Assembly (NCBI GenBank): GCA_005790505.1
Contig: SXUP01000004.1
Coordinates: forward strand, 1 to 64,000
Reading direction: 5' to 3'
Source: Actinomycetota bacterium
Lineage (GTDB): Bacteria > Actinomycetota > Acidimicrobiia > Acidimicrobiales > Ilumatobacteraceae
DNA length: 64,000 nucleotides
The translations under genes and the position numbers were made by a program. The notes below the pieces were generated by a model. That model searched no databases. It was given only the letters and a program-made list of their open reading frames with translations, and was not told the origin of the DNA. Of the stretch, positions 1 through 64,000 are shown one piece after another (positions within the stretch are counted from its first letter, which is position 1; each line of letters starts with the position of its first letter).

Positions 1-1
1 C

Positions 2-916
2 GTGCCATCTCGCTTGATGGGCAGAGGTGGTCACGAGTCGGTGCGGGCATCGTCGTCGTCAGTCGTGGGTGCTTATGTGGCGTTGACAAAACCACGGATT
101 ATTGAATTACTCCTCATCACCACAGTGCCAACAATGGTGCTAGCAGAAGGGGGCTGGCCATCTTGGGGTCTGGTGCTCATTACTTTGCTCGGTGGCACCT
201 TGGCTGCCGGTGGCGCAAACGCAATCAACATGTATATCGACCGAGACATTGATGCGCTCATGGAGCGCACCAAAATGCGACCGCTTGTCACGGGTGTGAT
301 TGCCCCGCGCAATGCGTTGATCTTTGCGATTTCACTAGAGGTCATTGCGTTTGGCGTGTTATGGGCGGGTGCCAATCTGTTGTCCGGAATTCTGGCCATC
401 TGTGCCACATTATTTTATGTTTTCATCTACAGCCTGTGGCTCAAACGGACGAGCAAACAAAACATTGTGATCGGCGGTGCTGCTGGTGCAGTCCCCGTTT
501 TGGTTGGGTGGGCGGCGGTCACGAATTCAGTCAGCTGGTCGGCAGTCGTGTTATTTGCCGTGATATTTTTTTGGACACCACCGCATTTTTGGGCCCTTGC
601 AATTCGCCATAATGCCGACTACAAGGCGGCTGGAGTTCCGATGTTGCCGACCGTTGTTTCAATGGAGAAAACCATTGCGGCGATGGTCTGCTATTGCATC
701 ACCGTGGTGGGTTTCAGTTTGGCCCTAGTGCCCGTTGCCGATTTGGGTTTGATTTATGTGATCGTGGCCGTGATCGTGGGAGTTTTGTTCCTCGGGGGCA
801 CAATCGCACTAGGTCGTAGGCCCTCTGAAGCCGGAGCCATGCGCCTTTTCTCTTTCTCAATTACCTATATCACTCTGTTGTTTGTTGCCCTTACTGTTGA
901 TGTTCTTGTGCTCTAA
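2..916 (+). CDS. ctaB: Protoheme IX farnesyltransferase (heme O synthase)
   Basis: UbiA-type integral membrane prenyltransferase that adds a farnesyl group to heme b to make heme O, the precursor of heme A for the oxidase encoded downstream. The first Asp-rich motif is intact (N76, D80, D84 in NMYIDRDID), followed by an arginine-containing MRPL loop. A second conserved stretch YSLWLKRTSKQNIVIGG and roughly eight or nine hydrophobic helices fit the family, as does the length of 304 residues. The GTG at position 2 lies at the window edge, so the true start could be further upstream. The first 23 residues are not conserved-looking; homology begins near YVALTKPR. The oxidase structural genes follow on the same strand, which supports the assignment. 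Confidence 0.95.
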   Translation: MPSRLMGRGGHESVRASSSSVVGAYVALTKPRIIELLLITTVPTMVLAEGGWPSWGLVLITLLGGTLAAGGANAINMYIDRDIDALMERTKMRPLVTGVIAPRNALIFAISLEVIAFGVLWAGANLLSGILAICATLFYVFIYSLWLKRTSKQNIVIGGAAGAVPVLVGWAAVTNSVSWSAVVLFAVIFFWTPPHFWALAIRHNADYKAAGVPMLPTVVSMEKTIAAMVCYCITVVGFSLALVPVADLGLIYVIVAVIVGVLFLGGTIALGRRPSEAGAMRLFSFSITYITLLFVALTVDVLVL

Positions 917-1055
917 CACGCGGTAATTTGCGCTATCCAATGTGGCGAGGATTTCCTTGAGAGGCAAGGTCTTTAGGTAGTGTTGAGTCCGTACTATAAG
1001 CGTTTCGTCCTTGTCACGTCTACCAACTGCACCGGACGCAGGAGATCAGCAATCC

Positions 1056-2681
1056 ATGACCACAATTCAGTCAAATGTTGATGCAGCCACTATTGGTGGT
1101 CGCTTGGCATCTGCCGAGCCAAGCCTCGCGTCCGCAATTGCTGATTGGATTACCACGAGTGATCACAAAAAAATAGGGCGATTATTTATCGGCTCATCGT
1201 TGTTGTTCGCAGTTGGCGTCTCAGTTCTTGGTGGGTTGCTTGGATTCGAGCGAATGAGTGCAAAGGGTTATTCAGTGCTTGAGGCAGACGCAGTCGTGCA
1301 ACTTTTCTCGGCGTATCAATTCGCACTTGTCTACGCCGTTGTTGCCCCACTCTTTGTTGGACTCGCCATCGCTGTTGTGCCGTTGCAATTAGGTTCGCGT
1401 TCGTTGTCGTATCCACGTCTCGCTTCTTTTGGCTTGTGGGCGTGGGTAAGCGGGTTAATCGTCACGCTTGTTTCAATTGCTGCCAACGGTGGTCCTGGAG
1501 GCGGCAACCCCGACATGGTTGATCTGTATCTTTTGGCGCTCGGGCTAGTTGCGCTAGGTCTGAGTGCAGCCTCGGTCAGCATTGTCGTAACTGTGCTTAC
1601 GTCCCGCGCGCCTGGCATGTCGCTCTTGCGAACGCCGATGTTTAGTTGGTCTGCGCTTATGGGTGCGATGGCTACGGTTTTGACGATGCCCGTGCTGATC
1701 GGAACATTGGTTTATACATATGTCGATCATGCAAATGGAAGATTGGCGTTTGGTGGCAACACCGACGTTTCGAAATGGATCGGTTGGTCTTTCACTCAGC
1801 CTCAAACTTTTGTCTTCGCAGTTATGGCTGTCGGTGTTTTGGCTGAACTTGCGCCAATTGTTGCCAATGTTCGACAACCACTCCGGCCCGTCATGTTGTT
1901 TGGGGTCACGCTTGTATCAACTGCGGCGCTGGGAGGCGCCACACAAAGTACGCATTCTTTTTCGTGGAACGGAACAATTGCCGACAAAGTAAAAGAACTT
2001 ATTCCGTTCGCGCTATTTAACCTCCTGCCGATTTTGGGAGTTCTCATCGTGTTGGCTCTTGGTGGTCTTGCGGCAAAAAATGGTCGAGTCAAATTGACTG
2101 CGAGTTTTGTGTTTGCATTTCTAGGAACTGGCATGTTGTTTGTCGGAATGCTCGTGCACGCGTTATCAATGATCGGTCCAGCGGCCCTCGCGGGAACCGT
2201 TGCCCAGGAATCATCAACGCTTTATGTGGTTTATGGAGCAGTAATGGTGGCACTCGGGGCAGTCGCGCACTGGGGACCAAAGTTATGGGGAAGGTGTTTG
2301 CCCAAAAAAGAAATGTTTGGACTTGCAGCACTTGCGCTGTTGGCAACAATCTTGAGTTCTTTGCCCCTCGTCTTAGCTGGATTTCTTGATCAACCAAGCA
2401 ATGTCGTTGCGGGGTGGTCTTATGATGCGTCGGGTCTTCTCAACGCAGTTTCGATGATCGGGCATGGATTGATGCTCGTCACGGTTCTTGGCTTTATTGG
2501 TCTCGCCTTCAAAAACTTCACATCGGGTGCATTCGCTAGCGACGATCCATGGGATGCACATTCCTTGGAGTGGTCCATTCCATCGCCAGCTCCTGCCGAA
2601 AATTTCTCTGATATCGCAATCGTTGGTTCTGCTGAGCCATTACTTGATGTCAAACCCGCAAGACAGGGAGTCTCGGCATGA
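1056..2681 (+). CDS. Cytochrome c oxidase subunit I paralog lacking all heme and copper ligands
   Basis: A 541-residue polytopic protein that aligns along its length with the real CtaD of this window: TSDHKK near the N-terminus, PLQLGSR/PRL/GLW after helix II, W-x-F-x-x-P in helix VI, HWGPKLWG after helix X and DPWDAHSLEW at the C-terminus. Every metal ligand is replaced. The low-spin heme His (H95 of CtaD) is Y87; the CuB His and cross-linked Tyr (H273, Y277) are Q248 and F252; the His pair (H322, H323) falls at Q297 and S298; the helix X His residues (H408, H410) fall at S386 and T388. It therefore cannot bind heme a, heme a3 or CuB in the usual way, and a structural or assembly role is inferred. 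I prefer the ATG at 1056, preceded by AGGAGA; a TTG at 1011 is in frame. It overlaps the next gene by ATGA. Confidence 0.85.
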   Translation: MTTIQSNVDAATIGGRLASAEPSLASAIADWITTSDHKKIGRLFIGSSLLFAVGVSVLGGLLGFERMSAKGYSVLEADAVVQLFSAYQFALVYAVVAPLFVGLAIAVVPLQLGSRSLSYPRLASFGLWAWVSGLIVTLVSIAANGGPGGGNPDMVDLYLLALGLVALGLSAASVSIVVTVLTSRAPGMSLLRTPMFSWSALMGAMATVLTMPVLIGTLVYTYVDHANGRLAFGGNTDVSKWIGWSFTQPQTFVFAVMAVGVLAELAPIVANVRQPLRPVMLFGVTLVSTAALGGATQSTHSFSWNGTIADKVKELIPFALFNLLPILGVLIVLALGGLAAKNGRVKLTASFVFAFLGTGMLFVGMLVHALSMIGPAALAGTVAQESSTLYVVYGAVMVALGAVAHWGPKLWGRCLPKKEMFGLAALALLATILSSLPLVLAGFLDQPSNVVAGWSYDASGLLNAVSMIGHGLMLVTVLGFIGLAFKNFTSGAFASDDPWDAHSLEWSIPSPAPAENFSDIAIVGSAEPLLDVKPARQGVSA

Positions 2682-3283
2682 CAATGACACTCCCGTCAGC
2701 TCCGAACCCCGCACCCAAAAGGCAAGCGCTGGTTGCAACTGCCGTTGCCTCTGTTGGGATAACGATGTTGGTGGCAGGAATGCTGGGTGTATGGCTGCGT
2801 TTTCGTGCTGCTGCCGACACGCGAATGTCATCAGATGGTCGGCGTGTCATTAAAGACTGGTTGCCATCGGATATCAAGATTCCCGAAGTTTCCTCGAACA
2901 CTATGCTGGCAGGACTATTTTTTGGATGTGTCATGGCGCAATGGGCCGTCTACGCAGCAAAGCGCGATGACTCGTCGCACCGCTCAATTGCGTTGGCCAT
3001 CTGCTTGCTCATGGAAGTCGCCATCATCAATGCGCAGGTCGCGGTCTACAGCCAAATGCAGATCGGTGTTAATGACGGCGTCTTTCAAGCAATGTTCTAT
3101 GCAATTACGGGGGTGATTGTCGTCTTGTTAGCAGTTGCAGTCGCCTTTACCGCAGTTACTTGGTTTCGGTCAGTTGGTGGCCGCGATAATGACAGCCACG
3201 TGGTGGCTGCTCACGCATTGTATTGGTATGTCCTTACTGCAGCATTTTGTGCAGTGTGGTTTGTGGTGTACGTACAGAAGTAG
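2678..3283 (+). CDS. Cytochrome c oxidase subunit III-like paralog
   Basis: A 201-residue membrane protein with about five hydrophobic helices, similar in layout to the real CtaE at 7678. It has an N-terminal helix followed by SSNTMLAGLFFGC (compare SSFVLLMSSLTM in CtaE), a central IINAQVAVYSQM segment and a C-terminal HALYWYVLTAAFCAVWF that corresponds to GLYWHFVDIVWIIIF. The similarity is remote and based on reading the two sequences together. The start codon overlaps the stop of the ligand-less subunit I paralog (ATGA), so the two are probably translationally coupled and form a complex. An alternative reading is a generic membrane protein, but the position and the YWY C-terminal motif favour the subunit III family. 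Confidence 0.7.
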   Translation: MTMTLPSAPNPAPKRQALVATAVASVGITMLVAGMLGVWLRFRAAADTRMSSDGRRVIKDWLPSDIKIPEVSSNTMLAGLFFGCVMAQWAVYAAKRDDSSHRSIALAICLLMEVAIINAQVAVYSQMQIGVNDGVFQAMFYAITGVIVVLLAVAVAFTAVTWFRSVGGRDNDSHVVAAHALYWYVLTAAFCAVWFVVYVQK

Positions 3284-3288
3284 GACAC

Positions 3289-4410
3289 ATGATTACAACA
3301 GGATCAAAATATTGTTTTGGCATCGCAGGTCTCGGGTCGTTGGGCGCCCTGATTTACATGATCCTGATCAACCCATCTGATGTTGGGGTGCTGGCGTTGC
3401 TCGGGATTGCGATTGCGATGTCAATTGTCGGAGGCGTCACTCAGTTCACGGGTGATTTTGATGCCGATACTGTGTCTGATGCAATCACGGTAAGTGCGAG
3501 TGCTCCTGCCAACAGCATGTGGCCACTGCTTTTGGCTCTTGGCGGTGTGCTACTGCTCGTTGGAATGACGACTAATCCAATTATATTTCTTTTGGGAATC
3601 GTGGTTATCGTTGCCGCAGGAATTGAGTGGGCGTTGCAGTCGTGGGCAGAACGTGCCTCAGAAGACTCTGCCTTCAACAGATTCGTGCGAGAGCGCGCGC
3701 TGACATCACTCGAGTTGCCATTGTTGGCCGGGGGTGCCGTCGCGGTTATTGCGATTGCATTCTCGCGAATAATGTTGGCAGTCTCGCCGGAAAACGGCGC
3801 AATCATTTTTATAGTGGTTGCTACGGCCGTGTTGGCTGTCGGATTCTTGATCGCGGTAAAGACGAATCTCAAGAAGACTTCAATAACGGCGGTGTGCGTG
3901 CTTGGGGCTGTCGCTCTTCTGGTGTCAGGCGGAATCGCAGGGCAGAGTGGAAATCGGGAACAGCTTGTTTCGGCCGCCGCTGAGGAGCATTACTCCCACA
4001 AGGATTGCGAAGAAACAGCATCAAAGTACTTTGACAAAAATTCTGAGAAAACAGTCAGCATGAAGTCGGGCATTTTGGCAACTATTCGCGTCAAGGATGG
4101 CAAGTTATCCGCTCAACTCATTGGTTTGGATGCCCCCGTTGCAACCGTTACCGTGGCGCGCTCGAATCAAGCAACTATCTTGTTCCGAAACCTTGACGAC
4201 GAGGAGCATCGACTTGTCGCCAACTTGGGAGTCAAAAAAGTTGGTGAGACTGGCGTTGTTGAAAAAATTGTCGATTGCACCCAGATGACTGGCAAAAATC
4301 AGACCCAAGCACTGCTTCTCAAGATCAATAAGCCTTCTGCATCTTCGGGGCCCTACACATTTACAGTTCCAGGCTTAGAGGGTCAAGAGATTGCGTTGGT
4401 GGTGCCGTGA
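3289..4410 (+). CDS. Multi-pass membrane protein with C-terminal cupredoxin-like domain (oxidase locus)
   Basis: About seven hydrophobic helices (roughly residues 5-225 of 373) are followed by a soluble domain. The helix pair around NSMWPLLLALGG and IVVIVAAGIEWALQSW resembles the two-helix subunit IV-like tail of CtaD (SYWPIAIAVGVG). The last 100 residues read like a cupredoxin beta-sandwich: VARSNQATILFRNLDDEEHR is the usual turn before the first Cu-binding His, and GPYTFTVPGLEGQEI the C-terminal strand pair, but the Cys of a blue-copper site is absent. Function unknown; a partner of the two preceding oxidase paralogs is inferred. ATG 3289 is chosen because it follows the previous stop by 5 bases. 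Its stop overlaps the GTG of ctaC (GTGA). Confidence 0.6.
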   Translation: MITTGSKYCFGIAGLGSLGALIYMILINPSDVGVLALLGIAIAMSIVGGVTQFTGDFDADTVSDAITVSASAPANSMWPLLLALGGVLLLVGMTTNPIIFLLGIVVIVAAGIEWALQSWAERASEDSAFNRFVRERALTSLELPLLAGGAVAVIAIAFSRIMLAVSPENGAIIFIVVATAVLAVGFLIAVKTNLKKTSITAVCVLGAVALLVSGGIAGQSGNREQLVSAAAEEHYSHKDCEETASKYFDKNSEKTVSMKSGILATIRVKDGKLSAQLIGLDAPVATVTVARSNQATILFRNLDDEEHRLVANLGVKKVGETGVVEKIVDCTQMTGKNQTQALLLKINKPSASSGPYTFTVPGLEGQEIALVVP

Positions 4411-5672
4411 GTCACGAGGGCACATTGCCAGTTTCTAAGCAAAACATGACTATTTTTGGAGGAGTGAAAAGCCAAGGTCGTCTAAATCGAAAAAAAACTG
4501 CGGTGATGGCGTTTGGTGTTCTTTTTATGGCGGGCTGTGCCCGTGATGCACCTCAGGATACTTGGCAGCCCAAGGGTGAAAATGCCTCGAACATCAACAC
4601 TCTGCAGTGGATCGTCTTTCCGCTAGCCGGAGTTGTTGGAGTAGCAGTCTTTGCGTTGATCGGATTTGTTTTGTGGCGCTATCGCGACAAAGGCCAGGCC
4701 ATCCCCCATCAGTCGCATGGAAATCCAGCGGTTGAAATTACTCTCACGATTATTCCGGCGCTGATCTTGAGCGTTGTCGGTGTTTTCACCTTTCGTGGCA
4801 TTTTTCAGTTAGCACAAACTAACGACACTCAAATGGTTATTAATGTGACTGGTCAGCAGTGGTGGTGGGAATACGACTATCCAGCCCAGGTAGTGAACGG
4901 TGTTGAAATATCGCAACCAATTATCACGGCGGGTCAACTTGTAATCCCAACGGACACGAAAGTGCTCTTGCGCGAAACCAGTCGAGATGTCATTCACTCG
5001 TACTGGATTCCAGCCCTTAATGGCAAAAAAGATGCAGTTCCAGGGCGAATTAACTTGTTGCGTCTTCAGGCTTACAAGCCCGGAATCTATGCCGGCCAGT
5101 GCACAGAATTCTGTGGCTTGTCGCACGCCAACATGCGGATGGAGGCGGTGGCTTTAGAGCCCGCAGACTTCGCAACGTGGGTAGCCAATCAGCAACGCAA
5201 TGCCCAGCAACCTGCTCAGGCATCACTGGCCCAAGAGGGTGAAGGGGTTTTTCTCAATCAGTGCATCCGTTGTCATCAGGTCAATGGTCTCAAAAAAGCA
5301 GATGGCACGGCGGCAATTGCTGCACCTGATGAAAATGTGTACTCAGGTGCTGCCCCGAATCTGACCCATTTGATGAGTCGCAACACCTTTGCTGGGGCGG
5401 CTTTTGATCTGGTCACTTCTGACTGTCGCAAAAATATCTGGACCGCTTCACCTGAGCAATTTGGTGCTGCGTATCTCGAGGGAGTTTCACCTAAATGTCT
5501 CAATCAAACGAACCTTCGTCGCTGGCTGCGCAATGCTCCTGAGATGAAACCGATGTATGCCGACCCGACCAAACTCGCCTCATCAGATGGCAAGTATCGT
5601 GGCATGCCTAATCTGAATCTGTCCGAGTCCGACATCGACAAACTTGTCGCCTATTTATCAACCCTCAAATAA
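4407..5672 (+). CDS. ctaC: Cytochrome c oxidase subunit II with fused cytochrome c domain
   Basis: Electron-entry subunit of a caa3-type oxidase, 421 residues. The N-terminus is a probable lipoprotein signal ending in FMAGC (Cys44). Two transmembrane helices follow (near IVFPLAGVVGVAVFALIGF and LTIIPALILSVVGVF). The CuA domain shows QWWWEYDY, the first ligand in VIHSYWIP, and the binuclear centre CTEFCGLSHANM (Cys-x3-Cys-x3-His-x2-Met). A C-terminal class I cytochrome c domain carries CIRCH for covalent heme, with a likely axial Met in GMPNLNLS; two further Cys (SDCRKN, PKCLNQ) sit between them and may form a disulfide. GTG 4407 overlaps the upstream stop; ATG 4446 is an alternative that gives a shorter signal sequence. 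Confidence 0.93.
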   Translation: MSHEGTLPVSKQNMTIFGGVKSQGRLNRKKTAVMAFGVLFMAGCARDAPQDTWQPKGENASNINTLQWIVFPLAGVVGVAVFALIGFVLWRYRDKGQAIPHQSHGNPAVEITLTIIPALILSVVGVFTFRGIFQLAQTNDTQMVINVTGQQWWWEYDYPAQVVNGVEISQPIITAGQLVIPTDTKVLLRETSRDVIHSYWIPALNGKKDAVPGRINLLRLQAYKPGIYAGQCTEFCGLSHANMRMEAVALEPADFATWVANQQRNAQQPAQASLAQEGEGVFLNQCIRCHQVNGLKKADGTAAIAAPDENVYSGAAPNLTHLMSRNTFAGAAFDLVTSDCRKNIWTASPEQFGAAYLEGVSPKCLNQTNLRRWLRNAPEMKPMYADPTKLASSDGKYRGMPNLNLSESDIDKLVAYLSTLK

Positions 5673-5687
5673 TCGGAGCAGACTGAT

Positions 5688-7685
5688 ATGGCCATCATTG
5701 AACGTCCAACACCAACAGCAGCTATCACTCTGCGCGCACCAGTCACACCTGCACAATCAATGGGGATTGTGCGTCGTCCTGTCACATCAACTGGCTGGAA
5801 ATCTTGGGTATTTACGGTTGATCACAAGAAAATTGGCATTATGTATGGCGTTTTCGCCATGTTCTTTTTTATTGTTGGCGGTGTTGAAGCACTTCTAATT
5901 CGTCTTCAACTTGCTACGCCAGACGGCAAAGTTCTTAGTGCTGACCTGTACAACCAAATGTTTACGATGCACGCAACAACGATGATCTTTTTGTTTGCAA
6001 TGCCGATGGCGGCAGCATTTGCCAATTATTTTTTGCCCTTGCAATTGGGCGCACGAGATGTTGCTTTCCCGCGCCTCAATGCACTTGGTCTCTGGTTGCT
6101 GGTTGCTGGTGGCCTCATTCTGAATGCGTCTTGGTTTCTTGGTGGGGCCGCTGACGGTGGATGGTTTATGTATTCTCCAAACTCTGGCCCTGTTTTTTCG
6201 CCAAGCAACGGCGTTGACTTCTGGACCCTCGGTGTGCAGATTGCTGGTTTTGGTTCCCTCATCGGGTCAATCAATCTGATCGTCACAATTTTGAATATGC
6301 GGGCACCTGGGATGACGCTGATGAAAATGCCCGTGTTCTGCTGGATGATTCTAGTGGTTCAGTTTTTGTTGGTGTTTTCGTTGCCAGTCATCACAGTGGC
6401 ACTTGTGTTGCTGACCTTCCAACGTTCTTTTGGAGCCACCTTCTTTGATGTCGCTCAAGGTGCCGACCCCTTATTGTGGCAGCACTTATTCTGGATCTTT
6501 GGTCATCCGGAGGTTTATGTCTTGATTTTGCCGGCGTTCGGCATCATCACTGAGGTACTTCCCACATTTTCTCGAAAGCCACTCTTTGGTTATCCGTTCG
6601 TGGTCTTTTCAGGTGCTTCAATTGGACTTGTCGGCTTTGGTGTCTGGTCACATCACATGTTCGCAACAGGGCTTGGTCCAATATCTGTCGCTGCGTTCTC
6701 TATTGCCACGATGGCAATTGCAATTCCAACTGGAGTAAAAATCTTCAATTGGACCCTCACAATGTGGGGGGGAAAAATCTGGTATTCGACCGCCATGAAA
6801 TTCTCCATTGGCTTAATAGTTTTGTTTACAATCGGTGGCTTGTCTGGCGTCACTCACGCGGTTGCTCCCTCAGATACGCAACAGACCGATACCTACTACA
6901 TCGTTGCCCACTTTCATTACGTTCTTTTTGGTGGAATGGTGTTTGGCCTTTTCTCTGGCTTCTATTATTGGTGGCCTAAAGTTTTTGGAAAAATGCTCAA
7001 TGAAAAACTTGGCGGCTGGAATTTTTGGCTGATGGTTATCGGTATGAATATGACCTTCGGACCAATGCATATTTTGGGACTCCAAGGTCAGCCGCGACGT
7101 ATGTATGTCTGGACTGAGGCGCGCGCCGGTGAGGGTCTTTTCAATTTTGGTTTCTGGAATAAAATTGCGTCACTTGGTTCTCTGATTCTGACTATCGGAA
7201 TTTTATTCTTCTTAATCAATATCGTCTACACCGCTCGTAAGGGTAAAATTGCTCCACTTGATCCGTGGGACGCACGCACACTTGAGTGGATCACAACGAG
7301 TCCCCCCAAAGAGCACAATTTTGATCGCATTCCAGTAGTGCACCATCTAGATGACTTCTTTCATCGTAAATATCAAGAAGATGCCACGACTGGTGAATTA
7401 GTGCAGATCGCTACTGGGGAGCAACTGGTCCGTGCTGAAGAAGCAAATGCTGATGCCCATATTCATCTTCCATCTCCGTCTTATTGGCCCATTGCGATTG
7501 CCGTTGGTGTCGGGACCCTTGGTTTTGGAGTGGTTTATGGAGTCCCAATCATGATTGTCGGTGTTCTGATGATTCTTGGTTCTTCCTTCGGCTTCGTTCT
7601 TGAACCATCTGTCGCTCAAGATATTGACTACGACCCACCAGCTTCTGGCGGTCAAGACACGAAAGAGTTGGCTCCCCTTGGATAG
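5688..7685 (+). CDS. ctaD: Cytochrome c oxidase subunit I with C-terminal subunit IV-like extension
   Basis: Catalytic subunit of the aa3-type oxidase, reducing O2 to water and pumping protons. All ligands are present: H95 (low-spin heme a), H273 with Y277 (CuB and the cross-linked Tyr in HPEVY), H322/H323 (CuB) and H408/H410 (heme a3 and heme a). At 665 residues it is about 90 longer than typical actinobacterial CtaD. The extra C-terminal part after EHNFDRIP contains two helices (SYWPIAIAVGVG and VPIMIVGVLMILGS) that look like a fused small subunit IV. ATG 5688 has GGAG upstream and lies 15 bases after ctaC. It contrasts directly with the ligand-less paralog at 1056-2681. Confidence 0.97.
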   Translation: MAIIERPTPTAAITLRAPVTPAQSMGIVRRPVTSTGWKSWVFTVDHKKIGIMYGVFAMFFFIVGGVEALLIRLQLATPDGKVLSADLYNQMFTMHATTMIFLFAMPMAAAFANYFLPLQLGARDVAFPRLNALGLWLLVAGGLILNASWFLGGAADGGWFMYSPNSGPVFSPSNGVDFWTLGVQIAGFGSLIGSINLIVTILNMRAPGMTLMKMPVFCWMILVVQFLLVFSLPVITVALVLLTFQRSFGATFFDVAQGADPLLWQHLFWIFGHPEVYVLILPAFGIITEVLPTFSRKPLFGYPFVVFSGASIGLVGFGVWSHHMFATGLGPISVAAFSIATMAIAIPTGVKIFNWTLTMWGGKIWYSTAMKFSIGLIVLFTIGGLSGVTHAVAPSDTQQTDTYYIVAHFHYVLFGGMVFGLFSGFYYWWPKVFGKMLNEKLGGWNFWLMVIGMNMTFGPMHILGLQGQPRRMYVWTEARAGEGLFNFGFWNKIASLGSLILTIGILFFLINIVYTARKGKIAPLDPWDARTLEWITTSPPKEHNFDRIPVVHHLDDFFHRKYQEDATTGELVQIATGEQLVRAEEANADAHIHLPSPSYWPIAIAVGVGTLGFGVVYGVPIMIVGVLMILGSSFGFVLEPSVAQDIDYDPPASGGQDTKELAPLG

Positions 7686-8298
7686 CGCAGCAGTTCTTAG
7701 CAATCATGACGTTCACAGTGCCGAACAGGGTCATCACTCGGCAACAGGATTGTCAAATAACAAGATGGCGATGTGGCTCTTTTTGGGCTCGGAGTGTTTG
7801 CTTTTTGGCGGTCTGATTTCAACTTACATGTTGTATCGCGGACGAATTACACAAGGACCACGTCCATCTCAGATCTTTGATATTCCGTTCACTTCAGTCA
7901 GTAGTTTTGTGTTACTTATGTCTTCTCTCACGATGGTTTTGGCAGTGACATCGACGCAACGCAGAGACTACGAGCGCTCAAAATTATGGTTGACGGTGAC
8001 TGCATTGCTGGGTGCTACCTTTGTGGGCGGTCAGGTCTATGAATTCACTGCGTTCTATAACGAAGGTCTGGGCTTCACAACAAACCTCTTCAGTTCTAGT
8101 TTCTATACTCTCACTGGTTTTCACGGAGTACACGTCACGGTTGGTGTGATTATGTTGATGGCTTTGCGCGGAATAATCAGCAAAAACAGAGACACTGGTG
8201 ATCGTGCTGAAGTTGTTGAACTGATTGGTCTGTATTGGCACTTTGTGGACATTGTCTGGATTATTATTTTCACCCTTGTATATCTGATTCCGGCATAA
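7678..8298 (+). CDS. ctaE: Cytochrome c oxidase subunit III
   Basis: Integral membrane subunit III of the aa3-type oxidase, about 206 residues with five helices. Recognisable segments are MWLFLGSECLLFGGLIS, GFHGVHVTVGVIML (the conserved GxHxxH-type helix) and the C-terminal GLYWHFVDIVWIIIF. The start is uncertain: TTG 7678 overlaps the end of ctaD and has AAAGAG about 10 bases upstream, while an ATG at 7576 lies deep inside ctaD and the next in-frame ATG, 7765, is close to the first helix. I give 7678. The overlap with ctaD and the 12-base gap to the next gene imply one transcript. Confidence 0.92.
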   Translation: MDSAAVLSNHDVHSAEQGHHSATGLSNNKMAMWLFLGSECLLFGGLISTYMLYRGRITQGPRPSQIFDIPFTSVSSFVLLMSSLTMVLAVTSTQRRDYERSKLWLTVTALLGATFVGGQVYEFTAFYNEGLGFTTNLFSSSFYTLTGFHGVHVTVGVIMLMALRGIISKNRDTGDRAEVVELIGLYWHFVDIVWIIIFTLVYLIPA

Positions 8299-8310
8299 AG
8301 GGCTTTGACA

Positions 8311-8634
8311 ATGGACGCCACAACCACCGCCACCGATACCGTTCAGCAAGGTGACTCGCATGAGCACGGGTTGAGCGACGCCATGGCAATCAAGATCGCC
8401 CTCATTTTGGCAGCAATGACTGCTCTTGAAGTTTCGACCTACTACGTGGATTTCGGTGCCTTTTTCCTGCCCGTATTGATTATCTTGATGATTGTCAAGT
8501 TTTTTACAGTAGTGAGTTACTTTATGCATCTCAAGTTCGAGCATCAGATGTTCAAACTCCTGTTTTACACTGGTTTGGGGCTTGCGTTATTTGTGTATTT
8601 TGTTGCCCTTGCGACCTTCAAGTTTTTTAACTAG
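8311..8634 (+). CDS. ctaF: Cytochrome c oxidase subunit IV (prokaryotic COX4 family)
   Basis: A 107-residue protein with three predicted helices: IKIALILAAMTALEVSTYY, FFLPVLIILMIVKFFTVV and LLFYTGLGLALFVYFVAL. The signature YFMHLKFEHQMFK between helices two and three is typical of the small CtaF/CoxD subunit that stabilises CuB assembly in bacterial oxidases. The N-terminus is short, soluble and His-rich (GDSHEHG). ATG 8311 is preceded by AAAGGG about 8 bases upstream, so I do not use the in-frame TTG at 8305. The window thus holds both this free subunit IV and a subunit IV-like tail on CtaD. Confidence 0.88.
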   Translation: MDATTTATDTVQQGDSHEHGLSDAMAIKIALILAAMTALEVSTYYVDFGAFFLPVLIILMIVKFFTVVSYFMHLKFEHQMFKLLFYTGLGLALFVYFVALATFKFFN

Positions 8635-8652
8635 TGCAGGTAAGGCGCCGCC

Positions 8653-9582
8653 GTGTTATTCGCAAATGCAGGAGTGTCTTTTAATCCACATCCATGGCGC
8701 TTTCAGCCACACCCAGAAGTTTGGATGTTGCTGGTATTTCTAGTCGGGGCATACATCTATGCCGTGCGAGTTATTGGTCCGCGAGTTGCACCGCAGGGGA
8801 GCGTCATCAGCCCCCGACAAACACGTTTATTTATCCTGTTAATGACGCTTTTTTGGTTGGCGACGGATTGGCCGGTACACGATATTGCCGAAGAGTATCT
8901 GTATTCGGTTCACATGGTGCAACACCTTGTTTTGTCGTACTTCGTCCCACCACTTGCATTGATGTGTGTGCCCGAGTGGATGTTTCGATTACTTATCGGA
9001 ACTGGTCGCACCTACCGAGTCGTGCGGTTTGCCACCAAGCCAGTAGTCGCTGGAGTCTGCTTCAACTTAGTCGTGATGATTACGCATATTCCTAAATTAG
9101 TCAACGCCAGTGCGAGCAATGGTTTATTGCACTATTCGCTTCACATTTTACTGGTCACGACTGCCCTAATGTTTTGGATGCCCATCTGCGGGTCGTTGAG
9201 CGAATGGCAGATGAAACCTGGTGGAAAGATGATTTACATGTTTGTGTTGTCGTTTGTGCCAACGATCCCTGCTGGCTGGTTAACTTTTGCCACTGGTTCG
9301 GTATACCGCCACTACGACACTCCGGTCCGTGTTTGGGGTATTTCGGTGTTGGAAGACCAGCAGGCAGCAGGCGGAATAATGAAACTTGGTGGGTCAATTT
9401 TTATCTGGGCAATCATCATCTTTTTGTTTTTCAAAAAATTTATTGGTGATTTTCATAATCAGCAGAGTTATCTTCACAAAGATAGAATGCCAAACACAGA
9501 GATTGTCGGGTCTGCAGAGCCTCTAATGTATGAAGACGTCACACGCGCATTTGCGCAGGTCCAACCAGCAAAAGAAGAGTAG
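8653..9582 (+). CDS. ctaG: CtaG family caa3 oxidase assembly protein
   Basis: A 309-residue membrane protein of the Caa3_CtaG family, required for assembly of the caa3 oxidase and thought to act on copper insertion. About seven helices are visible, with conserved family features DWPVHDIAEEYLYSVHMVQH (several His likely involved in metal handling), PLALMCVPEW, HYSLHILLV and FVPTIPAGWLTF. The C-terminal cytosolic tail contains IVGSAEPL (residues 284-291), the same eight residues found near the C-terminus of the ligand-less subunit I paralog, with different codons. It is the last gene of the oxidase run, with GTG 8653 as start 18 bases after ctaF. Confidence 0.9.
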   Translation: MLFANAGVSFNPHPWRFQPHPEVWMLLVFLVGAYIYAVRVIGPRVAPQGSVISPRQTRLFILLMTLFWLATDWPVHDIAEEYLYSVHMVQHLVLSYFVPPLALMCVPEWMFRLLIGTGRTYRVVRFATKPVVAGVCFNLVVMITHIPKLVNASASNGLLHYSLHILLVTTALMFWMPICGSLSEWQMKPGGKMIYMFVLSFVPTIPAGWLTFATGSVYRHYDTPVRVWGISVLEDQQAAGGIMKLGGSIFIWAIIIFLFFKKFIGDFHNQQSYLHKDRMPNTEIVGSAEPLMYEDVTRAFAQVQPAKEE

Positions 9583-9664
9583 GATTTTTTTCTTTAGTTT
9601 GTAGGAGATTTTGGGCATAAACGTTTTGTCTATATCCAACTCTTATGCTGCTGAATTTAAGTTT

Positions 9665-10390
9665 CTAGGACCAGCGAAATACCCGTATTGCAATCAGTGG
9701 CGCGACAATTGCCCACAACAGCAACACAACGAGTGAGGTACCAAGCATTGATGATCCACCAGTCAATGCTTCGCGCATTACATCAGCAAGCGCAGTGGAA
9801 GGTAACGCATGACTAATAGTGCGTAGGGGCGCTGGTAATTCATCCATTGGGACGATAATTCCTCCAAGCAATAACAACACTAGATACAGACCATTTTGTG
9901 CGGCTAAATTAATCTCTCCGCGAAGCGTGCCAGCCAATATCAGACCAATTCCTGCAAATGCGCTCGTCCCCAATAAAACAACAAACATCGCCAAGGGCCA
10001 TGTTTCATTGGAAGGTCGCCATCCCAGCAATAGCCCGATTGGCAGCAATACGACGACCTGTATTGCTTCGACACAAAAGACACTAATAATTTTTGCCAGT
10101 ATTAATCGCCGACGACCAAGGGGCGTCGCACCCAAGCGTTTAAGAACCTGATACGAGCGCTCAAAACCTGTGGCAATACCCAGACTCACCATGGCGCTGG
10201 ACATCACGGCGAGCGACAGAATGCCAGGAAGTAAAAACTGTGCAGGTTCATCTGTGCCAGTTGGCAATACATCAACAAGATCAAAAAAAACCAAGAGTAG
10301 TATCGGAATGCCAAGTGTAAGAAGTAGTTGCTCGCTGTTACGTGATACCAGTTGCAGCTCGGCACGGAGTTGAGCCCCGAGCGCACTCAA
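9665..10390 (-). CDS. ABC-2 type transporter permease
   Basis: A 241-residue membrane protein with six hydrophobic helices and the ABC-2 family layout: an N-terminal amphipathic part (LRAELQLVSRNSEQLL), FLLPGILSLAVMSSAMVSLG in the first half and a LLGGIIVPMDELPAPL stretch before the last helices. It is the membrane half of a two-gene exporter; its start overlaps the stop of the ATPase gene (ATGA), so the pair is co-translated. Similar ATPase/permease pairs next to heme A and oxidase genes are common in actinobacteria, but the substrate is unknown. It converges on ctaG with an 82-base gap in which I see no strong terminator. Confidence 0.85.
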   Translation of the reverse strand: MSALGAQLRAELQLVSRNSEQLLLTLGIPILLLVFFDLVDVLPTGTDEPAQFLLPGILSLAVMSSAMVSLGIATGFERSYQVLKRLGATPLGRRRLILAKIISVFCVEAIQVVVLLPIGLLLGWRPSNETWPLAMFVVLLGTSAFAGIGLILAGTLRGEINLAAQNGLYLVLLLLGGIIVPMDELPAPLRTISHALPSTALADVMREALTGGSSMLGTSLVVLLLWAIVAPLIAIRVFRWS

Positions 10391-11316
10391 TTTTGCCTAC
10401 CCGATGAAGCAACGATGCGCGAAAACATGTCTTCTAGGGATTCCAAAGACGTCACATTATGCAATGGCAAATTTTGATCGTGAAGCCACGACGACAGCAC
10501 TGCAATCACTGCTGGCGTGGATAACACTTCAATGTTGTATTCCCCTGTATTGGTCGTGGCAGTGACGGAGCACCCAAGCGCACGAGATAGATCTGCAATG
10601 TCAATGCCCTCGTCAGAAGTAAATCGCGTGTATTCATGTCCATGACGAAGTTCAGTGATTGTTCCTGCTGCCGCAATGTGACCATGATCAAAAATTACTA
10701 ATTGATCTGCCACTTTTTCAGCCTCAGCCAACTCATGGGTTGCCATCACTACAGCACACCCATTTTGCGCTAATTTTCCTATGACTTGGCGGATTATTAG
10801 TCGACCATCCACGTCAACCCCTGATGTTGGCTCATCAAGAAAAACGACCTCTGGCTGGGCAGCAAGGGCAAGCGCGAGCGACATTCGTTGTTGTTCGCCA
10901 CCCGATAATCGTTTCCAGGTATGTTGCTGACGATCCTCAAGACCCACAAGAGCAATGAGTTCATTGGCGTTACACCGCTTGCCATAAAGGTCGCAGAAAA
11001 GTTTCACCACATCTTTTACCCGACCTGATGGGTACACGCCGCTACCTTGCAACATCACGCCCATGCGCTTGGTGAGTTGATCGTGGTCGCGTATTGGATG
11101 AAGGCCCAATACTCGCACCTGCCCAGAACTACTCTGTCTAAAGCCCTCGCAGACTTCAATGGCAGACGTTTTGCCGGCACCATTAGGTCCCAATATCGCC
11201 GTCACTTGACCACAACGGGCTTCAAAAGATACGTCATTGACTGCACAAATGTCGCCATAGCGCACCACAAGATTCTCCACCATCACGCCTTCCATGGACT
11301 CCACACTACGAAACAA
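10387..11316 (-). CDS. ABC transporter ATP-binding protein
   Basis: A 309-residue ABC-2 type ATPase that should power the permease at 9665-10390. Walker A is GPNGAGKTS, the signature LSGGEQQR, Walker B VVFLDEPTSG and the switch His is in MATHELAEA. After the nucleotide-binding domain (about residues 10-225) comes a C-terminal extension of some 80 residues of the kind seen in antibiotic or drug exporters (CcmA/DrrA-like). Internal Met8 and Met12 are possible starts closer to the conserved MVENLVVRYGD. It is divergent from serS with a 38-base gap, so the two promoters must be very close or overlap. Confidence 0.9.
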   Translation of the reverse strand: MFRSVESMEGVMVENLVVRYGDICAVNDVSFEARCGQVTAILGPNGAGKTSAIEVCEGFRQSSSGQVRVLGLHPIRDHDQLTKRMGVMLQGSGVYPSGRVKDVVKLFCDLYGKRCNANELIALVGLEDRQQHTWKRLSGGEQQRMSLALALAAQPEVVFLDEPTSGVDVDGRLIIRQVIGKLAQNGCAVVMATHELAEAEKVADQLVIFDHGHIAAAGTITELRHGHEYTRFTSDEGIDIADLSRALGCSVTATTNTGEYNIEVLSTPAVIAVLSSWLHDQNLPLHNVTSLESLEDMFSRIVASSGRQN

Positions 11317-11354
11317 CTCGGCTTGGCCAAGCCTTCAAAGGTAACCTCGGTGCT

Positions 11355-12647
11355 GTGATTGATGTCCGTTTATTGCGCTCTGATCCAGCCTCAATCAAGG
11401 CCTCATTGGCTCGCCGTGGTTTGCCGAATTTGGCGCAACAAATCGACCAGGCATCTAACTTTGACTCTCGGCTACGAGATATTTCCGCCCAGCGCGACAC
11501 GATTAGATCGTCTATCAATGATCTCAGTAAACAAGTGGGGTCATTGCGCCGAGAGGGCAAAGATGCCGATAGTGAAAAAGCAATGGGTGAGAGTCGCTCT
11601 CTTGGCGAGAAGGAACGCCTACTGCAGGCCGAGTTTGAACTTGTCAATGTGCAATTGCGTGATGTGTTGTTGAACATCCCAAATCTTCCTCATGTGGACG
11701 CACCAAATGGCTCTGGTGATCACGACAACCCTGTCGTAAAGGGACCAGTTGGCTTGGCCGAACATTTCTTGGATTGTCAACGGGTGCCGCATTGGCAAAC
11801 TGCAACAGAGCTAGGCATCCTCGACAACGAGAGGGCCACGAAAATCTCTGGTGCGATGTTCGCAATGCAGCGTGGTCTTGGCGCCACCTTGTCCCGCGCA
11901 CTATGTCAGTTTGCCCTTGATCAAAACGCTGATGTATTTGAAGAAATTCGTCCACCATCTCTTGTCACCACTGCCACGCTGACTGCAACTGGTCACTTAC
12001 CTAAATTTGCAGACGAGGCATATGCAATTGAACGAGATGATTTGTGGGCAATTCCTACGGGCGAAGTTCCACTGACGTATTTACACGCTGGCGAAACTCT
12101 TGAAGAGGCCAACCTTCCGGTGCGATTGATGGCATATACGCCGTGCTATCGACGCGAAGCGGGTGCCGCTGGTCGCGACACACGTGGGATGCTGCGCAGT
12201 CACGAATTTGACAAGGTTGAGATTTTGGCAATCGCTACGCCAGAACAATCACCTGAGTTATTGCAAGAGCTTGTGGCGCGCGCAGAGTCTCTGATGATTG
12301 AACTTGAGTTGCCATATCGAATTGTTGAAATCTGCACAGGCGACATGGGGGCAAGTCACCATCGCAGCTTTGATATTGAGGTCTATGCTCCTGGCTGTGA
12401 TGCTTGGCTTGAAGTCAGCTCTGTGTCGTGGTTCAGCGACTATCAAGCGCGCCGAGCTGATGTTCGATTCAAGCGTGCTGGGCAAAAAGGTACTGAGATT
12501 GTTCACACATTAAATGGATCTGCACTAGCGGTGCCGCGTGTGTGGGCGGCAATCTTGGAAAATTATCGTCAGGCTGATGGATCAGTTCGGATTCCTGATG
12601 TATTGCACCCCTACATGCGGGGTGCGACCGAGATGCGACCAAAGTAA
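11355..12647 (+). CDS. serS: Seryl-tRNA synthetase
   Basis: Class II synthetase charging tRNA-Ser, 430 residues, a normal length. The GTG start gives the canonical MIDVRLLRSDP N-terminus, followed by the long antiparallel coiled coil (about residues 30-100). Motif 2 is visible as YTPCYRREAGAAGRDTRG and the Ser-binding region as IPTGEVPLTYLHAGE; motif 3 lies near LNGSALAVPRVWAAILE. Two tRNA-Ser genes occur in the same window at about 49.2-49.9 kb. pdxH follows 7 bases later on the same strand. Confidence 0.97.
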   Translation: MIDVRLLRSDPASIKASLARRGLPNLAQQIDQASNFDSRLRDISAQRDTIRSSINDLSKQVGSLRREGKDADSEKAMGESRSLGEKERLLQAEFELVNVQLRDVLLNIPNLPHVDAPNGSGDHDNPVVKGPVGLAEHFLDCQRVPHWQTATELGILDNERATKISGAMFAMQRGLGATLSRALCQFALDQNADVFEEIRPPSLVTTATLTATGHLPKFADEAYAIERDDLWAIPTGEVPLTYLHAGETLEEANLPVRLMAYTPCYRREAGAAGRDTRGMLRSHEFDKVEILAIATPEQSPELLQELVARAESLMIELELPYRIVEICTGDMGASHHRSFDIEVYAPGCDAWLEVSSVSWFSDYQARRADVRFKRAGQKGTEIVHTLNGSALAVPRVWAAILENYRQADGSVRIPDVLHPYMRGATEMRPK

Positions 12648-12654
12648 TTTTTGT

Positions 12655-13290
12655 ATGAGTATTCGTGATCGGCGTTTGCAATATGAAACTGCTGGACTAG
12701 ATATTGGTGACCTACACCCAGACCCGATTGTCCAATTTAATAAATGGTACGAGCAAGCAGAAGAGGCAAAAGTTGCTGAACCAAATGCAATGACACTCTC
12801 TACAATCGGTCTTGACGGTATGCCAGATTCTCGAATAGTGCTGGCACGCGGAGTTGACGCCAACGGATTTATTTTTTATACCAATTACAACAGTGCAAAA
12901 AGTCAACAACTTCAACAGAAACCTCTGGCATCAGCAGTCTTTGCTTGGTTGGACCTGCACCGTCAAGTGAGACTCCGAGGGTCTGTGCATGCGGCCTCGG
13001 ACCAACAGAGTGACGAATATTTTGCAAGCCGTCCCAGAGAGTCTCAGATTGGGGCGTGGGCATCTCCGCAATCAACGGCGCTGATTGACCGAGCAGCACT
13101 CGACGCTTTGATGGCTGAGGCAAGTCGTAGGTTTGAAGCCCAACAAATCCCACGTCCCCCATTTTGGGGTGGATGGTGCATCGTGCCGGATTCAATAGAG
13201 TTCTGGCAAGGTCGACCAAACCGTTTGCACGACAGATTTTCTTATCGTCGGGTCGCCCAAAACTGGTCAATCACGCGGCTGTCCCCCTGA
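12655..13290 (+). CDS. pdxH: Pyridoxine/pyridoxamine 5'-phosphate oxidase
   Basis: FMN-dependent oxidase producing pyridoxal 5'-phosphate, 211 residues from ATG 12655. Family markers are YEQAEEAKVAEPNAMTL, the FMN and substrate segment SRIVLARGVDANGFIFYTN, SAKSQQL, the QVRLRG strand, ASRPRESQIGAW(A)S and the C-terminal RLHDRFSYRR followed by W-x-I-x-RLSP. Only 7 bases separate it from serS, implying a shared transcript. It converges with the leftward gene at 13296. An in-frame reading upstream overlaps serS and is not used. Confidence 0.96.
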   Translation: MSIRDRRLQYETAGLDIGDLHPDPIVQFNKWYEQAEEAKVAEPNAMTLSTIGLDGMPDSRIVLARGVDANGFIFYTNYNSAKSQQLQQKPLASAVFAWLDLHRQVRLRGSVHAASDQQSDEYFASRPRESQIGAWASPQSTALIDRAALDALMAEASRRFEAQQIPRPPFWGGWCIVPDSIEFWQGRPNRLHDRFSYRRVAQNWSITRLSP

Positions 13291-13295
13291 AGGCT

Positions 13296-13898
13296 TTATT
13301 TATTGGACCACGCAATAGCCGATTGGGCTAGGGCGCTTATCAATGATTGTGTGTGTGGACATGGCGTCGGTCCTTCCCAATCCCAAAACATTGGCGTTGT
13401 TCCACGAACACGCGGCGGAAGTTCTATTTGAACACCAGCATGCTTGGCGATATTGACAGGATTGTTGTGGTGCTGTCCACGAAGGTCGTACGGAATATCG
13501 TCGATGGTGTCAATGACTGTGTAGGCGGGAAGTGCAGTTCGAAGATAACCGCCTACATGGGTAGCAAGTCGGCGGTTTTGTCCACCCAAGAGGAGTGATG
13601 TGAAGAATCCGGCACGACCGAACCCGTGAATAGTTATGACCGTGTCAACATGTTGAAAAAATTCGGCAAGGACGAGAGATTCTTCAGGTCGAACATGATG
13701 AGATGGAATGTGCCATTGCAGGTCAGGCGGTAGCAGAACGCCGTAGTAGGAACATCCAGAGAGCTCTGCTGCACTACTTGCAATTACGTCAGTCATTTCT
13801 TCCAGAGAGCCACCGTGATAGGCCATAAAACCAAGAGTTCCACGCAATTCACAAACCTCACGTACGCCTTCGTGTGCCAAAATCTCAGAAAAAATCAT
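13296..13898 (-). CDS. Poly-gamma-glutamate hydrolase-family zinc amidase
   Basis: A 200-residue protein resembling the phage-type gamma-PGA hydrolases (PghP/YmaC family, zinc-dependent amidohydrolases). The likely zinc-binding HGG-x-x-E is in FMAYHGGSLEEMTD; further conserved-looking parts are IPSHHVRPEES, ITIHGFGR and LLLGGQNRRL. The C-terminal third (VRGTTPMFWDWEGP) is a loop between strands. ATG 13898 is chosen because it overlaps the stop of the ccdA gene by ATGA, so it is the fourth gene of the whiB7-tlpA-ccdA operon. No signal peptide is visible, so a cytosolic amidase is likely; its real substrate is unknown. Confidence 0.75.
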   Translation of the reverse strand: MIFSEILAHEGVREVCELRGTLGFMAYHGGSLEEMTDVIASSAAELSGCSYYGVLLPPDLQWHIPSHHVRPEESLVLAEFFQHVDTVITIHGFGRAGFFTSLLLGGQNRRLATHVGGYLRTALPAYTVIDTIDDIPYDLRGQHHNNPVNIAKHAGVQIELPPRVRGTTPMFWDWEGPTPCPHTQSLISALAQSAIAWSNK

Positions 13899-14749
13899 TG
13901 TGACACTTTTGCTCTTTGTGAGGTGTACATATATATAAATGTTGCAGACACAATGGTAATGCATACTGCGCCAATACGCAGAGCACCTTGATCTTGCAAG
14001 AAAATTGCAATTCGTGATTGCCAACTATCAATTTTTGAGACAACTATATTGGCATTCTTTCTTTCAGAAATGGCATCCCACCAATACAGCGTGAGGTATA
14101 CGCCTGTAAGAGTCACAAAAATTGCTGAGATGGTGTCCATGTAACGCAGTCCACGTCGCAAAACCCGCAGCAGACCAGTATGTGCCACCGACAATGTCAG
14201 TGTGAGTGCGGTGACCAACAGGGCCATTCCCAGCCCGTACAGCGCAATGCTGACTACTCCTGCAATAAATCCGTGTTTGCCAATTGAACCGAGAACAACA
14301 GTTGTCAATAGACCAATAGTGCAGCCAATGGATGCAATGGCGTATGCAAGACCAAAAACGAACATAGAGCGGATGCTTTGATCCCGAGTTATTTTGATGT
14401 TCGGAGTCAAGATGGAAGGCTTCCAGCCGGCCAGCATGACAAGACCAAAGACAATTAGTCCGAGCCCGATCGCGAATGAAAAATATTTCGCATTATCTTG
14501 AACAGCAGAACTCAAAAGACGAGTAAATACCCCAACGACAATGAATAATGAGATAAATCCAGCGGAGACCGCAACACTCACTCGTAGTGCACGTGAAAGT
14601 GATGCTCGTTGCGAGATATTTGATTGCGATGTTTCTGATCCGAGAAAATAAATCAAGTAAGTGGGCAATAAAACAAAGCCACACGGATTTACTGCAGCTA
14701 GTACACCGGCGATAAAACTGTAGGCGAAGTTACCCTCTAGAGCGATCAA
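13895..14749 (-). CDS. CcdA/DsbD-type thiol-disulfide membrane transporter
   Basis: A 284-residue membrane protein of the cytochrome c biogenesis CcdA family, which carries reducing equivalents across the membrane to extracytoplasmic thioredoxins. The first redox Cys is in the typical motif VNPCGFVLLPTYLIYF; the second is in ASIGCTIGLLTTVV. Six to seven helices are visible. It overlaps tlpA upstream and the PGA hydrolase downstream by ATGA at both ends. With the adjacent TlpA-like protein it should form a reductant relay, plausibly for heme attachment to the Cys-x-x-Cys-His site of CtaC. Confidence 0.9.
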   Translation of the reverse strand: MIALEGNFAYSFIAGVLAAVNPCGFVLLPTYLIYFLGSETSQSNISQRASLSRALRVSVAVSAGFISLFIVVGVFTRLLSSAVQDNAKYFSFAIGLGLIVFGLVMLAGWKPSILTPNIKITRDQSIRSMFVFGLAYAIASIGCTIGLLTTVVLGSIGKHGFIAGVVSIALYGLGMALLVTALTLTLSVAHTGLLRVLRRGLRYMDTISAIFVTLTGVYLTLYWWDAISERKNANIVVSKIDSWQSRIAIFLQDQGALRIGAVCITIVSATFIYMYTSQRAKVSQ

Positions 14750-15330
14750 GGTGACACTCCAAAATATTTGTAGATATATGAATCAAGTTGTTTTTTGGTT
14801 ACTTCACCAGCGTGTTGCTTGCGAATAATTCCGGAAGCATCTATGAATAACGTGACCGGCATGATACCGACACCTGAGGCGACCAAAGCGTCACCTGTTG
14901 GATCCAGATAGATCGGATAATTCGCACCGTATTTTTTGGCAAATCGCATTGCAAGTTCGGCATCGTCAATGGGGTTGATGCCGGCAAAATCAATCTGCGG
15001 AGAATATTTTATTGCCGCCTGACCAAGGGTCGGTAGTTCACGCTTGCAGGGGACACAGGCGGAGTACCAAAAGTTAACCACCAGGGGTGTTCCCTTCGCC
15101 TTCACGGTGGCCTCAGTTTCGTTGGCCGCCGCAATGACATTTAGTGAAGGAAACAACTTCCCCTGGACAGGCGCATTGGTTCCAAGTGTTGGATCCTGCA
15201 CGACACCTGGTGTGGTCATGTTGGCGTCGACTCCGTTGTCCGAAGTACGGCTCAAAAGCCAACCCCCGACAACGGAGACGACAAGCATTCCTGTGCTGAG
15301 CCATGTGATGAATGGTCGCGTCAACTTCAC
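14746..15330 (-). CDS. TlpA-like membrane-anchored thioredoxin
   Basis: A 194-residue protein with an N-terminal signal anchor (WLSTGMLVVSVVGGWLL) and an extracytoplasmic thioredoxin fold. The active site is CVPC in VVNFWYSACVPCKREL, and the cis-Pro loop is GIMPVTLFID. The family reduces disulfides or apocytochromes outside the cell membrane and receives electrons from CcdA-type proteins such as the next gene. The start is GTG 15330, only 4 bases after the whiB7 stop, so it belongs to the whiB7 transcript. Confidence 0.92.
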   Translation of the reverse strand: MKLTRPFITWLSTGMLVVSVVGGWLLSRTSDNGVDANMTTPGVVQDPTLGTNAPVQGKLFPSLNVIAAANETEATVKAKGTPLVVNFWYSACVPCKRELPTLGQAAIKYSPQIDFAGINPIDDAELAMRFAKKYGANYPIYLDPTGDALVASGVGIMPVTLFIDASGIIRKQHAGEVTKKQLDSYIYKYFGVSP

Positions 15331-15334
15331 ATGG

Positions 15335-15691
15335 TCAGGCTACGAGGTGAGCAGGGATTGGTACCTCCTCGATCACCACAACAGGTCGTAGTTTTGTTGG
15401 AGGTCTGCCACGGGGCTTTTTCACTGCAACAATCTTGCCCATATCCAGCAACTGGCCACCCCAGACACCCCAAGGCTCCTGTCGATCAAGAGCGGTGCTG
15501 AGACATTCTGTTTGGGAAGAGCATTTGGCACAGATGGCCTTGGCTCGTTGAATATCAACGTATTCCTCCGAGAAGAACAGATACGACAAGGTTCCGTTCC
15601 CGTCCGAGCATCGTTTTGCCGACAGCACCATTGGCTGCTCAAGCATGGTGGCATGTTTTTCGGTTTTTTCATTTTCCAGTAGTGCGTACAT
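15335..15691 (-). CDS. whiB7: WhiB7-type Fe-S transcriptional regulator with AT-hook
   Basis: A 118-residue Wbl protein. The four cluster Cys are C28, C54, C57 and C63; the turn motif is EPWGVWGG (72-79). What follows, DMGKIVAVKKPRGRPPTK, matches the arrangement of WhiB7 proteins, where a Gly-x-Ile-Val stretch leads into an RGRP AT-hook that binds AT-rich promoter DNA next to sigma-A. WhiB7 in mycobacteria and Streptomyces activates resistance to ribosome-targeting drugs. ATG 15691 is preceded by AAAGGA at good spacing, so I prefer it over the ATG at 15733. The upstream region carries a short ORF and an intrinsic terminator, as in known whiB7 leaders. Confidence 0.9.
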   Translation of the reverse strand: MYALLENEKTEKHATMLEQPMVLSAKRCSDGNGTLSYLFFSEEYVDIQRAKAICAKCSSQTECLSTALDRQEPWGVWGGQLLDMGKIVAVKKPRGRPPTKLRPVVVIEEVPIPAHLVA

Positions 15692-15752
15692 TTCTGTGTC
15701 CTTTCGTGTGTTGCTTGTTGATGGATAAATCATTGAATTGAGGCGGTAAATG

Positions 15753-15787
15753 CAAAAAGGCCGCTCGGGTTTTGTTCCCGGCGGCCT
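15753..15787 (-). terminator. Intrinsic terminator/attenuator in whiB7 leader
   Basis: On the minus strand AGGCCGCCGGG (15787-15777), a 7-base loop and CCCGAGCGGCCT (15769-15758) form a GC-rich stem of 11 pairs with one bulge, directly followed by TTTTT. It lies 20 bases after the stop of the short upstream ORF and about 60 bases before the whiB7 start, so read-through is needed to express whiB7. The same arrangement is known from actinobacterial whiB7 leaders. Confidence 0.8.
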
Positions 15788-15796
15788 CTGTGATTT

Positions 15797-15815
15797 TGAT
15801 GTAACTGTTACATCA
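15797..15815. repeat. Perfect 19-bp palindrome at end of whiB7 leader ORF
   Basis: TGATGTAACTGTTACATCA is a perfect inverted repeat with 9-base arms around a single central base. It spans the stop codon of the leader ORF and lies just before the terminator. In DNA form it resembles a dimer operator; in RNA form the arms could pair with a short loop and interfere with the terminator or ribosome. Which applies cannot be told from sequence. Confidence 0.6.
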
Positions 15816-15990
15816 GAACCTGGATGCGATGCCGAGTGGAGCGATAATTGAAATGCTTCATCGTCTGTGGATTTTTAAACCACATTGCATAATGAGCAGT
15901 CGCTACCGCGGAAAATGCTCGTGATGACATAGCAAAAGCCACGGCTAGTGCCGTGGTCGCTGTTGTCGCAGAGGAAAGCATCAATCGCAT
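15808..15990 (-). CDS. Putative whiB7 leader peptide (upstream ORF)
   Basis: A 60-codon ORF between a promoter-like sequence and the whiB7 attenuator. The peptide starts MRLMLSSATTATTALAVAF, has a hydrophobic N-terminal half and a basic C-terminal third (STRHRIQVLM). I recognise no homolog. The ATG lies 4 bases after a TATAAC -10 element, so the message would be leaderless or nearly so. Translation or stalling on such ORFs controls the terminator in known whiB7 leaders; by analogy this is probably a sensor of translation rather than a working protein. Confidence 0.6.
   Translation of the reverse strand: MRLMLSSATTATTALAVAFAMSSRAFSAVATAHYAMWFKNPQTMKHFNYRSTRHRIQVLM
15939..15956 (-). repeat. 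Hairpin inside whiB7 leader ORF
   Basis: CCACGGC, a four-base loop and GCCGTGG form a perfect 7-bp stem. On the minus strand it is followed by CTTTTG, a weak terminator-like tract. It lies in the first third of the leader ORF, where a translating ribosome would melt it, and so may be the first of two regulatory hairpins. Confidence 0.5.
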
Positions 15991-15994
15991 AAGG

Positions 15995-16022
15995 GTTATA
16001 GGAAACCACCTATCTGGTTCAA
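15995..16022 (-). promoter_or_regulatory. Predicted promoter for the whiB7 operon
   Basis: On the minus strand TTGAAC (16022-16017) and TATAAC (16000-15995) are separated by 16 bases, a reasonable sigma-A promoter. The transcript would begin at or beside the ATG of the leader ORF (15990). No competing better match was seen between this and whiB7. Confidence 0.5.
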
Positions 16023-16079
16023 AGTCAAGTGGTTATCCACAGATATTGGCAAACCCTTGTGTTGTATGGCTTTAAGCGG

Positions 16080-16100
16080 TTCCCCAAGTAGGTTGGGGAA
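16080..16100 (+). promoter_or_regulatory. Hairpin covering the ribosome-binding site of the thioesterase gene
   Basis: TTCCCCAA and TTGGGGAA form perfect 8-base arms around the loop GTAGG. The right arm contains the purine-rich GGGGAA immediately before ATG 16101, so folding of the mRNA would hide the start region. It could be a translational switch or simply a strong secondary structure at the 5' end. Confidence 0.5.
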
Positions 16101-16865
16101 ATGACATTTGGGTCCGCGGCACTTGATTTTGAGATGATATCCAAGCCGAGTTCTGGCCGATTCTTCTCGGTGGTGCGGCGAGTGAGGCTTGGTGATGTGA
16201 GCCCTGGGGGGCGCCTGCGCCTAGACGCACTTGTGCAGTATCTACAAGATGTCTCCAACGATGATTCGCGTGATGCATCTTGGAGCGATCCGCACGGCTG
16301 GGTCGTTCGACGAACAGTTTTAGATATCCATGAGGTTGCTAAGTATTTACAAGAAGTCCGACTGACAACCTGGTGTGGTGGTCTTGGTTCGCATTGGGCA
16401 GAACGTCGCACGCAAGTTTGCACTCTTGACGGTGCAGTTCTGATTGACGCAGCAACTCTGTGGGTGCATATTGATATGCAAACTATGAAGCCATTGGTCG
16501 TCCCACAAGATGTAGTTGATGTTGTTCATGACACAACAGAAGGACGTAAAGTGTCATCTCGATTGATGCTCAAAGGGGCTGTTGTGACTCCGACGCATGT
16601 GTTGTCGTGGCCACTGCGTTTTACTGATTTTGACACGCTCGGCCATGTGAACAATGCAGCGTATTGGCAAGTAACAGAAGAACTTCTGGGCATGTATCCC
16701 AAGATTCGGCAAAACATGCGAGCAATTATTGAGCATGTCAATCCAATTGACCCCGGGACAATAATTGAAATTGAGGTAGGCGAGACATCACAAACCAATG
16801 TGGCGGTCATGCTACGTAGCAATTTAGGCGTGCACGCCACAATGTGGCTCGGGCTGCGTCGTTAG
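16101..16865 (+). CDS. Acyl-ACP thioesterase family protein
   Basis: A 254-residue double hot-dog protein of the FatA/FatB-like acyl-ACP thioesterase family, which releases fatty acids from acyl carrier protein. The N-terminal hot-dog has RRVRLGDVSPGGRLRLDALVQYLQD and the DPHGWVVRR strand; the second begins near FTDFDTLGHVNNAAYW, the hot-dog helix signature with the conserved Asn-Asn. Actinobacterial members are mostly uncharacterised. The gene is convergent with and overlaps the MBL hydrolase by 4 bases at their 3' ends. A hairpin sits over its start. Confidence 0.85.
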   Translation: MTFGSAALDFEMISKPSSGRFFSVVRRVRLGDVSPGGRLRLDALVQYLQDVSNDDSRDASWSDPHGWVVRRTVLDIHEVAKYLQEVRLTTWCGGLGSHWAERRTQVCTLDGAVLIDAATLWVHIDMQTMKPLVVPQDVVDVVHDTTEGRKVSSRLMLKGAVVTPTHVLSWPLRFTDFDTLGHVNNAAYWQVTEELLGMYPKIRQNMRAIIEHVNPIDPGTIIEIEVGETSQTNVAVMLRSNLGVHATMWLGLRR

Positions 16866-17911
16866 TGAAGAACGTACTTCAGTATTCCTTCTTCTGAATG
16901 ACACTCAAAGTCACCCATCTGACGCAAATGTTCAAGATGGGCGTAGGTTTCACTGTCTGCCATTGGCCCTTGTGCTCGGGCAGAAAATAAGTGTGTTGAC
17001 ATCTCCATCACTGATGCAGGTCGACCCAATGTTGCACTCGTATTTCGCAAACGTTGTAGGCGCTCTAGGTGATGCTCTTTTATTTCTTCCGTGCGCTCAC
17101 TTAAATTATGAAAAGGATGTCCATGCGCTGGCAACACGAGATTGACCTGAGGTCCGAGCGCGCCCACTTTGTCAAGTGATCCAAAGAAAAGGGCAAGTGG
17201 GTCATCATTGGTAGATAGGCCCGAAATGTGGGGTGTTATTTGAGGCAATACATGATCGCCGGAAAGCAATACGCCGCCTTCTGGGTCAAAAAGACAAAGG
17301 TGATCTTCGGTGTGGCCAGGTGTGTGCAGAGCTACCCATTCACGTCGGGCAAAATTCATTCGTTCTGCTTCCCGCAATCGCACTGTTGGTGTAGGCATCC
17401 TAAAGAGCCGAGATGGATCTTTGTGGGCTCGAGAAAATCGTGATTTCTTCCACGGAATCACCATCGGTGCACCACCCCATGGTGGTTTGTCAACTGGGCT
17501 CCGCATAATGACGGCTAATTCTTCTGGCTCAAGATCGGGGGGCTCGGATGAATCCCACCACATTCGAAACAGACGATGGGTAATTATTTCTGCGTTTGTC
17601 TCGTCACGCAAACGTGCTGCTCCTCCGAAATGATCCGGATGGCTATGCGTGATAATCACAGAATGAACACGTTTGAGGGGAACACCGATTTGTTTGAGAC
17701 GCTGCTGCATGGCCTGCCATGATTCTTTTGTTGGCAGACCAGGATCGACGACAGCTACACCACGTTCGTCTTCAAGGACATACATGTTGACGTGGCCCAA
17801 CCCAGTGATGTTGGCAGGCAACTGCGTTCTAAAGATCCCAGGAGCAACTTGGGTGACCGTGTCTGTCGCTTGCTCTTGCTCTTGTTTCAGCTGGCGCGGA
17901 GCCTCAGTCAT
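16862..17911 (-). CDS. MBL-fold metallo-hydrolase
   Basis: A 349-residue metallo-beta-lactamase fold enzyme. Metal ligands are visible in THSHPDHFGG (HxHxDH), in HTPGHTEDHLCLF and in LSGDHVLP, with a final His near LPAHGHPFH. The C-terminal 80 residues form a helical winged domain (EEIKEHHLERLQRLR) as in the LACTB2/YcbL-like group. ATG 17911 is chosen as it overlaps the orn stop by 8 bases, implying co-transcription with orn. The substrate is unknown; thioester or nucleic acid hydrolysis are both possible in this branch. Confidence 0.88.
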   Translation of the reverse strand: MTEAPRQLKQEQEQATDTVTQVAPGIFRTQLPANITGLGHVNMYVLEDERGVAVVDPGLPTKESWQAMQQRLKQIGVPLKRVHSVIITHSHPDHFGGAARLRDETNAEIITHRLFRMWWDSSEPPDLEPEELAVIMRSPVDKPPWGGAPMVIPWKKSRFSRAHKDPSRLFRMPTPTVRLREAERMNFARREWVALHTPGHTEDHLCLFDPEGGVLLSGDHVLPQITPHISGLSTNDDPLALFFGSLDKVGALGPQVNLVLPAHGHPFHNLSERTEEIKEHHLERLQRLRNTSATLGRPASVMEMSTHLFSARAQGPMADSETYAHLEHLRQMGDFECHSEEGILKYVLH

Positions 17912-18440
17912 TTCTGAAAACTTTGTCTCGATAGAACTTGAGTTCTGCGATACTTTCAATAATGTCGTCAAGGGCACGATGTGTTTGTAATTTATTTGTG
18001 CGCGTGTGTTCAAGACCTGGATACCACCGCTTGACGAGCTCTTTCACGCTTGATACATCAATTGAGCGATAGTGCAACCAGTTCTCAATATCGGGCATGT
18101 ATTTCGCTAAGAATCTGCGGTCGGTTCCAATGGAGTTTCCGCACAGGGGAATTTTTCTGGATTCGGGGCTGTGCAGTTTTATGAAGTCCAGCGTTTGTCT
18201 AAGTGCCTCATCATGGCTAATCGTGGAAACTTTGATCGCCTCAAGTAACCCAGAAACGGTGTGCATATTCAGCACAAAGGGGTCCATTTTGTCTAAAAAT
18301 TCCTGTGGCGTGGCTATGACTAAATCGGGGCCTTCTTCAAGTATCGTGAGGTCGTCATCCGTTACGACGGTGGCAATTTCAACGATGACTTCTGTAGATG
18401 GGTCGAGCCCCGTCATCTCCAAGTCCATCCAGAACAGCAC
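17904..18440 (-). CDS. orn: Oligoribonuclease
   Basis: DEDDh 3'-5' exoribonuclease that degrades 2-5 nt RNAs (and pGpG), 178 residues. Catalytic residues are seen in FWMDLEMTGLDP (D, E), GNSIGTDRRFL (D) and HRALDDIIESI (H, D). Length and the CGNSIGTDR motif are typical. The next gene leftward, an MBL hydrolase, overlaps its 3' end. It is divergent from dut, with starts about 40 bases apart. Confidence 0.97.
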   Translation of the reverse strand: MLFWMDLEMTGLDPSTEVIVEIATVVTDDDLTILEEGPDLVIATPQEFLDKMDPFVLNMHTVSGLLEAIKVSTISHDEALRQTLDFIKLHSPESRKIPLCGNSIGTDRRFLAKYMPDIENWLHYRSIDVSSVKELVKRWYPGLEHTRTNKLQTHRALDDIIESIAELKFYRDKVFRND

Positions 18441-18481
18441 TTTGTCAGCCTATTGCACGGTGGCGTTTTCGTTGTAGGTGG

Positions 18482-18940
18482 GTGCCATTGCGTAGCGTAG
18501 AGATTGTGATCTCAATAGAAATCGTTCAGCTTGACCCGGAATTGGCTCTCCCATCTAACGCTCGCATTGGGGATGCAGGAGTTGATCTTTATGCAAGGAA
18601 TGATGCCGTAATTGAGCCGCACGGTGGACGCATCCTGATGCCGACTGGAATCGCGATTGGCCTGCCATTTGGATACGCCGGATTCGTCTTGCCTCGCAGT
18701 GGTAATGCTTTAAAACATGGGGTCACGGTGGTGAACTCACCAGGACTAATTGACTCTGGTTATCGTGGCGAAATAATGGTCGTGTTACTAAATACCGACC
18801 GCTCACTTGAGCATCGTGTCACCCGCGGAGACCGAATCGCTCAACTCGTGGTTCAACGCATTGAGGAAGTGTCCTGGACAGTAGTGCAGTCACTTGACGG
18901 CAACGACAGGGGTGGGGGTTTTGGTCATTCCGGCAGTTGA
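18482..18940 (+). CDS. dut: dUTP diphosphatase (dUTPase)
   Basis: Trimeric dUTPase converting dUTP to dUMP, keeping uracil out of DNA. Motifs are in order: DAGVDLYA (1), PRSGNALKHG (2), NSPGLIDSGYRGE (3), RGDRIAQLVVQ (4) and the flexible C-terminal GGGFGHSGS (5). The start is uncertain: GTG 18482 gives 152 residues, GTG 18506 gives MISIEIVQLDPEL, closer to other family members. Neither has a clear ribosome-binding site. The last 51 bases overlap the convergent FTR1 permease gene. Confidence 0.96.
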   Translation: MPLRSVEIVISIEIVQLDPELALPSNARIGDAGVDLYARNDAVIEPHGGRILMPTGIAIGLPFGYAGFVLPRSGNALKHGVTVVNSPGLIDSGYRGEIMVVLLNTDRSLEHRVTRGDRIAQLVVQRIEEVSWTVVQSLDGNDRGGGFGHSGS

Positions 18941-19735
18941 TGATTTGTCCCCGAGGTACAGCCTGAGGACGATAGTTGCGTAGATGACGTAGGCCACTAC
19001 GCGAAGACGCTCAGGAGATTTGTGCCACCCTAAGAGACCCTTTAAAAAATCGTAGATCGTCCCAGATGCAAGTGGACCTGATTCCAAATTCCAGAGTGAC
19101 GAAAAGAGTAAACCGCCCTCAAAACCGCAGAGTTCACGCAATTCATGGACCGCTTTACCGGCAAGACCTGCCGCGAAAAAGATAAGCAAGATTCCGGTGA
19201 TGTTAAAAAACATCCGCAAATTAAATCGACTGCCACCGATATAAACAAGATATCCAAGCACTGCAGCGATTGCCAGACCAGAGAGTCCACCAATGGTAAA
19301 ATCACTAGTCGTTGTTTCTGCGGTGCGCGATCCCAGAAGAAACAAAACTGTCTCAAGTCCTTCTCGTGTAACGGCAACGAAGGCGATGATGACAAGGGCA
19401 GATGCTGTCGCAGCACCATCTATTTTGTCACGCAATTCAGTGCCGATACCGCGAGCGTGACTACGCATCCAAAACACCATCCAAGTCAACACCGCACATG
19501 CTGCTAGTGCCAAAACACCTTCAACTGCTTGTTCAACTTTTCCGTTGAGACCACCAACTGCAATGTTGAGGATTATCCCCAAAGCAAGACAAACAATTGT
19601 CGCCGCGCCTGCTCCTAGCCAAACATGGCGAAAGTCGGATGCCCGATCTGTTTTTGCTAAATAACCAAATAAAATTGCCAGGACAAGTGATATTTCCAAA
19701 CCCTCCCGCAGGGTTATCAAAAAAGCTGATGACAT
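18890..19735 (-). CDS. FTR1 family high-affinity iron permease
   Basis: A 281-residue membrane protein with about seven helices. Both iron-binding REGLE motifs are present, LREGLEISLV at the N-terminus and TREGLETVLF in the middle. The EfeU/FTR1 family imports ferric iron with a multicopper oxidase or EfeO partner, neither of which is nearby. ATG 19735 (MSSAFLITLREGLE) is chosen because the first helix begins right after it. A 14-bp iron-box-like palindrome lies 45 bases upstream, indicating repression by a DtxR/IdeR protein. The 3' end overlaps dut by 51 bases on the opposite strand. Confidence 0.92.
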   Translation of the reverse strand: MSSAFLITLREGLEISLVLAILFGYLAKTDRASDFRHVWLGAGAATIVCLALGIILNIAVGGLNGKVEQAVEGVLALAACAVLTWMVFWMRSHARGIGTELRDKIDGAATASALVIIAFVAVTREGLETVLFLLGSRTAETTTSDFTIGGLSGLAIAAVLGYLVYIGGSRFNLRMFFNITGILLIFFAAGLAGKAVHELRELCGFEGGLLFSSLWNLESGPLASGTIYDFLKGLLGWHKSPERLRVVAYVIYATIVLRLYLGDKSSTAGMTKTPTPVVAVK

Positions 19736-19764
19736 AAAAAATAGGCTAGGACCCCTATATAGAA

Positions 19765-19781
19765 AACACAAATCTTGTGTT
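19765..19781. repeat. Inverted repeat AACACAA-N3-TTGTGTT upstream of FTR1
   Basis: Perfect 7-base arms with a 3-base centre, overlapping the iron-box palindrome by two bases and placed just upstream of the TATATA -10 element of the permease gene. It could be a second regulator site. Confidence 0.45.
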
Positions 19782-19793
19782 AGGTATACCTAA
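19780..19793 (-). promoter_or_regulatory. DtxR/IdeR-type iron box
   Basis: TTAGGTATACCTAA is a perfect 14-bp palindrome whose half-site TTAGGT matches the IdeR/DtxR consensus half-site. It covers the expected -35 region of the FTR1 gene, whose -10 is probably TATATA at 19756-19761, so binding would block transcription when iron is sufficient. Confidence 0.7.
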
Positions 19794-20050
19794 TATCTTG
19801 CGGCTGAGAATCCATGAGGACCGCTTGTTATGTCGCAAACCTCCCGGTACTCGCACTCGTGGCGTGCCCGGTTATGCCATGCCGTGCCTTGTCACCCATG
19901 CCCAGTATGACCCACCATCGCACATCTCTTCAATATTGCACAATGAAGTCATATTCACTTGTTATTGAAGAAGTCACGATGCCTTGTGAAAATCTGCCCC
20001 AAGACAGAGGCGCATCTACAGTCTGTGTGTTGTCGAATGTGGGAGAACTT
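19794..20050. other. Intergenic region between iron box and SDR gene
   Basis: Together with the iron box this is a gap of about 315 bases. The SDR reading frame stays open through it without any family similarity, so it is probably untranslated. I see no RNA gene, tRNA or clear promoter. Confidence 0.5.
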
Positions 20051-20860
20051 ATGGGCGGAGAGTTTCAGAAGAAATCAGCAGTGGTCACTGGTGGTGGGAG
20101 TGGAATTGGTCTGGAGTGCGCTCGTCAACTTGCTCGTGATGGCGCTGCTGTGGTTTTGGCGGGTCGTACCGAATCCAAGCTTGTGAGCGCAGTTGCAGTA
20201 CTCGCATCTGAGGGTCTTGATGCACATTTCGCTGTCTGTGATGTAGCGAATGAAACGCAGGTGCGTGATGCAATCGAAAAAGCCACTGCCATTGCTCCAT
20301 TGGGTGTAGTTGTCGCCTCGGCAGGCGTCGGGCATGGTGGCCCGTTCCACCAGACGACGTTGCAGCAGTGGAATGAAGTACTGAATACAAATCTGACTGG
20401 TGCGTTTTTGTTGTTCAAACACGCGTCAATTGTGATGGCAAAAAATGGTGGGACGATGGTTGCAATTTCTTCAATTGCTGGTCCACTAACACATAGATTT
20501 ATGACACCGTATTGTGTGTCAAAAGCTGGCTTAGAGATGCTCGTAAAAAATATTGCCGATGAACTCGGACATATAGGCATACGAGTAAATGCGGTACGTC
20601 CAAGTCTTGTGCCAACAGATATCACTGCGGGGCTCACGGCGATGCCTGAACTCGTCAATGACTACCTAGAGCAGATGCCCTTGGGTCGAGTCGGAACCGA
20701 GCAGGACGTGGGCAATCTTGTGAGATTTTTAGCTGGGCCAGAAAGTAGTTGGATCACGGGACAATGCATCAGCGTTGATGGCGGACACACACTGCGCCGG
20801 GGACCAAATCTTGAGCCAGTTATGAAGATGCTGTTTGGTCAGGATGTTTCGCCGAGTTAA
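20051..20860 (+). CDS. SDR family oxidoreductase
   Basis: Classical short-chain dehydrogenase/reductase, 269 residues from ATG 20051, which has GGGAG upstream. The nucleotide site is TGGGSGIG, the structural motif is ASAG, and the catalytic residues are Ser in ISSIAG and Tyr/Lys in YCVSK. The C-terminal SVDGGHTLRRG is usual for SDR proteins acting on hydroxyacyl-CoA or alcohol substrates. The substrate cannot be told. The reading frame extends 79 codons upstream but that part resembles nothing. It converges with the M20 peptidase with a 4-base gap. Confidence 0.9.
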   Translation: MGGEFQKKSAVVTGGGSGIGLECARQLARDGAAVVLAGRTESKLVSAVAVLASEGLDAHFAVCDVANETQVRDAIEKATAIAPLGVVVASAGVGHGGPFHQTTLQQWNEVLNTNLTGAFLLFKHASIVMAKNGGTMVAISSIAGPLTHRFMTPYCVSKAGLEMLVKNIADELGHIGIRVNAVRPSLVPTDITAGLTAMPELVNDYLEQMPLGRVGTEQDVGNLVRFLAGPESSWITGQCISVDGGHTLRRGPNLEPVMKMLFGQDVSPS

Positions 20861-20864
20861 TGCC

Positions 20865-22139
20865 CTAAGTCAAGCGTGAATTTAGATGCCGCAGGGCGAC
20901 CGCCGCATACATGGCAGAACCCTTGCGCATTGCTTCTTCGTTAAAGATTGCTCGGTTGCTGTGATTAGGGGCAGCTGTATTTGGGTTTACACCTTCGGGC
21001 GTAGCACCAATAAACATCATCGCGCCGGGCAATTTGTGCAGGACATAGCTAAAATCTTCTGCACCCATCACAGGATGCGGCATGCGGATGACATTTTTTT
21101 CACCCATCACCGCACGACCGACATCTTCTGCAAACAGCGCGAAATTATCGTCGTTGATGGTTACTGGATACCCCCGTTCAAGTAAAACTGTTGCAGACAT
21201 CTCGTGGGCGGTAGCGATACCGTTAGCGACTCGCTGGATGCCTTCGTGTATTTGCTCGCGCGTTCGTTCGCTAATAGCACGCATAGTGCCTTTGATTTCC
21301 ACAGTTTCAGGAATCACGTTGTATGCCGTTCCGGCGTGAATATTGGTAACGGTGATAACGCCAGGATCAAAAACATCTAGGCGTCGAGTAACCAAAGTCT
21401 GTAGTGCTTGCACAATTTCGCAGGCAACTGGCACAGGGTCAAGGGCCTGGTGCGGTGCGCTTGCATGTCCACCCCTGCCGGCAATGATGATTGTGAGTGT
21501 GTCACTCGATGCCATCGTCGGACCAGGCCGAATGCCAACCATGCCTGTTGGAATATTGGGTGTCATGTGCATGGCGAATGCCCCCGTGATGGGAGACGCT
21601 ATACCATTGGGTAGTGGTGCAACGTCAAGCATTCCTTCGTTGAGCATGAATACTGCTCCTCCGTAGCCTTCTTCACCAGGCTGGAACATAAACATCACAC
21701 GACCTGCAATGTCGGCTTTACGCGCGGATAAAATCTTTGCAGAAGCCACAAGCATTGAAGTGTGCATGTCGTGCCCGCAAGCATGCATACGATTTTTGTT
21801 AGCTGATGAAAAATCAAGGTCGGTGTCTTCTGGCATCGGAAGTGCATCCATGTCCCCGCGCAATAGCACGGTGTCTCCGGGTTTGTCCCCGACAAGTGTG
21901 GCAACAATGCCACTGGTGCTTTGATGCAATGTGATTTCGAGGGGCAAACCTTCAAGGGCGGCGAGAACTTGCTCGCGCGTGCTGGGTAGGTCATTGCCAA
22001 TCTCAGGCCAACGGTGTAGTTCTCGGCGCAGAGAAACAGTGTCGGCAAAGACATCGTTTGCCTGTTCTAGTAAACCTATAACACTGCCATGACGATCTGT
22101 TGCCGCTGGCGTTGACATATCGGGTTTGGATTTGGGCAT
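20865..22139 (-). CDS. M20 family metallo-amidohydrolase
   Basis: A 424-residue di-metal M20D amidohydrolase (IAA-amino acid hydrolase/hippurate hydrolase type). Metal and catalytic residues appear in HACGHDMHTSML, FQPGEEGYGGA and FAMHMTPNIP, with a C-terminal ligand in MGAEDFSYVL. A dimerisation domain interrupts the catalytic one (around ASAPHQALDP). Such enzymes remove acyl groups from amino acids. It is divergent from the NUDIX gene with starts only about 20 bases apart. Met8 is a possible alternative start. Confidence 0.92.
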   Translation of the reverse strand: MPKSKPDMSTPAATDRHGSVIGLLEQANDVFADTVSLRRELHRWPEIGNDLPSTREQVLAALEGLPLEITLHQSTSGIVATLVGDKPGDTVLLRGDMDALPMPEDTDLDFSSANKNRMHACGHDMHTSMLVASAKILSARKADIAGRVMFMFQPGEEGYGGAVFMLNEGMLDVAPLPNGIASPITGAFAMHMTPNIPTGMVGIRPGPTMASSDTLTIIIAGRGGHASAPHQALDPVPVACEIVQALQTLVTRRLDVFDPGVITVTNIHAGTAYNVIPETVEIKGTMRAISERTREQIHEGIQRVANGIATAHEMSATVLLERGYPVTINDDNFALFAEDVGRAVMGEKNVIRMPHPVMGAEDFSYVLHKLPGAMMFIGATPEGVNPNTAAPNHSNRAIFNEEAMRKGSAMYAAVALRHLNSRLT

Positions 22140-22161
22140 ACCTCATGGTAGGCACAGAAGT

Positions 22162-22692
22162 ATGAACGATCCGTCCGCGGGAAGCGCTGATGAACTTGTA
22201 GAAGAAGTTGATCGCGCTGGCACGGTACTGCGCGTGGTGACGAGGGCTCAGATGCGAGCGGAGAGACTGCGGCATCGCAGTGTTTTCATTGTTGTGGTCA
22301 ATGACGACGGGCAATTATTAGTACACCGTCGGGCACTCACCAAAGATGTCTGGCCAGGGGGATGGGATATTTGTGTTGGTGGGGTAGCAGAGGTGGGAGA
22401 GCAATGGTTGATGGCTGCCGAGCGAGAACTATCCGAGGAATTAGGTATCACTGGCTACGACATGACCCTTCTTGGAACGGGAGCGTACGAGGATCTTGAG
22501 GTGAAATTGGTGGCTGCGTGCTATCTCATGTGTTGCAATGGCCCATTTAGCTTTGCTGATGGGGAAATTATTGAGGCGCACTGGGTAGAGCCAACAGATT
22601 TAATGCAGTGGTTGCAGGCCAAGGAGTTTTTACCCGACAGCCTTGCATTGCTTTTGCCACGGCTTGGCAATTTTCGCGCTGTTATCGCTTAG
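22162..22692 (+). CDS. NUDIX hydrolase (YfcD-like)
   Basis: A 176-residue NUDIX protein. The Nudix box is complete: G-V-AEVGEQWLMAAERELSEELG with the metal-binding REL-x-EE. The preceding LLVHRRALTKDVWPGGWD resembles the YfcD/Idi-like branch, where the substrate is a diphosphate such as isopentenyl diphosphate or a nucleotide. No isomerase Cys/Glu pair is clear, so I do not call Idi. ATG 22162 is chosen; an ATG at 22126 lies inside the divergent M20 gene. The start is close to any promoter, so the message may be leaderless. Confidence 0.85.
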   Translation: MNDPSAGSADELVEEVDRAGTVLRVVTRAQMRAERLRHRSVFIVVVNDDGQLLVHRRALTKDVWPGGWDICVGGVAEVGEQWLMAAERELSEELGITGYDMTLLGTGAYEDLEVKLVAACYLMCCNGPFSFADGEIIEAHWVEPTDLMQWLQAKEFLPDSLALLLPRLGNFRAVIA

Positions 22693-22702
22693 CCTGACAG
22701 AT

Positions 22703-22957
22703 ATGGCAACCATGGGTACTGAGGTCATTGTCGAGTTCACCATCGAGCCATTTAACGAGGGTGCGCCCGGTCAGCATGTCACCTTGGCTGTCGGTGCAGT
22801 AGAGGCAATGGGAATTGATGTCGAGTTCGGGCCGTTTGGTTCAACTTTTGTCACCACGATTGAAATCGTTGGTTCTGCCGTGGCAGCCCTGACAGACACC
22901 GCATATACAAACGGCGCAACGCATGTGAGTGTGCACATCGAAAGAATTGAGAACTAG
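22703..22957 (+). CDS. Thiamine-binding protein family (MTH1187/UPF0045)
   Basis: An 84-residue ferredoxin-like fold protein. VIVEFTIEPFNEGAPGQHV, GIDVEFGPFGST and the C-terminal THVSVHIERIE match the small MTH1187/YkoF-type family, members of which bind thiamine or form tetramers of unknown role. ATG 22703 and 22712 are both possible. It follows the NUDIX gene by 10 bases and precedes an HTH regulator by 4, so the three are likely one operon. Confidence 0.75.
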   Translation: MATMGTEVIVEFTIEPFNEGAPGQHVTLAVGAVEAMGIDVEFGPFGSTFVTTIEIVGSAVAALTDTAYTNGATHVSVHIERIEN

Positions 22958-22961
22958 AAAG

Positions 22962-23321
22962 ATGGTCTCAAATCATCCGATTATTGCTGCAGTGAAACCT
23001 CTATTGCATGCAACTGGCGCAAGTCTTGTCTCAGTTGATGAGCAGCAACCCGGGGATATTCCGTTGATATGGGACGGAGTGACTGTGGCGGCAGTTCGAC
23101 TACCCCCACTTCACGGGGCTCTTGATCGCTTAATTGATTCTGTCCAAAAAGAACTCGGATCCACTCTGCCAGCTCTATCGCGCAATGACAAGCAAAAAGC
23201 TATTCGTTTGTTGGATCAGCGAGGAGCGTTCACATTGCGTCGTGCCGTTGAAGATGTTGCAGACGCCATGGGTGTGTCACGCATCACGGTTTATAATTAT
23301 CTCAACGCGTTACATCGCTGA
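22962..23321 (+). CDS. YheO/DauR-type HTH transcriptional regulator (short)
   Basis: A 119-residue protein. The C-terminal 45 residues, KAIRLLDQRGAFTLRRAVE then VADAMGVSRITVYNYL, match the HTH_22 DNA-binding domain of YheO/DauR regulators. The N-terminal sensor half (about 60 residues, IPLIWDGVTVAAVRLP) is far shorter than the usual YheO PAS domain of around 110 residues and looks degenerate. The ligand is unknown; the adjacent thiamine-binding-type protein is a possible hint. It converges with coaA. Confidence 0.7.
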   Translation: MVSNHPIIAAVKPLLHATGASLVSVDEQQPGDIPLIWDGVTVAAVRLPPLHGALDRLIDSVQKELGSTLPALSRNDKQKAIRLLDQRGAFTLRRAVEDVADAMGVSRITVYNYLNALHR

Positions 23322-23329
23322 GAGACAAT

Positions 23330-24262
23330 CTAAAGTTTGCGAAGATGGATCTCCGTCACTCGGTGTTCTGCGTCTTTACGCAACGCCAATGATGCGCGTG
23401 ATTTGGTTGGTTCAATATTCTCAACAAGATTCTTGCCGTTGATCTCACGCCAGATACCTTGGGCAGTGGCGATTGCTTCGTTTTGTGTGAGATTGGCAAA
23501 GTTTTGAAAGAAACTGTCAGGATTCTGAAATACCGTTTGACATAACGTGAGAAATCTTTCGACATACCATTTCTCAATATCTGCTTCAAGTGCATCAATA
23601 TAAATAGAGAAATCAAAGTAGTCACTCACAAACTCTGTTGCTTCTGCACCTACTTGCAAAACATTGAGTCCTTCAATAATTAAAATATCTGGTTGGCAAA
23701 TAGTGACTTCCAGGTCGGGAATGACATCGTAGACAATGTGGCTATACACGGGGGCTGTCACCTCGGTGCAACCAGCCTTGACATCGCGCAAAAACTGCAG
23801 GAGACGCTTGGTGTCATAGCTTTCGGGGAATCCTTTTCGATTCATCATGCCGCGATCAATCAGTGTTGCGTTGGGAAATAAATAGCCGTCTGTCGTGAGC
23901 AGGTCTACGCGCGGATGTTCGGGCCAGCGGGCGAGCAATGCCTGCAAGATACGCGCAAAGGTGCTCTTACCAACAGCAACGCTTCCGGCAACACCAATGA
24001 CGTATGGAACTTTCGGCGCCATCGTTCCAAGAAATGTGGCAGAGACCTTATGCAGATTTTGTGTAGCACTGACATACAAATTCAAGAGTCGCGTGAGCGG
24101 TAGAAAGACTGTCGCAACTTCGTCCAAATCAATTCGGTCATTGATTCCGCGCAACTCCTTCAAGTCAACTTCGTGCAATGTGAGTGGCGTTGCTGCTCTC
24201 AGTCGAGACCACTCATCTCGAGTAAACGAGATGTATCGGTCGATGTCGGCTGGCTCAATCAC
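23330..24262 (-). CDS. coaA: Pantothenate kinase (type I)
   Basis: Type I pantothenate kinase, first step of coenzyme A biosynthesis, 310 residues. Walker A is [17 protein letters not shown]; the substrate and catalytic region includes [21 protein letters not shown] and [21 protein letters not shown] follows. The N-terminus [11 protein letters not shown] is characteristic. CoaA is feedback-inhibited by CoA in other bacteria. It is 24 bases from map on the same strand. Confidence 0.97.
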
Positions 24263-24286
24263 AGTCAGAACGCTAGATGCTGAGGT

Positions 24287-25264
24287 TTAGCGCGACCAAG
24301 GCGCACAAGGTGACACAGCCCCATCACCACCGGTAAATACTTCAACGCCACTTTCTGTAACAAGCAACATGTGCTCAAATTGTGCGGTTCGTTTGCCATC
24401 GACAGTTACTGCGGTCCAATCGTCGTCCCATGTTTTGTGCTGCCAAGAGCCAAGCGTAATCATCGGCTCGATTGTGAAAGTCATGCCAGGTCGCAACACC
24501 ATGTTGTTTCTGGCATCGTAGTAATGCAGAACTTGGATATCTGTATGAAAGTTTTCACCGATTCCATGGCCGATGAAAGCCCGCACGACACCCAAGTGGT
24601 GTTTTTTGGCGTGTGTTTCGATGGCCCGTCCAATATCGCTCAGTGGCTGTCCGGGAGCGACGGCTTCGATGCCTTTCCATAAACATTCTTCTGTAACACG
24701 AATCAGGTCTTGATCTTCTTGAGAAATAGTGCCAACGGCGAATGTTGCATTGGTGTCACCGTGCACACCATTGACAAATGCCGTGACATCAAGATTAACA
24801 ATGTCTCCGTCTTGTAACACACGCGAATCTGGAATGCCATGACAGATGACTTCGTTGACGCTTGTGCAGACACTTTTGGGGTAGCCGTGATAATTGAGGG
24901 GACTTGGGTATGCATTGTTGGCAATACAAAGGTCGTGCACATATACGTCGATGTCGTCGGTGGTGATTCCGGGCTTCACGAACTCGCCCGCCAATCGCAA
25001 AATATCGGCACCAATTTTTCCGGCGATACGCATTCTTTCAATGACATCCGGTGACTTGATGCGAGATTCATTGATTGGTGGCACTTTTCCTGTATCGGCA
25101 TACGGCGGACGCGCAATGGTGTTTGGCACGGATCGCATTGGACTGACAATTCCTGGCTCAATGCGGCCCTCTTGGCCCTTATGGCAACGCTTGTATTTGC
25201 GACCACTACCGCACCAACATGGTTCATTAGAGGTCAAAAGAGCGCCGGGAATGATTGCCATCAA
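24287..25264 (-). CDS. map: Type I methionine aminopeptidase with N-terminal SEC-C motif
   Basis: Removes the initiator Met from nascent proteins; 325 residues. The N-terminal 40 residues carry an SEC-C zinc motif, CWCGSGRKYKRCH, of the MetAP1c class, which can promote ribosome association. The pita-bread catalytic domain has its metal ligands in LDVTAFVNGVHGDTNATF, FIGHGIGENFH, MTFTIEP and AQFEHMLLV. Met2 is an equal start choice. A fragment of a livG gene lies just beyond its 5' end on the other strand. Confidence 0.96.
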   Translation of the reverse strand: MMAIIPGALLTSNEPCWCGSGRKYKRCHKGQEGRIEPGIVSPMRSVPNTIARPPYADTGKVPPINESRIKSPDVIERMRIAGKIGADILRLAGEFVKPGITTDDIDVYVHDLCIANNAYPSPLNYHGYPKSVCTSVNEVICHGIPDSRVLQDGDIVNLDVTAFVNGVHGDTNATFAVGTISQEDQDLIRVTEECLWKGIEAVAPGQPLSDIGRAIETHAKKHHLGVVRAFIGHGIGENFHTDIQVLHYYDARNNMVLRPGMTFTIEPMITLGSWQHKTWDDDWTAVTVDGKRTAQFEHMLLVTESGVEVFTGGDGAVSPCAPWSR

Positions 25265-25276
25265 ACCTTATGCTAT

Positions 25277-25372
25277 GCCAAAATCGCCAAAGGTACACCG
25301 AGTCAGATACAAAAAGACCCTGCAGTCATCAAGGCATATCTTGGATCTACGAGTCAAGAAAGCAGCAAATAA
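25277..25372 (+). pseudogene. Remnant of a LivG-type ABC transporter ATPase C-terminus
   Basis: Frame +2 reads AKIAKGTPSQIQKDPAVI then KAYLGSTSQESSK before a TAA stop. The pattern GTP-x-Q-I-x-x-DP-x-VI-x-AYLG is the characteristic C-terminus of branched-chain amino acid transporter ATPase LivG (E. coli LivG ends GTPEQIRNNPDVIRAYLG). The rest of the ATPase is missing: the frame runs upstream into the antisense of map without any ABC motif. I infer a leftover of a lost or rearranged liv operon. A short match of this kind could still be chance. Confidence 0.55.
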
Positions 25373-25382
25373 GAACGTTGCG

Positions 25383-26435
25383 CTAGTGGCCAGAGCCTTT
25401 TGCAAATGCCACTAAATCTCTCGCTGTGTCGTGAGTGATTTCGGGACAAACAACAGGCATAATCTCTATTCCGTGTGTTGTGCCCATGACCTGTCGACCT
25501 CGCGCACTAACTCCGCTACGTATCAGTAAGCGATAAAAGTTCAGCCCTTCATCACGGAGTGGATCGCACTCGTTGACACTGATGACCGTTGGGGGAAATC
25601 CGCGGACGTCATCTTCTGTCGCAAAACTCGGCCAAGCCAGAGGATTTTTGGCATTGAACGCCTCTATTCCGTAGCCCATTGCTCCCTGATTGTTGTGTAA
25701 GTCCAAAAAGATCCCATTGTTTTCGGTGGATGATGGGTTTTCGGGAAGTGGCCATTTGCCGGCGATATAGGGACAAAGTGCGTATAGACCAGCAACGAGA
25801 TGAAGTTCGTTGTCTTGTTTGAGTTTTAATCCGAGAGCCAAAGTGAGATTGCCTCCACCGCTTTCTCCTGCAACAGTGATTCGTGAAACGTCAATATTCA
25901 GTGCACCGGCATTGGAGGCCACCCACTTGAGACCTGAGATGCAGTCATTGAGGCCTGCAGGAAATGGTTGAACTTCTGGGACTGATGATGCACTAATCGA
26001 GTTTCTAAAATCAACCATCACTACTGCAACACCACGTGCCGCCAAAATTTTACCCCACGCACTGTAGTTGCCATCAAAACATGACAGCGATGCCATCCCG
26101 CCACCGTGGATGTAATAGATGCACGGCAATGTTTCATTTGTGTCGGGGCGTAAGACTCGAAGATTGATGCTATTGCCGTCTGGCTGAGAAGGAATTGATT
26201 CGGTGTGTATCCGTAGGCCGCGCGTTGGCGCAAACATTTCTGTATCGCACACTTCCATCATCTTTCGATAGGTGTCAACTATGGCGAGCGCTTCCGGCGA
26301 ATTAGATGCCGCAAGAAGTTCCTCGCGATTAGCAACATTTGGATTTCCAAAGCCACCTTCTATTGTTGGCATACTGGCTAACAGAATTTTAATGCGCGGA
26401 TCGATGCGCGGATCTTGGTTGAAATCAATTGCCAT
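25383..26435 (-). CDS. Alpha/beta hydrolase (HSL-type esterase)
   Basis: A 350-residue esterase of the hormone-sensitive-lipase family. The oxyanion motif is HGGGMASL, the nucleophile Ser is in AGESGGGNLTLA, and the acid and His are probably in ECDPLRDEG and TTHGIEI. ATG 26435 is preceded by AGGAG at good spacing; in-frame Met further upstream is not used. No signal peptide is seen, so it should act in the cytosol on short-chain esters. The last codons lie 10 bases from the livG remnant, convergent. Confidence 0.9.
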   Translation of the reverse strand: MAIDFNQDPRIDPRIKILLASMPTIEGGFGNPNVANREELLAASNSPEALAIVDTYRKMMEVCDTEMFAPTRGLRIHTESIPSQPDGNSINLRVLRPDTNETLPCIYYIHGGGMASLSCFDGNYSAWGKILAARGVAVVMVDFRNSISASSVPEVQPFPAGLNDCISGLKWVASNAGALNIDVSRITVAGESGGGNLTLALGLKLKQDNELHLVAGLYALCPYIAGKWPLPENPSSTENNGIFLDLHNNQGAMGYGIEAFNAKNPLAWPSFATEDDVRGFPPTVISVNECDPLRDEGLNFYRLLIRSGVSARGRQVMGTTHGIEIMPVVCPEITHDTARDLVAFAKGSGH

Positions 26436-26627
26436 ATTTTCTCCTATATAAACATTTAGCTCTAATTGTCGACCCAATTGCCATGGAATCCAAAAGGTAG
26501 GGGCTGGTGAAGTTTTATTTTGGGACTGTTGCGCAAGTATCGACCTAAATGGTCGGGTTAATTTGCCAAAACTAGCAGGATTTAACAAGGCCAAAAAAGC
26601 TCGCCACCTTTGAGCCGACCTTCACAA

Positions 26628-26652
26628 AACAGGGTGACTTGTAAACCCTGTT
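26628..26652. promoter_or_regulatory. Inverted repeat (operator candidate) ahead of the Tad operon
   Basis: AACAGGGT, nine bases and ACCCTGTT form perfect 8-base arms. The spacer contains the TTGTAA (26639-26644) that serves as a -35 for the pilus operon. Binding of a dimeric repressor here would block the promoter. No T-run follows, so it is not a terminator. Confidence 0.55.
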
Positions 26653-26667
26653 CGCCATTTGTATGTT
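26639..26667 (+). promoter_or_regulatory. Predicted promoter of the Tad operon
   Basis: TTGTAA and TATGTT are separated by 17 bases; the transcript would start near 26674, giving about 40 bases of 5' UTR before ATG 26714. Confidence 0.5.
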
Positions 26668-26713
26668 GCCCCCCCACACATCAGAGGAACAAAGAAGTGG
26701 GATCGGGGGAGAA

Positions 26714-27331
26714 ATGGCAAAGAGGTCTGTGGCACGGTTTCAGCGGGGTCAATTTGAAATCTCCGAAATCGTTATCGGAATCGTGGTGATTGTGACTGCT
26801 GTGGTTTTGTTCGTGGTTTTTGCAGTAAACGGCAAAGAATCTGTGGCAGTTGTGGCGACAAAGGTTCCCATGCAGGTCGGACACGTCATTGATGCCAGTG
26901 AGTTGGTAGCTACAAGTGTGCCCGTGGGAGTCGCACAACTCTATTTCTCTGTGAATCAAGCAAAAGAAGTAGTGGGGCAGGTGATGTCTCAGACATTGAC
27001 GCAATCAGGTCCTCTGCCACAATCCGCGGTCTCGCGCATAGATATGTCCCTGAAATCCCAAGAGGCACTAACTGCGGTGTCGCTCAACCATGGATCTTTC
27101 CCACCACGATTGAGTGTTGGCAATGCGGTGCGCATTGTTGTCACGCCGGCAACCGATGGCTCTGGTGGTTCCGTGAAAATACTCCCAGAAGTTGTGGTGG
27201 TTCACGACATCACTTTGGTCAGTGATGTGCAACAAAACACTGTGGTGACTTTGCGCGGAAGTGTTTCGCTAGCGGAACAAATCGCTTCTTCTGGCCCTGT
27301 GCATTTGTCAATCGTGGCGGTGCCGTCATGA
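26714..27331 (+). CDS. CpaB/RcpC-like SAF-domain pilus protein
   Basis: A 205-residue protein with one N-terminal membrane helix (EIVIGIVVIVTAVVLFVV) and an SAF-type domain (VPMQVGHVIDASELVATSV). This is the layout of CpaB/RcpC, a Tad pilus assembly protein. It is first in the pilus operon; ATG 26714 has GGGGGAGA upstream and the stop overlaps the ATPase start by ATGA. Most of the family is found in diderms attached to a secretin; none is present here, as expected for a monoderm. Confidence 0.8.
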   Translation: MAKRSVARFQRGQFEISEIVIGIVVIVTAVVLFVVFAVNGKESVAVVATKVPMQVGHVIDASELVATSVPVGVAQLYFSVNQAKEVVGQVMSQTLTQSGPLPQSAVSRIDMSLKSQEALTAVSLNHGSFPPRLSVGNAVRIVVTPATDGSGGSVKILPEVVVVHDITLVSDVQQNTVVTLRGSVSLAEQIASSGPVHLSIVAVPS

Positions 27332-28650
27332 TTTTTTCAAAAGCAGAGATCCCCGTAGTGCGTGCTCGTCTTTTATCCGAACTCTCAAAGACCATTGGTA
27401 GCGCTTTGGCAGATGATCGGTTGGAACGGGACTCCCTATTGCAGCCCCCGCCTACCGAGATTGACGAACGTCATTTGGCGCGCATGACTGCAGCATCTGA
27501 AATTGCTAAGCGGCGCAGTGATTTAGACCCTGCAGCGATTTCAAGTGCCTTCACAGAGAGTGAAGAGCATGGAATTATTGATGAAGCCATTGCCCGTGTG
27601 CTGGGGCTGGGCCGTCTCGAGGCGTTGCTTGATGATGATGAAATAAGTGATATCCATGTGCGGGGATGTGCAAGAGTTTGGGTCAAATATCGTGACGGTA
27701 CTCGGCGCGAGTGCGACCCAATAGTTGACAGCGATGAAGAACTAATCGACCTCATAAGGCATGCAGCCACCCGCCTTGGGAAAACAGAGCGTAGATTCGA
27801 TCCTGCTAATCCGGAACTGAACCTTCAGTTACCCGATGGATCACGATTATTTGCTGCGATGGAAGTGTCAATGCGTCCTACCCTGATTATCAGGCGCCAT
27901 CGTTTTGAATTTTCTTCCCTCCAAGAATTGTGCTCACGAAAAATGATGACGAATGATGTTCGATCATTTTTGGCTGCTGCGGTGCGTGCGCGTCGTAATA
28001 TTGTGATTTGCGGAGGTACGGGGTCGGGCAAGACAACGCTCTTGCGAGCGCTAATCAATGAGATTCCATCGAGTGAGCGACTCGTCACGATTGAAGACGC
28101 ATATGAGTTAGGCCTTGATCGGTTTGAGGACTTGCATCCCGATTACGACGCACTTCAGGCTCGACCACCAAACATCGAAGGCCACGGAGAGATAACGATG
28201 GCTGATCTCACGAAAATGGCGCTTCGCATGGACCCTGACCGTGTGATGGTGGGCGAGGTTCGCGGGGCAGAAGCATTTCCGATGTTGATGGCGATGAGTC
28301 AGGGAAATAATGGCTCAATGTGCACGATGCACGCAGATAGCGCCAGATCGGTTTTTCCAAAACTGGTCGCATATGTGTCGATGGCATCAATGGGGATTCC
28401 AGCAGAAACTGTCAACCTGCTGTTGGCAAGTTCCGTGCATTTTGTTGTGCACATTGAAGTCACTGATGAGTATCGATGCGTGTCAAGTATTCGTGAAGTT
28501 ATTGATGCGGACGGCTCGAGCATTATTTCTAATGAAGTGTTTAGTCGCGCCGAGACAGTTGCACCATTTGCAGCATTGCGTGCATCGACAATCGCTCTTT
28601 TGCGAGAGCATGGTTTTGTTGATACGGCGAGGGAGACATGGTCGTTGTAG
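27328..28650 (+). CDS. CpaF/TadA-type pilus assembly ATPase
   Basis: Hexameric secretion ATPase of the Tad/Flp pilus, 440 residues. Walker A is GGTGSGKTTLL (about residue 230), the Asp box TIEDAYELGL, Walker B MDPDRVMVGEVRGAEAF and the His box MHADSARSVF. The N-terminal domain has RGCARVWVKYRDG. It powers pilin extension with the two membrane-platform proteins that follow. Its 3' end overlaps the next gene by 13 bases. Confidence 0.95.
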   Translation: MIFSKAEIPVVRARLLSELSKTIGSALADDRLERDSLLQPPPTEIDERHLARMTAASEIAKRRSDLDPAAISSAFTESEEHGIIDEAIARVLGLGRLEALLDDDEISDIHVRGCARVWVKYRDGTRRECDPIVDSDEELIDLIRHAATRLGKTERRFDPANPELNLQLPDGSRLFAAMEVSMRPTLIIRRHRFEFSSLQELCSRKMMTNDVRSFLAAAVRARRNIVICGGTGSGKTTLLRALINEIPSSERLVTIEDAYELGLDRFEDLHPDYDALQARPPNIEGHGEITMADLTKMALRMDPDRVMVGEVRGAEAFPMLMAMSQGNNGSMCTMHADSARSVFPKLVAYVSMASMGIPAETVNLLLASSVHFVVHIEVTDEYRCVSSIREVIDADGSSIISNEVFSRAETVAPFAALRASTIALLREHGFVDTARETWSL

Positions 28651-29351
28651 TTGCAGCTTTGTTGGGGGCACTCGCTGGAATCGGGCTGTTGCTCGTTCGT
28701 GCGGGGCTGAAAGGAAGAGTCATCAAGTGGCCCACTAGTTCTCGGGTCTCGTCAAAGAAATCATCAGTGGCAAACCAACAAGGACTTTCTGAAGCAATTG
28801 CTTCCTGGACAGAACAATTACGTGACACCATTGCCGCCGCCCACGGACTAGAGCAGGCCATCAGTGCGACAGGGGAACTCGCCCCCCTGCCGATAGCCGA
28901 TGCCGTTAGGCGCCTAGCGGCAGGACTTCGTTATGGAGGTCTTGAAGACGCACTACGTCGTTTTGCTGAAGATGTAGATCATCCATCTTGCGATTTTGTA
29001 GTGTCTGCGTTGATTACGGCAACCCGTCATCAAGCGCGGGAACTTGGTCCATTGCTCACTCATTTGAGTGAATGTTCCCGTGAAGAAAGCAAAGCACAAT
29101 TACGGGTTTGGGTTGGACGAGCGCGCATCAGGAGTGCAGTGCGAATTGTGATTTGGGTCGTTGTCATATTTGTTGGCGGACTCTTTATCTTTAATAGGCC
29201 ATACCTCGCTCCATTTGCATCAGGACGGGGAGCAGTGGTGTTGATAGCAATTACGGCAGTGTTTAGTGCCGCGTTAGTTATGTTGCGTCGGCTGGGCGAA
29301 ATGCCACGCACTGCACGTTTTATTGCTCGACGGGAATCGGTAATTGCATGA
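28638..29351 (+). CDS. TadB-like pilus platform protein
   Basis: A 237-residue membrane protein of the type II secretion F (GSPF) family. An N-terminal helix (VVVVAALLGALAGIGLLLV) is followed by a cytoplasmic helical domain (AAAHGLEQAISATGELAP, LITATRHQARELG) and two C-terminal helices. The ATPase gene overlaps its start and its own stop overlaps the next gene by ATGA. TadB and TadC form the inner membrane platform of the pilus. Confidence 0.85.
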   Translation: MVVVVAALLGALAGIGLLLVRAGLKGRVIKWPTSSRVSSKKSSVANQQGLSEAIASWTEQLRDTIAAAHGLEQAISATGELAPLPIADAVRRLAAGLRYGGLEDALRRFAEDVDHPSCDFVVSALITATRHQARELGPLLTHLSECSREESKAQLRVWVGRARIRSAVRIVIWVVVIFVGGLFIFNRPYLAPFASGRGAVVLIAITAVFSAALVMLRRLGEMPRTARFIARRESVIA

Positions 29352-30037
29352 AACTTGTTTCGCTCAATCAAGCAGATTTGGCAATTGTCGGCGTGACACA
29401 GGAGCAGATTGTGACGCAGGCGATTACGCGAGCTCTGGCTGCATGCGCCGGAAGCATCATCGCCATATTTATATTAAGTCGGTGTGGGTATGCACCGACC
29501 CTTGTGATGATGATTGCAGGTGTAACGGGGTCTGCTGTCGCATTTGGGACATCTCCCTCACGCCGATTGCGAAAGTCTGCTGAACTAAGGCGGCTTGATA
29601 TGGAGTCTGCCTTGGCTGGCTATCTCGATCTTGTCAACGTTTTATTAGCGGGGGGTGCTGGCATGGAGACCGCCCTTCTCGCTGCTGCCGAGGCAGGGGA
29701 TGGATGGTGTTTTGAATTGTTCCGAGTGGCCTTAACTCGGGCGCGTCAGTCACGGTTGTCGTTCTGGAACCAATTCCGAGAATTAGGTGATGATTTTGGG
29801 GTGGCATCACTCGTTGAAGTGGCCCAAAGTGTGCAGTTAGCCGGAGAGCATGGATCACGAGTTCGTACATCACTTGTTGCAAAAGCATCAGCGCTTCGGG
29901 CACGCCAGATGGCCACCATTGAATACTCGGCCCAACAAAGCACTGAAAAAATGGGAATACCAATGGTGATGCTATTTATCGGATTTATTTTGCTTGTTGG
30001 ATACCCCGCCTTTGCCAGCACTATCGGAGTGCTGTAG
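29348..30037 (+). CDS. TadC-like pilus platform protein
   Basis: A 229-residue GSPF-family protein, second half of the pilus platform. The cytoplasmic domain contains LVNVLLAGGAGMETALLAAA and the C-terminal helix pair includes EKMGIPMVMLFIGFILLVG. The N-terminal hydrophobic part spans about residues 25-60. It is followed after 33 bases by the pilin gene, the longest gap in the operon, which may allow separate high-level pilin translation. Confidence 0.87.
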   Translation: MKLVSLNQADLAIVGVTQEQIVTQAITRALAACAGSIIAIFILSRCGYAPTLVMMIAGVTGSAVAFGTSPSRRLRKSAELRRLDMESALAGYLDLVNVLLAGGAGMETALLAAAEAGDGWCFELFRVALTRARQSRLSFWNQFRELGDDFGVASLVEVAQSVQLAGEHGSRVRTSLVAKASALRARQMATIEYSAQQSTEKMGIPMVMLFIGFILLVGYPAFASTIGVL

Positions 30038-30070
30038 CGCACAATCGCAAATAATGAAAGGAAATATCAA

Positions 30071-30265
30071 ATGTCAACAATCAAGCAAACGTGGATCTAT
30101 TACTGGGTCCAATTTACGGCTTCGGCTGAAAAGGATAAACAACGAGGTGAAGTAAGTGCAACAACGGTTGTGATGGCAGCGGCACTTATTGCACTTGCCA
30201 TCACGGTCGGAGCCACAATCACGACGCGTGTACGCGACAAGGCAAACACCCTGAAGTTGTCCTGA
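30071..30265 (+). CDS. Flp-type major pilin candidate
   Basis: A 64-residue protein with a long cytoplasmic leader, then QRGEVSATTVVMAAALIALA, a hydrophobic helix after a Gly-Glu junction. That fits a prepilin cleaved after Gly26 by a type IV prepilin peptidase, which is encoded at 46514. Unlike classical Flp pilins the Glu at +5 is missing. ATG 30071 has AAAGGA upstream. The stop overlaps the ATG of the next gene (TGATG). Confidence 0.75.
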   Translation: MSTIKQTWIYYWVQFTASAEKDKQRGEVSATTVVMAAALIALAITVGATITTRVRDKANTLKLS

Positions 30266-30666
30266 TGGCATCACGGTGTTACTCATCACACCGTGAGCAG
30301 GGCGAGACCACCACACAAATGGTTCTCGCCTTGCCCGTCGTGTTGATGTGTCTCCTGTGCGGTGTACATTTTGCGGTGTTATCGCATCTTGGTCATGTGG
30401 CAAGTGTTGCAGCTGATGCCGGAGCTCGTGTTGGTGCGCGAGCAAAAAACTCACGAGATTTTGCAGTCGTCGCAAATGAAATCGAAAGAGTCGTTCAAGA
30501 TCTCAGCGCAACTCTTAATGGTGCACCGATAATGTCACGTGACAAAAAGTCAGTTGCCGTGACAGTGACTTTGAATGTTCCTTCTGTCGTGCCTTTTTTG
30601 CCTCAAAAAGTAGCACGCACTGCAACAGTTCCACTCGAAGACTTCCGAACAGAGCAGGACAGATGA
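30265..30666 (+). CDS. TadE-like pseudopilin 1
   Basis: A 133-residue protein with an N-terminal EQGETTTQMVLALPVVLM segment, a TadE-type anchor with the Pro in the helix, then a soluble domain rich in beta-strands. Presumed minor pilin of the Tad system. Like the major pilin, position +5 after the Gly is not Glu. Confidence 0.7.
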   Translation: MASRCYSSHREQGETTTQMVLALPVVLMCLLCGVHFAVLSHLGHVASVAADAGARVGARAKNSRDFAVVANEIERVVQDLSATLNGAPIMSRDKKSVAVTVTLNVPSVVPFLPQKVARTATVPLEDFRTEQDR

Positions 30667-31067
30667 TGAACGCCAAACAACGTGGTTCGGTCACAGTGGA
30701 GCTTGTTTTATTGACACCCGTCCTTGTTTTATTGGGTTTATTCGTTTTGTTTTTAGGTAGGTCAAGTGGAGCGCAACTTCATGTACAGCATGCAGCTGAT
30801 GTTGGGGCTCGGGCAGCATCGATGGTGTCAAGCGCCGCAATGTCAAATGAGGCCAAGTCAGCCGTATTTCGTGATCTTGGTGCAACAAATACAGAGTGCA
30901 TCAAACCAGTTGTGTACTTTAAAAAGTCCCTACAAAAATCGTTTTGGGTGGTGACTGTAACAGTCAAATGCATCGTCAATTCAAGTGGTCTGACCATGAT
31001 CGGGGCACAAGAAAAAACCGTAAGTGCAGAGTCCACGGAGTATGTCGATGTGTATACAGCCAGATAG
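30663..31067 (+). CDS. TadE-like pseudopilin 2
   Basis: A 134-residue TadE-family protein. QRGSVTVELVLLTPVLVLL is a canonical TadE N-terminus: Gly, then Glu at +5, then a hydrophobic helix with Pro. It is the only one of the four pilin-like proteins in this operon with the +5 Glu. The start overlaps the previous stop by ATGA and its 3' end overlaps the next gene. Confidence 0.78.
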   Translation: MMNAKQRGSVTVELVLLTPVLVLLGLFVLFLGRSSGAQLHVQHAADVGARAASMVSSAAMSNEAKSAVFRDLGATNTECIKPVVYFKKSLQKSFWVVTVTVKCIVNSSGLTMIGAQEKTVSAESTEYVDVYTAR

Positions 31068-31449
31068 CCATCCAGATCAAGGTTCGCTTTCGGCCTTTGT
31101 AGCGTGTCTCGTGACGATGTTCTTGGCTCTTGGGGGCCTCGCATTTGATGGTGGACGTGTAATCGCCGGATATGTGGAGATAGCAGATGTTGCAGAAAAC
31201 GCAGCGCGCGCTGGATCACAGATGATCGTCGACATTAGGTCCGGAAACCCGCAAATTGATGTGTCTGCGGCGCGGGTGCAGGCTGAAGCAGTATTGCGCC
31301 TGTCTGGCGTTGATGGGACGGTGATCGCCTCGCAAGAACTTATTGAGATTCAAGTTCGACGAAATGTGTCGATGAAAATACTCAGTCTTTTTGGTGTAGG
31401 TAACCGGTCTATCAGCGTTGCTCGTCGGGCAACACCGGTGGTCGGTTAG
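31048..31449 (+). CDS. TadG/Rv3660-like pseudopilin 3
   Basis: A 133-residue protein with DQGSLSAFVACLVTMFLALG at the N-terminus, then GLAFDGGRVIAGYVEIADV, the pattern of the TadG/pilus-assembly-associated N-terminus of actinobacteria (helix followed by D-GGR and an alpha-helical stalk). ATG 31048 lies inside the preceding gene, as the frames overlap by 20 bases. Confidence 0.68.
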   Translation: MCIQPDSHPDQGSLSAFVACLVTMFLALGGLAFDGGRVIAGYVEIADVAENAARAGSQMIVDIRSGNPQIDVSAARVQAEAVLRLSGVDGTVIASQELIEIQVRRNVSMKILSLFGVGNRSISVARRATPVVG

Positions 31450-32753
31450 TGAAAAAATTAATTGCCATGGTGTGCTGGACAGTATTGCTCGGCATTCCGT
31501 TCTTTCTTTCGCGACATGTCCAAACACCCCGGATGCTGATAATGCATGCACAAGATGATCTTGCCCTAGGAGTGCTATCGGCAACACTCGTCACCGGGAT
31601 TTTGCTGTATGCATGCATCTTGTTATGGTCAATCGTCCTATTTCAGGTGTTGCGCTATGTTTTGCATGCAACACAAGGCATGGTCGATGGTGCCCTTAAT
31701 GCACCACGACCACGATTTATGGTGGCGATGACAGGCATGTTGGCACTCGTCGCCGTGCAACACGAATCAGATAAGCCCTCAGAAATGGTGCAAGCATCTA
31801 TTCCTGCCGAAACATTTATTTCACCAATGCTGGCAATTCTTGTACTCAAGGATCTTGCTCGACGACGGAAAAGTCAACGCCACGATCTTGTAGTCGGTAC
31901 GGTGCCAGTAGTTCTCGATGAAAACGAACAGGACATTCTGAGTGGCTTACTTCAAACAAGTGCAGAAAACAGAAATAGTTGTTCTGTATTGAACACTGAG
32001 AATCCAGAGGATGAGTGTCTGGAGTCAGCAATCAAGGAGAATAAATCTCTGCAGATTTTATATGCAGCAGTTGACAGAGTAGAGCCGCTCACCCTTGGTG
32101 ACGAGGCGAGGCCGGCAGAAATTAATCAAGATATTGTTGTGCGGGTGTTTGGCTATCCACTTGTGGAAAATCGTTTTGGCGTCCGCGCCGATTTTCGTAA
32201 AACGCGGGCACTAGAACTGGCAACCTGGTTAGTTCTGAATAGACAACGCTCTCGCCGCTCCGCCGCACGCACCGCAATGTGGGAGCAAAGTGTAACTGAC
32301 TCAACATTTTCAACAATTGTTTCTGATGTGCGACGAGCACTCGGAGAACTCAGCCCAGGAACACATCCGCACGACTTGTTGCGACCTACATTTTCTGATG
32401 AATTACCACTTTCTGTTTCGGTAACATCAGATGCGGAGATTCTGCAGCAGCGACTCGGATCTTTTCGAGGCGCAAAACAAGACAATCTCGATCAGGTGCT
32501 GTCGTGCCTAGACGGTGTCCGTGATTTACCATTTGCAGCCACTAATTATCGTTGGCCTGACCTAGATGGCACCACTACGCGCTTAGTGATGTTGGTTTTG
32601 ACGGCTTGTAGCGAGGTGGCAGAATTTTGCATCAAGATTGATGACACTGACGGTGCTCAACGGGCAGTTGGCGCGGGCTTGCGAATGATGCCAGGCCATG
32701 ACGGATTGCTTGACACTCAACGACTCATTAGTCGCCGAGTTGCCCTAATCTAG
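31449..32753 (+). CDS. Membrane-anchored SARP-type regulator in the Tad operon
   Basis: A 434-residue protein. Two N-terminal helices (about residues 1-22 and 43-70) precede a linker, then a winged-helix region [34 protein letters not shown] and [20 protein letters not shown] that matches the SARP DNA-binding domain; the C-terminus is a short helical BTAD-like part. Similar proteins sit in Tad loci of other actinobacteria, often with a LysM domain, which I do not find here. It may couple envelope state to transcription. Start GTG 31449 overlaps the previous stop codon by one base. Confidence 0.75.
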
Positions 32754-32757
32754 GGGC

Positions 32758-33402
32758 ATGTTGTTCGGACGGCGAGAAATCGAAATGGTCACCCCAGAAA
32801 AGGCGCTTCCTGGGCGCGTTGACAGAAAAATGTCTATTCCAGAAACACATTTTATTAATGGTCACTCTTTGACTGGTCCATGGCCAGACGGTGTTGAGAC
32901 CGCGGTGTTTGGAATGGGATGTTTTTGGGGAGCGGAGCGTAAGTTTTGGCAGGCGCCCGGTGTGTACTCGACTGCTGTTGGATACTCGGGTGGTTACACC
33001 TCAAACCCGACGTATGAAGAAGTGTGCAGTGGAATGACGGCGCATACGGAAGTGGTTCTTGTGGCATTTCAGACCGCCGAGACCTCTTTTAATCAGATGC
33101 TCAAAGTCTTTTGGGAGAATCACAATCCCACTCAAGGGATGCGACAGGGAAACGACCAAGGTACTCAGTATCGAAGCGCTATCTATTGGGTGAATAAACA
33201 GCAACAAGCAGCGAGTGAAGCGTCACGGCAGGAATTTGAGATGTCACTAAAGGCTGCTGGTTATCCAGATATTTCGACGGAGATTGCAGAGTTGGGTGAG
33301 TTTTTTTATGCGGAATCATTGCATCAGCAGTATTTAGGAAAAAATCCAAATGGTTACTGTGGCATGGGCGGAACGGGAGTGACCTGCTCTATCAACTCAT
33401 AA
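32758..33402 (+). CDS. msrA: Peptide methionine (S)-sulfoxide reductase
   Basis: Repairs oxidised methionine; 214 residues. The catalytic site is [10 protein letters not shown]; other family motifs are [43 protein letters not shown], and the C-terminal resolving Cys in [12 protein letters not shown]. It follows the SARP-like gene by 4 bases, so it may be read through from the Tad operon, although a separate promoter cannot be excluded. An N-terminal stretch of about 30 residues is extra. Confidence 0.95.
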
Positions 33403-33424
33403 ACAAGACTGCAGATGTATGAAA

Positions 33425-34903
33425 TTAGTTGATTTCACCTGAGAGATCCATCTGCTGCGCAGTCGGACGTTTAAACAAGAGCAGCATTGATATTGCATTA
33501 ATAATCATCGCAACTGTTACCAACCACCAAGCTTGATGAAATCCACCGAGATTCAAATTGTTTAAATCAAGAGAAGTTCCGCTCAAATCAGCGGCACGCC
33601 GTGTTTCGCCAATGCCGCGCAAAGTGGGCGCGAGTAACGCTGTAACGAGAGCCAAACCAATCGCGGCTCCAATTTGGCGACTTGTTGAGGAAAGAGCTGA
33701 ACCCATGGCAAAACGCGCCGGTGGAAGATATGCACTTGCAGCACTCGACAAAGTTGAGATTGAAAATCCGACTCCTGCACCTGTCACCAGCATCAATGGA
33801 AAGTAGTGCGACCAATAGGAGGGAGTTTGGGTCAAGGTGAGATTCAAGATGAGCGTGCCGCCCCCCAATAAAAGTGCACCGATCGCCGTAATTTTTGCCT
33901 GACCATATTTTTGAGCCAACTTGCCGGCGGGTGCTGCGACAATTGCTGCAGTTAGCGGACCTGGGGCAAACGCCAAACCTGAGCCACTTGTGCTGTATCC
34001 CCACACATTTTGCAACCATTGGGTGTTAGTAAAAAACATCGCAAAAAACCCAATAGCAAAAAATAGTCCCGCAATATTTGCGGCGACGACGAACGGAAGT
34101 TTGAATAGTTGAAGATCAAGGAGTGGATTACTCGCAGTGGCGCAGTGACGAACAAAGATGACAAGCAAAAAAAGAGCGAAAACCATGGAACCAACGACCC
34201 CCAAAGAAAACCAGCCCCATTCCTCGCTTTGCACAATGGCATAGATAATCAGTGCAACACCCGGAACGGCCAGTGTTGCGCCATAGATATCAAGCCGATA
34301 CTGCGCGGTCGTGTCGATTCGTTCAGTGAGCATTTTGTGACCAACAAGTACAGCAAGTACACAAAATGGGACATTGATATAAAAGAGCGAACGCCAGCCG
34401 AAATTATCCACAAGAACACCACCGACGATTGGCCCGGTTGCTGCTGCGAGCCCGCCTACGGCGCCCCAGATGCCTAGTGCTGCTGCGCGTTTTTCAACAG
34501 GAAATTCGGGCAAGACAAGAGCAAGTGAAGCAGGTGTAAGAATTGCGCCACCAATGGCCTGCATGACTCGGGCTAATACCAAGAGCTCCGCTGATGGTGC
34601 GATTGCACACAAAATTGAACCAATGCCAAATAGCACCAACCCGCGCAGAAAAGATTTCTTTCGACCAAAGACATCAGCAAAGCGACCAGCGGTAAGGAGT
34701 GCCGCAGCGTATGCAATGTTGTATCCCGAAAATATCCAGGTCAGCAGGTGGCGACGAGATTCACCAAAGTCATCAACAACATCTCTGAATGCAATAGTGA
34801 CGATGCTTGAGTCAAGAGCAACAAGAAAAGTTCCGATTGACGTGAGCATCAGAACTTTTGCTCCACGAGAAAATCGTGGTTTACTATCTGGATTAATTGT
34901 CAT
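33425..34903 (-). CDS. MFS transporter, DHA2/EmrB-type (14 TM)
   Basis: A 492-residue drug-proton antiporter with about 14 helices. The family motif is visible as GRFADVFGRKKSF (motif A), with ALDSSIVTIAFRDV (motif D1) in helix 1 and ATGPIVGGVLVDNFGWR (motif C). Substrate unknown; the family exports drugs or lipids. Start ATG 34903 (MTINPDSKPRF) has GGATGGG upstream and overlaps the CoA-transferase by 11 bases; ATG 34918 and 34948 are alternatives. Confidence 0.9.
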   Translation of the reverse strand: MTINPDSKPRFSRGAKVLMLTSIGTFLVALDSSIVTIAFRDVVDDFGESRRHLLTWIFSGYNIAYAAALLTAGRFADVFGRKKSFLRGLVLFGIGSILCAIAPSAELLVLARVMQAIGGAILTPASLALVLPEFPVEKRAAALGIWGAVGGLAAATGPIVGGVLVDNFGWRSLFYINVPFCVLAVLVGHKMLTERIDTTAQYRLDIYGATLAVPGVALIIYAIVQSEEWGWFSLGVVGSMVFALFLLVIFVRHCATASNPLLDLQLFKLPFVVAANIAGLFFAIGFFAMFFTNTQWLQNVWGYSTSGSGLAFAPGPLTAAIVAAPAGKLAQKYGQAKITAIGALLLGGGTLILNLTLTQTPSYWSHYFPLMLVTGAGVGFSISTLSSAASAYLPPARFAMGSALSSTSRQIGAAIGLALVTALLAPTLRGIGETRRAADLSGTSLDLNNLNLGGFHQAWWLVTVAMIINAISMLLLFKRPTAQQMDLSGEIN

Positions 34904-36026
34904 CAATTGCCCATCCATATTTTCGGATCTCTGATCCGTCGGCGTCAAGGGCCTTGCCCTGCCACTTTATTTCTCCGGGCGTGGCAGATAACCGAGCAAC
35001 GAGTCCCTGCATTGGTGTTCCGTCCACGGTAACAATCGCTTGTCGCGCGGAATAGTGCGGATCAATAGCGATGTCTGCCATTGATAAAACGGGTCCGACA
35101 GCAGCCTGTGCATCGTTCATTTCTTGCAAGACTTTTTCTTGAGAGCGAGCGCCACACCAATCAGTCATCGCACTATCCAAGATTGCTCGATTTTTCATTC
35201 TTCCGGCGAATGATTTGAAACGGTCATCACCACCCAGTCCAAGTAGGACCATGACGCGTTGAGCGACGGACTCACTTGAGGTCGAAACGCCCACCCATCG
35301 CTTATCAGCACATTCGAAAATACCGCGTGGAACGGTGTAGGGGAGCGACGAGCCCATGCGTTCTTGCTGCTCGCCAAGCAACTTATAGACGCTGATAAGT
35401 GGCCCCATGATGTGAAACACGCTCTCAAGCAAGGACACATCAATGACTTGACCGACACCACTGTGCAGTGCAGTCATCGTGGCAAAGGCGGCAACAAGTC
35501 CAGTAACTTCGTCTGTGAGGGCAAATGCGGGCAATGTCGGTGCACCGCCTGGCTCACCGCTTATGTCGGCAAGTCCAGCCATTGATTCAGCAATAGATGC
35601 AAAGCCTGGTCGAGATGAATATGGACCATCTTGACCAAATCCAGTGATGCGAGTGATCACAAGTTTTGGGTTGCGAGCGTGAAGAACTTTTGGCCCCAAG
35701 CCAAGTCGTTCCAAAACTCCTGGACGAAAGTTTTCTACCAGCACATGGGCGTCGTCGATCAGGCGCCATAAAACGTCAAGGTCTTCTTGCTTTCTAAAAT
35801 CAAGAGCGATATTGCGCTTGTTTCGGTTGACGAGTCTCCACCAAATTCCTTCTCCATCTCGGGGATCACGCCACCCCATGCCACGCAGACTGTCGCCAGT
35901 CTCTGGTCGTTCAACTTTGATTACATCTGCACCGAAGTCAGCCAAATAACGTGCACAGTTTGGTCCAGCAAGAACCGTTGAAATATCAAGGACTCGTAAT
36001 CCGTGCAATGCCCCGGGAACTGTCAT
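34893..36026 (-). CDS. CaiB/BaiF family class III CoA-transferase
   Basis: A 377-residue formyl-CoA-transferase-like enzyme that moves CoA between carboxylic acids. GLRVLDISTVLAGPNCARYL is the N-terminal motif, FGADVIKVERPETGD the CoA-binding helix, and the catalytic Asp is expected in FALTDEVTGL. The length is slightly shorter than the usual 400. It overlaps the phosphoesterase gene by ATGA, so the run from accD to the MFS gene is probably one leftward transcript unit. Substrate unknown. Confidence 0.9.
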   Translation of the reverse strand: MTVPGALHGLRVLDISTVLAGPNCARYLADFGADVIKVERPETGDSLRGMGWRDPRDGEGIWWRLVNRNKRNIALDFRKQEDLDVLWRLIDDAHVLVENFRPGVLERLGLGPKVLHARNPKLVITRITGFGQDGPYSSRPGFASIAESMAGLADISGEPGGAPTLPAFALTDEVTGLVAAFATMTALHSGVGQVIDVSLLESVFHIMGPLISVYKLLGEQQERMGSSLPYTVPRGIFECADKRWVGVSTSSESVAQRVMVLLGLGGDDRFKSFAGRMKNRAILDSAMTDWCGARSQEKVLQEMNDAQAAVGPVLSMADIAIDPHYSARQAIVTVDGTPMQGLVARLSATPGEIKWQGKALDADGSEIRKYGWAIDDN

Positions 36027-37033
36027 GATCGCAGAGAAATATTTAGACAGCGTTCTGGAAGTGTTCCGAGCGCGTATGTTTGATAATCAATTCCAAAATC
36101 TTTATATAGATGACGGCATCGCTCACTCCAATTCAGCGCTTCTGGACTCGAAATACGATGCACGATTTGCGTGATACCTCCCTCGTATACGCGGTATTCA
36201 GCCCATGTTCCAGGAAAATCTTTGACACATCCCACTTCAATCGTTGGAACTCCACTCGATAATGTTCGGACTCGATGTCGATGTGTGTGTCCCGCCGTAT
36301 ACGCAACGATTGACAGATTCCGATCAATAATGGCACTGAGCTCTTCGCTGCAATCTGGATGGAGTCCAAAGTAGCCGTCGCTCCTGTTGCCCCCTGTCCA
36401 TTGCTGATGGTGACCCATCACAATCACTGGTGATGTACTTTGCGCACAAAGAGTTTCAAGCCACTCAAGTTGTGACGGTTCTAGGCGCCCAGTTGTTTCT
36501 GTTGGAATCGTCGTATCCATCAAGGCGATAGAAACGCCCTGAAGTTCGATCCATTGATCACCGGCATAGGAATTTTGTCCGCGGTACGCATCATGGTTGC
36601 CCCGAACTACACACAAGCGATCCGCAAATATGTTGTAGTAGCACTGATCAAATGCAGCAAATTCTTCCGGTCGACCATCGACAGATAGGTCTCCTTTCAC
36701 GACGACAACTGCAGGATTAATACTTACTATTTCTGCCACCGCACTTTCGTTCATGATCAGCGGATATGGACGTTCGCCCTCGGCAGATCGCTGAATTGGT
36801 CCTTCTGGACTGGAGTCAATGCGCCCACATTCGGTCTCTCCAAAATGGACGTCGTTAACAGTGGCGAATGTACAGAGCAACGCGCCTGTTGGTCGGGGCA
36901 AAGTACGGAAACTTATTCCGTGTTCGATGTATTCAGTATTGGCTTGCAAGTTGTGATGGCGAACGACTCGAGTTCCGATGTGAAACACAGCCATGTCGTC
37001 TGCCAGCGTGGTGAGTTCTGTCTGCTGGCTCAT
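36023..37033 (-). CDS. Calcineurin-like metallophosphoesterase
   Basis: A 336-residue phosphoesterase. Metal-binding motifs are NDVHFG (D-x-H), KGDLSVDG (GD), VRGNHDAY (GNHD), MGHHQQ (GH) and GHTHRH (GHTH). The order and spacing fit the calcineurin-like superfamily of 3',5'-cyclic nucleotide phosphodiesterases and related phosphatases. ATG 37033 is chosen; upstream in-frame Met lies in accE. It overlaps the CoA-transferase by ATGA. Confidence 0.87.
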   Translation of the reverse strand: MSQQTELTTLADDMAVFHIGTRVVRHHNLQANTEYIEHGISFRTLPRPTGALLCTFATVNDVHFGETECGRIDSSPEGPIQRSAEGERPYPLIMNESAVAEIVSINPAVVVVKGDLSVDGRPEEFAAFDQCYYNIFADRLCVVRGNHDAYRGQNSYAGDQWIELQGVSIALMDTTIPTETTGRLEPSQLEWLETLCAQSTSPVIVMGHHQQWTGGNRSDGYFGLHPDCSEELSAIIDRNLSIVAYTAGHTHRHRVRTLSSGVPTIEVGCVKDFPGTWAEYRVYEGGITQIVHRISSPEALNWSERCRHLYKDFGIDYQTYALGTLPERCLNISLRS

Positions 37034-37041
37034 TTGAGTCC

Positions 37042-37242
37042 TTAGCGACGTGGACGGTTGCGAGTCTGGCGTTGGTCGGTCACCCAATGCCTGCCACTGA
37101 AGCGCCACGCAGTGCCAGTGGAGGGGGGACTCGAGATAAGAACTGGTTTTGGCCAGAGCATTTCAATTGCTGCTGCAATTGCTGCTGCTTCTTGGGATGT
37201 TGGAGCTGGCGAAATACTCAACACGTTCAATGGTGTAGTCAT
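37042..37242 (-). CDS. accE: Acyl-CoA carboxylase epsilon subunit
   Basis: A 66-residue protein with a single helix (PTSQEAAAIAAAIEMLW) and a C-terminal basic tail (GTAWRFSGRHWVTDQRQTRN). The pattern of an EE-AAI-AAA-type helix followed by a conserved Trp and Arg residues matches the small epsilon subunit that binds the beta subunit of actinobacterial acyl/propionyl-CoA carboxylases. It lies two genes downstream of the beta subunit. The overlap with the RDD gene is ATGA. Confidence 0.75.
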   Translation of the reverse strand: MTTPLNVLSISPAPTSQEAAAIAAAIEMLWPKPVLISSPPSTGTAWRFSGRHWVTDQRQTRNRPRR

Positions 37243-37694
37243 CGTCTAACCACGACTGTATTTGCTGCTTTGTCATGCCATGTCTGATTGTTTGCGTCAA
37301 AGAGCATCCAGAGATAGCCAATCAACAATGCAAGACCAGAGATATAACTGACGAAAATACGAAGCAGCGCACGGCGGAAACCAATGTAACTTAAGTCGTT
37401 TTTATCAAGAATCAGAATCCCCAGCCGCACGCGCCATGGGCTACCACCCTTCGTGCCAATCCAATAGGCGTAGGTTCCCGCCGATACTGCGAGTGCCAAC
37501 AGTGACATTAAGCCATCTGCGTTTTCTGACAGTGTCGCGCCAACGATATTAAACGGCAAGGTGATCAACAGCATCAAAATACTGTCGCAGAGATGCGCGC
37601 CAACTCGAGCCCAAAACCCTGCCAAGGAGCGAGAAGAAACAATTGCGTCACCAACCGCTGGTGGGCTCCATTCTGAAAAAGATTCGCTTGACAT
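37239..37694 (-). CDS. RDD family membrane protein
   Basis: A 151-residue protein with about three helices. The RDD motif residues are in GFWARVGAHLCDSILML (Arg, Asp) and DANNQTWHDKAANTVVV. Function of the family is mostly unknown (a Na+/H+ antiporter has been reported for a divergent member). ATG 37694 is preferred over the upstream in-frame Met residues that lie in the carboxylase gene. It sits between the carboxylase beta and epsilon subunits, an unexpected insertion. Confidence 0.83.
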   Translation of the reverse strand: MSSESFSEWSPPAVGDAIVSSRSLAGFWARVGAHLCDSILMLLITLPFNIVGATLSENADGLMSLLALAVSAGTYAYWIGTKGGSPWRVRLGILILDKNDLSYIGFRRALLRIFVSYISGLALLIGYLWMLFDANNQTWHDKAANTVVVRR

Positions 37695-37704
37695 TTCTTG
37701 AAGT

Positions 37705-39270
37705 CTACAGCGGTGTATTGCCATGCTTGCGTCGTGGCAGTTCTTCGCGTTTGGACTGCAACATACGAAGTCCCGCAATTACTTTGATTCGAGTTTCAGC
37801 AGGGTCGATCACATCATCGATATAACCGCGTTCGGCTGCTGCGTATGGATTGGCGTATTTCTCGGTGTATTCAGCAACAAGTTCGATACGCCGCGCTGCG
37901 GGGTCGGCAGTTTGTTGGAGTTCTCGGCGGTATACGATTTCAACTGCGCCTTGGGGTCCCATTACTGCTAGTTCTGCAGTAGGCCATGCGTACGCTAAAT
38001 CAGCTCCAATTGATTTTGAGTTCATGACTACATAGGCACCGCCATAGGCTTTGCGGGTGATGATTTGAATACGCGGCACAGTTGATTCACAAAACGCATA
38101 CAACAACTTGGCACCGTGACGAATGATTCCTTCGTGCTCTTGATTCACGCCAGGCAAAAATCCAGGCACATCAACAAATGTAAGTAGAGGAATGTTAAAA
38201 GCGTCACAAGTTCGTACAAATCTCGCAGCTTTTTCGCTACTTTCAATGTCCAGGACACCAGCAAATGCCATTGGTTGGTTTCCAACTACTCCGACGGGCA
38301 TTCCGTCTACACGGGAAAAACCACACACGATGCTTTTTGCCCAATGGGGAAAATACTCGAAGAACTCGCCATTATCAACAACTTCTGCGATCACTTTTTT
38401 CATGTCGTAAGGCTGATTGGACGATGGAGGCAAAATGTCCCGCAGTGACAAACACAGGCGATCGGCATCATCATCAGGTGTAATGGGAGTTGGATCTTCG
38501 AGGTTATTTTGTGGCAAGAAAGACATCAAGAAACGCACATCATCAAGACATCCTTTTTCATCATTGCTGACGAAAGTGGCGACGCCACTCTTTGATGCGT
38601 GGCTCATTGCACCACCAAGTTCTTCGAGCGTGACATCTTCGCCAGTAACTGTTTTCACCACGTCAGGTCCGGTAATAAACATGTGGCTTGTTTCTCGCAC
38701 CATGAAAATAAAATCAGTCATTGCGGGCGAGTACACGGCACCACCAGCACAAGGACCAAGAATTACCGAGATTTGTGGAATCACGCCAGACGCTTGAACA
38801 TTGCGATGAAAGATGCCACCGTATGAAGCGAGCGAGACCACACCTTCTTGGATTCGGGCGCCGGCGCCGTCGTTGAGACCAATAAGTGGTGCACCGACTT
38901 TGAGGGCAAGATCCATCAACTTATGAATTTTCTCAGCGAATACCTCGCCAAGTGCGCCACCAAAAACGGTGAAGTCCTGAGAGAACACGAATATTTTGCG
39001 ATCATTTATGGTTCCCCACCCCGTGACAACGCCATCGGTGTAAGGGCGTTCTTCGAGCCCAGCGGCGTGGGTGCGATGTCGAGCGAGCATGTCTAATTCA
39101 TGAAAAGAACCTGGATCCAAAAGATATTCCAGTCGCTCGCGGGCAAGAAGTTTGCCTTTCTCGTGTTGCCGTTCAACTGATCGGGGGCTGCCTGCATTAA
39201 CGGCTTGTTCTTGACGGGAACGAAGGTCGTTGAGTTTGTCTTGCATGCCAGAATTGGAACTGTTACTCAC
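37705..39270 (-). CDS. pccB: Acyl-CoA/propionyl-CoA carboxylase beta subunit (carboxyltransferase)
   Basis: A 521-residue carboxyltransferase of the AccD5/PccB family. Two crotonase-fold halves are visible: GAPLIGLNDGAGARIQEGV and ILGPCAGGAVYSPAMTDF in the first, LLTFVDVPGFLPGVNQEHEG and AYGGAYVVMNSKSIGAD in the second, which forms the oxyanion holes for acyl-CoA and biotin. The matching biotin carboxylase/BCCP alpha subunit is not in the window. Product of propionyl-CoA carboxylation, methylmalonyl-CoA, would feed the epimerase at 46096. Confidence 0.95.
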   Translation of the reverse strand: MSNSSNSGMQDKLNDLRSRQEQAVNAGSPRSVERQHEKGKLLARERLEYLLDPGSFHELDMLARHRTHAAGLEERPYTDGVVTGWGTINDRKIFVFSQDFTVFGGALGEVFAEKIHKLMDLALKVGAPLIGLNDGAGARIQEGVVSLASYGGIFHRNVQASGVIPQISVILGPCAGGAVYSPAMTDFIFMVRETSHMFITGPDVVKTVTGEDVTLEELGGAMSHASKSGVATFVSNDEKGCLDDVRFLMSFLPQNNLEDPTPITPDDDADRLCLSLRDILPPSSNQPYDMKKVIAEVVDNGEFFEYFPHWAKSIVCGFSRVDGMPVGVVGNQPMAFAGVLDIESSEKAARFVRTCDAFNIPLLTFVDVPGFLPGVNQEHEGIIRHGAKLLYAFCESTVPRIQIITRKAYGGAYVVMNSKSIGADLAYAWPTAELAVMGPQGAVEIVYRRELQQTADPAARRIELVAEYTEKYANPYAAAERGYIDDVIDPAETRIKVIAGLRMLQSKREELPRRKHGNTPL

Positions 39271-39304
39271 ATTGCCAACAATAGTTCCAAAAGCGAAGTG
39301 TCAC

Positions 39305-41092
39305 CTATCCGGTGGCGGCGACTGTGGTAGTTGTGGTCGCAGCAACGTCGGAAATAGTGCTCGTTGTAACCCCTGAGGGCTCGGTTGTGACTGTGATGCC
39401 GTCGGCAATGATGATTGAGGTGGTCAGCGGTGAAAGTTCACCCGTTGTGGTGGCCCCGGTCAACTCCACTTTCCATTCCCCTGGAGACTTGAGATTTAGA
39501 CCAAGGTCTGTGCCAATCAATGCTCCGCCTGGCCGAGTGATGGGCACATAGATTTGGTATCCACTGGCAGTTGGATTTGACGGAATAAATTTAATGGTGA
39601 AATTTTGAATGCGTTTTGGCGTGAAAAGTTCGATGAGCGCCTGATTGTTGCCAACATTGCCGGGGGTGATGGACAGCGTGACATGAAAACCGTCATCACC
39701 GATTAAATCACGATTGATGGCGTAGGCACTTTGTTCCTTGGCCTGTTGTGGAACCACATTCGGCGGACGCATTGATATGAGCCATGAAGACATTCCCAAA
39801 ATCACAACAGTGGCGCTCATTTGAAAAGTAGCTGCTTTACGCATTGTCAGTATCGCACTCATTGATAGTGCCGTCATTTTGCTGAGGCGTTGTTGAATAA
39901 AGTTCCGTAGAGCGAATTCAATAAAAATGAGGAACAAAACAGCTGCAATTTTTGTCAACAACAAGCGACCATGACCACTATTTATAAGGCTCCAGCCATC
40001 AAGTCTGCCAACCTGGATGAATCCTGTGATTACAACGCCAGCTGTCAAAGTGGTTGCAAGACGAGACCAACCGCGCAGTGCGTCAAGTAAATCCTCGGCA
40101 CCAGGTTTACTCAAAATGACTCGGGAAACGAGCAAGACCCCACCAGTCCAGGCAATAACAAAAGCCATATGCACGATCGCAACTACCACTCCAAGGGCAT
40201 AGAGCCGTCCCCCAGCACGGTCGAATCCATAGGAGATTATTAGGACCGCAATTGCCACGAGACTCGGAACCTGAAACTCAGGATCAATCACTCTTTCTGG
40301 GTTTAATGCAAGTGCTGCAACGGCGATGGTGACAAGGAAACGAATAAACAGACCTCGACCTTGTGCAGTGTTGAGCAATTCAAACCAATCAGTCGGATTT
40401 AATGACGAGATGATTCCTGAGTTGGTGATTTGGGCTGTTGTGAACACCACTAAAAGCAGTAACGACAAAACAGCACCAATGCCTGATAGTCGGATGTAGC
40501 GAATTGCCGTTTGATTGTGGCTTCCTTCTGGCCACACCAGCAACATGAAGAGCAATCCGCCGACGAGGGCGGAAACAAGAAGGTAACTCAGGAGCCGCAA
40601 AAGTCCGATTGGTCCACCGAGGCGCGCGGGTTTAGTCGCAATTTCGTCGACAGGAGTTTGAGTCGTAGCAATTGTGGTTGGAACTTCACCGTCAGGACCC
40701 AATGTGGTGGTTGTGATGGCAGCAGCAATTTCTGTGAGGAATGAAAATGTTCCCTTACTCCCGTCGGGAAGTGCCCAACTGACATTGCACCTGCCATTGG
40801 GAGGAATCTGGGTCAACGGAGCCGTGACGGACACCCCGTCGGTGGCCAATTGGGGGGGACCAAGGGATACCAGGGCTTTTTCGCATGCCAGAGACAAACC
40901 CATCTGCGCTACATCGTCAGCGGTAAGGGGATTTTGGAACACCATCTGTATCTGGGTGGGGGCAACCGTCACTGCTTCGTTGGCGATCGGGTTGGATGAG
41001 ACAACAGAATTACTCTGGGTTGCTGCCGTCGCCTCTCCGGCAAGGGCGGCCACGCCAAACGTGCACAGGAGTAAAAGAATAAAGCGTTTCAT
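39305..41092 (-). CDS. CopC-CopD fusion copper resistance protein
   Basis: A 595-residue protein with a signal peptide (FILLLLCTFGVAALAG), an N-terminal CopC-like beta-sandwich (SSNPIANEAVTVAP, NPLTADDVA), a Thr-rich linker and a CopD-like eight-helix region (from PIGLLRLLSYLLVSALVGG to TVVILGMSSWLIS), and a C-terminal extracellular domain (GDDGFHVTLSITPGNVGNN). The family imports or handles copper in the periplasm. The usual N-terminal Cu-binding His of CopC is absent after the expected cleavage site. Copper delivery to the oxidase is a plausible role but is inference. Confidence 0.85.
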   Translation of the reverse strand: MKRFILLLLCTFGVAALAGEATAATQSNSVVSSNPIANEAVTVAPTQIQMVFQNPLTADDVAQMGLSLACEKALVSLGPPQLATDGVSVTAPLTQIPPNGRCNVSWALPDGSKGTFSFLTEIAAAITTTTLGPDGEVPTTIATTQTPVDEIATKPARLGGPIGLLRLLSYLLVSALVGGLLFMLLVWPEGSHNQTAIRYIRLSGIGAVLSLLLLVVFTTAQITNSGIISSLNPTDWFELLNTAQGRGLFIRFLVTIAVAALALNPERVIDPEFQVPSLVAIAVLIISYGFDRAGGRLYALGVVVAIVHMAFVIAWTGGVLLVSRVILSKPGAEDLLDALRGWSRLATTLTAGVVITGFIQVGRLDGWSLINSGHGRLLLTKIAAVLFLIFIEFALRNFIQQRLSKMTALSMSAILTMRKAATFQMSATVVILGMSSWLISMRPPNVVPQQAKEQSAYAINRDLIGDDGFHVTLSITPGNVGNNQALIELFTPKRIQNFTIKFIPSNPTASGYQIYVPITRPGGALIGTDLGLNLKSPGEWKVELTGATTTGELSPLTTSIIIADGITVTTEPSGVTTSTISDVAATTTTTVAATG

Positions 41093-41175
41093 GGACTAAA
41101 TAAACGGTACTCAACCCAAGGGCTAAAAGTGAGCCACCCTGTGAGATGGAGGACCCTGTTGGTAAGGTCACATGA

Positions 41176-42849
41176 ATGGCTATGCAATCCCTTTATCGGC
41201 GATACCGCCCTCGTCGCTTTGCAGAACTGCGCGGACAAGAACATGTGGTTAAGGCCCTGCGTAACGCTGTAATCAACGAACGCGAAGGTCAGGCCTATCT
41301 ATTTTCTGGTCCGCGCGGGACCGGCAAAACTTCAACAGCGCGTATTTTGGCAAAGGTTCTGAATTGCCAAAACCCAACCAAAGGTGAGCCCTGCTGCGTC
41401 TGCGACTCATGTCTAGCCGTTGACAACGGCACAAGCTATGACGTTCTTGAACTTGATGCTGCGAGCAACAATGGTGTCGACGAAATTCGCGACATCATTG
41501 AAACTGCATCCACTCTTAGCCCCGGCAGGCATCGCGTTTTTATTCTTGACGAAGTTCATATGTTGTCCAAGGCGGCTTCTGCGGCCTTACTAAAAACACT
41601 TGAAGAACCACCTCCCAACGTCGTCTTTGTACTTGCTACAACCGATCCACAAAAAGTGACTGAAACAATTCGTAGTCGTGTTCAGCATTTGGTGTTTCAT
41701 CTTTTGTCTGTCGAAGAACTCGACAAATATGTGCGGTGGGTCATGCAAGATGCCAATCTCGTGGTCACCCAAGAAGCCATTGAGTGGGTTGTACAAGAGG
41801 GCAATGGAAGCGCACGTGACACTTTGTCGGCTCTTGAACTCGTGGTGGCTGGGGGAGGTACCGTCGAAACGTCAGTTTCACTAGATGAGTTTTTAGAAGC
41901 ACTGATTGAGCGTGATCAAGGTCGTGCCTTGGCGGCAGTAGCGTTTGCAATCCAACAAGGGCTTGATCCGCGCAATCTTGCTGATGATCTCGTGCGTGCA
42001 TTACGCGACGCGTTTCTTTCATTGATGGCACCGGAACTTCTGCAGGTTCCCAAGAGTCGGGTAGAAACAATCAGCATTCAGGCGTTGCGCCTAGGGGCAG
42101 CCATGGCGGTTCGGGCCATGGAAGTTCTCGGAACGGCACTTGTCGACATGCGCCACGCTCCTGATCCACGATTATTGTTGGAAGTTGCCGTGGTTCGATT
42201 GGCATCGCCTGCTCTTGATGACTCAATGGCGACGCTGATGGCTCGTCTGATGACGCTGGAAGAGACTGTGCGTGATCTCAAGGAAAATGGAATGACTACC
42301 TTGCCACCTGCTCCCTTTAATCCAGCAACAGGCAAAGTAGCGGTTGGAGGTCGCGCCATGGCACCGAGCACTTCGACACAAGCCCCCGTCAATGCTGATG
42401 TGCCTGCAGCATCGCCTGTTTCAACGGCATCGCCTGCAGAAATATGGCCAAAAGTTCTCGTGTCAATCAAAAAGATTACTCAAGCCGTTTATAAATCCAC
42501 GTCAATCGTGTCGGTTGACGGCAACATAGTAACGATTGCTGCACCCAACACCTCCCACATGGACAGGTGTAAAAATTACATCGGGGAAATAGAAGCCGCA
42601 ATCAGCAAACTCTGTGGTTCTGCATACCTAGTGCGACTAACCGCCGATGCAACTGCGTCGCGCGGAATTGAGCGCCCGAGTAAAGAAGCAATCAGAACAA
42701 TTGTTGACGAAGTTAAAGAAGACCCCGAGACCCCAATTGATCCGGCATTGCTAATTGAAGGACCAGCAAATATTTCAGTGTCTGTTGATGTGATCAAGGG
42801 TGTTTTCCCCGGAGCGATAGTTGTTTCAGATGATAAGAAAAAAAGATAA
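41176..42849 (+). CDS. dnaX: DNA polymerase III gamma/tau subunit
   Basis: Clamp-loader ATPase, 557 residues. Walker A is FSGPRGTGKTSTARIL, the four-Cys zinc site CQNPTKGEPCCVCDSC, Walker B VFILDEVHMLS and sensor 1 FVLATTDP. Domain III and a Pro/Ala-rich linker follow; the C-terminal 150 residues are the tau-like extension. ATG 41176 or 41182. RecR follows 2 bases later; dnaX-recR is a very widespread operon. Confidence 0.97.
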   Translation: MAMQSLYRRYRPRRFAELRGQEHVVKALRNAVINEREGQAYLFSGPRGTGKTSTARILAKVLNCQNPTKGEPCCVCDSCLAVDNGTSYDVLELDAASNNGVDEIRDIIETASTLSPGRHRVFILDEVHMLSKAASAALLKTLEEPPPNVVFVLATTDPQKVTETIRSRVQHLVFHLLSVEELDKYVRWVMQDANLVVTQEAIEWVVQEGNGSARDTLSALELVVAGGGTVETSVSLDEFLEALIERDQGRALAAVAFAIQQGLDPRNLADDLVRALRDAFLSLMAPELLQVPKSRVETISIQALRLGAAMAVRAMEVLGTALVDMRHAPDPRLLLEVAVVRLASPALDDSMATLMARLMTLEETVRDLKENGMTTLPPAPFNPATGKVAVGGRAMAPSTSTQAPVNADVPAASPVSTASPAEIWPKVLVSIKKITQAVYKSTSIVSVDGNIVTIAAPNTSHMDRCKNYIGEIEAAISKLCGSAYLVRLTADATASRGIERPSKEAIRTIVDEVKEDPETPIDPALLIEGPANISVSVDVIKGVFPGAIVVSDDKKKR

Positions 42850-42851
42850 AG

Positions 42852-43460
42852 ATGGCATCGCCATACACTCCTCCGATTCAAGCACTCATTGATGAGTTCG
42901 GAAAGTTGCCAGGTATCGGTCCAAGGTCAGCACAACGCATCGCGATGCACATCGTAAAAATGCCTCGTGAAGATATCAACAGACTTGCCCACGCTCTCAC
43001 TGACGCCAAAGACCGTGTGCGATATTGCGATATGTGTTTCAACCTTTCTGAGTCCGAAAAATGCAGTATCTGCAGCGATGACCGCCGCGATTCCTCCATT
43101 CTGTGCGCCGTAGAAGACTCTCGTGATGTTGTGGCTATCGAGCGAACAGGGGAGTTCCGTGGTCGCTATCACGTGCTTCAGGGCGTGCTCGATCCGTTGC
43201 AAGGTATCGGACCAGAGCAATTAAAGATCAAAGAAATGTTTCGACGCCTTGCCCCCGAAGGAATAACGGAAGTCATTGTCTGCACTAATCCCAACACGGA
43301 GGGTGAAGTGACGGCACTCTACATCGCTCGTTTGCTAGAGCCGCTTGGTGTCAAAGCCACTCGCATTGCAAGTGGGCTACCAGTGGGCGGAGACCTTGAA
43401 TATGCAGATGAAATCACGCTTGGTCGCGCTCTCGGCAACCGCCGAACTATCGAAATATAA
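42852..43460 (+). CDS. recR: Recombination protein RecR
   Basis: Recombination mediator of the RecFOR pathway, 202 residues. The N-terminal helix-hairpin-helix is FGKLPGIGPRSAQRIAMH, the zinc finger CDMCFNLSESEKCSIC and the Toprim domain ILCAVEDSRDVVAIERTG, with the Walker-B-like IGP. The start is 2 bases after the dnaX stop. It converges with the thiolase gene. Confidence 0.97.
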   Translation: MASPYTPPIQALIDEFGKLPGIGPRSAQRIAMHIVKMPREDINRLAHALTDAKDRVRYCDMCFNLSESEKCSICSDDRRDSSILCAVEDSRDVVAIERTGEFRGRYHVLQGVLDPLQGIGPEQLKIKEMFRRLAPEGITEVIVCTNPNTEGEVTALYIARLLEPLGVKATRIASGLPVGGDLEYADEITLGRALGNRRTIEI

Positions 43461-43473
43461 TCAGCAGTTGCGA

Positions 43474-44655
43474 TTAGACCGTGCGAAGAATAATTGCGTC
43501 ACCTTGTCCGCCACCACCACACAATGCAGCAGCACCGACTCCACCACCACGACGATGAAGTTCGTGCAAGATCGTTAGTGCCAAACGATTGCCACTCATG
43601 CCGATTGGATGCCCAAGCGCAATGGCTCCACCATTGACATTGACAATGTTGTCTGTTATGCCCAACTCTCTCATTGATGCAATACCAACGGCGGCAAATG
43701 CTTCGTTGAGTTCAAAAAGATCCACATCAGAAATTTTCATTCCAGCACGATCAAGAGCTTTCATGATGGAGCGACTTGGTTGGTGCAATAACGATGCATT
43801 ATCTGGACCGGCCACCATCCCGTAAGAGATGATTTCTCCGAGGGGCTTGACACCCCGTGCCTCTGCTGCTTTTTTGGACATTACGACAACTGCAGAGCCA
43901 CCATCACTTATTTGACTCGCATTTGCCGCGGTAATCGTGCCGTCCTTGTCGAACGCTGGCTTGAGACCACCAAGAGACTCCATTGTCGTGTTGGCGCGCA
44001 CGCCTTCGTCATCTTTGACAATTAATGGGTCACCTTTCCGCTGAGCAATAGAAACTGGGATTATTTCATCAGTCAAACGACCTGCGGCAATCGCCTCTGC
44101 TGCGCGAACATTGCTCTTCATGGCTGCTTCATCTTGTTCTTGACGACTAATGCCGCCACTCGTGTAACGCTCAGTTCCAAGTCCCATCAGACATGCATCA
44201 AAGGCGCACCACAGTCCGTCTTTGATGATTGCATCGGAGAGATCAGTGTTTCCGTAGCGAAATCCACCGCGTGCGCCCATCGCCAAGTAGGGAGCATTTG
44301 TCATGCTTTCCATGCCGCCAGCAATGACGATGTCGGCATCACCAGATTGAATCATTTGATTTGCCAAATAAATAGAGTTCAGACCTGACAAACAAACTTT
44401 GTTGACGTTTATTGACGGAACATTCATTGGTATTCCGGCATTTACAGCGGCTTGACGTGAAGGCACTTGTCCCTGACCGGCCATCAAAACTTGTCCCATG
44501 ATCACATGCTCTACTTCGTGCGCTGCAACACCAGCGCGCTCAAGAGCAGCCTTGATAGCAAAACCCCCAAGTTCGGCTGCACTAAAAGATGCAAGTGCAC
44601 CGCTCATTTTTCCGATCGGAGTCCGAGCTCCTGCCACGATGTATGAACCGACCAT
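43474..44655 (-). CDS. Acetyl-CoA C-acetyltransferase (thiolase)
   Basis: Condenses two acetyl-CoA to acetoacetyl-CoA (or degrades it), 393 residues. The nucleophile Cys is in NKVCLSGLNSI (about residue 89), the second catalytic set is NVNGGAIALGHPIG (His) and CGGGGQGDAIIL (Cys). ATG 44655 (MVGSYIVAGARTPIG) gives the standard length; upstream Met is not used. It is divergent from ccr; together with the other genes of the window it feeds an ethylmalonyl-CoA pathway. Confidence 0.95.
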   Translation of the reverse strand: MVGSYIVAGARTPIGKMSGALASFSAAELGGFAIKAALERAGVAAHEVEHVIMGQVLMAGQGQVPSRQAAVNAGIPMNVPSINVNKVCLSGLNSIYLANQMIQSGDADIVIAGGMESMTNAPYLAMGARGGFRYGNTDLSDAIIKDGLWCAFDACLMGLGTERYTSGGISRQEQDEAAMKSNVRAAEAIAAGRLTDEIIPVSIAQRKGDPLIVKDDEGVRANTTMESLGGLKPAFDKDGTITAANASQISDGGSAVVVMSKKAAEARGVKPLGEIISYGMVAGPDNASLLHQPSRSIMKALDRAGMKISDVDLFELNEAFAAVGIASMRELGITDNIVNVNGGAIALGHPIGMSGNRLALTILHELHRRGGGVGAAALCGGGGQGDAIILRTV

Positions 44656-44697
44656 GTAAACCTCTTCTAACTTGAGCACCTCCGTTTGAGACGCGAG

Positions 44698-44730
44698 AGC
44701 CTTTAGCGTAGGGGACTCAAAGGCTTTTTT
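44698..44730 (+). promoter_or_regulatory. Hairpin with T-run in the leader of ccr
   Basis: AGCCTTT and AAAGGCT are separated by 14 bases and followed by TTTTT, a terminator-like shape only 18 bases before the ccr start at 44748. It may act as an attenuator of ccr or end a short upstream transcript. The long loop makes it weak. Confidence 0.4.
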
Positions 44731-44747
44731 GGGTATCGTCAACAGGT

Positions 44748-46079
44748 ATGGAACGTATTCTTGAAGCCATCCTTAACGGTGCAAACTCAGACCAATTAGC
44801 CTCGATCCCCTTGCCGGCGCACTATAGGGCGGCGCACGTGCTCAAGGCCGAACAAGAGATGTTCCTTGGCATGGCAAGCAACGATAAAGATCCCCGCCAA
44901 AGTGTGCACGTTGGCGATGTGCCGGTCCCAGAACTTGCGCCTGACGAGGCGGTGGTTGCAGTAATGGCATCCTCAATCAATTTCAATACGGTGTGGACCT
45001 CAATTTTTGAGCCGATAAGCACTTTTGGACCTCTGGCACGGCTTGGTCGCGAGAGTGAGTGGTCAAAGCGCCACGATCGTGACTATCAAGTCATCGGTAG
45101 TGATGCCTCAGGTGTTGTATTGCGAGTCGGAAGTGCTGTTCGTAACTGGAAACCTGGCGACAAAGTGACGGTCCATTGCAATCATGTTGATGACCAAGAC
45201 CCATCATCGCATGACGACTCAATGATGGGATCTAATCAACGCATCTGGGGGTATGAAACGAATTTTGGTGGCCTCGCAGATTTGTGCATTGTGAAAGCCA
45301 ATCAACTCATGCCCAAACCAGCCCATTTGTCTTGGGAAGAAGCAGCAGTTAATGCGCTTTGCAATAGTACGAGTTATCGCATGTTGGTGTCGCGCAATGG
45401 CGCCAACATGAAACAAGGTGATGTCGTGTTGATCTGGGGTGCAACTGGCGGCATCGGTGCATATGCAGTGCAGTATGTTCTAAATGGTGGTGGCATTCCC
45501 GTTGGAGTCGTCAGCTCCCCTGAAAAAGCGCAAATTTTACGCAACATGGGTTGCGAGGCAGTCATTGATCGCAGTGCAGCAAACTATAAGTTCTGGAACG
45601 ACGACAACACCCATAACGAGTCAGAGTGGCGTCGATTAGGAAAAGACATTCGTGAACTTGTAGGTGAAGACCCAGACATTGTTTTTGAGCACCCAGGTCG
45701 TTCCACATTTGGAGCATCAATGTATGTCGTAAAGCGGGGCGGCGTTGTTGTGACATGTGCGGCAACGAGCGGTTTCATGCTTGAGTTTGACAATCGGTTT
45801 TTTTGGATGCGGCTTAAGCGTCTAATTGGAAGCCACTTCGCCAACTACCGCGAAGCATGGGACGCGAATCGTTTGGTAAGCAAGGGGATGATCCATCCAG
45901 TTCTGTCGCGCGTGTTTGCGCTTGGTGATGTTGGTGAGGCTGCTTACCAAGTTCATCACAACATGCACGAAGGAAAGATTGGCGTGCTGTGTTTGGCGCC
46001 AACTGAAGGTCTTGGAATTGATGATCCAGAACTTCGAGCAAAAGTAGGCGAAAAAAATCTGACGTTTTTTCGTCGCTAA
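44748..46079 (+). CDS. ccr: Crotonyl-CoA carboxylase/reductase
   Basis: MDR-family enzyme that reductively carboxylates crotonyl-CoA to ethylmalonyl-CoA with NADPH and CO2, the key step of the ethylmalonyl-CoA pathway. The 443-residue length and the N-terminal RAAHVLKAEQEMF are typical. INFNTVWTSIFEPISTFG, GSDASGVVLRVG, WGYETNFGGLADLC and the cofactor site WGATGGIGAYAVQYVL are all recognisable family segments. It is divergent from thiolase and 16 bases before the epimerase gene, a functionally sensible arrangement. Confidence 0.95.
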   Translation: MERILEAILNGANSDQLASIPLPAHYRAAHVLKAEQEMFLGMASNDKDPRQSVHVGDVPVPELAPDEAVVAVMASSINFNTVWTSIFEPISTFGPLARLGRESEWSKRHDRDYQVIGSDASGVVLRVGSAVRNWKPGDKVTVHCNHVDDQDPSSHDDSMMGSNQRIWGYETNFGGLADLCIVKANQLMPKPAHLSWEEAAVNALCNSTSYRMLVSRNGANMKQGDVVLIWGATGGIGAYAVQYVLNGGGIPVGVVSSPEKAQILRNMGCEAVIDRSAANYKFWNDDNTHNESEWRRLGKDIRELVGEDPDIVFEHPGRSTFGASMYVVKRGGVVVTCAATSGFMLEFDNRFFWMRLKRLIGSHFANYREAWDANRLVSKGMIHPVLSRVFALGDVGEAAYQVHHNMHEGKIGVLCLAPTEGLGIDDPELRAKVGEKNLTFFRR

Positions 46080-46095
46080 ATAATTGGAGAATAAT

Positions 46096-46497
46096 ATGTT
46101 GCTGACAGAAATTGATCACATTGCAATAGCAGTCACAGATCTTGACGCTGCAATCGACTATTACAAACGTGCTTTTGGTGCTCGGGTTGATCATCGTGAA
46201 ATTGTTGAGAGCGATGGCGTCGAAGAAGCACTTCTAAAAGTGGCAGAGAGTTATATTCAGTTGCTCACCCCGACTCGACCCGATTCACCTGTGGCAAAAG
46301 CAATTGAAAAGCGTGGCGAAGGCCTGCATCATATTGGGTACCGAGTCGCCGACTGTGCGGAAGCACTTGCGTCCATGATTGCAGCGGGTGCCACCCCTAT
46401 TGACAAAGCGCCTCGTCCTGGAAGTCGCGGCACAACGGTTGCGTTTATTCACCCCAAAGGCAGTTACGGCACGCTGATTGAATTAGTGCAGGAATAA
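46096..46497 (+). CDS. Methylmalonyl-CoA/ethylmalonyl-CoA epimerase
   Basis: A 133-residue vicinal-oxygen-chelate protein. Metal-binding and catalytic residues lie in DHIAIAVTDLDAAIDYY, LQLLTP-type strand YIQLLTPTRPDSP, GLHHIGYRVADC and the C-terminal SYGTLIELVQE. It interconverts the (2R) and (2S) forms of methylmalonyl-CoA and ethylmalonyl-CoA. ATG 46096 has GGAGA upstream; the TTG at 46084 is not used. It follows ccr by 16 bases, consistent with a pathway operon. Confidence 0.93.
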   Translation: MLLTEIDHIAIAVTDLDAAIDYYKRAFGARVDHREIVESDGVEEALLKVAESYIQLLTPTRPDSPVAKAIEKRGEGLHHIGYRVADCAEALASMIAAGATPIDKAPRPGSRGTTVAFIHPKGSYGTLIELVQE

Positions 46498-46513
46498 AAA
46501 AACCTTTCAAACC

Positions 46514-47200
46514 ATGTGGAGATTTTTGGCATGGTCAATTTTTGGTATAGCTGTCGGATTCCGTAATAGTCGCCGAGTAAAAAAATTAATTACTGCTGAA
46601 CTTTATACAAAATCAACTTTTCATTTTGGAAAGTTTCATTGCAGTAGATTTTTTGTGGTTGTCGTGGTGACCTCAACAATGTTTGTGTATGCAGGTCTTG
46701 TGGTTCGTTTTAACAATATTCTGGATGTAATGGCATTTTCAATTTTTGCCAATGCTCTTATTGTCCACTTTTTTATCGACCTTGATACTCATTTATTGTT
46801 ACACCGGGTAAGTGTTAGGTCAGCTCTAACGGGATTCCCTTTGCTTGCAATCTCAGCGATCAATCAACATGATCTATCACGATTTCTAGGTTTGTTTGCA
46901 GGGTCATTTATGATGTGGGTTGTCTTGGCACTGTTGGCGCGTGTTGCGCGTGGAGGCCTAGGTCAAGGTGATGTCATGTTTGCACCTCTTCTTGGGGCGT
47001 TCATTGGATATATCTCTGTGGTGCAGGTATTTGTCGCTTTTGTAACAGCATTTCTTGTTGCCGGTTTGTGGGCTATTTGCGCCCTGGCCACCCGTCGTCT
47101 TTCAAGAAACTCACAGATTGCCTTCGGACCTTTTTTGGCGGTCGGGGCACAAATTGCCGTTTTCGCAGGGGCTCCGATTGTGCGGTGGTGGCTCGGCTGA
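46514..47200 (+). CDS. Type IV prepilin peptidase (A24 family)
   Basis: A 228-residue membrane peptidase with about seven helices. The two catalytic Asp are in IDLDTHLLLHRVS and GLGQGDVMFAPL (GxGD signature). The N-terminal methylase domain of PilD is absent, as in Tad-type peptidases. It is the likely processing enzyme for the Flp pilin and TadE-like proteins encoded 15 kb away. Composition looks more AT-rich than in neighbouring genes. Confidence 0.85.
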   Translation: MWRFLAWSIFGIAVGFRNSRRVKKLITAELYTKSTFHFGKFHCSRFFVVVVVTSTMFVYAGLVVRFNNILDVMAFSIFANALIVHFFIDLDTHLLLHRVSVRSALTGFPLLAISAINQHDLSRFLGLFAGSFMMWVVLALLARVARGGLGQGDVMFAPLLGAFIGYISVVQVFVAFVTAFLVAGLWAICALATRRLSRNSQIAFGPFLAVGAQIAVFAGAPIVRWWLG

Positions 47201-47404
47201 CAGATTCATCAAATCAAATACTTCAAGGGTGGGTAGATCCTCTCTGAGTCTCGTGTCAAATGTTTTGTTCTTTGTATCAGTGGCGCTGTTGCGGGGATAT
47301 CAAGTCTGATGCCAAACTTGCGACCAACTTCATGCAAACAACTACAGTTCGTGGTGATGTTTCTGATTTATGCGTAAGACTCAAAAATCTGGGGGAAATA
47401 CAAA

Positions 47405-48142
47405 GTGAAAGAACTAGCCGGAATGGTGGCGATTGTGACGGGTTCTTCAAGTGGCATTGGAGAGGCAACGGCTCAAAGGTTGTCCGCACTTGGAGCCACC
47501 GTGATTGTTAATTCATCAAGTTCTGTGGAGACGGGTCAAAAGATTTCGGCGTCGCTTCCTGGCGAAAGTATGTATATACAAGCAGACATAAGTGACAAGG
47601 CACAGGGAGAGTTATTGATTCAGAAGACTCTTGATGCGTTCGGCAAAATCGACTTATTAGTAAATAATGCGGGTTGGACAACGGTGGTGCCACACAGTGA
47701 TTTAGATGCGTTGACGGATGAGATTTTTCTCAAAACATTCGAGGTCAATGTTTTTGGCACTTGGTGGCTCACAAAAGCGGCAATGCCACACCTGAAGAAA
47801 TCAGATGATGGTCATGTCATTAACATCACGTCAGTTGCTGGTGTCAGACCTGTTGGTTCGTCTGTGGCGTACTCCATGACCAAAGCGGCACTCAATCAGA
47901 TGACACGACTGCTGGCAAAATCATGTGGACCAGTGCGGGTCAATGCTGTCGCTCCGGGGCTAGTTAGAACAGCATGGACGAAGGACTGGGATGCGCAACA
48001 TGCTGCCATGAAACATGCCACCCCACTTGGTCGCTCAGCAACATCAGATGACTGTGCAGAAGCAGTGCTAGCGCTTGTGCGTAATAAATACGTCACTGGT
48101 GAAGTCTTTGTTGTTGACGGTGGCCTAACGCAAATGACCTAA
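47405..48142 (+). CDS. SDR family oxidoreductase
   Basis: A 245-residue classical SDR. The cofactor site is VTGSSSGIGEATAQ, the NNAG motif is LLVNNAGW, catalytic Ser is in ITSVAG and Tyr/Lys in YSMTK. Start GTG 47405 has GGGGG nine bases upstream. FabG-like or acetoacetyl-CoA reductase activity is possible; the substrate cannot be told. The 204 bases upstream hold nothing I recognise. Confidence 0.88.
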   Translation: MKELAGMVAIVTGSSSGIGEATAQRLSALGATVIVNSSSSVETGQKISASLPGESMYIQADISDKAQGELLIQKTLDAFGKIDLLVNNAGWTTVVPHSDLDALTDEIFLKTFEVNVFGTWWLTKAAMPHLKKSDDGHVINITSVAGVRPVGSSVAYSMTKAALNQMTRLLAKSCGPVRVNAVAPGLVRTAWTKDWDAQHAAMKHATPLGRSATSDDCAEAVLALVRNKYVTGEVFVVDGGLTQMT

Positions 48143-48152
48143 TGCCAAGACA

Positions 48153-49046
48153 ATGATTGTTCATCTTATTGACGGTACTTATGAGTTGTATCGACAGCAT
48201 TTTGGTCAGGTAGTACGCAACAGCACGCCAGCACCGCTTGCTGCAACGTTAGGTGTGTTGACGTCCACATTGCAGTTGCTTACTGCCGGAGCAACGCATG
48301 TCGCAGTCGCAGTTGACCACGTAATTGAAAGTTTCCGTAATGATCTGTGGGAAGGCTATAAGACAAGTGATGGTATGGAACCAGAGATTCTTGGTCAATT
48401 ACCGTTTATGGAAGAAGCATTGCGAGCCCTGGGAGTACCTGTCTGGGCGATGGTGAAATACGAAGCAGACGATGCCTTGGCTGCAGGCGCACGTATCGCA
48501 GACGCCAACGAACAAGTGCAACAGGTGCAAATACTTACGCCAGATAAAGACCTTGGTCAAAGTGTGCGTGGCAACCGTGTTGTTCAGTACGACCGTCGGA
48601 ACAATTTGATAATTAATGAAGATGCGGTGCGCCATAAGTTTGGTGTCGGTCCAGAAAGCATTGCTGACTGGCTGGGACTGGTTGGTGACACAGCAGATGG
48701 TTTTCCGGGATTGCAAGGTTGGGGAGCAAAAAGTGCCTCTTCAGTTCTTGCAGTTTATAAAAAAATCAGTGCGATACCCGATAATGACAAACAATGGCTA
48801 GCCGACGGAGTCACGGTGCGTGGCGCATCAAAGTTGGCCGCAACACTTGCTACAAATAGGGAAGTGGCAATGTTGTTTAAAAAAATTGCAACAGTGGTTG
48901 ATGATGTTGATGATGATGTGCGCATTGGCGTTGTGGAAGATTGGCGGTGGAAAGGTCCGACATCAGCGCTTGGTTCAGTGGCCGACGAGTTAGGAAACAA
49001 GCAGATCAATGAGCGTGCTGAGCGAGCCATGGTGGGACGTGGATAG
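48153..49046 (+). CDS. Stand-alone 5'-3' exonuclease (Pol I N-terminal type)
   Basis: A 297-residue flap/5'-3' exonuclease. Acidic metal-binding residues appear in IDGTYELYRQ, VDHVIESFRNDLWEGYK, KYEADDALAAGA, TPDKDLGQ, and LVGDTADGFPGLQGWGAKSA with the H3TH helix. It resembles the N-terminal domain of DNA polymerase I but has no polymerase part. It probably acts in RNA primer or flap removal alongside a full Pol I elsewhere. Confidence 0.88.
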   Translation: MIVHLIDGTYELYRQHFGQVVRNSTPAPLAATLGVLTSTLQLLTAGATHVAVAVDHVIESFRNDLWEGYKTSDGMEPEILGQLPFMEEALRALGVPVWAMVKYEADDALAAGARIADANEQVQQVQILTPDKDLGQSVRGNRVVQYDRRNNLIINEDAVRHKFGVGPESIADWLGLVGDTADGFPGLQGWGAKSASSVLAVYKKISAIPDNDKQWLADGVTVRGASKLAATLATNREVAMLFKKIATVVDDVDDDVRIGVVEDWRWKGPTSALGSVADELGNKQINERAERAMVGRG

Positions 49047-49059
49047 TGAAGCAACGGCC

Positions 49060-49150
49060 AGGCGGTCTGCGGCACACACGTAAAACCGCTGAAGGCTGCT
49101 GCCTTCCGGCCCTGACCTGATTCACGGGTTCGTGTCGCACAGGACCCGAC
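49060..49150 (-). ncRNA. ffs: Signal recognition particle RNA (4.5S, small bacterial type)
   Basis: The minus strand carries GTCAGGGCCGGAAGGCAGCA, the conserved SRP RNA domain IV with the GGAA tetraloop and the symmetric loop that binds Ffh. Flanking segments 49064-49080 and 49131-49146 pair with each other (GGTCTGCGG...ACACG with CGTGTCGCACAGGACC) to close a long hairpin of about 90 nt. The ends are approximate. It is divergent from tRNA-Ser(GGA). Confidence 0.85.
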
Positions 49151-49243
49151 CGTTACCTCACCACCCACGTCACCACGGGCGATGAGTCTCAAGGATACCT
49201 TGCCGATAGCCTGCGACACCTGCGGCGCTGGTGACGGTGTCGG

Positions 49244-49328
49244 GGAAGGGTGCGAGAGCGGCCGAATCGGCACGCTTGGAAAGCGTGTGAAGTTAAAGCT
49301 TCCGTGGGTTCGAATCCCACCCCTTCCG
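49244..49328 (+). tRNA. tRNA-Ser (anticodon GGA)
   Basis: An 85-nt class II tRNA. The acceptor stem pairs GGAAGGG with CCCTTCC, discriminator G at 49328, anticodon loop TTGGAAA closed by CACGC/GCGTG, a long variable arm (TGAAG...CTTCC) and a T-arm GTGGGTTCGAATCCCAC. The CCA end is not encoded. The tadA ATG follows after two bases. Confidence 0.95.
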
Positions 49329-49330
49329 CG

Positions 49331-49780
49331 ATGGAACTTATAGACGCGATGCGAATTGCCCTCGAACAAGCGCGTGCTGCGCTTGCCCACGGAGATGTGC
49401 CAGTCGGTGCGGTGGTGTTGCTTGACGGCAATATCATTGCCGCTCGCCACAACGAACGCGAACAACTCCAAGACCCAACTGCCCACGCCGAAGTCTTGGC
49501 TTTGCGCGATGCAAGTGAAGTTTTGGGTCGTTGGAGACTTGAAGATTGCACTCTTGTTGTGACGCTGGAACCATGTGTGATGTGCGCGGGAGCCTTGCTT
49601 TCTGCTCGCATCGGCAAACTTGTTTATGGAGCAGCAAATTTTGAATCTGGGGCGACTGCTTCTTTATACAACGTAACAAGTGATCCGCGTCTTGGTCATA
49701 ATCCCCCAGTCGTGCACGGACTCTTGGCTGATGAATCAAGTGAGTTGCTGCGGTCATTTTTCGCTGAACTCCGCTCTTAG
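49331..49780 (+). CDS. tadA: tRNA-specific adenosine deaminase TadA
   Basis: Converts adenosine-34 to inosine in tRNA-Arg(ACG), 149 residues. The zinc site is HAEVLALRD (HAE) and EPCVMCAGAL (PC-x-x-C). The sequence GDVPVGAVVL is the typical N-terminal strand. ATG 49331 is two bases after the tRNA-Ser discriminator base, so tRNA 3' processing would leave a message that starts right before its AUG. A second tRNA-Ser follows 20 bases after the stop. Confidence 0.95.
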   Translation: MELIDAMRIALEQARAALAHGDVPVGAVVLLDGNIIAARHNEREQLQDPTAHAEVLALRDASEVLGRWRLEDCTLVVTLEPCVMCAGALLSARIGKLVYGAANFESGATASLYNVTSDPRLGHNPPVVHGLLADESSELLRSFFAELRS

Positions 49781-49799
49781 TGCCGATAACCTTCACAGC

Positions 49800-49886
49800 G
49801 GAAGAGTGCCAGAGCGGCCGAATGGGACGGTCTCGAAAACCGTTGTGGATGCAAGTTCACCGTGGGTTCAAATCCCACCTCTTCCG
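49800..49886 (+). tRNA. tRNA-Ser (anticodon CGA)
   Basis: An 87-nt class II tRNA. The acceptor stem pairs GGAAGAG with CTCTTCC, the anticodon loop is CTCGAAA with stem ACGGT/ACCGT, the variable arm is long, and the T-arm is GTGGGTTCAAATCCCAC. Discriminator G at 49886; CCA is not encoded. Confidence 0.95.
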
Positions 49887-49923
49887 CCGTGGAATTGATT
49901 GAGGTCAAATCAACAAGACTGGT

Positions 49924-50046
49924 TTAGCGTTGCTTGTCGGCGTACTTCTGAAAGGTCAGTAATCCGTACCAGAAAACACCGGTGAAGACGATGATTGAGA
50001 CGCCGCAACCAAAGCCAAACAGTGTGGCATTACTTATCGCTGTCAC
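49924..50046 (-). CDS. Small single-helix membrane protein
   Basis: A 40-residue ORF from GTG 50046: it reads MTAISNATLFGFGCGV then SIIVFTGVFWYGLLTFQK and ends in YADKQR. It has one transmembrane helix and a basic C-terminus, a sensible topology. Its start overlaps the stop of the two-helix protein gene at 50030, the usual sign of a coupled small gene. I do not recognise the family. Confidence 0.55.
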   Translation of the reverse strand: MTAISNATLFGFGCGVSIIVFTGVFWYGLLTFQKYADKQR

Positions 50047-50239
50047 GTCCACCCCTCGCTAACAACAATGCCCCAAGGGCAAGGATTGACGGAACCCAGA
50101 TCCCTACATAGATTCCGTTCAGCCGCCCGCTCAAGTCATCTTCGGCTGCTTGAAAATAGATTGTGACGCTCAGCACGAAACTCGCAAAGGCAGCAAGGAT
50201 GGCAGATCCCTTTAGGACAGTTTCAGGTTTTGGGGCCAT
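50030..50239 (-). CDS. Small two-helix membrane protein
   Basis: A 69-residue protein starting MAPKPETVLKGSAILAAFA with two helices (AILAAFASFVLSVTIYF and IYVGIWVPSILALGALLLA) and a short basic, acidic tail. ATG 50239 has GAAAGAG upstream; the in-frame ATG at 50281 is weaker. No family recognised. It probably forms a two-gene unit with the 40-residue protein that overlaps its stop codon. Confidence 0.65.
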   Translation of the reverse strand: MAPKPETVLKGSAILAAFASFVLSVTIYFQAAEDDLSGRLNGIYVGIWVPSILALGALLLARGGRDSDK

Positions 50240-50335
50240 ATTATTTTCTCTTTCAGAATATTTTAATCCACCTACCTTCAATAGTGTAAGCGGGTCTCAG
50301 TCGGTGGTGCGGTATTGTGCCGAGAGGTTTGTGCT

Positions 50336-50719
50336 TCATGCGGTAAGCATCTCGGAGAGCGTGTCAAGAGCGGTTTGGACCCCATCCTCGATCAGCGTGC
50401 TAAGGGAGTCTGGCTCAATCACAACGGTCCAAACTAAGGTGCATCTGCCGAGTTGGGGAATTATGCGCATGGTGGCCTGGTGCGTTTTGACAAAAGTATT
50501 GTTTACAACTCCATACTCAAGGAGCATTGACTCTTGGTCGCATAAAAATATCTCTTCTTGAATTTCTCCCACCCCAAGCATGGTCATCGTCCGAATTTTG
50601 CCGTCAAAAGAGCACTTCGTGATAGTCGGCACCCAATCAATGCGGGAAACGTTTCCAATTATCTCCCAAAGTCTGTGCGATGGAACAGGGAATTCTGCTG
50701 TCTTTTCGAAACGACTCAT
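50336..50719 (-). CDS. SRPBCC (START-like) superfamily protein
   Basis: A 127-residue protein. FEKTAEFPVPSHRLWEIIGN is a typical beginning of the helix-grip fold, and the central strands (IDWVPTITKCSFDG, ATMRIIPQLGRCTLVW) and C-terminal helix fit a polyketide-cyclase/START-type lipid binder. No catalytic residue can be assigned. It follows the peptidase gene by 2 bases. Confidence 0.7.
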   Translation of the reverse strand: MSRFEKTAEFPVPSHRLWEIIGNVSRIDWVPTITKCSFDGKIRTMTMLGVGEIQEEIFLCDQESMLLEYGVVNNTFVKTHQATMRIIPQLGRCTLVWTVVIEPDSLSTLIEDGVQTALDTLSEMLTA

Positions 50720-50721
50720 GG

Positions 50722-52215
50722 TCAACACTTAAGATTCTTCAAGGGTGGCTCAAGAGTAATGAGATAAGTATCAACAGGGTCAACGATGCATACACTTGAT
50801 CCGTATCCAGTGTGCTGGTCAGCTTCAGCCTCAATGAAAATGCCTTCTTGAAGTGTTTCTGCCATTGCTCGCGTGCTTTCAATCGGAGTTGCAGCATCTC
50901 CCGTGGTGCCAATTACCAGAATGGGTCCTGCGCCTGCACCGGTGATGGCAACACGAGTTACCTGCGAAGTTGGCCAAAACATACATGTATAGGAGTGAAT
51001 GAAACTTGGTCCAAGCCGCGGGGCAACAGCAAGAAACTGGTCGTTTGTTTCGTCAATCTCAGCAACGGTCAACGGCCCGGGATCATCAAGACAAGAAATT
51101 GCGATAAAGGCTTCAAGTTCGTTGCCATAGGTGCCATTGCTGTTGCGCTGAAAGTACTGGTCATTTAGTGAAAGTAAACCTTTACCATTGCCTTTTTGGG
51201 CGTCATAGAGGGCCTGTTCAAGGTCTGGCCACCGAGCGTCTGAGTACATCGCCTCAGCAATTGCGGTATAGGCGACGCTTTGATTAACAGAAGCTCGATC
51301 GGCAGTGACAACGAGCGGCTTGTCGTCGAGGCCGGCGATGAGTTTGTCAAGGGCATCACCAGGATTGCCGTTGTTATAAAAAATGCATTTTTTATTTGCA
51401 GCACACTTTTTCAAGAACATGTCTAGTGCTTTTTCAAACCCTGCTGCTTGTTGAAGTGCGCCTTGGATGGAATCAGCATTTGGGTCCGACGCGCCATCTA
51501 GCACTGCTGCCCGTACAGTGTCAGGAAACATTGTTGCCCATGTTGCACCAAGTTCACTGCCGTACGAGAATCCGAAGTAACTAATTTTTTTTTCGCCGAG
51601 CGCAGTACGAATTGTGTTCATGTCCCGAGCGGTTGCTTGAGTTGAAATATAGGGGAGGATTTTCCCACTTCGGGCACTGCATTGATCTACGAACTTTTCT
51701 GTGAGTTTTAAGATTTGTTCGACATCATTGGCATTGAGTGGGGTGTTGTCAGCGGCGAAGTATTCGTCGTATTCATCAATGCAGTCCACTGCGGGAGTTG
51801 AATCACCCGTACCGCGCGGATCCCATCCGATGATGTCAAAGTTAGACAGGAGATCTTGGCTTAAGTAGTACTCGGCATTTTCTGCAATCATCGTGCCACC
51901 AAAACCTGGACCACCAGGATTAACAAGCAGAGAACCGATGCGCTGGTTCGGTTCGTCAGCAGCGCGACGCATAAGACGTAGTGAAAATGTTCCGATCTCG
52001 GGGGCGTCGTAGTCGAATGGAACGACGATTGTGCCACACTCAAATTTGCCGCAGATTTTCCAAGTAATTTTTGGAGAACCATCTTGAACCTGAAGTGATG
52101 ATGAGGTGCTTGTTGCCGTCGACGCACTTGAGCAAGCAGCCAGACATATTCCCAAGATGCCCGCAAGTAGTAAAGCACAATGCCGAGTTGCGGTCTTGGA
52201 TAAATCTGTGAACAT
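50722..52215 (-). CDS. TAP-like alpha/beta hydrolase lipoprotein (S33 peptidase type)
   Basis: A 497-residue secreted lipoprotein: signal ALLLAGILGICLAAC with lipobox Cys28. The nucleophile Ser is in FGFSYGSELGATW, the oxyanion region is LVNPGGPGFGGT, and DIIGWDPRGTGDS is typical of the tripeptidyl-aminopeptidase (SlpD/SlpE, TAP-like C-terminal domain) group in actinobacteria. The acid and His are in LVIGTTGDAATPIE and ADQHTGYG. It probably degrades peptides outside the membrane. Confidence 0.9.
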   Translation of the reverse strand: MFTDLSKTATRHCALLLAGILGICLAACSSASTATSTSSSLQVQDGSPKITWKICGKFECGTIVVPFDYDAPEIGTFSLRLMRRAADEPNQRIGSLLVNPGGPGFGGTMIAENAEYYLSQDLLSNFDIIGWDPRGTGDSTPAVDCIDEYDEYFAADNTPLNANDVEQILKLTEKFVDQCSARSGKILPYISTQATARDMNTIRTALGEKKISYFGFSYGSELGATWATMFPDTVRAAVLDGASDPNADSIQGALQQAAGFEKALDMFLKKCAANKKCIFYNNGNPGDALDKLIAGLDDKPLVVTADRASVNQSVAYTAIAEAMYSDARWPDLEQALYDAQKGNGKGLLSLNDQYFQRNSNGTYGNELEAFIAISCLDDPGPLTVAEIDETNDQFLAVAPRLGPSFIHSYTCMFWPTSQVTRVAITGAGAGPILVIGTTGDAATPIESTRAMAETLQEGIFIEAEADQHTGYGSSVCIVDPVDTYLITLEPPLKNLKC

Positions 52216-52245
52216 CTCTGACGCAGACTAGGCGATAGTCGCGTT

Positions 52246-54141
52246 ATGCGCCCTAGCCTTGGGAATGTGCGAATGGGTCCTCACATGCTGATGCCAAGTG
52301 ATGGTCATGACGTCAAGGGCGTCAGGGTGCAGCGGGGCTCGTTAGGCCGCGCCTGGGTATTTGCCTCACCCTATAAGAAACAAATCGTTGTCTTTTTGAC
52401 CGCAATTCTGTTGTCTGCCCTGATTGCACTGGCGCCACCCTTATTGTTTCGCGGAATCTTGGATCACGCAATTCCAGATCAAAATCGTGGTCTGATTACA
52501 ACCCTCGCCTGTGTACTCGTGTTGGCAGCTCTGATTGATGCGCTGCTCGCAATCCTGCAGCGGTGGTATAGCTCCACAATCGGTGAAGGGCTTATTTTTG
52601 ACCTACGAGTTGCTTTGTTTGACAAGGTACAGAGAATGCCGATTGCTTTTTTCACTCGTACTCAAACAGGAGCGTTGATAAGTCGTCTCAACAACGACGT
52701 AATCGGAGCACAGACCGCGGTGACCTCAACGCTTGGCAGCGTGGTGTCTAATGTGATCGTCTTGATCACCACATTGGCGGCAATGTTGGCGCTTGAGTGG
52801 CGACTCACACTTCTTTCTCTGGTTGTTCTGCCGCTATTTATTTTACCTGCAAAGCGAGTCGGGATAAAGCTAGGTGTGATTGCGCGCCGACAAATGGAAT
52901 TGAATGCTGAGATGAACACTCAAATGAGTGAACGATTCAATGTCTCAGGGGCAATGTTGGTGAAGTTGTTTGGACGCAAAGAACGTGAAGTCGCAACCTT
53001 CAGCGCTCGTGCAGCGGGGGTTCGCGATACGGGGATCCGCAGTGCAATATATGGTCGTGTATTTTTTGTTGCATTGGGCCTTGTAGGTGCACTTGGTGCT
53101 GCGGCAATTTATGGAGTTGGTGCTCATCAGGTAGTTTCGGGTGACATCAGCGCCGGAACACTCGTGGCAATGGCCGCGTTCGTGCAGCGCATTTATCAAC
53201 CGTTGACGGGTCTGACGAATGCTCGCATCGAAGTAATAACGGCATTTGTTAGTTTTGATCGAGTCTTTGAAGTCCTTGACGCGCCAGTTTCTATCGTTGA
53301 TAAACCGGGTGCATACGATTTGGTCAGCCCCCGCGGCGAAATTGTTTTTGACAATGTCACATTTCGTTACCCACCGGGCGCTTCGGTATCTATTGCATCC
53401 CTAGAAGCAGCGGGCGTTATGCAAGGTGCGGACCCTGATGTGGATGTTTTACGAGGTGTCACATTCGCCGTTCCTGCTGGCAAGACTGTGGCACTTGTCG
53501 GTGCAAGTGGCTCGGGAAAAACAACGACCGCCATGCTGACTGCGCGTTTATATGATGTGACATCGGGTGCCGTACGGATAGATGGTCACGATGTCCGCGA
53601 CTTGACGGGAGATTCACTGCACGATGCAATTGGCGTGGTGTCACAAGACCCCCATCTGTTTCATGAATCAATCGAATCAAATTTGCGGTATGCAAAGCCT
53701 GGTGCATCTGACGGCGAACTAATCATCGCCTGCAAGGCAGCCCGAATTCATGACACCATTTCTTTGTTGCCAGATGCCTACAGCACCGTTGTAGGTGAGC
53801 GTGGCTATCGTTTGTCGGGTGGCGAAAAACAACGGTTGGCGATTGCGCGGATGCTTCTTCGGAATCCTGCGGTGATGATCCTGGACGAGGCGACAAGCCA
53901 TCTTGACAACGAAAATGAAGCACTTGTGCAAGAGGCGCTTGAGTCTGCATTGTCGGACAGAACAGCGATTGTAATCGCGCACCGACTTTCAACAATTAGG
54001 GACGCAGATCTGATCGTGGTATTTGATGACGGGTGTGTAGTCGAACAAGGGACACACGCCGAACTTGTAGATAGAGATGGTTTCTACGCCTCGCAGGTGC
54101 GAGCAGGGGGCAGTTTTGGTCTGGTGAGCGATGTCCTCTGA
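52246..54141 (+). CDS. ABC exporter, fused membrane and ATPase domains (MsbA-like)
   Basis: A 631-residue half-transporter. About six helices (residues 30-330) precede a nucleotide-binding domain with Walker A GASGSGKTTTA, Q-loop VVSQDPHLF, signature LSGGEKQR, Walker B AVMILDEATSHLD and H-loop IAHRLSTI. A 14-residue insertion around VSIASLEAAGVMQGADP lies before Walker A. It works as a homodimer. It overlaps xseA by 11 bases. Substrate unknown; lipids or drugs are typical. Confidence 0.93.
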   Translation: MRPSLGNVRMGPHMLMPSDGHDVKGVRVQRGSLGRAWVFASPYKKQIVVFLTAILLSALIALAPPLLFRGILDHAIPDQNRGLITTLACVLVLAALIDALLAILQRWYSSTIGEGLIFDLRVALFDKVQRMPIAFFTRTQTGALISRLNNDVIGAQTAVTSTLGSVVSNVIVLITTLAAMLALEWRLTLLSLVVLPLFILPAKRVGIKLGVIARRQMELNAEMNTQMSERFNVSGAMLVKLFGRKEREVATFSARAAGVRDTGIRSAIYGRVFFVALGLVGALGAAAIYGVGAHQVVSGDISAGTLVAMAAFVQRIYQPLTGLTNARIEVITAFVSFDRVFEVLDAPVSIVDKPGAYDLVSPRGEIVFDNVTFRYPPGASVSIASLEAAGVMQGADPDVDVLRGVTFAVPAGKTVALVGASGSGKTTTAMLTARLYDVTSGAVRIDGHDVRDLTGDSLHDAIGVVSQDPHLFHESIESNLRYAKPGASDGELIIACKAARIHDTISLLPDAYSTVVGERGYRLSGGEKQRLAIARMLLRNPAVMILDEATSHLDNENEALVQEALESALSDRTAIVIAHRLSTIRDADLIVVFDDGCVVEQGTHAELVDRDGFYASQVRAGGSFGLVSDVL

Positions 54142-55312
54142 ATTGATTGATGGACGTCCCGTTTTTACGGTCTCGGCGTTTGGCAAAATCATCAATGATC
54201 TTGTCGGTGAAGCGTTTCTTGGCGGCGTGTGGGTAGAAGGAGAAGTGCAGGGTGCTAAGCCAGCTAAGCCCCATTTCTATTTTTCGCTGATAGAAAAAGT
54301 GGATGGTGTCGATTTCAAAATTGATGCTGCAATTTTTGCGAATATTTTACGTAATTTGAATAAAAAATTACGCGAACAAGGACTTGAACTCAAAAATGGT
54401 ATGAAAGTTCGAGTATTTGGAGTTCTTGATTTTTATGCACCACGTGGAAGTTTGACCTTTAAGGTCTCCGACGTTGATACGCGGTTTGCATTGGGTGAAC
54501 TTGCATTGCAGCGCGAGGCGCTGTTGCGCAAGTTGATTGAGAATGGCATGACCGAATTAAATAAAGCACTTGAGGTACCACTCGTGCCCTTGCGTTTGGG
54601 CGTGATTAGCAGTGAGACTGCAGCAGGCTGGGCAGATGCACGAAAACATTTAGAAGAGTCTGGATTTGGTTTTCAGATTTCATTTGTTGACTGTCGCGTG
54701 CAAGGTGATCAAGCAGTGTCTATGGTGGTTCGAGCGCTTGAAATACTTGGATCACGCTCCGACATCGATGTTATTTTAGTAATGCGTGGAGGTGGAAGTA
54801 AGAGTGACTTGGCGGCATTTGATGACGAGGCAATGGCACTAGCAATTGCCCGTTGCCCGTTGCCCGTGTTCACCGGAATCGGACATGAAGTTGATCGCAG
54901 TATTGCTGATGAAGTCGCCCACACAGCGTGCAAGACCCCAACCGCGTGTGCAGACGAAGTCATTGGATATGTTGCCGATTTCCTAGAAACCATCACCGAT
55001 GCCGCACACAGTCTGCAAAATCAAACCCAGCAGGTGCTTGAGTATTCGCGAACGCGACTCACCGTCACACGCGATCGTTTACGCCGAGTGCCGATACTGC
55101 AAATAGAACGTCACTCGCAGCGTCTTGACAGCATTTCTGAAAGAGTGCGACTCTTGGATCCAGTAAATACAATGGCAAAGGGCTGGAGCATCACGCGGGC
55201 GGCTAATGGCGACATTGTTCGTGATGCAGCATCTTTATTGGCAGGACAGGAAATCAGTACGTTTTTCGCAGCAGGTTCTGCAACTAGCACCATCAAGGAG
55301 ACACACATATGA
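54131..55312 (+). CDS. xseA: Exodeoxyribonuclease VII large subunit
   Basis: A 393-residue protein. The N-terminal OB-fold has FTVSAFGKIINDLVGEAF, WVEGEVQGAKPA and LRVFG-like VRVFGVLDFYAPRGSL; the catalytic domain has GVISSETAAGWADA, DVILVMRGGGSKSDLAAFD and GIGHEVDRSIADEVAHTA. It is slightly shorter than E. coli XseA (456). The active exonuclease needs XseB, encoded immediately downstream with ATGA overlap. Confidence 0.95.
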   Translation: MSSELIDGRPVFTVSAFGKIINDLVGEAFLGGVWVEGEVQGAKPAKPHFYFSLIEKVDGVDFKIDAAIFANILRNLNKKLREQGLELKNGMKVRVFGVLDFYAPRGSLTFKVSDVDTRFALGELALQREALLRKLIENGMTELNKALEVPLVPLRLGVISSETAAGWADARKHLEESGFGFQISFVDCRVQGDQAVSMVVRALEILGSRSDIDVILVMRGGGSKSDLAAFDDEAMALAIARCPLPVFTGIGHEVDRSIADEVAHTACKTPTACADEVIGYVADFLETITDAAHSLQNQTQQVLEYSRTRLTVTRDRLRRVPILQIERHSQRLDSISERVRLLDPVNTMAKGWSITRAANGDIVRDAASLLAGQEISTFFAAGSATSTIKETHI

Positions 55313-55536
55313 CGCCACCATCCAAATCTGCATCTGACGAACCTAAGGGCTACACCGCAGCACTTACAGAATTAGAGAAGATTCTCTCGATTCTCGACGG
55401 CAACTCTGTTGATGTCGATGCTTTAGCAATGCAGGTGCAACGCGCATCATTTTTGATTACTTGGTGTCGGGGTCGCATTGACGCCGCACAACTACAAGTA
55501 GACAAGGTCGTTGCCGGCCTTGGTGACGACGAATAG
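55309..55536 (+). CDS. xseB: Exodeoxyribonuclease VII small subunit
   Basis: A 75-residue helical protein. The motif YTAALTELEKILSIL with the following acidic stretch and the C-terminal RIDAAQLQVDKV is characteristic of XseB. It overlaps xseA by ATGA and binds several copies per XseA. Confidence 0.9.
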   Translation: MTPPSKSASDEPKGYTAALTELEKILSILDGNSVDVDALAMQVQRASFLITWCRGRIDAAQLQVDKVVAGLGDDE

Positions 55537-55564
55537 TTGTCTGCTGACTGACTCTGTAGGCCTG

Positions 55565-56620
55565 ATGACGACTGCACCAGCATCTCTTGGCGAGATTGCC
55601 AACCGAGTGGAACTTCTATTGGCGTCGACTCTTGATCAAGAAATTCAAAGGTGGCTCCAACTTGATTCTGAGTTGGGTGTACCCATTGCCGAGATTCGTC
55701 GACTTGTCTTGGTCGGAGGCAAAAGGCTCAGACCCGCATTTTGTTATTGGGGATATGTCGGTTTGGGTGGTGCTGATCAAGAAAAAGCTATTCAGATGGG
55801 CGCAGCGATTGAGTTACTGCACGCCATGGCATTGTTTCATGACGACATCATGGATGGCGCACTAACTCGACGAGGTGACATGACGACACACCTGAGATTT
55901 GAAGAGCAGCATTTACGTTCAGGGTGGGCTGGTGAAGCGCGTCGTTTTGGTGAGGGCGCAGCAATATTGATTGGTGATATGGCTTTTGTGTTGTCAGATC
56001 GATTAGTCAATGATGTTTCAAGACCTGTTCGCAATATGTGGGACGAGATGAGAATGGAGCTCAATGTTGGGCAGTATCTCGACATGTTGGGCTCTGCACG
56101 ACGCGAACGCAGTGGTGAGGTTGCTGATCGCATCTGCAGATTCAAGAGCGGCAAGTACACGATTGAGCGACCCTTGCACATTGGTGCACTTCTCGCTGAT
56201 TCCGGGCATGCTGATTTGGTGCTTCAACAACTTTCTGCATTTGGTTTGCCACTTGGTGATGCATTTCAGATGCGCGACGATGTTTTGGGTGCTTTTGGAC
56301 ACGAATCAGTTACTGGAAAATCAGTGGGCGGGGACCTTCGGGAGGGGAAACCGACTCCACTGTTGGCGTGCGCTACTCAGAGAGCAACGAAGGCACAATT
56401 AGATATCTTGCGCACCGTTGGTCAAGAAGATCTCACAGACGGAGATGTCGCAGAAATTCAGCAAGTTATCATCGATTCGGGTGCTCTAGACGAACTTGAA
56501 AGTCGCATCACTTTTTTACGCGACAAGGCGATTGCCTCTTTGACTCAAACGAGATTGAGTAGCGATGCAGTCGAAGAATTAATTTTGCTCGCGCACTACG
56601 TCTCAGATCGAGATGTGTGA
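55565..56620 (+). CDS. Polyprenyl diphosphate synthase
   Basis: A 351-residue trans-prenyl transferase. The first Asp-rich motif is HDDIMDGALTRRG, with GGKRLRPAF before it, and the second Asp motif is QMRDDVLGAFG (DDxxG instead of DDxxD). These are characteristic of farnesyl, geranylgeranyl or longer chain synthases. ATG 55565 is chosen; upstream ATG lies in xseB. The product chain length cannot be told from the sequence; menaquinone tail or carotenoid use are both possible. Confidence 0.9.
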   Translation: MTTAPASLGEIANRVELLLASTLDQEIQRWLQLDSELGVPIAEIRRLVLVGGKRLRPAFCYWGYVGLGGADQEKAIQMGAAIELLHAMALFHDDIMDGALTRRGDMTTHLRFEEQHLRSGWAGEARRFGEGAAILIGDMAFVLSDRLVNDVSRPVRNMWDEMRMELNVGQYLDMLGSARRERSGEVADRICRFKSGKYTIERPLHIGALLADSGHADLVLQQLSAFGLPLGDAFQMRDDVLGAFGHESVTGKSVGGDLREGKPTPLLACATQRATKAQLDILRTVGQEDLTDGDVAEIQQVIIDSGALDELESRITFLRDKAIASLTQTRLSSDAVEELILLAHYVSDRDV

Positions 56621-56624
56621 GCCA

Positions 56625-57305
56625 CTAAATATTTTTTCGGGCGGCATAGTTCTCGAGGGCTTCTTCAACACTTAGTCCTGTTACGACGCCTGGCTCTTCA
56701 TTGATGGCAACAATCCATGGCGGCTGGACAACGCAACAAACAGTGATCGGATCAACACCATTCGCGCCAGTTGAACTGAGCCGAGCAAATGTGCTGGCAT
56801 AGTTTGCTGGTCTTGCATCTCGAGAAAGTTCGATCAATGCCCATGGATCTGGTGTTTTCCCACTGCGTTCACCTGCTGTTGCAATTTCGGTAACGGCGCT
56901 AATGTGAGTCGCTCCACCAGCAAGTCCTGGTCCGTCCATAAGTATCGCACCGTAAACGAGTTCTGGTCTGGCGCCAGCAGCCAAGAGAGCAATATAAGCG
57001 CCGATTCCACGCCCCAAAAGACATGCCCCACCAAGATGACGCAGCGCGATATCAACATCTGCGAGCAGTATCTCACACGAGTATCCGCCACCAGCCGGAA
57101 CACTTGAGTGCCCATGTCCCGTAAAGTCGAGTGCATATATTGGTCCAGGCCAACGAGAGACAACTTCTGGAACTGTGTCTGGCGAGTGCTCCCCTAAGCC
57201 ATGAAGCAATAATAATGCGGTGCCTGAGCCGGTCTGCAATGTGTGTAGTGCCAAAGAAACCCTGTTGTGCACAAGTTGTTGTGTCTTTGGCATAGAAGTG
57301 TTCAT
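56625..57305 (-). CDS. Alpha/beta hydrolase fold protein with missing nucleophile
   Basis: A 226-residue alpha/beta-hydrolase. The oxyanion motif LLLLHGLGEHS and the strand 5 DFTGHGHSS are typical, but the nucleophile elbow reads LLGRGIGAYIA (G98-R-G100-I-G102), so the usual GxSxG Ser is Gly100. Without a Ser the protein is unlikely to hydrolyse esters; it may bind a ligand or act as a partner of the active hydrolase whose gene overlaps it by ATGA. The C-terminal region is also shorter than in most family members. Confidence 0.75.
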   Translation of the reverse strand: MNTSMPKTQQLVHNRVSLALHTLQTGSGTALLLLHGLGEHSPDTVPEVVSRWPGPIYALDFTGHGHSSVPAGGGYSCEILLADVDIALRHLGGACLLGRGIGAYIALLAAGARPELVYGAILMDGPGLAGGATHISAVTEIATAGERSGKTPDPWALIELSRDARPANYASTFARLSSTGANGVDPITVCCVVQPPWIVAINEEPGVVTGLSVEEALENYAARKNI

Positions 57306-58207
57306 GACAAAAACTCCAAAATCATTTGGCCGACTTCGTTGGGCTTTTCGATGTGTACAAAATGTCCGACATCAGGGATTGCGACGAGTCTCCCGTTTCG
57401 GGGAACCCATGGAATTAAATCGCGCGGTCGCGTGCCCCATCCCATTGGTTCATCAACTGTTCCGATTACCCCAAGAAAAGGCATACCCAGTGCAATCATG
57501 CGCAAGAGTGTCCACTCTGGTCGCCATGGACCAAAACCTCCAAAGCGCATTGTCGGGTCAAGTTTCCATCTCCATCCGTCATCGTCCTCGCGGGCACCAA
57601 TTGTGACTAGGTATTCAAGCCATTCAATTGGGAGTCGCGGATTCATTTTCCCTCGGCGTGCTGCGAGTTCATGCAATGTGCCTGGTTTGCGATGTGTGAG
57701 TGCCGCTTCGTGACGAAAATCCAACCAGCCTGCAATTTCACCAGCCATCATTCGCGTTTGGTCGTGGTCAGGTGCATCAGGCATGCGTCTTTTCGACGGC
57801 ATCCCATCAATGTTGACCAACTTGGAAATGCGATAAGGAGACGCATCGGCGAGTTGCAACATTAGGGCTCCACCTTTGGAGTGGGCAACGACAGGTGCAG
57901 CCTTGGTGGTGATTGAACTCATTACGGTCAATGCGTCGCGGATATCTGCGTCCCAACCGTATAGGGCGGTGTGATCGCTGTCGCCGTGTCCGCGATGGTC
58001 CCAACTAATAACGCGATACCCTGCCGCCGCCATGATGGGGGCGAAAACGTCGTAGGTGCCAGCAAAATCTGACCCGCCATGAACGAGAAATAGTGGTGGG
58101 TCAGATTCGTTGCCCCACTCATAGGTGGCGATACCCACCCCGTCTGCGTCTGTGCGGTACGAGCGAGCAGGGCGTTGAGCGCCCGGGAAAGCAGGAAGGT
58201 TGACCAT
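57302..58207 (-). CDS. Alpha/beta hydrolase
   Basis: A 301-residue protein. The oxyanion motif is LFLVHGGSDFAG, strand 5 SWDHRGHGDSD, the nucleophile elbow VVAHSKGGALML (Ser intact), and the His in PDVGHFVHIEKP near the C-terminus. ATG 58207 is preferred; the in-frame upstream ATG overlaps the LysM gene. Substrate not predictable. The following gene, ATGA-coupled, encodes a likely inactive paralog. Confidence 0.87.
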   Translation of the reverse strand: MVNLPAFPGAQRPARSYRTDADGVGIATYEWGNESDPPLFLVHGGSDFAGTYDVFAPIMAAAGYRVISWDHRGHGDSDHTALYGWDADIRDALTVMSSITTKAAPVVAHSKGGALMLQLADASPYRISKLVNIDGMPSKRRMPDAPDHDQTRMMAGEIAGWLDFRHEAALTHRKPGTLHELAARRGKMNPRLPIEWLEYLVTIGAREDDDGWRWKLDPTMRFGGFGPWRPEWTLLRMIALGMPFLGVIGTVDEPMGWGTRPRDLIPWVPRNGRLVAIPDVGHFVHIEKPNEVGQMILEFLS

Positions 58208-58256
58208 GGGATGTATCACTCTAGACCGACTGAAATGTCTCGTAGTGTGGTTTGCG

Positions 58257-58616
58257 ATGTTCTTACGCACGCGATTCCATCAATATTTGCTTTGGGGAGT
58301 ACTTGGTTTCAGCATTTTGGCGATTGTTTCAAGTTTTTTTGATGATGGTTCAACATCATCTTCTTCTTCAACAACACCGACTTCCTCGGTGAGCACTGTT
58401 GCTGGATCGTCCACAACTTTTATTTCTCGCAACTACACCGTAGTTTCAGGGGATTCGCTCTATTCGATTGCCGAAAGATTTGACCTGAGTGCCCCCGCAT
58501 TGGTGGAATTGAACAAAATAACCAATCCAGATCGCGTACCAATAGGAACAATCTTGAAGTTGCCACCGAGTGCAGGCTTTGTTCCTATAGGTGCAACCAC
58601 CACAATGCCTCCTTGA
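58257..58616 (+). CDS. LysM domain protein with N-terminal membrane anchor
   Basis: A 119-residue protein: a helix (YLLWGVLGFSILAIVSSFF), a Ser/Thr-rich linker of about 35 residues, and one LysM domain (YTVVSGDSLYSIAERFD to VPIGTILKLP) for peptidoglycan binding. It is likely an envelope protein; the linker lies outside the membrane. The divergent promoters of this and the hydrolase gene are in the 49-base gap. No other domain is present. Confidence 0.85.
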   Translation: MFLRTRFHQYLLWGVLGFSILAIVSSFFDDGSTSSSSSTTPTSSVSTVAGSSTTFISRNYTVVSGDSLYSIAERFDLSAPALVELNKITNPDRVPIGTILKLPPSAGFVPIGATTTMPP

Positions 58617-58633
58617 TAGTTACACTTCAGTAG

Positions 58634-59329
58634 ATGAGCGCAAAGTTTTGGCCAACTGCTCAGCATTGGTCTGTCGAGATACCACTACATACGCCACATC
58701 CACGACTTGCTTGGCTAGACGCGACCGGTTTTATTTCTTTGAGTACTTGTCCTTTTGAGATACCAAAGTCTGAGTGGGAGGCGCTTGAGTACTTGGATTG
58801 GAAGAGTGGTGGTGATACTAATTTTGCACCGCTTGCGTCTGCTGATGGACAACTTGATTGTCGGGGTTTCTGGGACAAAGGAAAAACAGATAAGGATGCT
58901 CTGTTCACTTCGAATGCAGACAAGGCCCCAACACTCAAGAAATATGTCCAAGATATTGGAGCCAACTTTGGTCGAGTTCGCATTATTAAACTAGAGCCGC
59001 AAGGTCGGGAGGCTGCAATACGCAACCTTCATCGCGACGACAACAATCGTTTTAATCCCGACAACGAGGGTTGGGTGGTTAGAACTTGGTTGGAACTTAC
59101 GGATTGTCCACAAAGTTACATGTTGCTCATGGACAGCGGGCCTGATGGATTGCCTGATCCATCAACGGAACAGCAGATTCCACTCAGTAAAGGCGCACGT
59201 TTCGTTGTTGATACACAACGTTTGTGGCATGTGGTGGTGCACAATTCAAAAGCACCCAGATACGCACTTATTACAAGCCTGGAGAGCGGCCCTGCTCTGG
59301 ACAATTTTATTTCGTCAAGCCAGGTCTAG
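58634..59329 (+). CDS. Aspartyl/asparaginyl beta-hydroxylase-like 2-oxoglutarate dioxygenase
   Basis: A 231-residue cupin-type Fe(II)/2OG oxygenase. The facial triad is H133 and D135 in NLHRDDNNR and H199 in RLWHVVVHN, with an Arg for 2OG in APRYALI. The DTQRLWHVV stretch and NEGWVVRTWLELTD resemble AspH-like and proline hydroxylase proteins. The substrate is unknown. ATG 58634 is 17 bases after the LysM stop, so the two may be co-transcribed. Confidence 0.8.
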   Translation: MSAKFWPTAQHWSVEIPLHTPHPRLAWLDATGFISLSTCPFEIPKSEWEALEYLDWKSGGDTNFAPLASADGQLDCRGFWDKGKTDKDALFTSNADKAPTLKKYVQDIGANFGRVRIIKLEPQGREAAIRNLHRDDNNRFNPDNEGWVVRTWLELTDCPQSYMLLMDSGPDGLPDPSTEQQIPLSKGARFVVDTQRLWHVVVHNSKAPRYALITSLESGPALDNFISSSQV

Positions 59330-59339
59330 AAAAACTTTA

Positions 59340-61307
59340 CTAACCCTGAGAGCGACGATGTGATGCAGCAAGTTCTGCAACTTCACGCATTATGCGAGCG
59401 ATGTCAAAATCTTTTGGTGTGTAGACAGCTGCCACCCCTGCTTCTTTCATACGGGCACGATCATCTTCAGGGATAATGCCACCAATAATTAGTGGAGCAT
59501 CGACACCGGCTTTTCGCAGTAATTGAATCACGGTCGGCACTAGGGACAAATGTGAACCTGAGAGGATTGATAAACCAATAACATCAGGGTCCTCGTCACG
59601 TGCACTCGCCGCAATCTGTTCTGGCGTGAGTCGTATACCGCTGTAGACGACTTCCATTCCAGAGTCACGAGCGGCAACAGCAATTTGTTCGGCACCATTT
59701 GAATGTCCATCCAAACCAGGTTTGGCAACCAAAAACTTCGGTGGACCTCCAGGAATGGTTTTGACAAATGCAGCGACATCGGTCAATTCGGTCGTGCGTC
59801 TGCCAGCGGCTGCCCCAACACCAGTAGGCGCTCTGAACTCCCCGAAAACCTCGCGCAAAACTTCTGACCATTCACCTGTCGTTCCCCCGACTTGAGCGAG
59901 AGCAATAGATGGTTCCATGATGTTTTCTTCGCTGCGTGCTGCAGCTGCCAGAACAGACAATGCTTTTTTCACTGCGGCATTGTCGCGCTTAGCTCGCCAC
60001 GCCACCGTGTCGGCAATAGTTTCTTTCTCAACCTGGGGGTCAACTTTCAAAATATTGTCGGTCCCGCCAAGTGGAGATTTTTCAGTCTCGGTAAATGTGT
60101 TCAGGCCGACAACTATCTGGTCACCACTCTCTATTCGTCGAGTGCGCTCAGCCATCGATGTGACCAATCGGCCTTTAAGTTCATCGACAGCATTGAATGC
60201 ACCCCCAAGTGCCAAAACATCTTGAAGCTCGGTCCAGGCGGCATCACGTATTTCTGTGGTTCGAGCCTCAATGACATGTGATCCATCAAAGATGTCCTCG
60301 TGTTCAAGAATGTCTGTTTCAAAAGCCAAAACTTGTTGCATGCGCAAAGACCACTGCTGATCCCATGGGCGCGGCAGACCAAGAGCCTCGTTCCATGCGG
60401 GCAACTGCACACTTCTGGCCCGCGCCTTTTTAGACAATGTCACTGCCAACATCTCAAGAATTATTCGCTGTACGTTGTTTTCAGGTTGTGACTCAGTGAG
60501 TCCGAGCGAATTCACTTGGACGCCGTAACGGAATCTACGTGCCTTGGGATCTTGTACGTTGTATCGCTCACGGGCAATACGATCCCATAATTCAGTAAAC
60601 GCACGCATTTTGCAGACTTCATCAATGAAGCGAATGCCGGCGTTCACAAAAAAAGACATTGAGCCAAAAACTTGGTCGAACTGGTCAGCGCTTACTTGTC
60701 CGCTCTCACGGACGGCGTCAAGTACATCAATTGCGGTGGCGAGAGAGAAGGCAATCTCCTGTACAGGCGTGGCTCCAGCTTCTTGTAAGTGATAGGAGCA
60801 GACGTTCATCGGATTCCACTTGGGTGCATTATTGGCACACCATGCAACCATGTCAACGATCAGTCGCTTTGATGGACCAGGTGGAAAAATATATGTGCCA
60901 CGGGAGAGGTATTCCTTTACGATGTCGTTCTGTGTCGTGCCACGCAGTTGCGGTGGTGCAATGCCTTGTTCTTGAGCGTTGGCAATATAGAGAGCCAGCA
61001 ACCATGCAGCAGTGGCATTGATAGTCATTGAAGTATTCATTTGGGCGGGGGGAATTCCGTCCAACAATGTGCGCATGTGTCCGAGATGCACAATCGGAAC
61101 TCCGACCTTGCCGACTTCTCCACGAGCAAGTTCGTGATCGGGGTCGTATCCAGTTTGTGTTGGAAGATCAAAGGCGATCGACAGCCCAGTTTGCCCTTTG
61201 GCTAGGTTTGAGCGGTACAACTCATTGGAAGCTCGCGCCGTGGAGTGTCCAGAGTATGTTCGAATCAACCACGGGTCATCGTGTTTGGACTTGTCGGGGG
61301 AAACCAC
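59340..61307 (-). CDS. Adenosylcobalamin-dependent acyl-CoA mutase, MeaA/ethylmalonyl-CoA mutase type
   Basis: A 655-residue single-chain mutase with the catalytic barrel (IAFDLPTQTGYDPDHEL, MNTSMTINATA, RGTTQNDIVKEY) and a C-terminal cobalamin domain carrying KPGLDGHSNGAEQIA (D-x-H-x-x-G) and the SGSHLSL/GGIIPEDD loops. The segment TQTGYDPDHELARGEVGKVG and the length match MeaA/ethylmalonyl-CoA mutase better than the two-subunit methylmalonyl-CoA mutase. It would rearrange ethylmalonyl-CoA to methylsuccinyl-CoA in the pathway started by ccr. The start codon is 30 bases from the aat stop. Confidence 0.88.
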   Translation of the reverse strand: MVSPDKSKHDDPWLIRTYSGHSTARASNELYRSNLAKGQTGLSIAFDLPTQTGYDPDHELARGEVGKVGVPIVHLGHMRTLLDGIPPAQMNTSMTINATAAWLLALYIANAQEQGIAPPQLRGTTQNDIVKEYLSRGTYIFPPGPSKRLIVDMVAWCANNAPKWNPMNVCSYHLQEAGATPVQEIAFSLATAIDVLDAVRESGQVSADQFDQVFGSMSFFVNAGIRFIDEVCKMRAFTELWDRIARERYNVQDPKARRFRYGVQVNSLGLTESQPENNVQRIILEMLAVTLSKKARARSVQLPAWNEALGLPRPWDQQWSLRMQQVLAFETDILEHEDIFDGSHVIEARTTEIRDAAWTELQDVLALGGAFNAVDELKGRLVTSMAERTRRIESGDQIVVGLNTFTETEKSPLGGTDNILKVDPQVEKETIADTVAWRAKRDNAAVKKALSVLAAAARSEENIMEPSIALAQVGGTTGEWSEVLREVFGEFRAPTGVGAAAGRRTTELTDVAAFVKTIPGGPPKFLVAKPGLDGHSNGAEQIAVAARDSGMEVVYSGIRLTPEQIAASARDEDPDVIGLSILSGSHLSLVPTVIQLLRKAGVDAPLIIGGIIPEDDRARMKEAGVAAVYTPKDFDIARIMREVAELAASHRRSQG

Positions 61308-61337
61308 TCCGTAAGTATGGCAATGCCGAGGCAGGTT

Positions 61338-62003
61338 TCACCCCATCTTTGATGTGGCAATGGCTAGTTGAAGACGCCTGAGATATTCCTGACGGGGAAT
61401 CTCAGAAGCACCAAGGCTCTCAAGGTGTTCGGTTTTCCATTGCGTATCAAGAAGTGTCATATCCGCCATTTGCATGGCGCCAATGAGGGCCATCAGTGCC
61501 ACCTTGGAGGCATCTCGCTGCCGATGAAACATTGATTCTCCGGCAAATAATCCAGCTATACGAATGCCGTATAGGCCCCCAATTAGTTTGTCGCCTTGAT
61601 CCCACACTTCGACGCTATGTGCCCATCCCATGCCATGCAGGAGGCAGTATGCCTCAATCAAATCCTCGGTTATCCAGTTGCCTTTTTGATGAACATAGGA
61701 GCACTCAATCATGACATCACGAAATGCCCGATTGAAAGTAGTGGTCATTTTGCGTGAACTCTGACGCATTGATCGCGTGACTCGCAAGTTGTTGAGTTCA
61801 ATAATTCCTCGGTCAATTGGTGACCACCAGCCCAATGCAGATTGATTCTGATTTATGTGCATCGGAAACATGCCTTGCATGTATGCACTAATGATGGTTT
61901 CTGGTTCGAGGTCTGCTCCGATGCAGACGACATCGTCGGTTGGGTCCCACTCTTGAGCATCTGGAAAGGTCCAGCGACTCGCGCCGATTGGTTGCGGAGA
62001 CAT
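61338..62003 (-). CDS. aat: Leucyl/phenylalanyl-tRNA-protein transferase
   Basis: Attaches Leu or Phe to N-terminal basic residues for the N-end rule; 221 residues. GMFPMHINQNQSALGWWSP, DRGIIELNNL, WITEDLIEAYCLLHGMGWAH, SVEVWDQGDKLIGGLYG and GLFAGESMFHRQRDASKVAL are all characteristic. No clpS-clpA is in the window. Confidence 0.96.
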   Translation of the reverse strand: MSPQPIGASRWTFPDAQEWDPTDDVVCIGADLEPETIISAYMQGMFPMHINQNQSALGWWSPIDRGIIELNNLRVTRSMRQSSRKMTTTFNRAFRDVMIECSYVHQKGNWITEDLIEAYCLLHGMGWAHSVEVWDQGDKLIGGLYGIRIAGLFAGESMFHRQRDASKVALMALIGAMQMADMTLLDTQWKTEHLESLGASEIPRQEYLRRLQLAIATSKMG

Positions 62004-62040
62004 CAGATTTATCTGAGCACTCTCGTGAAAAGGTGCGTAC

Positions 62041-62910
62041 TTAGTATGTGTAGAAGCCAGCGCTTGTCTTGCGACCGAGTTTTCCGGCGGCTACGAGACG
62101 GCGCAATGTTGGAACTGCGGCGTAATTAGGGTCTGCAAATTCAGCGTACAGAGCGTCCAAAATGGAGACTGATGTATCAAGACCGACGAGATCCAGTAGA
62201 GCAAATGGTCCCATCGGGAAGTTGCAACCACCTTTCATGGCGGCGTCAATATCTTCCATCGAAGCCGTGCCAGTTTCCCATATTCGCACCGCGTTATTGA
62301 GATATGGAAACAACAACGCATTGACAATAAAGCCGGCACGATCTTTTACTTGAACACCACTTTTGCCACACGCAGAAACAAACGCATTTGCTGTTGACAT
62401 GGTGTCATCTGATGCAGTGATCGGACGCACCACCTCGACAAGAGGCATTGCTGTTGCTGGATTGAAAAAGTGAATGCCACACACTTGAGCAGGGCGCTGA
62501 GTGGCCATTGCCATGTTTACGACTGGCAGTGTGCTGGTGTTCGTGGCCAGGATTGCTGAAGACTTGACGATGGTGTCAAGTTCTGCAAAGAGTTGTTTTT
62601 TAACGGCAAGGTCTTCAACAACTGATTCAATAATTAGATCACATTCTGCTAGGTCGCCAAGGGAGGATGTTGCGCTAAGTCGTGACAAAATGTTTGTCTT
62701 GTCATCAACGGTGATTTTTTCACGCTGAACCTGTTTGTCCAGACCCTTGGCAATAGTGGCGACCATCGCATCGGCAGCAGATGCACTGCGCGACCGAACA
62801 ATCACGGTGAATCCTGCTTTGGCGGCAACCTCGGCCAGGCCAGAGCCCATGATTCCAGAGCCCAAGATTCCGACGGTGGAGATTGTGTTTGTTTTTTGTT
62901 GTTCTGACAT
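62041..62910 (-). CDS. 3-hydroxybutyryl-CoA dehydrogenase
   Basis: A 289-residue L-3-hydroxyacyl-CoA dehydrogenase. NAD site VGILGSGIMGSGLAEVAA, ATNTSTLPV, the catalytic HFFNPA (His) and the C-terminal PMGPFALLDLVGLDT are typical. ATG 62910 is chosen; an upstream ATG overlaps the phosphatase gene. It would supply 3-hydroxybutyryl-CoA or acetoacetyl-CoA interconversion for the ethylmalonyl-CoA pathway. Divergent from the phosphatase with a 49-base gap. Confidence 0.93.
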   Translation of the reverse strand: MSEQQKTNTISTVGILGSGIMGSGLAEVAAKAGFTVIVRSRSASAADAMVATIAKGLDKQVQREKITVDDKTNILSRLSATSSLGDLAECDLIIESVVEDLAVKKQLFAELDTIVKSSAILATNTSTLPVVNMAMATQRPAQVCGIHFFNPATAMPLVEVVRPITASDDTMSTANAFVSACGKSGVQVKDRAGFIVNALLFPYLNNAVRIWETGTASMEDIDAAMKGGCNFPMGPFALLDLVGLDTSVSILDALYAEFADPNYAAVPTLRRLVAAGKLGRKTSAGFYTY

Positions 62911-62959
62911 TTGATTGAGGGTAACAATCCAGACACCTTTGTCCCCTACCGTAAGAAGG

Positions 62960-63721
62960 ATGGATTTAAGCACTCCTCAAAGACTGGTTCCGCTAAAGGC
63001 CGTTCATAACTTCAGAGATATTGGTGGATACTTGGGTGAGGCGGGTTTGAGTCTCAAAAAGAGCACGCTGTATCGGGCTGACGGTCTCTACCGACTGACT
63101 GGTGGCGATCTTGAGGTGGTTCGTGCCCTTGGGATTCAGACCGTTATTGATTTGCGCTCAGACGAAGAACTTATCAACGTCGGCACTTTCCCCCGCGAGA
63201 TCTACGAAGTGCAATTTCATCATGTGCCAATCATTGACACCACTTGGCAGCACAGCGATGTTCCGGATTTTGATGACGACATTGATTTCTTGATCTGGGC
63301 CTACACGCAGATGTTGTCAGAGGGTGCGACGCGGTTTCGGGAGGCATTCAATATTATTTCTGACAATCCACGAATGCCTTTAGTGTTTCATTGTGCTGCA
63401 GGCAAGGACCGAACTGGTTTATTAGCGATGTTGTTGCTTGGAGTTCTTGGCGTTGATGATGACGTAATCGTGGCTGATTATGCATTGTCTGGGCCGGCGA
63501 TGTTGCGAATGATGGAATGGGCCAAAACCGAGTATCCAGATCTTGAGACACGCATGATGGCTTCACCGAAACATTTTTTGTCGGCGAATCCCTTGGCGAT
63601 GTCACAACTAATCAAAATGTTGCGCGACGAACATCAGGATTTTAATGGCATCGCAATGTCACTTGGAATCACCGAAACGTCTATCGAGTTGCTCAAATCG
63701 GAGATGTTGGTCACAAACTAA
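62960..63721 (+). CDS. Tyrosine-protein phosphatase (MptpB/Y_phosphatase3 type)
   Basis: A 253-residue phosphatase. The P-loop is HCAAGKDRTGL (C-x5-R) and the N-terminal VHNFRDIGGYLG with LYRADGLYRL is characteristic of the MptpB/LipA-like group. The Asp acid is in the DD-rich part of VPDFDDDIDF. Such enzymes dephosphorylate phosphotyrosine, phosphoserine or phosphoinositides. ATG 62960 is chosen; upstream ATG lies in the divergent gene's start region. Confidence 0.9.
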   Translation: MDLSTPQRLVPLKAVHNFRDIGGYLGEAGLSLKKSTLYRADGLYRLTGGDLEVVRALGIQTVIDLRSDEELINVGTFPREIYEVQFHHVPIIDTTWQHSDVPDFDDDIDFLIWAYTQMLSEGATRFREAFNIISDNPRMPLVFHCAAGKDRTGLLAMLLLGVLGVDDDVIVADYALSGPAMLRMMEWAKTEYPDLETRMMASPKHFLSANPLAMSQLIKMLRDEHQDFNGIAMSLGITETSIELLKSEMLVTN

Positions 63722-63731
63722 AACAGCAGAT

Positions 63732-64000
63732 TTATTTTTCTGTAATTGCTACCGTGGTGATTTTCACTTCACGGCTCGGAGCGCCACCGAGTTGTCCGCT
63801 ACCGACACTCAGGTCGATGATTGCTTTGGCAACATCTAGACCTTTGGTGATTTTGCCAAACACCACGTATGTTCCTTGACTGTTGAGAGAGGAAGCGTTT
63901 GGACCAGTTACGATGAAAAATTGTCCACCAGCGCTATCTGGCTCGGAGGTACGGGCCATCACGATGTCACCTTCGGTGTATTTGTAGCCATCGCCTTCGT
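63732..64000 (-). CDS. Cyclophilin-type peptidyl-prolyl isomerase (partial at window edge)
   Basis: The C-terminal ~89 residues of a cyclophilin; the frame continues past the right edge. MARTSEPDSAGGQFFI is the catalytic-loop motif (Gly-x-Gln-Phe-Phe) and YVVFGKITKGLDVAKAI the classic strand-helix end. It speeds proline isomerisation. The 5' part is outside the window, so start and targeting cannot be judged. Confidence 0.93.
   Translation of the reverse strand, partial: EGDGYKYTEGDIVMARTSEPDSAGGQFFIVTGPNASSLNSQGTYVVFGKITKGLDVAKAIIDLSVGSGQLGGAPSREVKITTVAITEK

Follow-up and report, generated by a model that had tools for sequence, protein, structure and literature searches.

The locus lies at the beginning of a 64,000-nucleotide window, the whole stretch of DNA that was analyzed, from an actinobacterium of the family Ilumatobacteraceae. 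Nine genes follow one another in the order ctaB-I'-III'-X-ctaC-ctaD-ctaE-ctaF-like-ctaG, all on the forward strand:

2 to 916, forward: heme O synthase-like gene directly upstream of I', an ORF which we take to be ctaB from general knowledge of the family; homologs precede I' at nearly every locus
1056 to 2681, forward: I', a COX1-fold protein without any metal ligand, by profile, alignment, and structure prediction
2678 to 3283, forward: III', a COX3-like membrane protein (PF00510), conserved after I'
3289 to 4410, forward: X, several transmembrane helices and a C-terminal cupredoxin-like domain without copper ligands, by profile match to relatives and Foldseek
4407 to 5672, forward: ctaC, subunit II, a CuA domain with a fused cytochrome c domain (caa3 type; PF00116, PF00034, TIGR02866)
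5688 to 7685, forward: ctaD, canonical subunit I with all ligands present (PF00115, 519 bits; TIGR02891, 694 bits, above cut-off)
7576 to 8298, forward: ctaE, subunit III (PF00510, 69.7 bits); the ORF is an upper bound, and the true start lies further in
8305 to 8634, forward: ctaF-like subunit IV (PF03626, 38.1 bits)
8653 to 9582, forward: ctaG, caa3 assembly factor (PF09678, 137.7 bits)

The start of III' overlaps the stop of I' (ATGA), and III' was recognized by the COX3 profile PF00510 through a partial match (83-199; 33.7 bits, cut-off 23.8). I' had been thought to begin the oxidase gene run, but ctaB comes first.

I' is an intact ORF of 541 codons plus stop, as originally read, with an ATG start whose methionine (M1) is kept in the orthologs. 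It matched the Pfam COX1 profile PF00115 with 102.4 bits (cut-off 34.8), residues 39 to 469 aligning with positions 1 to 433 of the 436 in the profile, a score that indicates homology to COX1 beyond chance; TIGR02891 gave 162 bits, far under the NCBIfam cut-offs for true oxidases. The AlphaFold model (mean pLDDT, 84.9) superposed on CtaD from Mycobacterium smegmatis (6adq_F) with a Z score of 38.7 over 486 residues at 2.6 Å, and Foldseek concurred with a CtaD-like fold for the predicted structure. By COX1 profile and predicted fold, I' belongs by homology to the heme-copper oxidase subunit I superfamily; the profile search and superposition proposed with the original prediction thus both found an oxidase fold. 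Like CtaD and other COX1 proteins (A-type heme-copper oxidase subunit I) in fold, length, and gene neighborhood, I' shares with them an N-terminal DHKKIG motif and a C-terminal DPWxxxxLEWxxxSP motif; unlike them, it lacks heme and CuB ligands, the His-Tyr pair, D- and K-channel residues, and the propionate arginines. I' and ctaD are the two COX1-family genes of the genome, and the nearest I' orthologs among named records come from Ilumatobacteraceae/acIV actinobacteria.

The losses were scored by aligning 113 COX1-like proteins, 43 of them canonical and 70 of the I' type (64 in a main group and 6 basal). Although the CuB histidines served to define the groups, the division does not depend on circular reasoning, because one branch of the tree sets the same 43 proteins apart. 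Fifteen positions were scored, comprising the six ligand histidines, the cross-linked tyrosine, and residues of the D-channel, the K-channel, and the arginine pair. All 43 canonical proteins keep all 15; I' of the window keeps none. The three heme histidines of CtaD (two low-spin, one high-spin) are lost (H95 to Y87, H410 to L389, H408 to S387), as are the three CuB histidines and the cross-linked tyrosine (H273 to Q248, H322 to Q297, H323 to S298, Y277 to F252). Further losses affect N113, D124, N131, E275, T348, K351, and the R470-R471 pair, which belong to the D-channel, the K-channel, and the heme-propionate arginines; in place of the D-channel aspartate, the K-channel lysine, and the propionate arginine pair that mark A-type proton pumping, I' has S116, V332, and S448-N449. 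The central claim of the original prediction, a COX1 homolog with every metal ligand replaced, is borne out; five positions of its ligand mapping were right and two, given as S386 and T388, were one residue off (S387 and L389 in the multi-sequence alignment), which leaves the conclusion unchanged.

The same pattern extends across the I' clade. In 48 of the 64 main-group proteins all six ligand positions are without histidine, and a complete CuB set is found in none of the 70 aligned I' proteins and none of 19 read later (89 in total, close relatives included); none of the heme ligands is kept by most of the 89. The replacements are themselves conserved in the main group (H322 to glutamine in 54/64, H273 to glutamine in 42/64), a pattern that suggests constraint by structure, not drift. 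No substitute ligand was found across the clade: the sole histidine present in at least 88% of its members, H37, also occurs in CtaD, so that the ligand-free reading withstood a search for histidines in other ligand positions. Nor does the clade contain a conserved histidine, cysteine, or methionine fit for a metal path. With ligands, proton channels, and clade-wide substitute residues all missing, I' cannot, to the extent that sequence can tell, carry out oxidase chemistry.

X shows a related loss. The window protein matched relatives carrying a complete type-1 copper motif in an hhalign profile comparison (probability, 99.8), and Foldseek matched its C-terminal domain to auracyanin with an E value of 9.1e-5, although on a low-confidence model (pLDDT of 51.7 overall and about 70 to 85 in the C-terminal beta domain, the sole usable part). 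Window X had no Pfam cupredoxin match. Deep-branching relatives have an X with the complete motif H...CxxHxxM; four of these X proteins were run against Pfam Cupredoxin_1 (PF13473), and all four passed. X may resemble auracyanin and Cupredoxin_1-type cupredoxins in the predicted fold of its C-terminal domain, and its relatives link it to them, but in the window it has lost the cysteine, second histidine, and methionine of the His-Cys-His-Met ligand set, and it is fused to a multihelix membrane part; no CxxHxxM occurs in the window family, and in most lineages either the cupredoxin domain or its ligand set is gone. In one relative (L041, 6235 to 7296), X weakly matches actinobacterial subunit IV over its N-terminal part (PF12270, E value of 0.012), which would make X a possible fusion of a subunit IV-like part with a cupredoxin part. 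In some deep-branching loci where the X motif is still present, a TlpA-like thioredoxin gene follows X (L047, 4630 to 5229; in L048 and L050 it lies between X and ctaC).

Some relatives on deep branches, a minority, have lost CuB but retain heme ligands, mostly next to an X with the full type-1 copper motif, and give a view of intermediate states. I' proteins from L046, L047, L048, L050, and L039 retain H95, H408, and H410 without CuB ligands, and their X carries a complete type-1 copper motif, as does X of L098, in which I' keeps H95 and H410 and has glutamine for H408; L150 and L037 keep the low-spin pair alone and have no copper motif. The six relatives with the motif share with window I' their side of the tree, the ctaB-I'-III'-X order, and the loss of CuB, and differ from it in the retained heme-ligand histidines and in an X with CxxHxxM. 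In the heme-ligand-keeping I' proteins of L046, L047, L048, and L050, arginine replaces the CuB histidine at the H273 position (as it does in five of the six proteins of the basal set); a distal arginine beside a high-spin heme might support another chemistry. One branch with 100/100 support parts all I' proteins from all canonical COX1; L150 falls in with the L046 group, and on the ligand-free side the earliest branches are L039 and, after it, L037. Since the tree was not rooted with an outgroup, reading the changes as losses and not as gains depends on parsimony and on all other COX1 proteins being canonical.

The link between the blue-copper motif of X and the heme ligands of I' was nearly exact in the first set of sequences, and the prediction fixed beforehand was that the heme pair would be retained in new genomes that have the motif. 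The low-spin histidine pair was kept in 6 of 8 new genomes with the motif versus 2 of 11 without (one-sided P of ∼0.02, relatedness ignored); a strict link therefore held only in part. Two loci, L183 and L185, still have the type-1 copper motif in X, although the heme ligands of I' are lost there (NQLGNQT and YRLQDME). These counts point to CuB loss common to all, with later losses repeated and not always in the same order. Read from the sequences, then, a former redox unit would have lost CuB first and subsequently the hemes and the blue-copper site in several lineages, with the protein kept. The ligand-free fold of the original prediction stands, but its picture of an isolated I' missed III', X, and the CuB-less intermediates, which together indicate a progressively stripped module rather than an isolated oddity.

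I' orthologs with intact frames occupy the same location in many families of the host's order, as an ortholog search suggested at the outset revealed, and the ctaB-I'-III'-X-ctaC-ctaD order is kept across families in most of the order's loci that were read. Outside the order, 19 loci of class relatives were read, and all of them have related ctaC-ctaD genes without the module; some families within the order have other oxidases and no module. The best profile matches in a sample of 296 phylum genomes were, where read, canonical COX1 proteins; the sole exception, G049, is a member of the host's order. In one genome (G225), the I'-III'-X module lies several kilobases away from ctaC-ctaD; between them (L098, 6830 to 10061) are metal ABC-transporter-like genes (binding protein, ATPase, and permease, named by eye) and a Fur-like regulator. 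The window genome also has a split-type cytochrome b in two ORFs of about 260 amino acids (L143, contig C36), beside a Rieske-like protein, a two-cluster ferredoxin-like gene, and a 213-amino-acid membrane protein; by eye this locus differs from the mycobacterial QcrCAB arrangement. Since ctaD is the only other COX1-family gene and cytochrome bd gave no match in this genome, it appears to have, among these types of terminal oxidase, the caa3 enzyme alone.

The reading toward which we lean is that I'-III'-X is a cofactor-free pseudo-oxidase module that serves the neighboring caa3 oxidase as a partner in its structure or assembly. The module would be descended from a heme-copper oxidase unit; I' and III' would pair as subunits I and III do, with X sitting alongside them, and the whole would bind to the CtaC-CtaD-CtaE oxidase, either as an assembly platform or as a structural partner that stays in place, performing no oxidase-type redox chemistry or proton pumping of its own. 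The constant position of I' ahead of ctaC-ctaD, its association with III', and purifying selection point to such a partner, and the earlier suggestions of a scaffold, structural partner, or heme-free subunit are plausible. Two results count against the partner model: in a rate-correlation (mirror-tree) analysis, I' correlated with all cluster genes, even with CtaG, so that no partner was singled out, and in G225 the module is set apart from ctaC-ctaD. It could act elsewhere in the membrane.

The simplest alternative, that I' is a pseudogene or an artifact of annotation or assembly, might be drawn from its divergence across the host's order, about three times that of CtaD (mean distance of 1.55 versus 0.47). 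I' matches contain no internal stops, however, the gene order recurs across families and independent assemblies, and pairwise dN/dS for I' is 0.03 to 0.12 in eight pairs of relatives, compared with 0.04 to 0.18 for III', X, and CtaC and 0.03 to 0.06 for CtaD in the same pairs (ctaB values for the pairs window-L023 and L023-L024, read in the wrong frame, were left out). I' is clearly under strong purifying selection, and with its conservation this rules out a pseudogene or artifact, as the original prediction had held.

There are also two functional alternatives. Were I' still to bind heme through other residues, as an electron-transfer or gas-sensing subunit, it could be compared with the relatives that keep H95, H408, and H410 together with the copper motif in X, and H225 and H300 (30/36 and 27/36 in Ilumatobacteraceae) would be its candidate residues; both fall under 88% conservation across the host's order, however, three-quarters of the main group (48/64) lack all six ligand histidines, and the propionate arginines are gone, which makes this quite improbable. 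A less remote but still unlikely reading is that I'-III'-X forms a separate membrane complex that shares only the operon and has its own nonredox job in metal, heme precursor, proton, or lipid transport, for example, copper or heme delivery to CtaC-CtaD. The neighboring ctaB and ctaG genes for cofactor supply and assembly, the TlpA-like genes of deep-branching loci, the metal-transporter-like genes beside the module in G225, and a cupredoxin in X that could handle copper would all suit it, but the I' clade offers no conserved histidine, cysteine, or methionine for a metal path, and most lineages have discarded the cupredoxin domain or its ligands.

We regard I' as a branch of pseudoenzymes within the heme-copper oxidase superfamily; a search confined to the open-access literature turned up no account of a subunit I without ligands. 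Paralogous cofactor-free membrane subunits within a respiratory complex have a precedent in ActC and ActF of alternative complex III, whose NrfD-like fold family is unrelated. More tentatively than the partner model itself, we propose that a whole respiratory module (subunits I and III and a cupredoxin-bearing subunit) may have become a cofactor-free partner, forming a pseudo-dimer with the active oxidase and belonging permanently to the aerobic respiration of a large bacterial order; if so, it would be, to our knowledge, the first heme-copper oxidase pseudoenzyme. Since I' passes the Pfam COX1 cut-off, automatic annotation of environmental genomes can miscount it as an additional terminal oxidase. 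Heme-copper oxidase subunit I is usually seen as defined by its metal ligands, yet the I' clade keeps the fold and loses them all, and because relatives show intermediate stages, one can trace in successive steps how an enzyme was converted into a noncatalytic partner.

Follow-up and report, generated by a model that had tools for sequence, protein, structure and literature searches.

In this uncultured freshwater actinobacterium, the DNA upstream of whiB7 can, with high probability, be read as an attenuator of the whiB7/wblC type, in which ribosomes control transcription by the mechanism set out below; it is very likely that the known switch, by which a slowing of ribosomes induces whiB7, is at work here as well. 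Such a switch, composed of an upstream open reading frame (uORF) and a terminator, has been documented for mycobacteria and Streptomyces (PMC11550727; PMC13393426; PMC4128351). In the window (that is, the whole stretch of 64,000 nucleotides that was analyzed), a promoter, the uORF, a palindrome spanning the stop codon of the uORF, an intrinsic terminator, a Shine-Dalgarno sequence and whiB7 follow one another in this order from 5' to 3' (Table 1), and the leader elements that an earlier note had placed at 15753-16022 all lie there on the minus strand. The identification is based on a conserved layout, a persistent hairpin at the uORF stop and compensatory pairing between the uORF and the terminator. 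The earlier note's interpretation as a whiB7-type attenuation leader is upheld by the correct gene, a conserved uORF and terminator, covarying helices and an AT-rich WhiB7 box.

Table 1. Elements of the whiB7 leader and neighboring genes, with the evidence for each.
Feature	Position	Strand	Evidence or remark
Acyl-ACP thioesterase gene	16101-16865	plus	divergent neighbor upstream
Candidate WhiB7 autoregulatory box GATAAC	16032-16037	minus	3 nt upstream of -35
-35 hexamer TTGACT	16023-16028	minus	aligned with TTGAC(N) of family leaders
Extended -10, TGG + TTTCCT (TTTCCT 16005-16000)	16000-16008	minus	17 nt after -35; conserved in family
uORF, 60 codons, predicted leaderless	15808-15990	minus	ATG 15990, TAA 15810-15808
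Hairpin CCACGGC-ACTA-GCCGTGG (uORF nt 35-52)	15939-15956	minus	-12.6 kcal/mol; candidate RNA polymerase pause hairpin
Antiterminator 5' segment CTCGGC inside uORF	15831-15836	minus	pairs with 15782-15777 (GCCGGG)
Palindromic hairpin over uORF stop, TGATGTAA-CAG-TTACATCA	15797-15815	minus	z-scores, co-varying arms
Intrinsic terminator: GC-rich stem, one bulged A, then TTTTT	15754-15788	minus	energy, pairing, class motif
Shine-Dalgarno of whiB7, GAAAGGA	15699-15705	minus	sequence; 7 nt before ATG
whiB7, 118 aa	15335-15691	minus (ATG 15691)	PF02467, EPWGVWGG, AT-hook RGRP, PDB match
TlpA/ResA-like thiol-disulfide oxidoreductase gene	14746-15330	minus	Redoxin / AhpC-TSA / DsbE matches

Judged by its sequence, the product of the gene downstream of the leader is a true WhiB7. 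It matches the Pfam Whib family with 48.8 bits, its best PDB match is WhiB7 of M. tuberculosis (7kif, E 3e-17), and it can be aligned with WhiB7 proteins of the Acidimicrobiia, Mycobacterium-like and Streptomyces-like types. The four Cys, the EPW-GVWGG sequence and the AT-hook that characterize whiB7/wblC are all present, and among the seven Wbl genes of the genome this is the only one in which EPWGVWGG and RGRP occur together. The ribosome-binding site of its own with which the gene had been credited is also in place. The named neighbors in a genome scan are Ilumatobacteraceae, acIV and other Acidimicrobiia, which makes a freshwater bacterium of the Ilumatobacteraceae type, with a 2-Mb genome, the most likely source of the window. 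An ortholog was found in 52 of 61 relatives, and in 52 of the 119 class members sampled. Some relatives (G062, G087; loci L060, L063, L071, L103-L105) carry two or three whiB7-like genes, and several of the copies have no attenuator. Most of the aligned orthologs terminate in -VA, -TA, -IA or -AA, an ending similar to that of degradation tags at the C-terminus (the C-terminus of the window protein lies near 15338). In addition, three Acidimicrobiia-type whiB7 loci (L127, L168, L187) come from metagenome-assembled genome records titled Bifidobacterium breve or Terriglobia, which look misnamed.

The layout of the leader was evaluated in 150 distinct whiB7 leaders with a terminator, mostly from Acidimicrobiia, using dinucleotide-shuffled leaders as controls. 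For each leader, the longest ATG/GTG ORF ending at most 80 nt from the terminator arm was taken, so that the ORF was not chosen by its distance. This ORF had at least 36 codons in 147 of the 150 leaders (33% in shuffles), with a median of 61 codons, and in 133 of them an ORF of this length had its stop 20-33 nt before the terminator arm, compared with 5.9% of the shuffled leaders. Thus, the comparison of relatives' leaders that had been suggested as a check of the earlier reading found the uORF and terminator conserved. A standard terminator scan missed the window terminator because of its bulged A, flagging the early uORF hairpin instead, and a strict finder missed most members of the genus until bulges were permitted; no terminator was detectable in 17 of 196 loci, some of which are second whiB7-like copies (L060, L063, L071, L104, L105). 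Searched with a covariance model built from the terminator and the 3' end of the uORF, no genome of the genus gave more than one match, which adjoined whiB7. On this comparative evidence, the whiB7/wblC attenuator is conserved in Acidimicrobiia, and a text search of open-access papers naming both whiB7 and Acidimicrobi- returned no mention of a whiB7 leader in this class.

The nature of the promoter had to be revised. The string TTGAAC-N16-TATAAC, previously proposed as the promoter, is indeed present, but it is not the homologous one, since relatives share the register of TTGACT-N17-TTTCCT, 8-10 nt before the ATG. The family consensus is TTGAC-N17-TGGTT(T/G)(C/G)(C/A)T, located 8-10 nt before the uORF ATG, and the window version, TTGACT-N17-TTTCCT, leaves 9 nt between the -10 hexamer and the ATG. 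The TATAAC position reads TGTAAC in the two closest relatives. As a -10 hexamer TATAAC was rejected: being only 4 nt before the ATG, it would make transcription begin within the start codon. The 5' leader predicted from the homologous promoter is 0-3 nt long, and the 60-codon ORF is still predicted to be leaderless, as had been proposed; the ATG being only 9 nt from the -10 hexamer, there is no room for a leader with a Shine-Dalgarno sequence, and none occurs upstream of the window uORF, in contrast to the mycobacterial subtype of the attenuator. Upstream of the -35 hexamer, the sequence points to an AT-rich box of the WhiB7 type, through which WhiB7 itself probably activates the promoter. The candidate GATAAC matches five of the six positions of the WblC motif GAAAWY, which sits 3 nt before the -35 hexamer (PMC7157823), and a WhiB7/WblC site comparable to the A+T-rich box found here has been described (PMC3905903). 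Across 45 leaders, A+T makes up 84% of the 7 nt located at -10 to -4 before the -35, a figure somewhat inflated by picking the most A+T-rich among several promoter candidates, versus 43% further upstream; the window box (GATAAC-N3-TTGACT) has a lower A+T content than that of most relatives. A search of the window's own genome with TTGACN14-16GTGGTT yielded no excess of matches (13, and 11 for the reversed control), and the two non-whiB7 matches of the longer TTGACN14-16GTGGTTTCCT fall inside other coding genes.

A leaderless uORF is predicted throughout the window's genus and in some neighbors (L058, L062, L067, L070, L073), and a leader before the uORF is retained in others (L059, L061, L066, L044, L053); as both kinds occur among neighbors, there has probably been more than one change in the leaderless start. 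Homologs of conserved length, aligned in one frame, were found at 29 other loci of the family. Values of pN/pS between 0 and 0.52 in selected close pairs, together with a median dN/dS of about 0.6 among all pairs of moderate divergence, suggest moderate purifying selection, although RNA-structure constraint on synonymous sites blurs this test. Within the genus the peptide follows the pattern TTATAVAFAYA..AMW..KHxNKR, and in the family the uORFs contain 19.6% Ala and 14.2% Thr (against 10.5% and 6.0% in the long ORFs of the window) and nearly no Asp, Glu or Cys. This richness in Ala and Thr recalls the reported response of mycobacterial whiB7 to alanine starvation. Throughout the genus, a hairpin occupies nt 35-52 of the uORF (family mean z of -2.7 for uORF nt 25-72), and none was seen at that position in the other leaders examined. 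It may cause RNA polymerase to pause, a role suggested by analogy with trp-type attenuators.

The perfect palindrome across the uORF stop and the GC-rich stem followed by TTTTT, both claimed in the earlier note, were confirmed. The palindrome TGATGTAACAGTTACATCA (15815-15797) spans 19 nt and contains the stop TAA. Its z-score is -3.67 in the window, compared with means of -2.88 in 31 leaders of the family and -2.1 in 64 others, and in both groups the structure peaks sharply at the uORF stop. The arms co-vary, and even a change between TAA and TAG at the stop is accompanied by a matching change in the opposite arm; the pairs were taken from per-sequence folds and are canonical by construction, which leaves the z-scores as the test. 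Evaluation per sequence, rather than by alignment counts, was necessary because MAFFT misaligned the 3' arm of this helix. The terminator, GAGGCCGCCGGG-AACAAAA-CCCGAGCGGCC-TTTTT (15788-15754), forms a hairpin of about -22 kcal/mol; its stem is paired in 94.6% of cells over 24 leaders and contains the motif AGGCCG(C/T)CGGG across the class. By itself its covariation is weak, since the stem hardly varies. It is not the terminator of a gene further upstream, because the acyl-ACP thioesterase gene on that side lies on the plus strand and points away.

A third helix links these elements. In the family, the uORF sequence CCCGGC(N)GCC pairs with GGC(N)GCCGGG in the 5' arm of the terminator, giving an antiterminator helix within which the stop-codon hairpin is nested. 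In 24 leaders, 92.6% of its cells are paired and three pairs are changed on both sides; its covariation score was equaled by only 1 of 500 shuffles, and versions slid along the alignment were at most 54% paired. The helix of the window is among the weakest of the family (six contiguous pairs, one of them a U-G wobble), with a duplex energy no better than that of shuffles (z of -0.32). When the transcript is cut before the 3' arm of the terminator, however weak this helix, the predicted pairing probability between arm and uORF in the window is 0.99 versus 0.69 with a shuffled uORF (1 of 100 shuffles as high). Structurally, then, the antiterminator consists of a covarying helix in the family and of one predicted in the window before the 3' arm is made, between which and the terminator the transcript is predicted to switch. 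As the full terminator state is about 13 kcal/mol more stable than the truncated pre-terminator state, antitermination must be kinetic. Given its weak helix, the window switch may be leakier or tighter than those of its relatives.

The proposed mechanism is as follows. Transcription would begin 0-3 nt before the uORF ATG, at a SigA-type promoter probably activated by WhiB7. Under normal translation, the ribosome would reach the uORF stop and cover or open the antiterminator segment and the stop-codon hairpin; with its 5' arm thus left available, the terminator would form and RNA polymerase would stop before whiB7. If ribosomes stall or slow down in the uORF, because of translation inhibitors or possibly of amino-acid shortage, the CTCGGC region would pair with GCCGGG in the terminator arm ahead of the synthesis of the 3' arm, with the stop hairpin held in the loop. 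The polymerase would then continue into whiB7 and the adjacent tlpA-like gene, and WhiB7 would amplify the response through its own promoter.

Other explanations were weighed against this mechanism. The conservation of the uORF peptide within the genus and its pN/pS below 1 could indicate that it is a functional small protein, with the hairpin as its terminator and whiB7 expressed through leaky, unregulated read-through. This is, in our estimation, quite improbable: the peptide sequence is strongly divergent beyond the genus, whereas the spacing from stop to terminator, the stop hairpin and the antiterminator pairing persist, and its composition is skewed (rich in Ala and Thr, almost without Asp and Glu), with no match in Pfam or NCBIfam. 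It is even harder to sustain that the palindrome acts as DNA, the operator of a dimeric repressor, and not as an RNA hairpin. In the window its 19 nt are perfectly palindromic, as might be expected of such an operator, but its sequence varies by clade (GATGTAAC, GAACTAG, GATCTAG, GACGTAA) with the pairing kept, and its position is locked to the uORF stop. Just as little credence is given to direct sensing of a metabolite or tRNA, as in a riboswitch or a T-box, in place of ribosome progress. Although a structured 5' leader with a terminator would fit it, the structure is centered on the uORF and the stop codon of this ORF, and an Rfam scan for riboswitch and T-box families gave no match even at E <= 1.

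The control by the attenuator probably extends to the genes that follow whiB7. The tlpA-like gene begins 4 nt after the whiB7 stop, and it is followed by a gene for a polytopic membrane protein with the motif VNPCGFxLLP (both within 15330-13895, minus strand), a motif typical of CcdA/DsbD proteins; NCBIfam gave no family match for this protein. Of the 27 genus-level loci that could be tested, 23 have a thioredoxin-like CxxC ORF after whiB7, again with a gap of 4 nt in nearly all of those listed; such an ORF lies near whiB7 in only 5 of 43 other loci. Since the TlpA-like gene starts so close to whiB7, gene order suggests that whiB7 and the redox genes probably form one operon under control of the switch in this clade. 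A tentative and more doubtful extension is that in freshwater Ilumatobacteraceae-type bacteria the attenuator has become leaderless and controls a whiB7-tlpA-ccdA-like operon, so that ribosome slowdown would induce a thiol-redox module along with WhiB7; given the Ala/Thr-rich uORF, alanine shortage would be among the triggers. If this were true, the ancestral role of the system would be a general response to translation and nutrient stress with redox adjustment, and not antibiotic resistance, and the spectrum of inducing drugs would be set by leaderless initiation on 70S ribosomes.

These observations extend an antibiotic-sensing RNA switch, for which experiments in mycobacteria and Streptomyces exist, to a deep-branching, mostly uncultured class of the phylum. 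Because the uORF, the stop-codon hairpin, the terminator and the WhiB7 box occur on both sides of the split between the classes, the sequences indicate that the switch probably predates it. Its retention in freshwater genomes of 2 Mb suggests that it pays off outside antibiotic warfare. Moreover, a structural model that can be tested, an antiterminator with a nested stop-codon hairpin, emerges from comparing about 150 leaders.

The whiB7/wblC attenuator of mycobacteria and Streptomyces is reportedly the subject of Lee 2022 (mmi.14834), said to be the key study, and accounts of the mycobacterial whiB7 and the Streptomyces wblC attenuators are attributed to Poulton 2024 and Yoo 2016, respectively. 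Like the mycobacterial attenuator, the window leader has an Ala-rich uORF followed by an intrinsic terminator and then whiB7, as well as an AT-rich WhiB7 box before the -35; the spacing from stop to terminator is 21-24 nt in two of the Mycobacterium-like leaders compared. Mycobacterial uORFs have a strong Shine-Dalgarno about 10 nt upstream (Dinan 2014, PMC4128351), with energies of -12.4 to -12.5 kcal/mol in Mycobacterium-like leaders (L090, L092, L094), whereas the uORF of the window genus is leaderless and bears the 5' hairpin at nt 35-52. The terminator arms also differ (GGCCACGGACCC versus GGCCGCCGGG). The Streptomyces wblC attenuator, represented by leaders that we infer to be from Streptomyces (L099-L101), shares the uORF and terminator with the same spacing (22-23 nt), and leaders of this type also have a palindrome across the uORF stop (GCCTGATCGTCGATCAGGC in L099); in contrast, the peptide is different, the terminator reads GGGCCGCGGAACCC, and about 310 nt separate it from the gene, instead of about 65. 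A leaderless short ORF serving as a translation-sensing attenuator is also found in the polycysteine leaders of mycobacteria, reportedly described in Canestrari 2020 (cited in PMC13236596), but these sense cysteine by runs of Cys codons, and the window uORF has no Cys. The locus is best placed as a whiB7/wblC attenuator, with the leaderless uORF and the genus-level 5' hairpin as local variations.
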